From a virus, in IMG/VR virus record IMGVR_UViG_3300032892_000336, positions 1-33,077 of that record: a stretch of 33,077 nucleotides of DNA; one strand, given 5' to 3'. The notes beneath the pieces are model-generated. The model did not search any database. It saw nothing but the letters and a program-made list of their open reading frames with translations, and was not told the origin of the DNA. Shown piece after piece: positions 1-33,077 of the stretch (positions are counted from its first letter, which is position 1; each line of letters opens with the position of its first letter). The position numbers were made by a program, and so were the translations under genes.

Positions 1-355
1 CGGCGCCGTCCCCTATTGCGTGCGACCACCTGGACGCCATACCGATTCAAATTGGTCGGAGTGAATCACACCGGAGTCTGCGAGGGAATCCCCCATTATG
101 ACGGCGTCGCCCTTGAGATCGAACGGATGATCGGCGTAACCATCCTCGTGGACGAGCTGGTACTGCCTCGTTAGAAGCAGCCATCGGGATATTTAGAAAT
201 GCCAAGGGCGCCCCGGAGGCGACCCGTTGTTGGGAATCAGACTGATGCGGCCGGGTCAGCCTTGCGGGCCGTCCGGCTTGCGTTCGCGCGCTCCTTGGCC
301 TTCGTGAGCTCGTCCTGAAGCGCATCCGGCATTTCCGCCGTGGCGTGCCGTCGCT
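1..355. other. Left edge, no gene assigned with confidence
   Basis: This stretch lies beyond the last recognisable tail gene. On the plus strand a frame open from the window edge ends at TAG 172-174 (about 57 codons, ending VTILVDELVLPR). On the minus strand another frame covers about 192 down to 14 without a clear start and reads as plausibly protein-like (it includes HEDGYADHPFDLKGD). I cannot decide between them: third-position GC is similar by eye and neither matches a family I recognise. One of them may be the truncated end of a neighbouring gene. I see no tRNA, integrase, attachment repeat or good terminator here. Lysis genes might be expected downstream of the tail fibre but are not seen. 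Confidence 0.3.
237..332 (-). CDS. Possible 31-residue charged small protein
   Basis: A short minus-strand frame begins with ATG at 332 and ends with TGA at 237-239. The product is strongly charged (starts MPDALQDELTKAKERAN, ends with several Arg, Lys and Ala) and would form one helix. It lies just after the 356-769 tail gene and in the same direction, so it could be the last cistron of the late operon. There is only a weak purine-rich stretch before the ATG. The frame is open further upstream into the preceding gene but without a better start. No family is recognised, and it may be spurious. Confidence 0.2.
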   Translation of the reverse strand: MPDALQDELTKAKERANASRTARKADPAASV

Positions 356-769
356 CTAGCTCGCGGCGCCGATCGTGAAAGTCAGATCGCCCGTCAGGAA
401 CTTGATGGGCGTGCCGGTCGCGACCGCGAACGGCCCGCCCGGCAGAGCCTTGCTGAACAACAGGTTTCCGTCCGAGGCCGCGTCGAAGATGCCGACATAG
501 TCCAGGTTGGCGACATCGCCGGCCGCCTCGCCGAAATCGACATCCGCCGAATTCGTGACCTCGTTGTCGACGCCATCGTCGGCGATGGCGTCGAAGGTGA
601 TCGCGACCCGGCCGCCAGCATTGATGGTATCGGTGACCTCGGCGCCCGAGGTTTTCGGGTTGCCGTTGAACAGACCGACGTAGCAGGCGGCGGGGGCCGC
701 CGGCATTGCATTGCCAGCAAGCCAGCGGCAGACCTTGTTGCCAAGATAGACGCTCATGTCAGATGCCAT
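356..769 (-). CDS. Small phage tail-fibre-like protein (137 aa)
   Basis: This is a virion-associated tail-tip or fibre protein by family resemblance and position. The N-terminus (MSVYLGNKVCRWLAGN, then a segment with YVGLFNGNP and EVT) is the pattern of small phage tail-fibre-like proteins that begin with a YLGN-K-xx-WL motif followed by an xVGLFNG strand. The rest is acidic and beta-rich with no signal peptide or membrane segment. The ATG at 769 is preceded by AGGAGA about 7 bases upstream, which favours it over the in-frame ATG four codons later. It is the last clear gene of the late operon, 16 bases downstream of the large receptor-binding protein gene. Its exact role (fibre subunit, cap or chaperone) cannot be told from sequence. 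Confidence 0.65.
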   Translation of the reverse strand: MASDMSVYLGNKVCRWLAGNAMPAAPAACYVGLFNGNPKTSGAEVTDTINAGGRVAITFDAIADDGVDNEVTNSADVDFGEAAGDVANLDYVGIFDAASDGNLLFSKALPGGPFAVATGTPIKFLTGDLTFTIGAAS

Positions 770-785
770 AGTTCTTCTCCTGTTG

Positions 786-3700
786 TTACCAACTCAGCAC
801 CACGACGACCTGAATCGGAGGCGCGTGGGGCTGAAATCCAATCGTCACCGCCGCCGCAAGCTCGGCGTCGTCGGTGAATGTGATCGAGAGCGCTATCGCG
901 GCGAGCAACGTCGCCCGGGCGGTCAGCACCGCGTCGTCGGTAAGATCGATAGCGAGCCGCAAGGCGGCGGCGCCGACGGTCAGATAGGCGGCAAGCGCCG
1001 CGCCGTCAGCGAGGCTTGCCGCCAGGTGGAGCGGTGCCGGCAGAACCGTAATCGCGACCGAGAATACGGCGTCCTCGGTGAACGCAACGGCGAGATGAAG
1101 CGGCGACCAGATGCCGATGGTCGGCGCCAGCGTTGCTTCGTCGAGGAACGCAGCGGCCAATTCCAGCGGCGGCGGGATGATGGTGATTGCCGCCTCTAAG
1201 CCCGCGTCGTCGGCCAATGCCGCCGTCAGTGCGAGCGGCGGGATGCCGGCCGCGGGGGCTTTGATCGCATCTACGATCAAGCCCCAATTCAGGATCGTGA
1301 AGGCGGTCCCGAAGGCGACGAGCGCATTATCCAGCGGCGCGGTCGCCAGCTTGTATTCGCTTTGCTGTGACGACCAGTCGGTGCCGCCGCCATTGGTGAA
1401 ATTCGCGAGCGTCGTGAAATCGGCGGGCGATGAGCTGGTCCCGCCGCTGCGCGGCGACCCCGCGACGGCAAGAATCAGCTCGCGGGCGGCATCGGTCGAA
1501 ACGCCGGCAAGGCTCGGTGTGCTGGCGCTCGATGCTCCGCCGGTCGCGCTCGCCGGCAGGCTCGCGTTGGTGTCGAAAGGCTCGTCGATATCGGCGCCGG
1601 CAACGCCGAACGCGAGAATGGTCGCGTCATCGACATTGCCGCCGGAAATGTGAGCGGTGATCGTATCGGCGGTCAGCGCAGCCGGCGCATGCGCCCACCA
1701 GATTTCCAGCGTGTTCGAGTTGCTGTTGCGACCGCCGGCCCACTGGTATTGCGCTCGTCGCTGCCAGGAAAGCCCGGCGGTGTCGGTCACGCTGCCGACG
1801 GGGCGATAGCCGTTGGCCCCGGTCGTCTCGGTGTGGACGATGGCGACGATGATATCGTCCGGCTGCGTGGTCGTCAGTGAAACGTTGCCCGTTGCGGTGC
1901 CGGAGAAGTTCGCGTTGGCTTGCCCATCGATAGAGGGCCCGAGCGGCGCGCCGTCGCCGACGATATCGAAAGCGCGCTGGAGATTCTGCGTCCAGGCCGG
2001 CAGCGTCGGCACGGCCAGGACCGCGCCGAACACCTCGCCATCGTGCGAAATCAGAACATCGAAATTCAGCGGCGCCAGATTGTATTCGGAGGTGTTCTGC
2101 GCCCGCATGGTAAGAACGGCGGGTGCAGCCGCGGACGGGAACGTATAGCCGACATATTGCTTGCCGTTCGCCCCGGCCTGCCAGCGCGTGCCGGGATTAT
2201 TGTCGAAGGCGTTGGCCCCCGCGTAGCTCGAATTGTGCGAGGACTCGATCGCGGTGCCGCTGCCGGCATCGGTCAGATCGATGCCGCTACCGTCGCGGAA
2301 TTCGAGCTCCTGGATTTCGACGTAGTCGGCGCTGCCGAAGGCCCCGCTCGACATCTTGTCGAGGCAGCGCACCGCCCAGGTTTCGGCGGCGCCGTCGACC
2401 AGCGACGGCTTTGTATAGGTCCGCGTCTGTAGATTCGACCAGCCGGTCTCGTTGATGGCGCCGATAGCGCTGCGCCAATTGACGCCATCGTCCGACCATT
2501 CGAGCCAAAAGCGCTTGGGAACTTGCGTGAGATACGAAGTATCAGCCTTGAGCGCGAATTCGACGATGGCCTGACGTAGCGGGAAGCGGTAGCCGACCCA
2601 CACGCCGGAAGAACCGACGGTCGCCCAGCGATTCCCCTCGCTGCGATTAAAGGCGTTCGCCGCGACATCGGAGCCGCTATGGCCGCTTTCGAGCGCGCTC
2701 CCACCCACGCACAAATCGGCGCCACCGGGCGAGGCGCGCATATAGACCTCGCCGATCGACGTATAGGAATCGGCATTGTTGGCCTCGACATAGACGCGCC
2801 ACCAGAAATGCGCGCCGGGCGGGATAGGCACACGCGAATTGACCGCGAGCGTCGCCCCATCGGAAAAGTTGACGCGCAGATTGCCTGCAAGCGGCAGCGC
2901 GTTCGCTACCACCAGGCGATGCCAGCTGAGCGTCGATGGTGGCGTGCCGGCCGTCCATGCGACGCCGTTCGCCGATGTGTAGAGCGTATTGGCGCCGATG
3001 ACGAGCCACTTGCCGCCATCGGACCAGCACGCATGGTCGAAGCGCGTTCCGCCGAGGCCGCTCGCAAGTTGCGTGTAATTGACACCATCGGTGGAGCGGG
3101 CAATGACGCCGGTATTGCCGCCGACCACCATCAGCATGTCGAGGCCGGGCGAATAGGCGATCGATTGCCAGTCGTAGGCCGAGCCGGTCAGCGATTTTTG
3201 CGACCACGCTGCCGAGGTCGGATCGCTGCAATAGGCGTAGTCGTTGTTGCCGCTGGCGTTGCCAGCGATCATGCAGAATTTCTGGATGGCGCCGCCAGCC
3301 CAGGCGATAAAGCGCCAATTCTTGGATGTGGCCGGCGCGTTCGCCTTGGTCCAATTGACCGCGTCGGGCGACGTATAGACCGCGTTGTTGTCGCCAACCG
3401 CGACTAAAAGGCTGCGATCGGATGACCAGCAGACCGAGTTGAGCGCAACACCGGTGTCGGGCAGCGAGCGCGCGGTCCAGTTGATCCCGTCGGGCGAGGT
3501 GAGGACGCGCGTGCTGGTGGTTGGCCCGGCCGAGGTGACGATGACGAACAGCCCGAGGACGCCGGCCCAGCAGATTCCATTCATCGTCCACGAATTCGTA
3601 TTCGGGACGGCGGTGCCGGTCCAGCTATGGCCGTTGTCGGTCGAGCGCGCGACGTTGTTGGAATTGTTGTCGCCACCGCTGGCGATGGCGACGAACATGC

Positions 3701-3860
3701 CGAGCTTCGGCGAATAGGCGAGCCCCGACCAGCTCGAACCGCTGCCGTTGGCGAAGGTCGGAAGATTGACCGTCGTCCAGCTGGCCGCGTCGTCGGCCGA
3801 CCAGGCGCCGCGCGGATTGTCAGCGCCGCCCCAGGCGACCGCTACAAGCGGGGTCGCCAT
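786..3860 (-). CDS. Large putative receptor-binding / tail-fibre protein with propeller, discoidin and repeat domains
   Basis: The 1024-residue product is mosaic. Residues about 1-320 contain seven S-x-D/N-x-x-x-W/Y boxes (for example STDNGHSW, TSPDGINW, RSTDGVNY), each in a unit that also has a W-x-x-I-x-Y/W-S strand. This is the signature of a seven-bladed BNR/sialidase-like beta-propeller. Residues about 340-485 and 495-635 look like two discoidin (F5/8 type C) folds, with the typical ANAF-x-x-x-x-G-x-RW motifs. Residues about 640-860 look like a beta-sandwich. Residues about 876-1011 are six degenerate 22-23 residue repeats. Such modules bind glycans, so host-surface recognition is the likely role. 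I see no clear sialidase catalytic set, so enzymatic activity is not claimed. It is encoded 2 bases downstream of the 256-residue tail protein gene. The function is inferred from architecture and operon position. Confidence 0.75.
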   Translation of the reverse strand: MATPLVAVAWGGADNPRGAWSADDAASWTTVNLPTFANGSGSSWSGLAYSPKLGMFVAIASGGDNNSNNVARSTDNGHSWTGTAVPNTNSWTMNGICWAGVLGLFVIVTSAGPTTSTRVLTSPDGINWTARSLPDTGVALNSVCWSSDRSLLVAVGDNNAVYTSPDAVNWTKANAPATSKNWRFIAWAGGAIQKFCMIAGNASGNNDYAYCSDPTSAAWSQKSLTGSAYDWQSIAYSPGLDMLMVVGGNTGVIARSTDGVNYTQLASGLGGTRFDHACWSDGGKWLVIGANTLYTSANGVAWTAGTPPSTLSWHRLVVANALPLAGNLRVNFSDGATLAVNSRVPIPPGAHFWWRVYVEANNADSYTSIGEVYMRASPGGADLCVGGSALESGHSGSDVAANAFNRSEGNRWATVGSSGVWVGYRFPLRQAIVEFALKADTSYLTQVPKRFWLEWSDDGVNWRSAIGAINETGWSNLQTRTYTKPSLVDGAAETWAVRCLDKMSSGAFGSADYVEIQELEFRDGSGIDLTDAGSGTAIESSHNSSYAGANAFDNNPGTRWQAGANGKQYVGYTFPSAAAPAVLTMRAQNTSEYNLAPLNFDVLISHDGEVFGAVLAVPTLPAWTQNLQRAFDIVGDGAPLGPSIDGQANANFSGTATGNVSLTTTQPDDIIVAIVHTETTGANGYRPVGSVTDTAGLSWQRRAQYQWAGGRNSNSNTLEIWWAHAPAALTADTITAHISGGNVDDATILAFGVAGADIDEPFDTNASLPASATGGASSASTPSLAGVSTDAARELILAVAGSPRSGGTSSSPADFTTLANFTNGGGTDWSSQQSEYKLATAPLDNALVAFGTAFTILNWGLIVDAIKAPAAGIPPLALTAALADDAGLEAAITIIPPPLELAAAFLDEATLAPTIGIWSPLHLAVAFTEDAVFSVAITVLPAPLHLAASLADGAALAAYLTVGAAALRLAIDLTDDAVLTARATLLAAIALSITFTDDAELAAAVTIGFQPHAPPIQVVVVLSW
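828..1235 (-). repeat. Six tandem 22-23 residue repeats in the tail-fibre C-terminus
   Basis: Within the 1024-residue protein the pattern L-x-L-x-x-x-L/F-x-D/E-D/E/G-A-x-L/F-x-x-x-I/V-T-I/V recurs six times in a row (copies begin LALTAAL, LELAAAF, LHLAVAF, LHLAASL, LRLAIDL and IALSITF). At DNA level the copies are diverged, so this is an old protein repeat rather than a recent duplication. The alternating hydrophobic pattern suggests stacked beta strands or a solenoid, possibly a trimerising shaft or surface-binding element. The repeat count could vary between related phages. Confidence 0.7.
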
Positions 3861-3862
3861 CG

Positions 3863-4633
3863 TCAGAGCGTCCCCTTAACGCCTGCGAACAGGATGCTCA
3901 GATCGAAGGCGGTATCATCGAGCGCCGTGGGCCGCATGACGCGCAACGTATTGCCGGCGTTGAACTGGATGGCCTGGTCGAACGTGAACGTGCCGGCGGT
4001 GCTGCCGGGCGCGAAATCCAGCGTGCCGATCTGAATTGCATCCTGGTAGATCGCGCAGGACAGCGCCGCGGTTGGCGCTACGGCAAGCCCGGCCGACGAG
4101 TCGTTCAAACCCGCCGGCAAATAGAACGGCGTGCGCGCCGACGCGCGAAAAGCGAACATCGCCGCGCCGTCGACAATGCCAAGCCCCGGTGGACCCGGAA
4201 AAAAGAAGGCGATGTCGTAACTGTTCGGAAACGGCATCACGAACTGGTAGAACGGGCCTTGCGCGTCCGCGCCGAATACGAAGGCGTCGTCCGAGGTGAA
4301 ATCGTGCAGCACCAAATAGAGGCCGTCATTGGCGACGAGGAAATCGTAGAGCCGGTAATCGTGGTTGGGCTGAAAGGCGCCGGTGAAGCGGAAGGCGGCT
4401 TGCGGCAGGACGTAAGGGCCGAACACCGTATGATCGGCCATGGTGATCGTCATCCGGTTGCCGTCGACCGAAATCGAATCGATCTCGTTGGGCAGCACCG
4501 GATTCTGCTCGACCGCCTCCAGCCGCTGTTCAACGTCGTAGAAATTCTGGTCGATTTCTTCGGGCTGAAGATCGCGGCCGAGGCCGGCGCCCCATTGGGC
4601 GTTGTCATCGGTGCGGTATTTCAGGGCGACCAT
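3863..4633 (-). CDS. Putative tail-tip / fibre-connector protein (256 aa)
   Basis: The product starts MVALKYRTDDNAQWGAG, a type of N-terminus I associate with phage tail appendage proteins that attach fibres to the tail tip. It continues with LQPEEIDQNFYDVEQRLEAVEQ, a short helical stretch that could trimerise, and then a beta-rich body with a segment like those following collagen-like or carbohydrate-binding modules in fibres (GAFQPNHDYRLYDFLVANDGLYLVLHD, split here by description: residues about 85-110). No signal peptide or membrane segment is seen. It sits between the 282-residue gene (9 bases away) and the large receptor-binding gene (2 bases away), so it probably belongs to the host-recognition apparatus. 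No enzymatic motif is visible. Confidence 0.55.
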   Translation of the reverse strand: MVALKYRTDDNAQWGAGLGRDLQPEEIDQNFYDVEQRLEAVEQNPVLPNEIDSISVDGNRMTITMADHTVFGPYVLPQAAFRFTGAFQPNHDYRLYDFLVANDGLYLVLHDFTSDDAFVFGADAQGPFYQFVMPFPNSYDIAFFFPGPPGLGIVDGAAMFAFRASARTPFYLPAGLNDSSAGLAVAPTAALSCAIYQDAIQIGTLDFAPGSTAGTFTFDQAIQFNAGNTLRVMRPTALDDTAFDLSILFAGVKGTL

Positions 4634-4642
4634 TCACATCCT

Positions 4643-5491
4643 CTACGGCAGGCGTTCGGCAGTGACCTCGAGCGTGCCGAGATCAATCGCGAAAGAGCTG
4701 GTGCAGGCTGGCATCACGCTCTCAGGGACGTTGGGGCTTGCGGTGCCGGCAGCAGCAACCGGCATGCCGGCCCAGCTCGGATTGCATTGAGCGTCCGAGG
4801 GGAAGTCGCGGGTGCCCTTATAGGTGCCGAAGTCGAGCGCCCATCGGTAATAGGTGCTGCTCGATGCGCCGGCCGTCGCGATCGCAAAGGTCAGAGAACG
4901 GGACGGGCTGATCAGCTCTTTGATCCGGCCGAGATTGAAAAAGACGATCGCATGCGCCGAATAAAAGAACTGATTGATCGTCTGGAGCTCAGTGTGCGAG
5001 GCGGTGACCTCCCAGATGATCCAATAGATCTGGTCGGCGGGGATGCCGTAGCCCTCCACCCAGCCGTCGATGGCCTGCTGGAGCACGTCCTGATCGGGCA
5101 CGCCGTCGTGATAAGGGACGCGCACACCGCCGAGCGGCGAGCCGCCGCCATAGGCCCAGCCGTTCCAGATCGCCTCGTCGACGACGGTCGCCTCATAGGT
5201 GTGGCTTTCCGAATGCTGGTCGGACCAGGGCGGCCGGCTCCACATGTATTCCTGCGCCAGCATGGCAGACGAAAATGGATTGACGATCGGCGTGGCACCC
5301 GGGAAGCCGATCTGCGCCAGCAGATTGAAGTCAGTGCCGAACGGCAGTCCGCTTAAGAGTGGCGTATCGCTGAAAGCATCACCGCCGGCATAATCGATGC
5401 TCAAGACCAGTGCAGCAATCTTTGCAGCGCCCCAGCCGACCTCGACAATGTTTTGGTGTGGGTCGAGCCGCGTTGGGGGATCAAGCGCCAT
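4643..5491 (-). CDS. Conserved tail-region protein of unknown role (282 aa)
   Basis: A soluble, aromatic-rich protein (motifs such as EYMWSRPPWSDQ and DQIYWIIWEVTASHTE) with no recognised domain. It has no signal peptide and no convincing membrane helix. The ATG at 5491 lies within the end of the upstream 113-residue gene (11-base overlap), so the two are probably translationally coupled. The position after the large hub-like protein gene and before the fibre genes suggests a structural tail-tip component. An alternative is a fibre-assembly factor. The call rests on position only. Confidence 0.5.
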   Translation of the reverse strand: MALDPPTRLDPHQNIVEVGWGAAKIAALVLSIDYAGGDAFSDTPLLSGLPFGTDFNLLAQIGFPGATPIVNPFSSAMLAQEYMWSRPPWSDQHSESHTYEATVVDEAIWNGWAYGGGSPLGGVRVPYHDGVPDQDVLQQAIDGWVEGYGIPADQIYWIIWEVTASHTELQTINQFFYSAHAIVFFNLGRIKELISPSRSLTFAIATAGASSSTYYRWALDFGTYKGTRDFPSDAQCNPSWAGMPVAAAGTASPNVPESVMPACTSSFAIDLGTLEVTAERLP

Positions 5492-5822
5492 CGCTCTTGT
5501 TCTTGTAGGTGAATGTGGTCTCCTGGCCGTTCACGCCAGAGGTCTTGAGCTTGTCGATCAATTCGACATCGACGTACTGCGAATCATCATCCGGGTTTGT
5601 GATGCGCTTGATGCTGGTTTCGCGGGAGAGTTCGCGGTGCTTGCTCTCGACGTAGGACGTGATCGTGCTCGAGTAGCTCGAATTGAACGTCTTGGTCGAT
5701 CCGGTCTCTCCGCACTGGATCAGCATGTTGTCGACCGGTGGTTCGCTCGGATTCAAAATCCGCTGCGGCGGCGTCACGTCCCGTGACTGGAACGGCCGCA
5801 CGATGCGCTCAAGGCCGGTCAC
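5481..5822 (-). CDS. Small tail-tip protein (113 aa), unknown
   Basis: A hydrophilic 113-residue protein rich in Ser, Thr and charged residues (FNSSYSSTITSYVESKHREL, then a basic segment). It is not recognised. It overlaps the upstream 663-residue gene by 4 bases and the downstream 282-residue gene by 11 bases, which places it firmly in the tail operon. The Ser/Thr-rich composition with probable beta strands fits a minor structural protein. No catalytic motif, signal peptide or membrane segment is seen. Confidence 0.5.
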   Translation of the reverse strand: MTGLERIVRPFQSRDVTPPQRILNPSEPPVDNMLIQCGETGSTKTFNSSYSSTITSYVESKHRELSRETSIKRITNPDDDSQYVDVELIDKLKTSGVNGQETTFTYKNKSDGA

Positions 5823-7810
5823 GACGACGCGGCCTCAAGATCGATCATCTTCGGCACCTTCAATTGCGAGACGGCAATGTCATAGGCCGTCTCGAAGGAC
5901 ATGCCGGCGACGGGCTTCAATTCGAGGTCGTACCAGACCGCATTGCCTTTGAGGATTTCGGTCGTGGTCTGCGATTGCAGCGCCGCAATGCGGTTCTGCT
6001 CGTTCACGTTCTGCGGCTGCGCGTTGTTGACCTCGATATCGATGGGGAACGACGCCTCGATGGCGCCGCCCTGCGCGTCGGCCGAGCCGTGCACCTGCTC
6101 GCGCACCACCGCCTGCCGTTTCGACAGCGGAAACGTGAGCCCGTCATCGTTCGGCGCGTCGATGGGCGGCGCATAGCTCACATCGCTCGCCGGCAGCGCC
6201 ACCTCAACATTGCGGTATGCCTGATAGCCGCGCGCCATGTAGCCTTCCGCCGCATAGGACGGATCGCCCGGCTGCTCCTGCACCGCGCCGCCATAGCCGA
6301 TAGCGCAGCCGACCGTGACGGACCCGATGGCGACGCCGTTGCCGCCATCGACGCCGAATTTGTAGCCGACGATCTTGCCCAGTGCCTGCCCACCCGGCAG
6401 GCGGTCGTCGAATAGCCGGCCATTCTTGCGACAGGTGAGCGCGATTGCGCGCTCGAAGCTGCAGGCGAAAGTGATCTCGACGCAGCGCGAACGGATCAGC
6501 AGGTGCGCGCGCGCCTGCGCAATCAGATATTCGAGGCTCCAGCGCCCGCGGTCGGTGGGCAGATAGGAGCGCCGGCCGAGATAGCCGATCGGCGGCGGGC
6601 CGCCGGCCACTTCGGAGCCGACATCCTGCGAGTCCAAGCTGATCGCCAGCACATCAGCGTCCTCGGCCAGCGTCACAATGTCCTGCACATCGGTTACAAG
6701 CGTAAAGCGCGCGTGTTCCTTGCGCGGCCGGTTGGCGTCGTATTTGAGCGTCATGCTCGTCTGGACTTGCCAGAGCGGCACATAAAGCCCGGTGCTTTCT
6801 TGTGTTGCCGGGATATTGATCGGGTCGCTGTCCGGCCCGCCCTCGTCGATGACGCCAGTCTGAAACTTGCGCATCAGGTCGGTGTAAAGGTAGGGGCCGC
6901 GCATGATCGGCACCGAGCTCGAAATGCTCACCGACATGGTGTCGCCGGTTGCGTGCTTCTTCTCCTGGTTCTGCCAATTGACGGTACAATTGACCGTATC
7001 GACGTTCTCGACATCGTTGAGATCGCGCGCCGAGGCGGCAACGACGGTCCAGCCGCCGCCAAGGCTCGCGCCCGGCTTCGGCCAATCGGAGATCAGCGAC
7101 TGCCCGGTGTAGGTCGCGACATCCAAACCGAATTGCAGCGCACCCGATGCTTGTTGCGTCCAATTGATGGTGGCGTCGACCGAGACGCTGCGCAGCGGCG
7201 TCTCGCCGAGATTGATTTTGACGGAGTCGTAGGGCACCTCGTCGGGATGGAAATCCTCGATGCCATCTTCGCCAACCAGCACATCGGAGATATCGACAGC
7301 GTGGGTGACGCGATCGATCGACCACAGCGCCGAACGGGCTTCGAGCACGGTATCGGGATCGTCGAGCGCGTCGGGATTGATCCAGATCGGATCGTAATAG
7401 GGCCGCACCTTCAACGTTTCCGCCTTGGCTGCCTTCAGCGCCACGAAATCGGCCGGCCGCGCGGTGAAGACGAGCGTCACCAGTTCCTGATTGATGTCGG
7501 TCGGCACGCCGACCAGCCGGCCGTAGAAGAGGGGCACGAAATCGGCGCCGTTCTGCCAGGAAAGCCATGCCCAGACCCGGCGCGACGGCGCCAAGAGGCC
7601 GATGCGCGGGTTGCGGACGATCGCGGTCAGGGTCGCGAAATCGCCCTCGCTGTGATCGATATCGAACTTGAAAATGTCCTCGTCGATGCGCGTGTGCACG
7701 GCGCGATCGAATGTTTCGTTCTTGTCCGCCCAGGCAAAATAGAACGGCCCGATGCTCTCGAAGCGAAGCCTTGCACGCAGGCTCGCTTGATCGGTGAAAT
7801 TGGCGTTCAT
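5819..7810 (-). CDS. Large tail protein, putative hub / distal tail component (663 aa)
   Basis: The product starts MNANFTDQASLRARLRFESIGPFYFAWAD when read from ATG 7810, which overlaps the TGA of the preceding gene by 4 bases. The frame stays open further upstream, but that part reads through the preceding gene and is Arg-rich, so the downstream ATG is preferred. The N-terminal third (strands around WAWLSWQN and FVPLFYGRLVGVP) resembles hub-type domains of siphophage tail tips in which a small domain binds the tail tube. The rest has no motif I can name. Gene order (tape measure, 142-residue protein, this protein, fibres) is where a distal tail protein or hub is normally encoded. The function is inferred. 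Confidence 0.55.
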   Translation of the reverse strand: MNANFTDQASLRARLRFESIGPFYFAWADKNETFDRAVHTRIDEDIFKFDIDHSEGDFATLTAIVRNPRIGLLAPSRRVWAWLSWQNGADFVPLFYGRLVGVPTDINQELVTLVFTARPADFVALKAAKAETLKVRPYYDPIWINPDALDDPDTVLEARSALWSIDRVTHAVDISDVLVGEDGIEDFHPDEVPYDSVKINLGETPLRSVSVDATINWTQQASGALQFGLDVATYTGQSLISDWPKPGASLGGGWTVVAASARDLNDVENVDTVNCTVNWQNQEKKHATGDTMSVSISSSVPIMRGPYLYTDLMRKFQTGVIDEGGPDSDPINIPATQESTGLYVPLWQVQTSMTLKYDANRPRKEHARFTLVTDVQDIVTLAEDADVLAISLDSQDVGSEVAGGPPPIGYLGRRSYLPTDRGRWSLEYLIAQARAHLLIRSRCVEITFACSFERAIALTCRKNGRLFDDRLPGGQALGKIVGYKFGVDGGNGVAIGSVTVGCAIGYGGAVQEQPGDPSYAAEGYMARGYQAYRNVEVALPASDVSYAPPIDAPNDDGLTFPLSKRQAVVREQVHGSADAQGGAIEASFPIDIEVNNAQPQNVNEQNRIAALQSQTTTEILKGNAVWYDLELKPVAGMSFETAYDIAVSQLKVPKMIDLEAASS

Positions 7811-8235
7811 TTCTCTTCGAGAGTCATCGACCAGCCAACCTGCGCGCCATATTCGTCGCGCGACAGCTGGAAATCCGTCACCACCATGGTCAGTCGCGGC
7901 CGGTAATAGGTGAAGCCGTCTTCGGAGAACGACGAACCATCGACCACCGGCCGCTGCGGCGTGCCGCCTTCGGGATAGGCAAGCTCCTCGATACAATCGA
8001 CGACGATCTGCCGGCCGGGCCAAAGCCCGTCGCAGGAGGGCGGGCGCTGATCGGTCCCGCTGATGGTGGACTTGTATTTGCGGAATTCTGCCCGCGACAG
8101 ATCAATCAGCTCGCCATTGACCGTGCGCGCCAGGCTGGTCGCCTGGTCGAGCGGCTCCAGCGTCTGGGTCAGACCTCGCGCGGAATAGGGCGGCACCCCG
8201 AGCCCCAGAAGCGAGAGCACGGTTTCGTCCGCCAT
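7807..8235 (-). CDS. Conserved phage protein next to tape measure, probable tail-tip component (142 aa)
   Basis: The sequence begins MADETVLSLLGLGVPPYSARG and includes TISGTDQRPP and YYRPRLTMVV. I recognise this as a conserved type of protein found after tape measure genes in alphaproteobacterial phages, but it has no assigned function that I know. It is acidic and probably beta-rich, without membrane segments. It begins 12 bases after the tape measure stop and overlaps the next gene by 4 bases. Tail-tip initiator or distal tail protein are both possible. Confidence 0.55.
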   Translation of the reverse strand: MADETVLSLLGLGVPPYSARGLTQTLEPLDQATSLARTVNGELIDLSRAEFRKYKSTISGTDQRPPSCDGLWPGRQIVVDCIEELAYPEGGTPQRPVVDGSSFSEDGFTYYRPRLTMVVTDFQLSRDEYGAQVGWSMTLEEK

Positions 8236-8247
8236 CGGTTATCCTGT

Positions 8248-11091
8248 TCAGCGATTCCAGCCCGGCTTCCGCCCGGACGAACGCAGTTGCTGGCGCACGG
8301 CGAAGCGCGTGAGCCGCTCCATGGTGTCCTCATCGGCCGCCAGGCCGGAAAACGTCTCGTTGCCGATGGTCAGATTGAGGATGCGCGACGGGCCGGCGGC
8401 GACCGGCGCCGGTTGCGGCATTGCGAGCTCTGGCATCAGCGGCGCGCTCAACGCATTCGATAATCCGTCGATCAGCCCGCCGGCCGCAAAGCGCGGGATA
8501 GGCAACCGCAGGGTGCGAACCGCCTCCATGAAAGCGAGGCCGTAATGGGCGACCGCGCGCGCCGGCTGCATGAATTCGCCGCGCGAACCCCACAGCAGAA
8601 CCGAATCCGACATCGATGTGCCCGGTCCGCGAATAGGACCGCCGCGCGCATACCCTGCCGCGCCGGCGCCGCCGGCAACCTCCTGCATCGCCGATTGCGC
8701 TGCCCGCGCTGACGCCGCCGCTTGTTGGAGCGCACCGCTCAGCTGGCTCACCGCGGCGGTGGCGCTGGCGACCGCGGCATTGATCCGCGCCATCGCGGAT
8801 TCGGCGGCACCCGTCATCTGGTCCCACAACGGCAGGGCGGCTTGCAGATCGCTCGCCAGCTGGTTGCCGAACAGGTAGCCGATGACGTTGGCGAACAGCG
8901 TGTTGATGGCGGAGGCCGCGCCCTTGGCGCCGGCCACCAGCGTATCCCACGCGGTTTGCGCGCCCGTCGTCAGCCCGGCCCACAGCGCCGAGATCGCGGC
9001 GATTCCGGACGACCAGACGCTTTGCAACCCGGCCCACAGGGTCGAGGCACCTTGCGTGATCAGTAACCAGGCCGATTGCGCGCCGGACACGAGCAATTGC
9101 CACAGGCTGCTGACCGCGCTGACGCCGGCATTCCATGCCGCCTGGATATCTGTCCACAAGGTGGCAGCGCCGCTCTTGATAGCGGCCCAGGTCGCCTCCG
9201 CAGCGGCCTTGATCTGCGGCCAATATTCGTAGGCGAGCACGCCGAGTGCGGCGGCGACGCCGGCAATGGCGACGCCGAGCGCGACCCACGGTGCCGCAAC
9301 GATGGCGGCGGCAACCGCGCTGCCGAAGGCCGCAAGGCCGGCAACGGCGCCCGCCAGGGCGCCTGGGATAAGCCCGATCAGATAGATGATGCCGGCAATG
9401 GCGGCAGCCGCGGCAGCGCCCGCCACAACAGTCCAAGCGTCGCCAAACTTGTCCTTCATCCACTGCGTGGCGTCAGCGACCGCCTGCTTGATTTCGGGCC
9501 AATACTTGTAGGCGAGGTAGCCCAGCGCGATCAGGACCGCGCCGATCGCGACCACCACCAGCGTCCAGGGCGAGGCCAAAGCGCCGATACCGGTCGCGAC
9601 CGAGAACAGCAGGCGGAAGGCGCCGATCAATTGCAGGATCGCCGCATAGGCGACGACCTCGCCGGCCGTGATCTGGGTGCCGAACAGGTTATTGACCGCG
9701 TCGGATACCGGGTTAATCGCGGCGACCATCAGCTTGAAGCCGCCGACCACTGCCTGGACCGCAAAGCCGATGGCCTTGCCGATCCCGAAGATCGCATCGC
9801 GGAACGCCAGGACATTCTTATTCTGGACGTCCTTATCGACGCCGGCGAAGGCGCGCGCCAGATCGACCAATACCGGGCCGAAAGCGGATGCGAGATCGGA
9901 TGCCCACCGCAAGATCGCTTGCGAATTTTGCAGGATAAGTTCGGTAACGATGTTGATCGCGCGTGAGAACGGCTCGGTAAATTGCGCGCCGATCTTGTTC
10001 TTCAATTGGCTGATGATGGTGGAAAGACGCGACCACGCGACGATGAACCTAGTCGCATTCGAATCGTCGAGCTTGTTGAAGGCGATGCCGGCGACGCGCG
10101 TATCGTCGGCCATCTGCCGGAAATAGTCGCCGCCCATACGTAGTTGCGGCAAGAGCTTCTTGCCGAGCTCGGCCCCGAGCGCGGCCTGCGCGATCTGCAA
10201 CTGCTTGACCGGGTCGATATTGAACGCAACCTGATCGGCCAGCCGCGCAAAATTGTTGGACAGCATATCGGCGACGCCCGCCGAATCGGGACCATAGCGG
10301 ATGCCGAAGCGCGCCAATTGCGCCGACATTGCCGTGATCGCCGCTTGCGCGTCCTCGCTGCTGATACCCAGACCGTTCATCGCGATCATGAGCTTGTCGT
10401 AGGCATCGACCGACATGCTGGCATTGCGCGCCGCCTCGCCGACCGCATTGATGGCGGTCGAGGCCGATTTTGCCAGCGCGCCGAATGCCGCGATGACGGC
10501 AGTGCCCAGCAGCGAGACGACAGTCACCAGCTTGATGATCTGGGTCGCGACCCGAACCGCGGCCACACCCACGTCGCCGATATTGCGCCCCAGATTGAAC
10601 GCGGCTTGCGATGCGGCGCTAAGCTGCGGGCCGGCGGCGTTGACCGATTGCCCGAAGCTCGTGGTATTGAGCGCAGCCGTCCGCGCGCTACCGCTGAAGG
10701 AATCGACGGTGCGGCCGAGCGCCGAAACCGTGCGCCCGAGCGAGGGGATCTGCACGCCGGCCGTTTTGGCCATCAGGCTCGTGGCCTGCAGCGATCGCGT
10801 CAGTTCCGAGAACACGCCGCCGCCGACGGTGCCGGCACTGCGGAAAGCGTTACTGATACCGGCGAACACGTTGGTCACGATGTTGCCGGTGTTCTTCATC
10901 GACGACGCGAACCGCTGCCCTGCATCGGTCAGCGATTTGAGTCCCTTCTCGGGTTCGATGAAGTCGAAATTGAGCTGGATATCTTTAAGGTCGGCAAAAG
11001 TCGCATCGGCCGCCTTGCCGACACGCTGGATGCTGGCAATGGCCTCCTTCTCGCCGTCGAGGACGATCTCGGTGATGATCTTGTCGGACAT
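8248..11091 (-). CDS. Tail tape measure protein (947 aa)
   Basis: This sets tail length and is probably ejected with DNA. The product is long and Ala/Gly-rich. A helical N-terminal region carries repeated 'ALGRTV' and 'NLGRNI'-type heptads. Hydrophobic helices in the middle (around 460-500 and 560-620, such as PWTLVVVAIGAVLIALGYLAY) are typical of the membrane-inserting part of tape measures. Trp-rich near-repeats such as AAWNAGVSAVSSLWQLL and SVWSSGIAAISALWAGL lie around 640-720. The C-terminus is predicted soluble. It is the largest gene between tail assembly and tail-tip genes, as expected. No strong Shine-Dalgarno precedes the ATG at 11091, and the stop of the upstream cassette gene is only 7 bases away, so translation may depend on coupling. 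Virion length would scale with this gene. Confidence 0.88.
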   Translation of the reverse strand: MSDKIITEIVLDGEKEAIASIQRVGKAADATFADLKDIQLNFDFIEPEKGLKSLTDAGQRFASSMKNTGNIVTNVFAGISNAFRSAGTVGGGVFSELTRSLQATSLMAKTAGVQIPSLGRTVSALGRTVDSFSGSARTAALNTTSFGQSVNAAGPQLSAASQAAFNLGRNIGDVGVAAVRVATQIIKLVTVVSLLGTAVIAAFGALAKSASTAINAVGEAARNASMSVDAYDKLMIAMNGLGISSEDAQAAITAMSAQLARFGIRYGPDSAGVADMLSNNFARLADQVAFNIDPVKQLQIAQAALGAELGKKLLPQLRMGGDYFRQMADDTRVAGIAFNKLDDSNATRFIVAWSRLSTIISQLKNKIGAQFTEPFSRAINIVTELILQNSQAILRWASDLASAFGPVLVDLARAFAGVDKDVQNKNVLAFRDAIFGIGKAIGFAVQAVVGGFKLMVAAINPVSDAVNNLFGTQITAGEVVAYAAILQLIGAFRLLFSVATGIGALASPWTLVVVAIGAVLIALGYLAYKYWPEIKQAVADATQWMKDKFGDAWTVVAGAAAAAAIAGIIYLIGLIPGALAGAVAGLAAFGSAVAAAIVAAPWVALGVAIAGVAAALGVLAYEYWPQIKAAAEATWAAIKSGAATLWTDIQAAWNAGVSAVSSLWQLLVSGAQSAWLLITQGASTLWAGLQSVWSSGIAAISALWAGLTTGAQTAWDTLVAGAKGAASAINTLFANVIGYLFGNQLASDLQAALPLWDQMTGAAESAMARINAAVASATAAVSQLSGALQQAAASARAAQSAMQEVAGGAGAAGYARGGPIRGPGTSMSDSVLLWGSRGEFMQPARAVAHYGLAFMEAVRTLRLPIPRFAAGGLIDGLSNALSAPLMPELAMPQPAPVAAGPSRILNLTIGNETFSGLAADEDTMERLTRFAVRQQLRSSGRKPGWNR

Positions 11092-11098
11092 GGCTTAG

Positions 11099-11725
11099 TC
11101 AGGGCGTGTAGCCGCTCTTGCCGCCCTCATGCACAGTCATGCTGCGCTCAGAGCTGTCGTCGGGCATATAGGCGCTATACCAAATCAAATCTTGCATGAT
11201 TTGCACAGCGCCAAGCGCATATATCAATGCGTAAATAGTACTCGCAACCGTCGCGGCGAAAGCAATGCGCTGAAGCAGAAAAAGTGAAACCCATTCTGCA
11301 ACCAGCGTTGGCAAGTGATCAACAACGGAAAGTACCAACGCAATTCCGGACCATGACAGCGCGATAACTTGCGCTAGGTGAATGAAGTCGACCTGGAAAA
11401 TGTAGCTCTTTAGCAGATCATGGCGCCTGAGAAAATTGACCATCTTTGGTTCGGCCGCAAGCTCATATATTTTTGCAAAACTTCCCCACGATAGTGCCAG
11501 CAACAAACCGTTGATAGTAACGGAAGCGGTGAAGAAGATGACTGAGACCTCTGGTCTGTCCCAAAAGTTTTCTTTTGGAACAAACAAGGTAATTGCAACG
11601 CCAATGCCAAGGCACACGAGCGCCTTCCACGGGACTAATTTCTTTTTCCCGTATCGGCGGTAGTCGTCACGCAGGTCAGTAAGCCATGCGTCGATAAAGC
11701 TAGGCTTTTCGGGGATGCTTGCCAT
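11099..11725 (-). CDS. Four-helix membrane protein, RexB-like partner in a two-gene cassette (208 aa)
   Basis: An inner-membrane protein with hydrophobic segments at about residues 33-49, 59-79, 114-136 and 145-177, a basic N-terminal tail (RDDYRRYGKKK) and a hydrophilic C-terminus. There is no signal peptide with a cleavage site and no recognised family. It starts inside the end of the RexA/DUF4747-like gene (26-base overlap), so the two are co-translated. In lambda, RexB is a four-helix ion-channel-type membrane protein that works with the sensor RexA. The similarity here is only in topology and pairing, and RexB is shorter. The base composition is lower in GC than the phage genes around it (23 G/C in bases 11461-11520 by my count). 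A toxin-type or exclusion role is inferred. A simple accessory membrane protein is the alternative. Confidence 0.6.
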   Translation of the reverse strand: MASIPEKPSFIDAWLTDLRDDYRRYGKKKLVPWKALVCLGIGVAITLFVPKENFWDRPEVSVIFFTASVTINGLLLALSWGSFAKIYELAAEPKMVNFLRRHDLLKSYIFQVDFIHLAQVIALSWSGIALVLSVVDHLPTLVAEWVSLFLLQRIAFAATVASTIYALIYALGAVQIMQDLIWYSAYMPDDSSERSMTVHEGGKSGYTP

Positions 11726-12614
11726 AGAGATCCAAAAGTGCCTTTACCACTGCGGTTTCTTCATCAGTGGGCGTTTGGCCGCCCTCGATATAGATTTTCA
11801 AGACTCTGTTCTCAGTTTGATGTTGCTTGTTCTTTTCCTTGTCCATCTCGAATTTTGGCTTGCTCAATGTTGCGCGAACTCCGCTAGGAGTTGTGCCGCT
11901 TGCCGCTACTTGCCCATAGCCTGCGTCACTTAGTCCTTTTGCCTCCGAGATAATCCCTTCGTGGCTATCGCGCATTTCATGACTTTGGTCTGGATATGCC
12001 ACTGCCTGCAGTTTCCCGACATGATCGACGATTAGAAGATCGTGAATCTTTTCGCCAAGTTTTGTCGGTGTCGGATTAAATGGTCTAACCGTGAAACTGA
12101 ATCGATCCAGTGTCCAAGTTTCCAATGCGCGCTGAGTATCTTCCGGCGTTCCTGCAAAGCTAATCGTAATTTCGTTATCACTGAGGTCTTCTATTATCGA
12201 CCGCAGTCGGCTGCAGGCAGAACGCGCACCGAGAGCTCGCTCAGAAATTCTGTCGTCAACTGCGAATACCTTTAATGTCGGCAAACCGATGAATTTGGTG
12301 TGTCGAATTTCGTCCGATGCCCTGATAGTATCATCTATCGTTTCGTCTTTGTCTTTGTTGTACCGACTTCGCTCGCGAAAGCGAATATCTTGTGCAACTT
12401 CCCATGTATGAGCACGATGACCGGCTATTTGTTTTTTTCGTGGCTTCACGAGGTAGGTATCGAAATCTTCTTTCTTTGGATCGCGAATGCGATGAGCGAC
12501 CGGCTCGCCTATTAGGCCCTCAAAAAGTTCCAATTCCTTGTCGGGGCTCAGCACGTTTTCGTCTTTGTCTCGAATTTCATAGCGGCAAAATAAATACGGC
12601 GCGGACCTAGCCAT
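11700..12614 (-). CDS. RexA / DUF4747-like soluble protein (304 aa)
   Basis: This looks like a cytoplasmic sensor of the DUF4747/RexA kind. Read from ATG 12614 (preceded by a G-rich stretch) it begins MARSAPYLFCRYEI. The frame is open upstream to 12761, but the extra segment is less protein-like and lies in the intergenic region. Residues about 105-130 (KFIGLPTLKVFAVDDRIS) and 175-195 (FSFTVRPFNPTPTKLGEKI) resemble the strand and 'RPNP'-type motif of DUF4747. Residues about 220-250 (LSDAGYGQVAASGTT) resemble the 'LA-x-x-x-G-x-x-x-A-x-G' segment typical of that family. No catalytic residues are evident. The partner is the overlapping membrane protein gene downstream. GC is about 43% in bases 12061-12120 against about 57-63% in flanking phage genes, consistent with recent acquisition. 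The assignment is by recalled pattern and needs a profile search. Confidence 0.5.
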   Translation of the reverse strand: MARSAPYLFCRYEIRDKDENVLSPDKELELFEGLIGEPVAHRIRDPKKEDFDTYLVKPRKKQIAGHRAHTWEVAQDIRFRERSRYNKDKDETIDDTIRASDEIRHTKFIGLPTLKVFAVDDRISERALGARSACSRLRSIIEDLSDNEITISFAGTPEDTQRALETWTLDRFSFTVRPFNPTPTKLGEKIHDLLIVDHVGKLQAVAYPDQSHEMRDSHEGIISEAKGLSDAGYGQVAASGTTPSGVRATLSKPKFEMDKEKNKQHQTENRVLKIYIEGGQTPTDEETAVVKALLDLYGKHPRKA

Positions 12615-12773
12615 CCTATCCCCCCACCCGACTCTACAGAGGAAAGAATGCCACAACTCGTAAGCGTCTTGCATGAGGATAATATGCCCATGGTTGACAG
12701 CCCATTCAGGCGAGCTTGCTACCCAATGCCGGACTTTTGGGTTGAATTGGCGACAAAGCAAAGTGCTGGCGGG
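12615..12773. promoter_or_regulatory. Intergenic region upstream of the Rex-like cassette
   Basis: The 159 bases between the DUF6441-like gene and the Rex-like cassette are non-coding by my reading. The minus strand contains a TATTAT box near 12690, but no convincing -35 lies at 16-18 bases from it, so no promoter is asserted. Because late operon genes are otherwise packed with overlaps, a gap of this size just before an AT-rich cassette suggests an independent transcription start, as is usual for phage 'moron' genes. It could also be the residual junction of the insertion. Confidence 0.25.
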
Positions 12774-13316
12774 TCATTCGTTTAGGTAGGACCGGAAATA
12801 CTCGCCCGCGCGCTTGGCCTCGTCGTCGGCGATCTGGCGGATGTGGAATAGCTTCGGCTCTCTGACCGAGCGCACGCCGAAGTATTTCGGTTTTCCTTTC
12901 GGCGTAATCAGCAACGGCGTGCCCTTCTTGCTCGTGATCCGGAACAGCCGCAGATTGAATTTGCGCGCGCGCACCCCGACCGCGTCTTTTTCCGTGCTGA
13001 TGGGAATCCACAACAGCGGCCTGCCCTTGACGACGCCGCCTTCCTCGAAGATCTCGGCGAACGGGATGTTGTGCTTGACCGTGACGATGGTGCGGCGCGT
13101 GCCGGCTTCCTTGCGTTGCTTGAACGCGCGCAAGCCGAAAATCCAATTCGGCCCGAAGCGGCCGGCCTGCGCAATGTCGACGCGCCCGCGCTGCTGGACT
13201 TCCGAAGCGATCTTGTAGGCGGTCGAGGTGATTGCCTTGCGCAGGCGCGCGCTTTGCGCCTTGGCGGCATCTTTCGGACCCTGGCCGGGCTTCGGCCGCA
13301 GGCTGATCGAGGTCAT
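12774..13316 (-). CDS. DUF6441-like phage tail / head-tail protein (180 aa)
   Basis: The product is basic and contains a segment EIFEEGGVVKGRPLLWIPI (about residues 89-107), with the 'FEEG-x-x-x-x-x-x-x-LWIP' pattern that I associate with DUF6441, a phage structural family related to gp10-like minor tail proteins. The N-terminus is Lys/Arg-rich and helical, and the rest is beta-rich. It starts 4 bases within the end of the preceding tail-assembly gene (ATGA overlap), so coupling is likely. In related phages such a gene usually precedes the tape measure directly. Here the AT-rich two-gene cassette lies between them. Confidence 0.65.
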   Translation of the reverse strand: MTSISLRPKPGQGPKDAAKAQSARLRKAITSTAYKIASEVQQRGRVDIAQAGRFGPNWIFGLRAFKQRKEAGTRRTIVTVKHNIPFAEIFEEGGVVKGRPLLWIPISTEKDAVGVRARKFNLRLFRITSKKGTPLLITPKGKPKYFGVRSVREPKLFHIRQIADDEAKRAGEYFRSYLNE

Positions 13317-13543
13317 TGCGATTCGTCCCGCAGTTTTCGCAAGAACGTCTGGAAATGCCTGTCGTCGCTGCGCGCGGCGCGCATGAGTGACAGCAATTGC
13401 ACCTGTTCGCCGAATTTCCGGCGCATCGCCAATTGCATCCAGGCGGCCATCTGCCGCGGCGTCATCTTCCAGACGTCAATCCGGGCATGGCCGCTGTGGA
13501 TCAACTGCTCGACGGCGCGGGCGAGCTCATATCCTGAGCCCAT
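13313..13543 (-). CDS. Second tail-assembly (chaperone-type) protein (76 aa)
   Basis: A short, basic, helical protein with IDVWKMTPRQMAAWMQLAMRR, typical of the downstream member of phage tail-assembly gene pairs (lambda gpT position, GTA tail-assembly chaperone). It overlaps the preceding 143-residue gene by 43 bases in the -1 frame and overlaps the next gene by 4 bases. Its frame remains open upstream of the ATG, so it could be made as a frameshift extension of the upstream gene. I found no canonical slippery heptamer there. Independent initiation at ATG 13543 is the default reading. Confidence 0.55.
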   Translation of the reverse strand: MGSGYELARAVEQLIHSGHARIDVWKMTPRQMAAWMQLAMRRKFGEQVQLLSLMRAARSDDRHFQTFLRKLRDESQ

Positions 13544-13932
13544 CCAGACGCGTCGTCGGCGCTTTTGAGCAGACCGAGCGCGTCCAGTTTTGCGACGAAA
13601 GGGCCGACACCCTGCGGGAAGGTCAGCTCGAAGATTGCTGCGAGCAGATCAAGTTGCTCGCCAAGACCGAGCCGCGCCGCGACCGCCTCGGCGTTTTCGT
13701 CGCCGGCCGAGCCGGTGCCGGCGGCGATCGCAGCGGCGACGGCGCCAGGTGCCAGCTTGAGCAGGGTTTCCGGGGTGAGGTCGGCCTGCTTGCCGGACAT
13801 CAGCAGGCGCAATTCGGGGAACTTGCCGAACAAATAGACGATGTCTTGGGCAGAAATGCCAAAGACCGCCACGTCCTTGTCGCGGATCGTGACGGTTTTT
13901 TGCTGATCGGCAATGTCGAGCAGGCTCACCAT
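13501..13932 (-). CDS. Tail-assembly protein, first member of pair (143 aa)
   Basis: The product begins MVSLLDIADQQKTVTIRDKDVAVFGIS, a short beta-rich N-terminus followed by an Ala-rich helical part (LAPGAVAAAIAAGTG) and a C-terminal helix with LPALGLL-like character near residue 122 before a Ser/Pro-rich end. Location between the tail tube and the tape measure is where tail-assembly chaperones are encoded in siphophages. The end overlaps the next gene by 43 bases in the -1 frame, the same arrangement as lambda G and T, although no slippery sequence was seen. The functional call is by position. Confidence 0.55.
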   Translation of the reverse strand: MVSLLDIADQQKTVTIRDKDVAVFGISAQDIVYLFGKFPELRLLMSGKQADLTPETLLKLAPGAVAAAIAAGTGSAGDENAEAVAARLGLGEQLDLLAAIFELTFPQGVGPFVAKLDALGLLKSADDASGWAQDMSSPAPSSS

Positions 13933-13955
13933 GTTGCGATGTCCCTGGTTTCAAA

Positions 13956-14501
13956 TCACGGCGCGGCCGGCAGGTTGGTCAGTTGCGCAAGGCCGATCTT
14001 GCCGATGTTTGCGCCGCTGGTCGCCAACAGCACCTCGCCGGTCACCTCGATCTGGTTCCATTCATCCGAGATCGGGTTGAACGAGCCCGACGGGCTGAAT
14101 TCGACGTTGTAGAACTGCAGGTCCCAGCGTGGGCCGACATCGTTGGTGGCGACGAATTTCACCTCGCCGCGGATCGAGTCTGTTGCCATGATGTCGATGG
14201 TAGGCCCGCCGACGGCGGCGTCATCGACCGTGCCCATCAGCAGCATCGAGAGGTTTTGCGCCGTCAATTCCTCCATGAGGATGCGCAGCGTGCCGCTGCG
14301 AGTCTGCACGACGGATTTGTCCTTGGTGCGCGTGCCGGCGCGGCTCGAATAGTGGTCGAGCTTTTCGATGTTCGGGGTGTATTCGAGCTCGGCGACATTG
14401 CCGAGATCGATGTAATCGGCGGAGCCGTCCGGCTTGAACGACACGATGCCCTTGCCGACCTGGTAGTTGTCGGCGTCGGGCGCGATCAGGGATACGGGCA
14501 T
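13956..14501 (-). CDS. Major tail tube protein (181 aa)
   Basis: A beta-rich product starting MPVSLIAPDADNYQVGKG, followed by VSFKPDGSADYIDLGNVAELEYTPN. The motif 'DLGNVxExExTPNIExLDHYSS' is the classical start of tail tube proteins, with a metal-binding-like acidic loop, and the subsequent strand containing 'MEELTAQNLSMLLMG' fits the same family. The length (181) is normal for siphovirus tubes. A good Shine-Dalgarno (GGAGAG) is 8 bases before the ATG. It lies between the tail terminator-like gene and the tail-assembly genes, as expected. Confidence 0.75.
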   Translation of the reverse strand: MPVSLIAPDADNYQVGKGIVSFKPDGSADYIDLGNVAELEYTPNIEKLDHYSSRAGTRTKDKSVVQTRSGTLRILMEELTAQNLSMLLMGTVDDAAVGGPTIDIMATDSIRGEVKFVATNDVGPRWDLQFYNVEFSPSGSFNPISDEWNQIEVTGEVLLATSGANIGKIGLAQLTNLPAAP

Positions 14502-14516
14502 GGGTCAGGCTCTCCT

Positions 14517-14963
14517 TCAAAGTTCGGCTGGGCGCAGCACGTAGGTGAAGGCGAATTGCACGGCCATGAGGCCCTCTATGGAGCGGCCGTGACGCAGGTG
14601 CGTGCTGCAGCCCGCGTAGCGGATGCGGCCGTTTGGACCGGTGAGCGCAGCCAGTTGCGCATCGCTGAGCACCGCCTTGACCAGTCGGCCCCGCAGCTCG
14701 TTGAGCGCGGTGCCGACCCGTTCCGGCAGGGTGCCGAGCAGGATCATGACCTCGGGCGTCATCTCGACGATGTTGGGGGCGGCGCCAGCGTGGCCGCGCT
14801 GCACAGCGCGTTCATCGGCAGTCTCGTCGGCGTCGAAAACAACGATGGCCGGCCGCGCATGCTCGGGGATTTCGTCCTGGTTGCGCACCGCGGTGGCAAC
14901 GCCTGGGACGCTGGCCGCCACCTGGAGAAGCCGCGCCAGTATATCCTCGCGCTTGTCCATCAA
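14517..14963 (-). CDS. Tail terminator-like protein (148 aa)
   Basis: The product is helical at its N-terminus (MMDKREDILARLLQVAASVPGV) and then beta-rich with 'RPAIVVFDADETADERA' and 'PEVMILLG', a pattern common in phage proteins that cap the tail tube (lambda gpU/HK97 gp10 type). The ATG lies within ATGATGG, overlapping the end of the upstream 106-residue connector gene by 4 bases. It is followed after 15 bases by the tail tube gene, the normal order. An alternative is a minor tail or neck protein. No enzyme motif is present. Confidence 0.6.
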   Translation of the reverse strand: MMDKREDILARLLQVAASVPGVATAVRNQDEIPEHARPAIVVFDADETADERAVQRGHAGAAPNIVEMTPEVMILLGTLPERVGTALNELRGRLVKAVLSDAQLAALTGPNGRIRYAGCSTHLRHGRSIEGLMAVQFAFTYVLRPAEL

Positions 14964-15280
14964 TTCCGCTGCATGAGGATGAGGCGAAGCTCATCGCCGT
15001 TGTCGAGGAAACTCTTGATGCGCCAGGTCGTGCCATTGAGCGTAATCTCACCGTCGATGAGATCGCCGACGGCAATACCGAGTGCGACGAGTTCACTGCG
15101 ACGCACATCGACCGCCGGGCGTATGGTCTGAACTCCGATGGCGCTACCATCGTCGACGGTGACACCCTTGGTATTGTCGATGACGTCGAGGTCATAGGCG
15201 GCTGAGCCGATCGTAAGCGCCGCCGGCTTGCCAAACGTGCTGTAGAGCGGGCCGAACACCAATGCGTCAAAGTCAATCAT
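14960..15280 (-). CDS. Head-tail joining protein (106 aa)
   Basis: A beta-rich protein starting MIDFDALVFGPLYSTFGKPA with later RPAVDVRRSELVALG and EITLNGTTWRIKSFLDN. These look like lambda FII or HK97-type head-tail connectors ('xGxxWxVxxVxxDxxGE' near the C-terminus). The start at 15280 is taken because its ATG overlaps the TGA of the preceding small gene by 4 bases (ATGA). The open frame continues upstream to 15370 in a less likely reading. It is encoded between the small upstream gene and the tail terminator, also overlapping by 4 bases. Confidence 0.65.
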   Translation of the reverse strand: MIDFDALVFGPLYSTFGKPAALTIGSAAYDLDVIDNTKGVTVDDGSAIGVQTIRPAVDVRRSELVALGIAVGDLIDGEITLNGTTWRIKSFLDNGDELRLILMQRN

Positions 15281-15507
15281 TGTGCGGTCGGACTGCCGAA
15301 ACCGCCGACCTGATCCAGCTTCTTTGTGATAACGTGCCGCAATCCCTCCGCCGTTTTGGCTTTGCGCCAATGTAGTTCGCGCGCAAGGCTCGAATCGGCG
15401 AAGAACGCGGGTCGATCGCGGCGATGAGCACCGTCATCACGGTCAGAAGCTGGCGTTGAGGCGCACGCGACCGACTGTCTCGTCGACGCCATTGCCGACG
15501 GCCTCAA
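15277..15507 (-). CDS. Small connector-region protein, start uncertain (up to 76 aa)
   Basis: The second half (RKAKTAEGLRHVITKKLDQVGGFGSPTAQ) is protein-like and the stop overlaps the next ATG by 4 bases, which supports a real coding end. The start is unclear. In-frame ATGs at 15507 and 15492 lie inside the DUF2190 gene, and no start codon lies between its stop and residue 44. An ATG at 15437, five bases after the DUF2190 stop, opens with the natural-looking MTVLIAAIDP but in another frame, so one base may have been lost near 15415. I do not recognise the family. Confidence 0.4.
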   Translation of the reverse strand: MRPSAMASTRQSVACASTPASDRDDGAHRRDRPAFFADSSLARELHWRKAKTAEGLRHVITKKLDQVGGFGSPTAQ

Positions 15508-15778
15508 CCGCAGCGCCGATCAACGTATTGTCCGTCGCCGTCTTGGTCGCTTGCTTGGCAGTGTTGTCCCAATAAATCTTGTCGCCGGAGGCCCACGCCT
15601 GCGAGCCGACCTTGGTCAGGTCGAAAACGCCGACGAGCGCGGCTTCAATCGGATCGCCATTGGCCGCAGCGCTAGTGGCGATGCCGAAGATGGCGCCGAC
15701 GAGGAGCCCGTCGCCCGACGCGACGTCGTAGGGTGCCGTGAGCGTGATGGTATTGCCGGGTTGAACGTAGTTCTTCAT
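15443..15778 (-). CDS. DUF2190 family phage capsid-decoration-like protein (111 aa)
   Basis: A short beta-rich protein starting MKNYVQPGNTITLTAPYDVASGDGLLVGAIFGIA, which is the classical DUF2190 pattern ('G-x-x-L-x-x-T/V-A-P-x-x-V-x-S/A-G-x-x-V-x-V/I-G-x-x-F/V-G'). DUF2190 members are small phage proteins encoded directly after the major capsid gene and are related to head decoration or assembly proteins. This one is downstream of the protease-capsid gene by 76 bases. An AAGGA is about 10 bases before the ATG. Confidence 0.8.
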   Translation of the reverse strand: MKNYVQPGNTITLTAPYDVASGDGLLVGAIFGIATSAAANGDPIEAALVGVFDLTKVGSQAWASGDKIYWDNTAKQATKTATDNTLIGAAVEAVGNGVDETVGRVRLNASF

Positions 15779-15805
15779 GGGATGATGTCCTTCTGAAACG
15801 ACGAA

Positions 15806-15824
15806 GGGCGGTCTAAGGCCACCC
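15806..15824 (-). terminator. Weak hairpin after the capsid gene
   Basis: On the minus strand GGGTGG and CCGCCC can pair (6 bp, one G-U) around a 7-base loop, followed by a T-rich stretch ending GTTT. It sits in the short gap between capsid and DUF2190 genes, where a partial terminator could adjust expression of the capsid relative to downstream genes. The stem is short, so the call is weak. Confidence 0.22.
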
Positions 15825-15854
15825 GTTCCGTCAATCCAAGATCAGGGGTGAGGA

Positions 15855-17906
15855 TTACGCGCCGGCGTTTTTGTAAAGCCCGCGCCAGTCGATCGCCTTG
15901 GCGCCAAAGTCGAGCCGGCACTTGATCTCGATGCCGTCGACATCGAAGCCGTTGCGGGTCTCGATGTAGGCACCCTGCTGGCCTTCGAGATAGGCGTACT
16001 CGATGGTGTCGATCTGGGCAGGGTTTGCCGCAAGATACCAGGCCGTGTCGCTTGCAGTGTCGAGCCGAGGCTCGGAAATCGGCGTCAAGGTCCGGATGGA
16101 TTGCGGCACCACGTCGCCGGTCTTCGCCGGCAAGATGTTCTGTGCAATCAGCTGTTCGGCCGCCAATTCAAGAGCCGCCGGCACGATGACGAAGGACGGG
16201 CGAATGTTGAGCACCGTCTTCTTGTCGAGACCGGTTTGCTTGGCCATCGCTGCGCGTCCGTCGCCCACCGTCGTGACGCTGAGCGCCGCGCCGGTGCCGG
16301 CGAGGTTCTTGTGCGTCGCATGGAACAGCGCGACGCCGTCGGCCATCGCCGCATTGGCCGTGATGATGGCCCAAACCACATCGCTTTCGAGCGTCGCAAT
16401 CGCGGTTCCATACATGGCCGGGATGCGGGTGAAGGCGTCGAGGTCGTCGTTGATGAGAACCTGGCGCGTGATCCCGACCACCCGACCGTAGGTCTCGATG
16501 CGGTAGCTTTCCTTCGACTCGGCGATCGTTCCGCGCTTGAACTCGCCGCTCTCGTTCACCTTCAGGAGCTGCGGCGCCTCGCCGATCTGAACGCGGTTCA
16601 TGGCCTTGAAGTCGGTCGCGAGCACCTGCCGGCAGAACAGCACGAAGGTGCGCGGATAGACCTCGTAGGCCTGGCGTAGCGTCTTGTTGGTGACCGCCGA
16701 GAGGATTTCGGGGAAGTCGGAGGTCGAGTGCAGTGCGCGGGTCGCGATCTCGTCCCGCGAGAAGCCCCGAACATTGACGCCGGCATTGGCGAGGAACTCG
16801 CGCGCCAGCTCGAGCAGCGTCATGCCGCGGTACTCGCGTGCTGGCTCGGTCAGTGAGAACAGCGTTGGGCTGTAACGATGCAAGAGGGCATTCGCCACTG
16901 CATCGCGGCGGGTCACCCGCTCATCGCGGCCACCGAGCGGCACCGAGACATGCGGGAACACCCGCGTCTTGTCGGCGGTCTCGGCGACCTTGTCGAGGAT
17001 CACGCGGCGCGCATCGTCGACCTCTACATTGCGCTTCACCAGGTCATCAGAGAAAGACCGTTCCAGCCCGAGCCGAGTCGCGAGATCGTAGATGGTCGAG
17101 ACCCGCTCCTTCTCGATCTCCTGAGCGCGCGCAACAAGCGCTTCCGCCGTGGGGACGGGAGGCGTCGGTACGGGGACCTCGGCCGCCGCCTGAGCAGGCT
17201 TGGCAGAACGGGTATCCGCTTGTGATCGCTTTTCCAATCCTTCCTCCTTGTGATCGAGGATCCCGGGCAAAGGGAGGTCGCCGGTCGCGTTCGGGTCGGG
17301 CGCAGCCGGCTTGGTCTGTGCATTGTCCATGATGTTTCTCCTGGGAAACGCCGCATCGTCCCGGTCGACGACGCAAGGCATCAAACGATCAACCGAGCGG
17401 AAGCCGGCCGCCGGGTCGGCCCCGACCGGGACCGCAGATATTTCAAAGGGAGTCCAATCCACGGCACGCCACAATTCGGGGCCGTTCGATGGGCGCGTGA
17501 TCTCGTAACGCTGGACCTGATAGCCGATCGACACCGCGCGCAGATGGCCGCTGCGGATATCGTTCCAGATCGGCGCCACGTCCTCGCGCTCGCTGAACCG
17601 CACGCGTGCAAGCCCGCGCCCTTTCTCGACGCGCGCGGTCCCCGGCACCACAGAGCCGATCACGGCCTCCAGTGCGAACCGATCGTGGACCTTGAGAAGC
17701 GGAGCGCCAGCATTGAGGCGTTCGAGATGGACCTGCGCAGGGTCCATGCTCAGCTCCTCGTCGAAGGCCTCGCCGAAAAAGGGCTGGCGACGCACGCGTG
17801 CGCCGGCAGACCACACGACCTCGATCGAGCGGTCCTTCTCGTCGAGAGACGCGGGCAACAGGTCCGCCGCCCGCTGAAACGGCGGCAGATCGATCGTTCC
17901 ATGCAT
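15855..17906 (-). CDS. Prohead protease / major capsid protein fusion (683 aa)
   Basis: The N-terminal part (about 1-170) is a phage head maturation protease. VHD at about 73-75 and RAVSIGY at about 123-129 match the His and Ser positions of the S78/U35-type prohead proteases. A charged linker (about 193-260) includes a helical stretch (EALVARAQEIEKERV) that may serve as an internal scaffold (delta domain). The C-terminal about 390 residues are an HK97-fold-type capsid protein, with FHATHKNLAGTGAA and ending RLDFGAKAIDWRGLYKN. This fused architecture is known from alphaproteobacterial prophages. It follows the portal gene by 4 bases. A strong internal start lies at Met193 (see the RBS entry). 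It makes the capsid shell and its protease. Confidence 0.88.
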   Translation of the reverse strand: MHGTIDLPPFQRAADLLPASLDEKDRSIEVVWSAGARVRRQPFFGEAFDEELSMDPAQVHLERLNAGAPLLKVHDRFALEAVIGSVVPGTARVEKGRGLARVRFSEREDVAPIWNDIRSGHLRAVSIGYQVQRYEITRPSNGPELWRAVDWTPFEISAVPVGADPAAGFRSVDRLMPCVVDRDDAAFPRRNIMDNAQTKPAAPDPNATGDLPLPGILDHKEEGLEKRSQADTRSAKPAQAAAEVPVPTPPVPTAEALVARAQEIEKERVSTIYDLATRLGLERSFSDDLVKRNVEVDDARRVILDKVAETADKTRVFPHVSVPLGGRDERVTRRDAVANALLHRYSPTLFSLTEPAREYRGMTLLELAREFLANAGVNVRGFSRDEIATRALHSTSDFPEILSAVTNKTLRQAYEVYPRTFVLFCRQVLATDFKAMNRVQIGEAPQLLKVNESGEFKRGTIAESKESYRIETYGRVVGITRQVLINDDLDAFTRIPAMYGTAIATLESDVVWAIITANAAMADGVALFHATHKNLAGTGAALSVTTVGDGRAAMAKQTGLDKKTVLNIRPSFVIVPAALELAAEQLIAQNILPAKTGDVVPQSIRTLTPISEPRLDTASDTAWYLAANPAQIDTIEYAYLEGQQGAYIETRNGFDVDGIEIKCRLDFGAKAIDWRGLYKNAGA
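17328..17342 (-). promoter_or_regulatory. Internal ribosome binding site for capsid part of the fusion
   Basis: Inside the protease-capsid gene a full AGGAGA (17342-17337) lies 6 bases before an in-frame ATG at 17330 (Met193, just at the junction to the linker). This is a better Shine-Dalgarno than the one before the gene's own start. It should allow translation of a shorter product of 491 residues containing scaffold-like linker and capsid without the protease. Comparable nested starts exist in lambda (C/Nu3). It is not proven here. Confidence 0.6.
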
Positions 17907-17910
17907 ATGA

Positions 17911-19431
17911 TTACCCTTCGGGTGGAGCGCCGGTGGCGTCGACGCCAGAACTGACGTTCATTGCCGCCTGCAGCACGCCGGTCTTGGTGACCTTGCGCGG
18001 GTCGCTATCGAGCACGAGGCCGAGTGCATCGAGCTTCGCATTCATCGCCGCGATCTCGGCGAGCACCGCGTCCGGATTATGGCCCTGGCGCGCGATGGCC
18101 TGGGCCAGCGTCATGGTCCCGGAGCGCATCGCCAGCAGATCAGCCATCGCATCCTTGAGCGGATCGACCGCTTCGAAGCGCGGAGGCGACCATGCGACCG
18201 CGATTTTCTCCTGCGGCAGTTTTCCGACCGCCCAGGCTTGGGCCGTGAACCAGTCCCACACCGGTTGGCAGAACATCGGAATGAAGAGCTGCCACTGAAC
18301 CGCATCGATCATGCGGCGGAACTCCACGAGTCCGGCGCGGATCGAGGAGTAATTGACCTGGCTCAGGTCGCCGGTCAGCAGCTCATAGGGCAGCCGGAAG
18401 CCGGCAGCGACAATGTGCAGCTGTGCGCGCAGCCATTCGGAGACCGCGGCGGTCGTCGCCGGCTGGTTGAACTTAATGTCCTTTCCGCCACGCGCATAGG
18501 CGATCAGTCCCGGTTCGAACTGCTCGACACGATTTCCGTCCGCGTCGACCACCGACGGAGCGACGCCCTGCTCGACTTCGTCCGCGCCAAGCACGATGGC
18601 GACAACACAAGCCTCAGTCTTCTTGCGGACCAGCTCGGCTTGCGTCCAGTCGTCGAGATCACGCAGCGCCCGCATGACCGGCGTGCCCCAAGGCACGCCG
18701 CGCACTTGGGCCCGCTGCTTCTCGTAAACATGCGCCAAGTCGGACGCTGGTATGGCTGCGCTATCGATTCGGCGACGCAGCGACACCGCGTTGTCGCCGG
18801 GGTGCTGCGCATACAGCCAATAAGCACGGCGCCGACCGATCGCATCGAACTCGACGCCCTGCAGAATACGCCCACCGTCGGCAAGATCGCCGTTCCGGGT
18901 CGCGTCCAGCAGATCGGTCTCGATGATCTGCAGCTGCAGAGGGACGGCAAGACCGTCGCCCGGACGGCGTGGCTGGCGTCGCAGCAAAACCTCGCCGGCC
19001 TCGACCAGCTCGCGACAAGCGAGCGTCTGCAAGCCATAGCAGTCGAGTTGACCGTCGGCGTCGCATTGAGCCGACCAAGCTTCCCACAGTGCATCGGCCT
19101 GGCGATCGAGCTTCTCATCGCCCGAAGCCGCTCGCGGAATGATGCCGGCGCCGACGATATTGTTGACCAGGACCGAAACCGCCTTGGCCGCGTGCGGGTT
19201 GTTGCGCACAAGGTCGCGCATGCGGTCGCGCAACAGCGCCCCGGCAACCGCGATTTCCGCATCGGCAGATGAATTCGGCGGGCGCCAGCCGTCCGTGCGT
19301 CGGCCACGCGCTGCCCCGTCATAGCCTCGTGTCAGGGCATCGAAGCTCTGTCGCGCCAACACGCGACGCACGGCCGCGCGCGGGGCGACGGTGCCGATGG
19401 CGCGGTCGAGCCAGGTCGCCTCGATCATCAA
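17911..19431 (-). CDS. Portal protein, lambda gpB family (506 aa)
   Basis: This forms the dodecameric DNA entry vertex of the head. The product shows the typical features of the lambda family portal: RDRMRDLVRNNPHAAKAV followed by NNIVGAGI in the N-terminal third, Q-I-I-E-T-D-L-L and DLAHVYEKQRAQVRGVPW in the middle (the latter typical of 'H-x-F-x-x-x-R-x-x-Q-x-R-G-V/I-P'), and FRLPYELLTGDLSQVNYSSIRAG toward the C-terminus. These are all hallmarks of the family. The length is normal. The start (ATG 19431) overlaps the end of the gpW-like gene by 4 bases. Confidence 0.92.
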   Translation of the reverse strand: MMIEATWLDRAIGTVAPRAAVRRVLARQSFDALTRGYDGAARGRRTDGWRPPNSSADAEIAVAGALLRDRMRDLVRNNPHAAKAVSVLVNNIVGAGIIPRAASGDEKLDRQADALWEAWSAQCDADGQLDCYGLQTLACRELVEAGEVLLRRQPRRPGDGLAVPLQLQIIETDLLDATRNGDLADGGRILQGVEFDAIGRRRAYWLYAQHPGDNAVSLRRRIDSAAIPASDLAHVYEKQRAQVRGVPWGTPVMRALRDLDDWTQAELVRKKTEACVVAIVLGADEVEQGVAPSVVDADGNRVEQFEPGLIAYARGGKDIKFNQPATTAAVSEWLRAQLHIVAAGFRLPYELLTGDLSQVNYSSIRAGLVEFRRMIDAVQWQLFIPMFCQPVWDWFTAQAWAVGKLPQEKIAVAWSPPRFEAVDPLKDAMADLLAMRSGTMTLAQAIARQGHNPDAVLAEIAAMNAKLDALGLVLDSDPRKVTKTGVLQAAMNVSSGVDATGAPPEG

Positions 19432-19646
19432 CGGTCGCCGCGCGAGAACCCGGCATAACCCGCAACCGGGAGCGAGGCGGACGAAGTCGCCGCCATCTCG
19501 CGTTCGATGGTGCGGATGCGCTTCAAGAGATCGTCGGCCGAGCCGTATTCGACCGTGCGGCCGTCATAGCTGACGCGGAGCGTCCCGGACGAAAAGGCGC
19601 GACGAAGCGCGGCAAGCTCGGTTTCGGTCCAGGTCACTTCAGCCAT
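19428..19646 (-). CDS. gpW-like head-tail joining protein (72 aa)
   Basis: A short protein starting MAEVTWTETELAALRRAFSSGTLRVSYDGRTVEYGSADDLLKRI. The helix, then a beta hairpin 'G-x-x-x-V-x-Y-x-G-R/K-x-V-x-Y/F', then a helix are the gpW fold. It is encoded between the large terminase and the portal, exactly where lambda W lies. It overlaps the terminase by 13 bases and the portal by 4. It stabilises the packaged head and helps attach the connector. Confidence 0.85.
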   Translation of the reverse strand: MAEVTWTETELAALRRAFSSGTLRVSYDGRTVEYGSADDLLKRIRTIEREMAATSSASLPVAGYAGFSRGDR

Positions 19647-21661
19647 CCCTTGTCCACGGCAAGCCAGTCGGAGCGGCGCTTGCCGGTCGCGCTCGATGTG
19701 CGCACAAGCATGCCCGCCGTCACGGAAGTCGTTTCATCGTCGGGGCGATGTCCGCTCCCCTCGACGGGCGCAGGACCGACTTGGTCCTCAAGGTCGCGCC
19801 ACTTCGCCTCGGCCCAGCGATCGGCTCCGACGATCCAGGCGGCGGCCCTGGCGTAGACGCGACAATCGAGCGCCTCGTTGCGCTCGCGCAACTTCTGCCA
19901 ATCGAGACGCGTGAAGCCGCGCTTCGTCCTGATCGTGACGAGCTGTTCGGCCGCGAGCTGCTTGACCCATTCCGCCTCGACGCCGCGCGGCAGATGCGCG
20001 AACCCCGGCGGGAACATCGCCCCTTGCGCAAGTTCCTCGTCGGTCGGCCGTTCGAGCCGCAGGAAGCGATAGGTCTCGCTCTTGAAGGTCGCGACCGCGA
20101 CCGTCCACAGCCGGGCACCGCGGCGCAACTTGTGCCCGCCTTCGGTCACATCGACGAATGTTGGGCCAACCACCGGAGCGGCCCGGTTGAAGCCCTCGAC
20201 GCCCTTGACCGGGACGACTTGCGCATGCCCGGCCCTTCGGGCCCAAGCATAGACGGCCGGCGTCTCGTACCCGGTGTCGATTGCAAGTTTTGCGAGACCG
20301 AGACGCGCGCCATGTGCGTGCGGCCAAGTGCGGTCGAGCAGTTTGCCTAAGTGATCCCAGCTCTCCGCTCGCTCCGGTCCACCATCAATGACGAGGTGTT
20401 CGATGAGCCAGCTTTCGAGACCGCGCCCCCACGCCCAGACCGAAACCTCAATCCGATCTTTCTGAACGTCGGCGCCTGCGGTGAGAAACAGCGCGTGAGT
20501 CGGCACCGTTCCGATCTGCCAAGCTTCCCGCCGATCATAGAGCCGTTGCCAGTCCGGCGCCTCGCCAGTTTCGATCCAGGTCTCGCCAAGCACGCCGTTC
20601 TTGAAGCTGCGCTTGGCCTCGTCGGTCGACTGTGCGGCCTCCCACATCCGGGCGATATCAGCCCACGAGAACCAACCTACCGGCGAATAGAGCGCAGAGA
20701 GATGAAAGCCGATCGTGCCGGGATCGGATGCTTCCGAGGTCGCGCGCCAGTCGCCGGACTGGAGCATTGCCGTCTTGTGGTGCTCCTCGATCGCGGCATC
20801 GCAGGCTTCGCATTCGTAATGCGCCGTCTCGGGTTTACCCTTTTCCCACCGCAGCCGCTCGAATCGCAGCCATTGCAACACTCCGCAATCCGGGCATGGC
20901 ACGAAGAAACGGCGCTGGTCGGACGCCTCGTATTCACGTTCGATCCGCGAGAACCCGTGGATCGTTGGCGTCGACGTCAGAAACGCCTTGGCCCGCCACG
21001 AGAACGTTCGCGTTCTTGCCTCGGCGAGCGCGACGGGATCGCCTTCCTCGTCGGCAGACGGCGGGTAGGCATCGACCTCGTCGAGAAACAGATAACGTGC
21101 TGGCATGGACCGCAGGCCCACCGCGCTGTTCGCGCCGGTGATCACCAGCAGCCCCGCCGGAAACTCCTTGGACAGAATCGTGTTGCCGGCGTCGCGCGAG
21201 CGTGCCGGCTTCACCCGTTGTCGAAGGGATGGGCACTCCTCGACCAGCGGATCGATGCGTTGGCGCGAGAAGCGCTTGGCAAGCTCCACGGTCGGCTGCA
21301 CCGCCAGCATCGGCCCTGGCGCATGATGGATGACGTAGCCGATCCAGTTGTTGCCGGACTCGGTGGCACCGACCTGCGCCGCCTTCATGAACACGACGCG
21401 CCGCGCCGGGTGCGCAGGTGACAGCGCATCCATGATCGCGCGCATGTAGGGCGTGCGGTCGGTCCGATAACGCCCGGGCTCCGCAGAGGCCCGTGGACTC
21501 AGTATCCGATGTCGATCAGCCCATTCCGAAACGGTAAGCGCCGGATCGGGAGTGAGTCCGTCGCGCCAAGCCTGGCGAAGCTCGTCTGCACCCTCGAAGC
21601 CGAAGCCATCATCGGAACTCGGGCCGGATGGCCGATAGCTCGGCAAGGTGACTGCGGACAT
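19634..21661 (-). CDS. Terminase large subunit, GpA family (675 aa)
   Basis: The DNA-packaging ATPase and nuclease. KAAQVGATE at 93-101 is the GpA-type Walker A, and LFLDEVDAY at 191-199 is Walker B with its catalytic Glu. CPDC (256-259) and CEAC (284-287) form a zinc-ribbon-like element common in GpA. TAGADVQKDR at about 394-403 matches the first acidic residue of the RNase H-like nuclease. The length fits. It overlaps the small subunit gene by 53 bases, larger than usual, but no better start is seen downstream. A gpW-like gene follows. Together with the small subunit it cuts concatemers, of cos type in lambda; the packaging mode here is not proven. Confidence 0.93.
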   Translation of the reverse strand: MSAVTLPSYRPSGPSSDDGFGFEGADELRQAWRDGLTPDPALTVSEWADRHRILSPRASAEPGRYRTDRTPYMRAIMDALSPAHPARRVVFMKAAQVGATESGNNWIGYVIHHAPGPMLAVQPTVELAKRFSRQRIDPLVEECPSLRQRVKPARSRDAGNTILSKEFPAGLLVITGANSAVGLRSMPARYLFLDEVDAYPPSADEEGDPVALAEARTRTFSWRAKAFLTSTPTIHGFSRIEREYEASDQRRFFVPCPDCGVLQWLRFERLRWEKGKPETAHYECEACDAAIEEHHKTAMLQSGDWRATSEASDPGTIGFHLSALYSPVGWFSWADIARMWEAAQSTDEAKRSFKNGVLGETWIETGEAPDWQRLYDRREAWQIGTVPTHALFLTAGADVQKDRIEVSVWAWGRGLESWLIEHLVIDGGPERAESWDHLGKLLDRTWPHAHGARLGLAKLAIDTGYETPAVYAWARRAGHAQVVPVKGVEGFNRAAPVVGPTFVDVTEGGHKLRRGARLWTVAVATFKSETYRFLRLERPTDEELAQGAMFPPGFAHLPRGVEAEWVKQLAAEQLVTIRTKRGFTRLDWQKLRERNEALDCRVYARAAAWIVGADRWAEAKWRDLEDQVGPAPVEGSGHRPDDETTSVTAGMLVRTSSATGKRRSDWLAVDKGWLK

Positions 21662-22208
21662 GCGTCTCCAGAAGTTTTTGCATCCGGTGCGCTCCGATCT
21701 CGACGGGCTGGCCGATCAGCTCGCCGCACGAAACCGACAATTCGGACGCCATCAGTGCGGCGATCCGCGCCGGCCAATTCGCCCACGAATCTCGTTCCTC
21801 GCGGGCAAGCCGGAACACAAGCGCTGTCGCTCGCGCACGATCGACCAGCTCGCCGCGGCGCTCCTGCAGCTTGAGGCGCGCGAGATGCGCCTTGGCGATC
21901 TCGTGCGCGGTGCGCGCCTGCACAAAGGTGACGTTCCCGCCGGAGGGTAAACCCTGCTCTTTGAGTGTCTCGCGAACCGAGCCGACCGCAGCTTCCGCGA
22001 CAGGCTTAAGCTTCGCGGCATCTGGCCTTGGCTTCGCTTTTGATTTCGCGCGCGCCGGATCAGTTGAGCGCTCCCATAACGCATCAGCCTTTGCCGGATC
22101 GACAGTGCCGTCCGGCTCTAGGACGACCCGCCCTTGCTTGATGGCTCGCAGCACCGCGACGTGGCTGACGCCCCGTTGCCGGCCATAAGCGCGGATTGAT
22201 AATCCCAT
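21609..22208 (-). CDS. Terminase small subunit, Nu1-like (199 aa)
   Basis: This recognises the packaging site and recruits the large subunit. The N-terminus (GLSIRAYGRQRGVSHVAVLRAIKQGRV) is a helix-turn-helix of the type found in phage small terminases, followed by an acidic/Lys-rich linker (STDPARAKSKAKPRPD) and a helical C-terminal part (AHEIAKAHLARLKLQERRGEL) resembling DUF1441/Nu1 proteins. It is directly upstream of the GpA gene and is the first gene of the leftward late operon. No strong Shine-Dalgarno precedes ATG 22208. Confidence 0.8.
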   Translation of the reverse strand: MGLSIRAYGRQRGVSHVAVLRAIKQGRVVLEPDGTVDPAKADALWERSTDPARAKSKAKPRPDAAKLKPVAEAAVGSVRETLKEQGLPSGGNVTFVQARTAHEIAKAHLARLKLQERRGELVDRARATALVFRLAREERDSWANWPARIAALMASELSVSCGELIGQPVEIGAHRMQKLLETHVRSHLAELSAIRPEFR

Positions 22209-22310
22209 GTCGAAGCCGGGCCAGAGAAAGCAATCAAATGATCCGATTATCTGCTTGGCTCAGGGCCAAAGCAGCGCGTTTATGGTGCCATCGAAACGAC
22301 GGAGAGCGTC
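22209..22310. promoter_or_regulatory. Divergent intergenic region
   Basis: The 102 bases separate the leftward late operon from the rightward small block, so they should hold the promoters of both. On the plus strand TTGGCT (22255-22260) lies 18 bases before TTTATG (22279-22284), an imperfect promoter reading for the 22311 gene, followed by a good GGAGAG ribosome site. On the minus strand I see no box of reasonable quality. Late phage promoters often need an activator, so lack of a consensus is not informative. Confidence 0.3.
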
Positions 22311-22696
22311 ATGACCAAGGCCATCCTGCCGACCAACAACACCGATTGGGGCTTCTGGAGCACGATCCGCCACCAGGCCGATCCCGCCGAGGCTTGGCCC
22401 ATTACGATGCAGGCAGTCGCTGCCGCCACCGGATGCACTGACATCGCGGTTCGCGACTTCCTCGACAGTTGTTCCGCCGCCATTTCGCAGACGACGTGGC
22501 GAACGGCTTGTTAGCGGGTCGTCCCCTCTCAATCGCGATCGACGCCGCTATCGACCGCTGGATGGGCTGGAACACCAACCGCCGCATCGAGCGCGAAATC
22601 GGGATCCCGCGCGGATTGCCCCACCTGACCGGCTGGGTGACGCATTTCGAGATAACTGGCCGAAGCGGCGGCGTGACCGCCGAGAGGAGAGTCGTC
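22311..22696 (+). pseudogene. Frameshifted conserved small phage gene
   Basis: Two plus-strand frames join into one sensible protein. The first starts at ATG 22311 (MTKAILPTNNTDWGFWSTI, ending at AVRDFLDS before it runs into Ala-rich nonsense and TAG 22512-22514). The second, one base back, carries HFADDVANGLLAG and continues through GIPRGLPHLTGWVTHFEIT. The second frame is closed by a stop at 22439-22441, so the switch must lie between 22440 and 22512. I recall intact relatives where 'RDFLDS' is directly followed by a short linker and 'HFADDVANG'. A one-base loss near 22470 is the simplest explanation. Programmed frameshifting or a sequence error are alternatives. The frame stays open into the next gene. 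Function unknown. Confidence 0.6.
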
Positions 22697-22942
22697 ATGG
22701 AAGATTGGAGCGGACTAACCCCTGCCGAGATTCGGGCTCGCGTCGCAGCCGCCAGAGAGCCTGCTCTCCGGAAATTTCTCGCAAATTACGGCGCAACGCT
22801 TTTGCCGGGAGAAACGCTCGAACAGGCTGTCAGGCGTGTCCAACTCGATATCGCCGGCGCAATTCGTCGCGCGGCCGAAACCGCGCTCCCGAACGAAACT
22901 TTCGAGCAATCCATGAATCGCGTGCTGTCACGCACGAACTGA
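22697..22942 (+). CDS. Conserved small hypothetical protein (81 aa)
   Basis: It begins MEDWSGLTPAEIRARVAAA at ATG 22697 with GAGAGGAGAG directly upstream, a good ribosome site. The protein is helical and charged (EQAVRRVQLDIAGAIRRA) and has no recognised domain. The frame is also open upstream, joined to the end of the frameshifted gene, so part of the upstream gene could be translated as a fusion. It lies between the frameshifted gene and the DUF3489 gene and is probably in one transcript. Confidence 0.55.
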   Translation: MEDWSGLTPAEIRARVAAAREPALRKFLANYGATLLPGETLEQAVRRVQLDIAGAIRRAAETALPNETFEQSMNRVLSRTN

Positions 22943-23042
22943 TCGGCTTCCGAAACCCTGGGATTCCGCCCCGCTCCAACGCGGGGCTCAGGGCAGTAGA
23001 AGGGCCGCGATGGTCGCGGCTCGACCACGCAAGGAGCCCACC

Positions 23043-23618
23043 ATGGCCCAACTTTCCGATGCTCAACTGGTCGTCCTGTCGGCCGCTTGCCAGCGTCCCG
23101 ATCGATGCGTTTTCCCTGTCAGTGCTAAGCTCAAAGGCAATGCCGCCGGCAACGTGCTCAAGAGCCTCCTGAAGAAGAAGCTGATCAAGGAAGCCCGCGC
23201 CAAGCGTGACGATACGGTCTGGCGTCACGACAAGAAGCACGGACGAATGACGCTGCAAGCGACCCGTGCCGCTTACGAAGCCCTCGGGATCGATCCGCGC
23301 GAAGTGCCCCCCGAGAGGGAGACTGACGGCGATACCGAAAGCACGAATGAAACGGACGCCGCGACCAAAGCGTCCACGAAGGCCAAAACTCGGACCAAGC
23401 ACGCCGGCAGCACGCGTACCAACAGCAAGCAAGCCAAGTTGATCGAGATGCTCCACCGCTCCGAAGGCGCGAGCATCAAAGAGATCGTCAAGGCCTTCGA
23501 TTGGCAGCCCCACACCGTGCGGGGCGCAATAGCGGGTGCGCTCAAGAAGAAGCTCGGGCTCAACGTCGTCTCGGAGAAGGTTGAGGGACGCGGCCGCGTC
23601 TACCGCGTCACCGCCTAA
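23043..23618 (+). CDS. DUF3489 domain protein (191 aa)
   Basis: A basic, probably DNA-associated protein. ATG 23043 has AAGGAG about 7 bases upstream and is preferred to an upstream in-frame ATG at 23010. The N-terminal part (LSDAQLVVLSAACQRPDRCVFP) is a winged-helix-like region, a charged linker rich in Thr, Lys and Ala lies at about 90-125, and the C-terminus (KQAKLIEMLHRSEGASIKEIVKAF, then WQPHTVRGAIAGALKKKLGL) is DUF3489, a helix-turn-helix-type domain widespread in alphaproteobacterial phages. Its job is not established. It could be a transcriptional regulator of late genes, an inference from the fold. It is the last gene of the rightward block. Confidence 0.75.
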   Translation: MAQLSDAQLVVLSAACQRPDRCVFPVSAKLKGNAAGNVLKSLLKKKLIKEARAKRDDTVWRHDKKHGRMTLQATRAAYEALGIDPREVPPERETDGDTESTNETDAATKASTKAKTRTKHAGSTRTNSKQAKLIEMLHRSEGASIKEIVKAFDWQPHTVRGAIAGALKKKLGLNVVSEKVEGRGRVYRVTA

Positions 23619-23633
23619 TCGACGAACCCCAAG

Positions 23634-23664
23634 AGCGCCGCCGGCTTTATGCTCCGACGGCGCT
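23634..23664. terminator. Bidirectional hairpin terminator
   Basis: AGCGCCG (23634-23640) pairs with CGGCGCT (23658-23664), followed inward by one mismatch (C/A) and CGG/CCG (three pairs), with a 9-base loop. The stem has 10 of 11 pairs. T-rich bases follow on the plus side (TTTG). It lies between the rightward DUF3489 gene and the leftward DUF7220-like gene, whose stop is inside the loop, so it can end both transcripts. Confidence 0.55.
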
Positions 23665-23889
23665 TTGTCGTTCGTGACGCATCCGCCAATTTTCGAACGC
23701 TCGACGTACAAGATATGACCGGAGAAGCGACACGCCCGTGAAGACAGCCCCCAACAACAAGTCATCCCTGAGACTAGGCTGCAATCCGAACAGCGGAAAC
23801 ACCGCCAACTGTGTTGCGACGGCAACCCCGTATCCAATCACAATGTTCGCAAGGGCCTCCGTCAGGGACATAAGACGGCTCTGCATCAT
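23647..23889 (-). CDS. DUF7220-like small membrane protein (80 aa)
   Basis: The product begins MMQSRLMSLTEALANIVIGYGVAVATQLAVFP, with two hydrophobic segments at about residues 13-32 and 43-58 and a basic C-terminus (RSYLVRRAFENWRMRH), a typical two-pass membrane protein. The S-L-x-E-A-x-A-N-x-x-I-G-Y-x-V-A pattern is the DUF7220 type, which occurs in many alphaproteobacterial phages; I know no function for it. It overlaps the end of the upstream methyltransferase gene by 4 bases (ATGA) and is therefore in that operon, ending at the terminator. Confidence 0.7.
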   Translation of the reverse strand: MMQSRLMSLTEALANIVIGYGVAVATQLAVFPLFGLQPSLRDDLLLGAVFTGVSLLRSYLVRRAFENWRMRHERQSAVGA

Positions 23890-25136
23890 GCGGAAACCCG
23901 CTCAGCCTTGAGCTCATCAAAACCGCGGCCGCTGCCGGCGAGCGTCGCTGCCATGCTCGTATAGTGCCGCCACCGCTCAATGACGACATCGCAATAACGT
24001 GGATCGATTTCTATCGCGAGGCAAGCGCGGCCAATGGTTTCGGCCGCGATCACGGTCGAGCCGGAACCGGCGAACGGCTCGTAGACGACATCGCCCTTCG
24101 CGCTGTTGTTCATGATAGGCCGGCGCATGCACTCGACCGGCTTCTGTGTGCCGTGGACAGTCGATTCGTCTTCTTCGGTTCGGGCGCCGATGGTCCAGAG
24201 AGTTGTCCGGTCCCGCGCTCCTTGCCAGTGCGCATCAGAATCCTTGCGCACCGCGTAGAAGCAGGGCTCGTGCTGCCAATGGTAGTCGCCGCGGCCCAAC
24301 ACGAGACGCGGCTTGGCCCAGATGATCTGCGCTCGAATCTTGAACCCGCATGCCTCCAGGCTCTCCGCAACGATGCGCGATCGAACACCCGAGTGCCACA
24401 CGTATGCGGCGTCGCCGGGGAACAGGGCCCACGCCTCGCGCCAGTCGGCGCGGTCGTCATTGCTGACCTTGCCGGTGCGGGCGGTGACGGAGACGCCCGC
24501 CTCGTTGCGCCAGTTTGGATCGTAGTCGACGCCATAGGGCGGATCGGTGACCATCAGGTGCGGACGAGCGCCATCGAGAAGCCGCTCGACGTCGATCGCC
24601 TGCGTCGCGTCACCGCAGAGCAAGCGATGCGAGCCGAGAACCCAAACGTCTCCGGGCCGTGTCACGGCCTGTGCGGGAGGCTCCGGGGCTTTGTTCTCGT
24701 CCTCGGAAGACGCCTGTCCATCAAGGCCATCAAGCAGCCGATCGAGCTCGTCCTCTCCGAAACCGAGCAATTCGAGATCGACGCCATCTTCCTTCAATCG
24801 GCCCAGTTCGGCAGCGAGCAGCGCCTCGTCCCAGCCGGCATTGAGAGCGATGCGATTGTCGGCAAGGCGGAAGGCTCGAGCCTGCGCGTCAGTTAAATGA
24901 CCGAGCCGAATGACCGGCACGTCCGAAAGCCCGAGGCGTTTTGCCGCGATCAGTCGACCGTGGCCGGCAATCAAGACGCCGCGCTCGTCGACGAGACACG
25001 GCACGTTGAATCCGAACTCTGCAATCGAACCGGCGATCTGGGCGAGCTGTTCGTCGGGGTGGGTCCGCGCGTTCGCCACGTAGGGCAGAAGCCGCTCGAT
25101 CGGCCACTGCTCGACCTGAAGATCGTCAGGCGGCAT
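23886..25136 (-). CDS. ParB-domain DNA methyltransferase (416 aa), second of pair
   Basis: A fusion of an N-terminal ParB/Srx-like domain and a C-terminal DNA methyltransferase of the amino type. Residues about 10-115 contain VANARTHPDEQLAQIAGSI and GVLIAGHGRLIAA (GHGR 58-61), the ParB nuclease-type loop. DPPY at 198-201 is the catalytic motif IV, and EPFAGSGST at 353-361 is motif I with SAM-binding sequence. The order IV-then-I with a long gap fits the beta class of N6-adenine or N4-cytosine enzymes. The product modifies DNA using SAM. The target site cannot be read from sequence. It overlaps the upstream paralogue by 11 bases. Phage protection from host restriction or regulation is likely. 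Confidence 0.85.
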   Translation of the reverse strand: MPPDDLQVEQWPIERLLPYVANARTHPDEQLAQIAGSIAEFGFNVPCLVDERGVLIAGHGRLIAAKRLGLSDVPVIRLGHLTDAQARAFRLADNRIALNAGWDEALLAAELGRLKEDGVDLELLGFGEDELDRLLDGLDGQASSEDENKAPEPPAQAVTRPGDVWVLGSHRLLCGDATQAIDVERLLDGARPHLMVTDPPYGVDYDPNWRNEAGVSVTARTGKVSNDDRADWREAWALFPGDAAYVWHSGVRSRIVAESLEACGFKIRAQIIWAKPRLVLGRGDYHWQHEPCFYAVRKDSDAHWQGARDRTTLWTIGARTEEDESTVHGTQKPVECMRRPIMNNSAKGDVVYEPFAGSGSTVIAAETIGRACLAIEIDPRYCDVVIERWRHYTSMAATLAGSGRGFDELKAERVSA

Positions 25137-26511
25137 TGGCTATTTCGATCCCACGCCCAGCAGCAATCGCTTCGAACGCACGTCCGTTATCCGCGAGCAA
25201 GACAGGCTGATCCGGGAATAGTTTGCGCCAACGCAAGACGGCGACGTCGACATATTCCGGGGCCAATTCGATCGCCCTGACCAGCCGACCGGTGCGCTCG
25301 CCCGCAATGAGACTCGTTCCCGATCCGGCGAAAGGTTCGTAGACGACCTCGCCCTGGTCGCTGTAGGCGCGCATCACGAAGTCAGGCAGCGCTACCGGGA
25401 ACACCGCCGGGTGCTCGGTCTCGATGCCGCGCGCTTTATGCCGCGTGATGCGGATCACGCTGTCCGGAATGCGGGTTTCCTGCACGCCCTGGCCCGCATG
25501 GCTCCATTCCCCGACATGGCCGTCGCGGCTGCGCATGCCGCCATGCGTGTCGTTGATGTGCCCCGCCCATTTGCAAGGCACGATCTTGTTCGGCTTGCGC
25601 GCAACGCGATTGAAGTGGAACAGAAGCTCGAAAGCCGGCGCCAGGCGGCCGTTCCAGTCGCCAGGCAATCCGGGGCCTTGGTCCCACGAGTAAAGCCCGA
25701 AGCGGCGCCAGCCTTGCTCGCGCATCCATTCGAGCCAGCCGTGCCAATAGGGCTGCCATTCGTTGTCCCGGTGGATCAGACCGAGATTGACCAGAACCTG
25801 TGCCTCGTTGGTGACCGGGAGGCCAGCGAACGCGCCCTGCATGAGCGCGTTCCAATCGCCGACGCCGCCGGTCGTGTAGTCACGCTGGTTGCCATAGGGC
25901 GGCGACGTGAACACGAGCGTTGCGCGCTCGCCATCCATCACGCGCGCGACCGCCGCGTCGGCGCTGCTGCCGCAGTGAAGACGGTGGCGACCGATCAGCC
26001 AGAGATCGCCAAGTCGCGTTACCGGTTCGCGTGGTGGAGAGGGCGTCTCGTCAGCGGAGTCGTCGCCACCGTCATCGACCTCCGCCTCGCTGTCGAGCGG
26101 CGCCATGAGCGCATCAAGCTCGGCGTCCGAGAAGCCCGTTAGCGCGAGGTCGAAACCCTCGCCGTTCAGCGCATGCAGTTCGGCCGCGAGCAATTCCTCG
26201 TTCCAGCCAGCGTTGAGCGCGAGCTTGTTGTCAGCAATCACGTAGGCGCGCCGCTGCGCGGGGGTCAGGTGGCCGAGCACCACGACCGGCACCGCGTCGA
26301 GGCCGAGCCGCCGCGCCGCCAGCAGTCGGCCATGGCCGGCGACCACCACGCCCTCGGCGTCGACCAGAATCGGATTGGTCCAGCCGAACTCGACGATCGA
26401 GGCCGCGATCTGCGCGATCTGATCGTCCGCGTGGGTACGGGCATTGCGCGCATACGGGACTAGGCGGTCGAGCGGCCAGTGCTCGACCGTGTCGGGAAGT
26501 CGGGGCGTCAT
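25126..26511 (-). CDS. ParB-domain DNA methyltransferase (461 aa), first of pair
   Basis: Also ParB-like at residues 10-110 (VPYARNARTHADDQIAQIAASI and GVVVAGHGRLLAA; GHGR 59-62) plus a SAM-dependent methyltransferase domain with TSPPY (202-206) as motif IV and EPFAGSGTS (392-400) as motif I. TSPPY is more common in N4-cytosine enzymes than DPPY, so the two paralogues could have different base or site specificities. A linker at about 140-165 (acidic) differs from that of the second copy. It lies upstream of it, overlapping by 11 bases. No restriction endonuclease gene adjoins, so these are orphan, phage-type enzymes. Confidence 0.85.
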   Translation of the reverse strand: MTPRLPDTVEHWPLDRLVPYARNARTHADDQIAQIAASIVEFGWTNPILVDAEGVVVAGHGRLLAARRLGLDAVPVVVLGHLTPAQRRAYVIADNKLALNAGWNEELLAAELHALNGEGFDLALTGFSDAELDALMAPLDSEAEVDDGGDDSADETPSPPREPVTRLGDLWLIGRHRLHCGSSADAAVARVMDGERATLVFTSPPYGNQRDYTTGGVGDWNALMQGAFAGLPVTNEAQVLVNLGLIHRDNEWQPYWHGWLEWMREQGWRRFGLYSWDQGPGLPGDWNGRLAPAFELLFHFNRVARKPNKIVPCKWAGHINDTHGGMRSRDGHVGEWSHAGQGVQETRIPDSVIRITRHKARGIETEHPAVFPVALPDFVMRAYSDQGEVVYEPFAGSGTSLIAGERTGRLVRAIELAPEYVDVAVLRWRKLFPDQPVLLADNGRAFEAIAAGRGIEIANAA

Positions 26512-26861
26512 GTGGTTCGTGCTGGGCGCAGTACCGCGGCGGGGTGGTAACCCGGCTTGCGCCCGTTACCAGGCGGCGGTTACCAGGGGCCGCGCCGAAA
26601 ATGCGAGCCGTTGCGGCCCTTTAGGGCACAGGGGCGCCAACGTCGCGTGGTAACCGGTAACTCAGATTTTAGCGCTGGCGGTAGCGAAGTTTCGGGGCTT
26701 TGCCCCCCGCATAGGATCTGCGCCAGGAAGGACCCACGAATGCGGCGCTTGCGGCCGTGACTCGGAGCGTCGAAGCGAATCGGTTATACGGATGGCTCGG
26801 GTACGCCTAGGGCTACGACGTAGAGGGGAGGTGTGACGCCACAAAATGAGGAGTTGCTTCT
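26512..26861. other. 350-base non-coding region between divergent genes
   Basis: This region lies between the starts of the leftward methyltransferase operon and the rightward GIY-YIG-like gene. It contains five copies of GGTAAC/GTTACC (see the repeat entry) in the half next to the methyltransferases. A GC-rich hairpin GGGGC-TTT-GCCCC is at 26694-26706, without a T tract. A good ribosome site GAGGAG is at 26847-26852 before ATG 26862. I see no convincing promoter pair. No open frame with coding character was seen. Confidence 0.5.
26546..26661. repeat. Cluster of five GGTAAC / GTTACC boxes
   Basis: Copies are at 26546-26552 (GGTAACC), 26565-26570 (GTTACC), 26578-26584 (GGTTACC), 26649-26655 (GGTAACC) and 26656-26661 (GGTAAC). 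The first two form an inverted pair with a 12-13-base loop, the second and third are a direct repeat (GTTACCAGG twice, period 14), and the last two are adjacent direct copies. Five copies of a 6-mer in 116 bases is far above chance expectation in this GC-rich sequence. Likely a protein-binding array (operator or iteron). Confidence 0.55.
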
Positions 26862-27215
26862 ATGACTACAATTGCTTGGATTAAGTCGACGACGGGCACG
26901 TGGTTACCTCTTGAGACCGTCGATCTCTCGAACGTGTCGGCGGTTGGTGTTTACGTGATCTGGCATGAAGGACAGCCCAGCCGCGTCGTTCGCATCGGTC
27001 AGGGTGATATTGCTGACCGACTTCGATCCCATCGAACCGATTCGCAAATCCTGAAATTCAAGAACTTGGGGACGCTGCGCGTCACATGGGCAGCGGTATC
27101 GCCACTGCTTCTGGATGGTGTCGAGCGCTATCTTGCGGATCAGTGGCGCCCACTAGTCGGAGACGCGTTCCCGAGCGCAATCCCGGTTCCGGTGAACTCG
27201 CCGTTTGCTGCGTAG
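26862..27215 (+). CDS. Small GIY-YIG-like protein (117 aa)
   Basis: GVYVI at 29-33 and VRIGQG at 43-48 correspond to the GIY and YIG strands, followed by R53 in IADRLRSH and by E88 in DGVERYLAD. These are the positions of the catalytic Arg and Glu of the family. No extra DNA-binding domain is present, so it is a minimal stand-alone module. The Tyr of YIG is replaced by Val/Arg-Ile, so nuclease activity is uncertain. A good ribosome site precedes ATG 26862. It runs against the leftward genes: its last 134 bases overlap the 97-residue minus-strand gene. A phage or host-defence nuclease is possible, but function is unknown. Confidence 0.6.
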   Translation: MTTIAWIKSTTGTWLPLETVDLSNVSAVGVYVIWHEGQPSRVVRIGQGDIADRLRSHRTDSQILKFKNLGTLRVTWAAVSPLLLDGVERYLADQWRPLVGDAFPSAIPVPVNSPFAA

Positions 27216-27375
27216 TCACCTCCATTCCTGAAAGAATGGTGTCCAGCGTTTCGCGCAGCTTCATGTATTGGAACCATGCCCACGGCGGTTCCTGCCCGGT
27301 GGCAATTTTCCTGTCCGCCCAGTCACGTACCTGCTGCAGCTCTTCACGCGTCATTCTGCCATTCTGCGCCATCAT
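27082..27375 (-). CDS. Conserved small phage protein (up to 97 aa), unknown
   Basis: The N-terminal half (MTREELQQVRDWADRKIATGQ then EPPWAWFQYMKLRETLDTILSG) is helical and has a 'PPWAW-x-Q-Y-M-K-L-R' motif that I recognise as common in small proteins from alphaproteobacterial phages. The C-terminal half is low-complexity and overlaps the GIY-YIG-like gene on the other strand, so the actual end may be variable. It overlaps the preceding small gene by 4 bases (ATGA), suggesting coupling. Function unknown. Confidence 0.6.
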   Translation of the reverse strand: MMAQNGRMTREELQQVRDWADRKIATGQEPPWAWFQYMKLRETLDTILSGMEVTTQQTASSPEPGLRSGTRLRLVGATDPQDSARHHPEAVAIPLPM

Positions 27376-27605
27376 AGTTGACGAACGGTTGCAGATGGGA
27401 AAAGTTCCGCAACATCAGGCGTGAACGTGGGCTGGAAGCCAGCAACGAGGCGGGAAGGTTTTCCAAGATTTTGGGGGAGAGGCAGGGCCTCATCTTGCGC
27501 GCGTCTCGCGAGCCTACCAACGAAACTAGCCAATTCGGTGCGTTCTGTCTGAGCGAAAAGTGTCTGGCAGACATCTTTCGCTCCACTACGCTTGCACGGC
27601 TGCAC
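27372..27605 (-). CDS. Small hypothetical protein (77 aa), GTG start
   Basis: A weakly supported gene in the leftward early operon. The reading starts at GTG 27605, inside the end of the DUF6362-like gene (20-base overlap), and ends with TGA at 27372-27374, overlapping the next gene's ATG by 4 bases, which argues for a real cistron. The sequence (TERTELASFVGRLARRAQDEA, then Pro-rich tail) has no recognised domain or membrane segment. The alternative is that it is an incidental frame. Confidence 0.4.
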   Translation of the reverse strand: MQPCKRSGAKDVCQTLFAQTERTELASFVGRLARRAQDEALPLPQNLGKPSRLVAGFQPTFTPDVAELFPSATVRQL

Positions 27606-28032
27606 GCGTCCTCTCGATCAGTCGTCGCTTCGACAACTCCTTCGGCAATCGTTGACCGTTGAGCTTCCAGGTGACGACGCAGAGTGCGTAGAGCCAGTGT
27701 TCGTGTGCGGCAGCACGGGCAAGCCCGACCTTCCAGCAAACGGTCTTCCACCGCTCTCCCGACGCACGCAGCCAAACGATCCTCGCATCTGTCGGCTGAA
27801 GCCACTTGAGCCATTCGAGCGTCTCTTCCATCCTGCTGATCGCCTCGGCCGTCGGACGGCTGCGAGTCAATCGAGGCGGCTCTTGACCAACAAGATCAGC
27901 AAACTCGTAAAGGGCCTTCGGCCAGGTATTGAAATAACCCGGCACGCGCACGTCGGGCAGCCGCTTCATCACGTCGGCCGCTTCGACGAAACGCTCCTCC
28001 ACCATCGACTCGGTCCAGCGTGGTTCGGTCAT
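27586..28032 (-). CDS. DUF6362-like phage protein (148 aa)
   Basis: From ATG 28032 the protein starts MTEPRWTESMVEERFVEAADVMKRLPDVR and contains GYFNTWPKAL, RMEETLEWLKWLQPTDARIVWLRA and WKTVCWKVGLARAAAHEHWLYAL, with Trp-rich helix-turn-helix-like spacing. This is the DUF6362 pattern, widespread in alphaproteobacterial phages and often near primase genes. It may be a DNA-binding regulator. ATG overlaps the stop of the upstream gene by one base (TGATG). The role is not established. Confidence 0.7.
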   Translation of the reverse strand: MTEPRWTESMVEERFVEAADVMKRLPDVRVPGYFNTWPKALYEFADLVGQEPPRLTRSRPTAEAISRMEETLEWLKWLQPTDARIVWLRASGERWKTVCWKVGLARAAAHEHWLYALCVVTWKLNGQRLPKELSKRRLIERTRAAVQA

Positions 28033-28382
28033 CACCGGTCCTCCCGAGGCGTTCGGCCGTAGAGCCTTGATCCGAGCTGACGGACCAATTCGCGCTCGGG
28101 CCACGTGAGCCGCTGATCGTCCGCGCTGATCACGCGGATGCCCTGGTCGCGCCAGCCGTACCGCTTGATGGCTTCGGTCTCGTATGGGGGCGGATACTTG
28201 CGTCCGAGCATACGGTTGGCCGGCGCCGGACCGGGGCTGCGAGTGTCGGGTGTGACGGATGTGACGGGTTGTTTCGTTATGTCCCCACGCGCGTGCGCGC
28301 GCGCGCGCGTGACGTTGATATCGAAGTGATCCGTCACATCCGTCACAGGGTTGGTTTTGTTGGATTTCACCGGGTGCTCCAT
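28032..28382 (-). CDS. Small protein downstream of primase, carries the repeat array (116 aa)
   Basis: The N-terminal half is encoded by repeats and is low complexity (VTDVTDHF and VTRARAHARGD, then PVTSVTPDTRSP). The C-terminal half is more like a real domain (RKYPPPYETEAIKRYGWRDQGIRVISADDQRLTWPERELVRQLG, residues about 62-105), similar to small proteins beside primases in other phages. It lies 6 bases after the primase stop and overlaps the DUF6362-like gene. The DNA repeats may be the real function of the 5' half. Confidence 0.55.
   Translation of the reverse strand: MEHPVKSNKTNPVTDVTDHFDINVTRARAHARGDITKQPVTSVTPDTRSPGPAPANRMLGRKYPPPYETEAIKRYGWRDQGIRVISADDQRLTWPERELVRQLGSRLYGRTPREDR
28251..28347. 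repeat. 17-bp inverted repeat of TGTGACGG units around an alternating CG tract; candidate origin
   Basis: TGTGACGGATGTGACGG at 28251-28267 is repeated exactly as its reverse complement at 28331-28347. Each arm has two tandem TGTGACGG units (period 9). A further GTGACG is at 28309-28314. In between, 28286-28311 is 26 bases of strictly alternating purine and pyrimidine (mostly CG), which can form Z-DNA. Iteron-like repeats directly beside a primase-helicase gene, inside a coding region, recall the lambda O-gene origin and other phage origins. Confidence 0.5.
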
Positions 28383-28388
28383 GATCGG

Positions 28389-30698
28389 TTAAAGCTCCAT
28401 CTCGGTGGTGCCTGCGCTGCCCTCGCGTAGCCGCAGCCCTCGGAAGCCCCGCGCTCGACGATCCCGCCGCTGCTCGAAGCCCCGGCTCACGAGGTTCTCG
28501 GAGAGCCATTTGACCGAGGCGATGAACTCTCCGTTGGTTTCCGCCCACACCTTCCAGGCGGCAAAAAGGGCTGCGCTGGTCTCGGTCAGGTTGGGTCCGC
28601 GTTCGCACCTTTCGTCGAGCCATCGGCCGAGCGAGTCCTCGGCCTCGAAGTATTCCTCGGTCGCCGCTGCAACCGCGGCTGGCGGCTTGAGGCCGATGCG
28701 CTGCCACTCGCGGCATCCATCGACCGCCCAGGCCAGGATGCCGTCACGCTCGGCCAGCAGCTTTTCCGGCAGCTTCTGATCCCGCTGACTCGGCGGAATA
28801 GTCACGGTGAAGGGGATCAGGTGGAGCCGGCGCCGCATCGCCTCGTCGACGTTGCGAATGGCCGGCTTGTGGTTGCCCGCGATGATGAGCTTGAACTGCG
28901 GGATGAACTCAAAGAAGTCCTGCCGCATGAACCGGGCGGTGATCTTGTCGCCGCCGGTCAGCGTCTTGAGCTTGCTCTCCGCCCAGCGCCGCCCCTGCTC
29001 GGTCTCGGTGGCCGTGACGAGGCGCGCACCGCGCAATCCCGCCATGTCGGTCGGGTGCCGTTCGCCCATTGTCGCCATGAACATGTCCATGGGGGCGACG
29101 GTCGCGTAATCCCCGAGTATCCCGGAGACGGTCGTGACGAACACGGACTTGCCGTTGGCGCCCGTGCCATACAGAAAGAACAGCGCGTGCTCGCTGGTGA
29201 CGCCGGTGAGGCAGTAGCCCACGACGCGTTGAAGGTAGGCTTCGAGCTCGGCGTCGCCGCGTGTGACGGTGCCCAGGAAATCCTGCCAGGCCGGACATTC
29301 GCCGCGTGGCGTGGCGGTGGCGATCTTCGTGTTGGCGTCTGTCCGCCTGTGCGGAACGAGTATCCCCGTCCTGAGATCGACCATTCCTCCGAGCGTGTTG
29401 AGCGACCACAGATCGGCATCCCAGATGTCGGTCGAAGCGGCGTGGCTTCGATCGGCACGCGCCAGCCGCTCTATCGCCGCCACCGTGCCGGCGGATGCGA
29501 TCTTGGCGCGGAGCTTGGCATTGCTGCAGGCAGCAGCCGCATCTCGGCACACGATGCGGGCAAGGTCGTAGACCTTCAGCGTGTTTTCGCGTTGCCAGTG
29601 GGTGCCGGTCCAGACGAGCCATTGGCCCCAAGCGGCCACATAGTGCCAATCCTCGCCGTGGTGCCGCGTGAACTGGAGCGCGAGCGCATCCTCGGTGAAT
29701 TCCGCCGCGCCGCCGCCCGCCTTGTCTCTGCGCTCGCCGTCGCGCTGCCAGAGGCGCTTAGCCTCATGCCGAAGGCGGTCCATCGGCCACGGCGGAACGA
29801 TGCAGGCGTCGTTATAGGAGACGATCTCCTCCCATGCCTGCTCGCGAGAGACGTGCCCCTCGCCGCAGCGCCGAATCCAGTAGCCGATGACGCGGCTCAG
29901 GGCGTCGAAGCGCGTGATGCCGTCGATGCCTCCTTCATGGACTCGCTTCGCAAACAGCTTAGCGGTGGGTTCCTTGGTCGTACCGCCCGCCGGCGCTATA
30001 GGGACCGTGCCACCCGCGATGGCGGGCAGTGCCTCGACCTTCTCGGCGAGCTCGCTGAGATCGTATTCCACGGTTCGTTGGGCCCGGACGGTGACCAGAC
30101 GCTCGACGCCGCCCTTGCGATAGATCGAGCCTACGACCCGGATCGGTTGATGGGCGGAACCGAACGACGGATCGCCTCCAACCTTGGCCGCGATTAATGC
30201 CCGCAGCTTGCAGACCGCCGCCACGTCGGTGCCGAGGGCGGGCTCGGTGAGCTTCCAATAGAGGTGCAGCCGTTCTTGCCCCTCCTCTGTGGTCCCTCCC
30301 GAGATGACCTCGAGGGAGGGCGCCCCGAGATGCTCGGCAAGATGATCGCGCTTGGCCCGAACATCGCCGTGGTCGAGATCGACCAGCACGGTCTGCGTCG
30401 CGACCACGTCATCGGCCTTGGCCTTGCCCTGCCCGGACGTCGTGCCGGGGACCACATAAAGGGCAAGTCCGCTCGACGCCGCGCGCTGGGCCTCGCTCGT
30501 GATGCTACGCGCGAGATTCGCATCGGCTTGAAAAAATGGCGTGCGGGGGACCTGGCTGGCGTTTCCTTTTTCGGGGAACTCCCTGACCGCCACCCAGCCC
30601 TCGCAGTACTCAAACAAGACCTTCGAAAAGGTCTCGATCAGCGCGGCGTCGGGCGCAACCGGATTGGGGGCACCATCTCCCTCGATCATCACCGTCAT
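28389..30698 (-). CDS. Primase-helicase of the P4 / D5 type (769 aa)
   Basis: This is the replication initiator-primase-helicase. The N-terminal third resembles an archaeo-eukaryotic-type primase: VDLDHGD (106-112) holds the acidic pair, an R-L-H-L-Y-W motif (143-148) holds the His, and PIRVVGSIY is at 185-193. The C-terminal half is a superfamily 3 D5-like helicase: GTGANGKS (511-518) is Walker A, AGNHKP (607-612) is the sensor, and AMRRRLHLIPF (620-630) carries the Arg finger. The middle (about 340-490) is the D5_N region with WLVWTGTHW. The length fits phage P4-type proteins. It follows the helix-turn-helix gene by 15 bases and precedes the repeat-bearing gene. A Glu after Walker B was not pinned down. 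Confidence 0.85.
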   Translation of the reverse strand: MTVMIEGDGAPNPVAPDAALIETFSKVLFEYCEGWVAVREFPEKGNASQVPRTPFFQADANLARSITSEAQRAASSGLALYVVPGTTSGQGKAKADDVVATQTVLVDLDHGDVRAKRDHLAEHLGAPSLEVISGGTTEEGQERLHLYWKLTEPALGTDVAAVCKLRALIAAKVGGDPSFGSAHQPIRVVGSIYRKGGVERLVTVRAQRTVEYDLSELAEKVEALPAIAGGTVPIAPAGGTTKEPTAKLFAKRVHEGGIDGITRFDALSRVIGYWIRRCGEGHVSREQAWEEIVSYNDACIVPPWPMDRLRHEAKRLWQRDGERRDKAGGGAAEFTEDALALQFTRHHGEDWHYVAAWGQWLVWTGTHWQRENTLKVYDLARIVCRDAAAACSNAKLRAKIASAGTVAAIERLARADRSHAASTDIWDADLWSLNTLGGMVDLRTGILVPHRRTDANTKIATATPRGECPAWQDFLGTVTRGDAELEAYLQRVVGYCLTGVTSEHALFFLYGTGANGKSVFVTTVSGILGDYATVAPMDMFMATMGERHPTDMAGLRGARLVTATETEQGRRWAESKLKTLTGGDKITARFMRQDFFEFIPQFKLIIAGNHKPAIRNVDEAMRRRLHLIPFTVTIPPSQRDQKLPEKLLAERDGILAWAVDGCREWQRIGLKPPAAVAAATEEYFEAEDSLGRWLDERCERGPNLTETSAALFAAWKVWAETNGEFIASVKWLSENLVSRGFEQRRDRRARGFRGLRLREGSAGTTEMEL

Positions 30699-30713
30699 AG
30701 GAGGCCGCGAATT

Positions 30714-30971
30714 CTAGACGCGGCCGGAGACGGCAGAGACCTGGACAGCGCTCGCTGTGCTCGTGCGCACCTGTTGGGCTTCGTAGGCCTCGATGTCCTC
30801 TAAGCGATAAACAACGTGGCCGCCGATTTTGAGATACCGCGGGCCCTGTCCTAACCAGCGCCACCGCTCCAGCGTGCGCGGGCTGATGCTCCAGCGACGG
30901 GATAGGTCAATCTGATTGAGATGACGGATCAGCTTGCCCTCGCGGGCGTCGGCCTGGATGTGCTCGGGCAT
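30714..30971 (-). CDS. Small helix-turn-helix protein, AlpA / excisionase-like (85 aa)
   Basis: A HTH_17/MerR-type small DNA-binding protein: LSRRWSISPRTLERWRWLGQGPRYLKIGGHVVYRLEDIEAYEAQQ (residues about 23-67) has the 'S-x-R-T-L-x-R-W-R-x-x-G-x-G-P-x-Y-x-K' motif typical of excisionases and AlpA regulators. It is the first gene of the leftward early operon, with an AAGGAG about 7 bases before ATG 30971. It may control replication genes or excision, in analogy to P4 and its relatives. No integrase lies beside it in this window. Confidence 0.8.
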   Translation of the reverse strand: MPEHIQADAREGKLIRHLNQIDLSRRWSISPRTLERWRWLGQGPRYLKIGGHVVYRLEDIEAYEAQQVRTSTASAVQVSAVSGRV

Positions 30972-31049
30972 TGTCTCTCCTTGCGAAATGAGCGCGTCCG
31001 ATTCGGATACGGCACGCGCTGACTCTCGATTCCGCGAGGATTTTCTTCG

Positions 31050-31107
31050 GTGCGCCGCTCCAGTTATATGGACGAGGGCGAGAAAAGTTGTGACGCGTCA
31101 GGCGTCA
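31050..31107 (-). promoter_or_regulatory. Possible early operator-promoter region
   Basis: Upstream of the helix-turn-helix gene a perfect 10-bp palindrome TGACGCGTCA (31091-31100) is followed by a second half site GCGTCA (31102-31107). On the minus strand a TATAAC box is at about 31064-31069, with only a poor -35 18 bases before it. The arrangement (palindrome just upstream of a TATA-like box) suggests a repressor site. Confidence 0.3.
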
Positions 31108-31121
31108 AATCGCTCGTTAAA

Positions 31122-33077
31122 TCAACGTCTCTCGGATGGATTTGTGACAGGCTGCGCCGGGCTCTGTGACATTACGGTGCTTTCGATCTCTCCGATCGCC
31201 ACGAATCGGATGTACGGATTCAGCCGATAGCCCTGACGCGCTTTATTTTCGATGAGCAAATGTTTGGGTGGGTCCTGGCCGAATTTCCGCTTGTAGGCAT
31301 CGCGTACAGCGGTACGGCAACGAGTCACCCGCTGACGAACTGTCGGCTCATCGATTTGAAGGCCTTGCGCGAGCTTGTGGGACGTCACGTACTGATAATT
31401 CTCGGGGCTACGGCCATCCGACAGGTCTCGCTGATAAGCGCCGTGCAGTTCACGAACCAACCTGCTGTCGGCATCTCCTAGCCGAAGCAAATCACGGACA
31501 ACGATCTGTTTGGTCTTTGCATCAATTGCCACCTGCAGACCGTCGACATCTGCTTTCTTGGTCGCAGCATTTGCGCGCTCGGCCTCGGCTTCGTCGACCC
31601 AGGTTTGTAATGAATCGACATGCTTGCCCATCATTGCAAGAACCGAGGCTCCGCCTGTCGATACGGTCATCACCAGCAGAGATGATGGCGGCAGCGTTTT
31701 GCTGACAAGCTCCGAACTATGGGCTTCGACCGCCGCCTTGAGCACGTCCGCAATCCCTTGAGCGTGTCGTTGGTGGAGGTCGAGAACTCGGCGCCCCACC
31801 TCGTCAGGGCTCTGAGACGGAAAGCATTTGAGGACGCGCGCAGTTTCACCACCGAACCGACCGAAGAATGCCAGGTCGCTTGATTCGCGAAGCTCCAGCG
31901 CGGTCCTTGCGTAAGACTCCGCCATAGTTTGGTCGTCCGGTTCGTCGCGCGGGCCGGTAAGCAACTCAACCTTGTACATCTCAACGGGATCATGTTCACC
32001 GGCATTAGCGGCAAGGACAGCAAAGCGGCGATCGATGCACTGCGAACAGCAACCACAATGGGTATGCAGCTTGGTAATGTTGTATACCCGCGTGCAGCTG
32101 ACCGTGTGGCGGATCAGCTCTCCACAACCGCGATCCACGATTGATCGAACGACGTCTCGCTTGGTCTTCCAAATGAAGGGGTTGTCGACGTCGATCGCCT
32201 TGCCCACGGCAGCACTGAAAAATTCCCGAAAGTGGTTCAAGACCAATGGGTGGGTAGTGCGCGTTGCGCGGGCGCCGACGACCTGCTCGGAGGTCGGCAA
32301 ATTGATACTCACGACGCCGTTCTCGAAGAATCGAACCCTGTTGTTCCCGAGTAGACGGGCAACAACACAAGCGAGTGCGGCGTAAAGAAACGATCGTGAT
32401 CGCTGCGTAAATTCTTGCACCCGAAGAGTCTGTTGCGTGGTCGCGAGAACCGGCACGTGCATGACCTTCTGCGGAAAGCGCGCAACGAGGTCCGTAACGA
32501 GATGCTTCTGGTGGTCATACATCTTCGGCGATGAGCGGTGGCTCACGAGCGCGACACGTTTCCCATTTGTCGCCAGTTCCTCGATAGCCCCGCTGAGCGA
32601 GTCTAGCCCGCCAGAAAACAGAACGACTTCGTCCGCCTTAAATGTCGCGCCACCGTCGGCGTCGCTGAATTCCAAGTAGTCCTGAATTGGAACCGGATTA
32701 GTCACCTTCTCAAACTCGAATTCGTAATCGTCTTCCGACAGAAACGAGAGCGTCGAGCAAAGCGATTCCAAGACGTTGCGACGGTTCCAATGATCCGGAT
32801 TTCTCACTGGGATGACGAATCGAAAGCTACGGCGCCAATCCGCACCCATTCCAACCTGCGCTGGACCGCCTCGGCTTATCGCTTGGTCGGCACAGTAGAC
32901 GTATGTGGCAATTTCGATGAGGTCGACGAGCAAGCCAGGAACATTCCTGACCATTTTCTTGCTGATGTCTTCCAGTTTGAGTGTGATGTTCTGCGCCCGA
33001 CCGCTCAGGGCAAGCCTCAGCGTCGAATCACCTCCAGACCGCTTTGCTCCGCCACAGAGGACGAGACGCTCAAGCAT
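31122..33077 (-). CDS. QueC/QatC-like PP-loop ATPase with C-terminal winged-helix domain (at least 651 aa)
   Basis: The first 120 residues have the 'VDLIEIATYVYCADQAISRG' and 'IPVRNPDHWN' patterns typical of QatC and related defence proteins. LFSGGLDSLSG (residues about 153-163) is the PP-loop, and residues C328, C341, C344 and C347 (CGCCSQCIDRR) correspond to the zinc site of QueC, the preQ0 synthase. Residues about 560-625 (YVTSHKLAQGLQI, RQRVTRCRTAVRDAY, then ENKARQGYRL) resemble an OmpR/PhoB-type winged helix. QatC is one part of the four-gene Qat anti-phage system; the other three members are not in this window and could lie upstream on the minus strand, beyond position 33077. The ATG is at the window edge, so the true start may be further out. 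Confidence 0.7.
   Translation of the reverse strand: MLERLVLCGGAKRSGGDSTLRLALSGRAQNITLKLEDISKKMVRNVPGLLVDLIEIATYVYCADQAISRGGPAQVGMGADWRRSFRFVIPVRNPDHWNRRNVLESLCSTLSFLSEDDYEFEFEKVTNPVPIQDYLEFSDADGGATFKADEVVLFSGGLDSLSGAIEELATNGKRVALVSHRSSPKMYDHQKHLVTDLVARFPQKVMHVPVLATTQQTLRVQEFTQRSRSFLYAALACVVARLLGNNRVRFFENGVVSINLPTSEQVVGARATRTTHPLVLNHFREFFSAAVGKAIDVDNPFIWKTKRDVVRSIVDRGCGELIRHTVSCTRVYNITKLHTHCGCCSQCIDRRFAVLAANAGEHDPVEMYKVELLTGPRDEPDDQTMAESYARTALELRESSDLAFFGRFGGETARVLKCFPSQSPDEVGRRVLDLHQRHAQGIADVLKAAVEAHSSELVSKTLPPSSLLVMTVSTGGASVLAMMGKHVDSLQTWVDEAEAERANAATKKADVDGLQVAIDAKTKQIVVRDLLRLGDADSRLVRELHGAYQRDLSDGRSPENYQYVTSHKLAQGLQIDEPTVRQRVTRCRTAVRDAYKRKFGQDPPKHLLIENKARQGYRLNPYIRFVAIGEIESTVMSQSPAQPVTNPSERR

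Follow-up and report, generated by a model that had tools for sequence, protein, structure and literature searches.

In pRN1, a 100-bp stem-loop on the 3′ side of orf904 is required for replication and is sufficient to restore replication of a construct lacking it; the symmetry of the stem is needed, and the stem-loop was described as being without iterons (PMC4234260). The origins of SaPIs are found immediately downstream of rep, whose product binds them through its C-terminal domain, and the C-terminal domain of Cch2, a D5_N relative from SCCmec, binds repeats 3′ of its own gene (PMC7581432). In P4, the crr region is placed by the annotation 46 nt 3′ of the gene for the alpha primase-helicase and is needed in cis, with the annotated ori elsewhere. 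SaPI-type origins have an AT-rich region between two sets of iterons.

Layout of the element and its likeness to known origins

The DNA analysed here (the window) comprises 33,077 nt of the viral record IMGVR_UViG_3300032892_000336 and encodes head, tail, methyltransferase and replication functions. An element close to the 3′ end of its primase-helicase gene is grouped by anatomy with P4 crr and the SaPI and pRN1 origins, all found 3′ of D5-family primase-helicase genes, and is almost certainly a docking site, as yet putative, of the phage's own primase-helicase. The features referred to below are as follows.

28032–28382, minus strand: small ORF, 116 aa, running through the element; N-terminal half repeat-encoded, C-terminal half corresponding to phrog_19772
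28251–28267, plus strand: one arm; iteron units GTGACGG at 28252–28258 and 28261–28267, 9-nt period
28268–28330, no strand assigned: spacer, 63 nt between the inner units
28286–28311, no strand assigned: alternating purine-pyrimidine tract, 26 nt, mostly CG, Z-DNA-prone, where an AT-rich unwinding region would be expected
28309–28314, plus strand: GTGACG, a 'fifth copy' at the tract border, not a conserved iteron
28331–28347, minus strand: other arm, closest to the primase stop; inverted iteron units at 28331–28337 and 28340–28346
28389–30698, minus strand: D5_N/DUF5906 (P4-type) primase-helicase gene, proposed initiator (profile matches and SaPI5-like model)
28419–28556, minus strand: C-terminal winged-helix domain, codons 715–760 (AlphaFold model, pLDDT 90; helix 729–738 plus wing)
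28509–28511, minus strand: K730 codon; the residue tracks iteron base 7

Each arm (TGTGACGGATGTGACGG at 28251–28267, CCGTCACATCCGTCACA at 28331–28347) consists of two 9-nt units (GTGACGGAT); on the primase strand, two units GTGACGGAT-GTGACGG are followed by the 63-nt spacer and by the inverted copies CCGTCAC-ATCCGTCAC, and about 41 nt separate the primase stop codon from the outer arm. A first-pass annotation, made from the letters of the DNA, had described a perfect 17-bp inverted repeat built of tandem units; its coordinates were confirmed, and no other perfect inverted repeat in the window reaches its length (loop up to 100; 17 bp, whereas 60 shuffles gave at most 13). The motif TGACGNNNNTGACG has no other occurrence in the window. 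Five copies of the unit had been claimed and we count four; the supposed fifth is present, although not as a conserved unit, because relatives carry GTTAC or GTCAC at that position. The '26-base alternating CG tract' of the same annotation is indeed alternating and exactly 26 nt long, but it is not pure CG, containing CA and TG steps. The GC content of the spacer is 60% with the tract included and 41% outside it, against 63% for the whole window.

The window element shares with the P4/SaPI/pRN1 type its position directly downstream of an initiator helicase gene and its multiple short direct and inverted iterons; profile matches and the model also place an SF3/D5 helicase with a C-terminal winged-helix domain in the proposed initiator. 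The AT-rich region between iteron sets of SaPI-type origins was not found, the corresponding spacer being the GC-rich one with the CG tract. Like the window element, the SaPI rep/ori and Cch2 sites have iterons just downstream of a D5-type initiator helicase, and their three 5-nt iterons in 23 bp are arithmetically compatible with a 9-nt period; unlike it, they have another iteron sequence, and Cch2 binding depends on direct repeats only. We know of no GC alternating spacer in SaPI/Cch2-type origins. The SaPI5 protein is a close fold match of the window primase-helicase, being among the nearest solved relatives of the model over its full length (Z 30.3, whole C-terminal half).

P4 crr resembles the element in its distance from the primase-helicase gene and in its type-1 repeats, two of them 9 nt apart and with inverted copies on the far side of a spacer; it differs in its GGTGAACA-like unit, its two 120-bp copies, its distant ori and its lack of an alternating CG tract, and neither the GGTGAACA unit nor the layout of two 120-bp copies was found in the window element. 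The pRN1 family of Sulfolobus has an element of about 100 bp, 52–82 nt 3′ of a P4-family primase-helicase gene whose product carries a C-terminal winged-helix domain; the inverted arms measure about 20 nt, and in pRN1 and pRN2 the spacer is of similar size (57–58). The family departs from the window in its T/A-rich spacer without an alternating CG tract and in its archaeal host. The arms of pRN1 (TGTCCATAGTGTCC), pHEN7 (GTCACCACTGTCAC) and pRN2 (GGACCGATAGGAC) contain direct units with 9-nt spacing (stem-loop loci L605 at 5084–5183, L607 and L609), of which the published description makes no mention. This suggests that the pRN1 'stem-loop' origin may really be an iteron array.

Conservation of the repeats among relatives

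Relatives were collected by primase sequence alone. In nearly every related D5/P4-type primase-helicase gene the element lies 15–45 nt (5–95% range) 3′ of the stop codon, and an inverted repeat scoring at least 12 was found 3′ of the stop in 59% of 27 non-redundant primase-first relatives, compared with 1.7% for random windows and 0.7% for shuffles. The repeat pattern, scanned for in viral and genome contigs, led repeatedly to the 3′ side of such primases, in Proteobacteria, Actinobacteria, Clostridia and others, in addition to unrelated low-complexity matches. A unit period of 9 stands out in the autocorrelation (0.545 versus about 0.2–0.26 for other periods), a value inflated by the loci found through the pattern; period 9 recurs in the primase-first mycobacteriophage group. 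Comparison with relatives, which the first-pass annotation had proposed as a check, showed that the number, orientation and spacing of the repeats are conserved, and its idea of origin-type iterons adjoining a primase accords with the pattern that the relatives appear to share. The spacer measures 61–63 nt in 73 of 92 relatives despite its variable sequence. Within an element, direct copies are 91% and inverted copies 94% identical, while units differ between phages (GTGACGG, CTGACGC, CTGACGG, CTGACAG, CTGTCGG, GTGAAGG and more); direct and inverted copies thus evidently change in concert from phage to phage. Identical inverted TGACGGTTGTGACG repeat pairs, about 105–112 nt apart, were also seen in three contigs in which no primase was detected (L116 1453–1647, L163 18–220 and L185 2871–3065).

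The window ORF is open across the element, and it might be supposed that the repeats arose by chance or encode part of the small protein. The odds of this are negligible: the same layout stands directly 3′ of the primase stop in relatives whether the small gene is present or absent, and reading frame, start and downstream gene (the phrog_19772 gene, a RuvC-like gene or others) differ while the DNA is kept. In approximately half of the window family a single frame with a start codon runs through the arms; elsewhere there is another frame or no gene. Moreover, the sole significant profile match of the small ORF, to phrog_19772, covers residues 58–112 only, which lie beyond the element. By these comparisons the element is a DNA-level feature and not a protein feature, which bears out the earlier suggestion that the encoded peptide is dictated by the DNA repeat. 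At loci L011–L021, among others, the element shares its reading frame with a downstream RuvC-like gene, whose product would gain a repeat-encoded N-terminal extension VTDVTD...VTSVT.

Several types of resolvase or nuclease gene (polynucleotidyltransferase, ERCC4, VRR-NUC, RusA) often follow the element (L427, L428, L429 and L431). The products of such junction-resolvase-type genes might cut the element as a cruciform or resolution site, which would fit the many relatives in which a RuvC-like, RusA, ERCC4 or VRR-NUC nuclease is encoded next, and also a weak additional self-complementarity of the tract and inner flanks. We consider this highly improbable: in the window and at other loci no such gene comes immediately after the element, the identity of the unit follows the primase and not the resolvase, and a cruciform does not need direct repeats.

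Matching of iteron bases and winged-helix residues

The AlphaFold model of residues 335–769 (pLDDT 90) has a C-terminal winged-helix domain with its wing at 742–757, and residues 730 and 734 fall in the predicted recognition helix 729–738. In 92 relatives, iteron base 7 (G/C, after TGACG) tracks primase residue 730 (K/R), which is the best of about 430 columns for that base (nMI 0.64, the next 0.34; Fisher 2e-19; about 6:0 independent pairs, p 0.03). Residue 730 and base 7 each change 13 times on a tree built without the winged-helix domain, and the rule is broken in 4 of 88 relatives. Residue 734 tracks unit base 1, yet clade-linked columns score nearly as high, and this match is therefore not relied on.

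Mycobacteriophages provide a case of residue/base matching that is independent of the window family. Across 26 cluster-K-like mycobacteriophages, unit base 1 (A/G) follows from residue 847 (N/H) with no exceptions, and for unit base 3 the best column is residue 851, with 6:0 independent pairs for each of the two residues. Among JAWS-related mycobacteriophages the unit switches among AGCAC, GGCAC, AGAAC and AGTAC, and residues 845–851 follow, residue 847 being H with base G and N with base A. Taken with the window family, this strongly supports the C-terminal winged-helix domain as the predicted reader of the iterons. The first-pass annotation had proposed testing the N-terminus of the primase-helicase for binding; it is instead the C-terminal domain, through residue 730, that tracks the repeats. 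At the mycobacteriophage loci (L571–L604) the element lies 130–290 nt 3′ of the primase, and the iteron sequence switches repeatedly between close relatives (7 and 8 tree changes at two positions), perhaps reflecting avoidance of cross-talk between phages in one host.

The single-stranded DNA fold of the element is strong (DNA parameters; z = -6.2 versus dinucleotide shuffles), as would be expected of an RNA hairpin in the primase transcript acting as a terminator or regulatory stem. Mismatches in the window family lean slightly in the same direction, with G.T exceeding A.C in distinct contexts (13 versus 7), but over 80 diverse elements the wobble is without strand bias (43 G.T, 37 A.C). Covariation is as good among direct copies as among inverted ones, a terminator scan was negative at the element, no Rfam family reached its gathering score, and a hairpin leaves the tracking between winged-helix residues and units unexplained; we regard this reading as very unlikely.

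A proposed origin and its alternating spacer

From the anatomy, position, conservation and matched change of bases and residues, we infer, with a probability of roughly 0.8, that the element is an iteron-type phage replication origin to which the primase-helicase binds by its C-terminal domain and not by its N-terminus; binding, loading of two rings, opening of the spacer and origin activity would each belong to this proposal. The D5/P4-type primase-helicase, whose gene stands just upstream, would use its C-terminal winged-helix domain to bind the four 9-nt units, two direct and two inverted around the 63-bp spacer, in duplex form. At the inverted arms two helicase assemblies would be loaded face to face, and these would open the spacer; there the alternating tract may aid strand separation or adopt an unusual form. 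The helicases would then travel apart while the primase primes. GC and AT skew of the window show no switch at the element.

If the protein bound the iterons as an operator or as a copy-control site, the coevolution would look the same. The element might accordingly be a cis control site, through which the primase-helicase regulates its own operon or the copy number by binding to the iterons while replication starts elsewhere; P4 crr, with the same anatomy, is required in cis yet separate from the annotated ori, and in the window the element stands between two genes of one operon. We think this unlikely, as the 33-kb window contains no second iteron array with the unit of the element, a search for promoter-like sites at the element gave none, and the pRN1 stem-loop alone restores replication (PMC4234260). 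Under the origin reading, the origins of hundreds of uncharacterised phages with P4/D5-type primase-helicases would have a simple anatomy, namely 9-nt units in two pairs, inverted with respect to each other and close behind the 3′ end of the gene.

What is new here is an alternating, GC-rich spacer in which nearly all changes are transitions, together with a readable recognition code, the residue-to-base rules of which are open to checking by single substitutions. The spacer raises the question of how an origin lacking AT-rich DNA opens. The alternating run has a median length of 21 nt in the window family; substitutions in the tract comprise 35 transitions and 3 transversions, compared with 81 and 79 in the flanks, a contrast subject to a mild ascertainment bias since the tract is defined by alternation. 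Transitions keep the alternation of the tract. Alternating runs are strongly enriched in the window family (92% at p<0.01) and in the phi105 group, and moderately so in other families; the Lactobacillus group shows weak enrichment and the mycobacteriophage group none, so that the tract is not universal. Low-GC phages such as phi105 have an alternating AT tract instead. Against alternation-preserving shuffles, the hairpin of the tract gives a weak signal only (mean z -0.5).

Tentatively, and with the balance of probability against it, the opening region may, across a large and mostly proteobacterial set of phages, be a strictly alternating rather than AT-rich tract, selected for alternation itself (Z-DNA or a related form under supercoiling) and held at a fixed distance between two inverted iteron pairs; this would constitute a new kind of opening element.

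Elsewhere in the window, two adjacent minus-strand genes (23886–25136 and 25126–26511) each encode a ParB-type N-terminal domain and a DNA methyltransferase domain, and the gene at 31122–33077 (minus strand), at the contig end, encodes a protein of 651 aa, the middle of which gives a weak QueC-like match.
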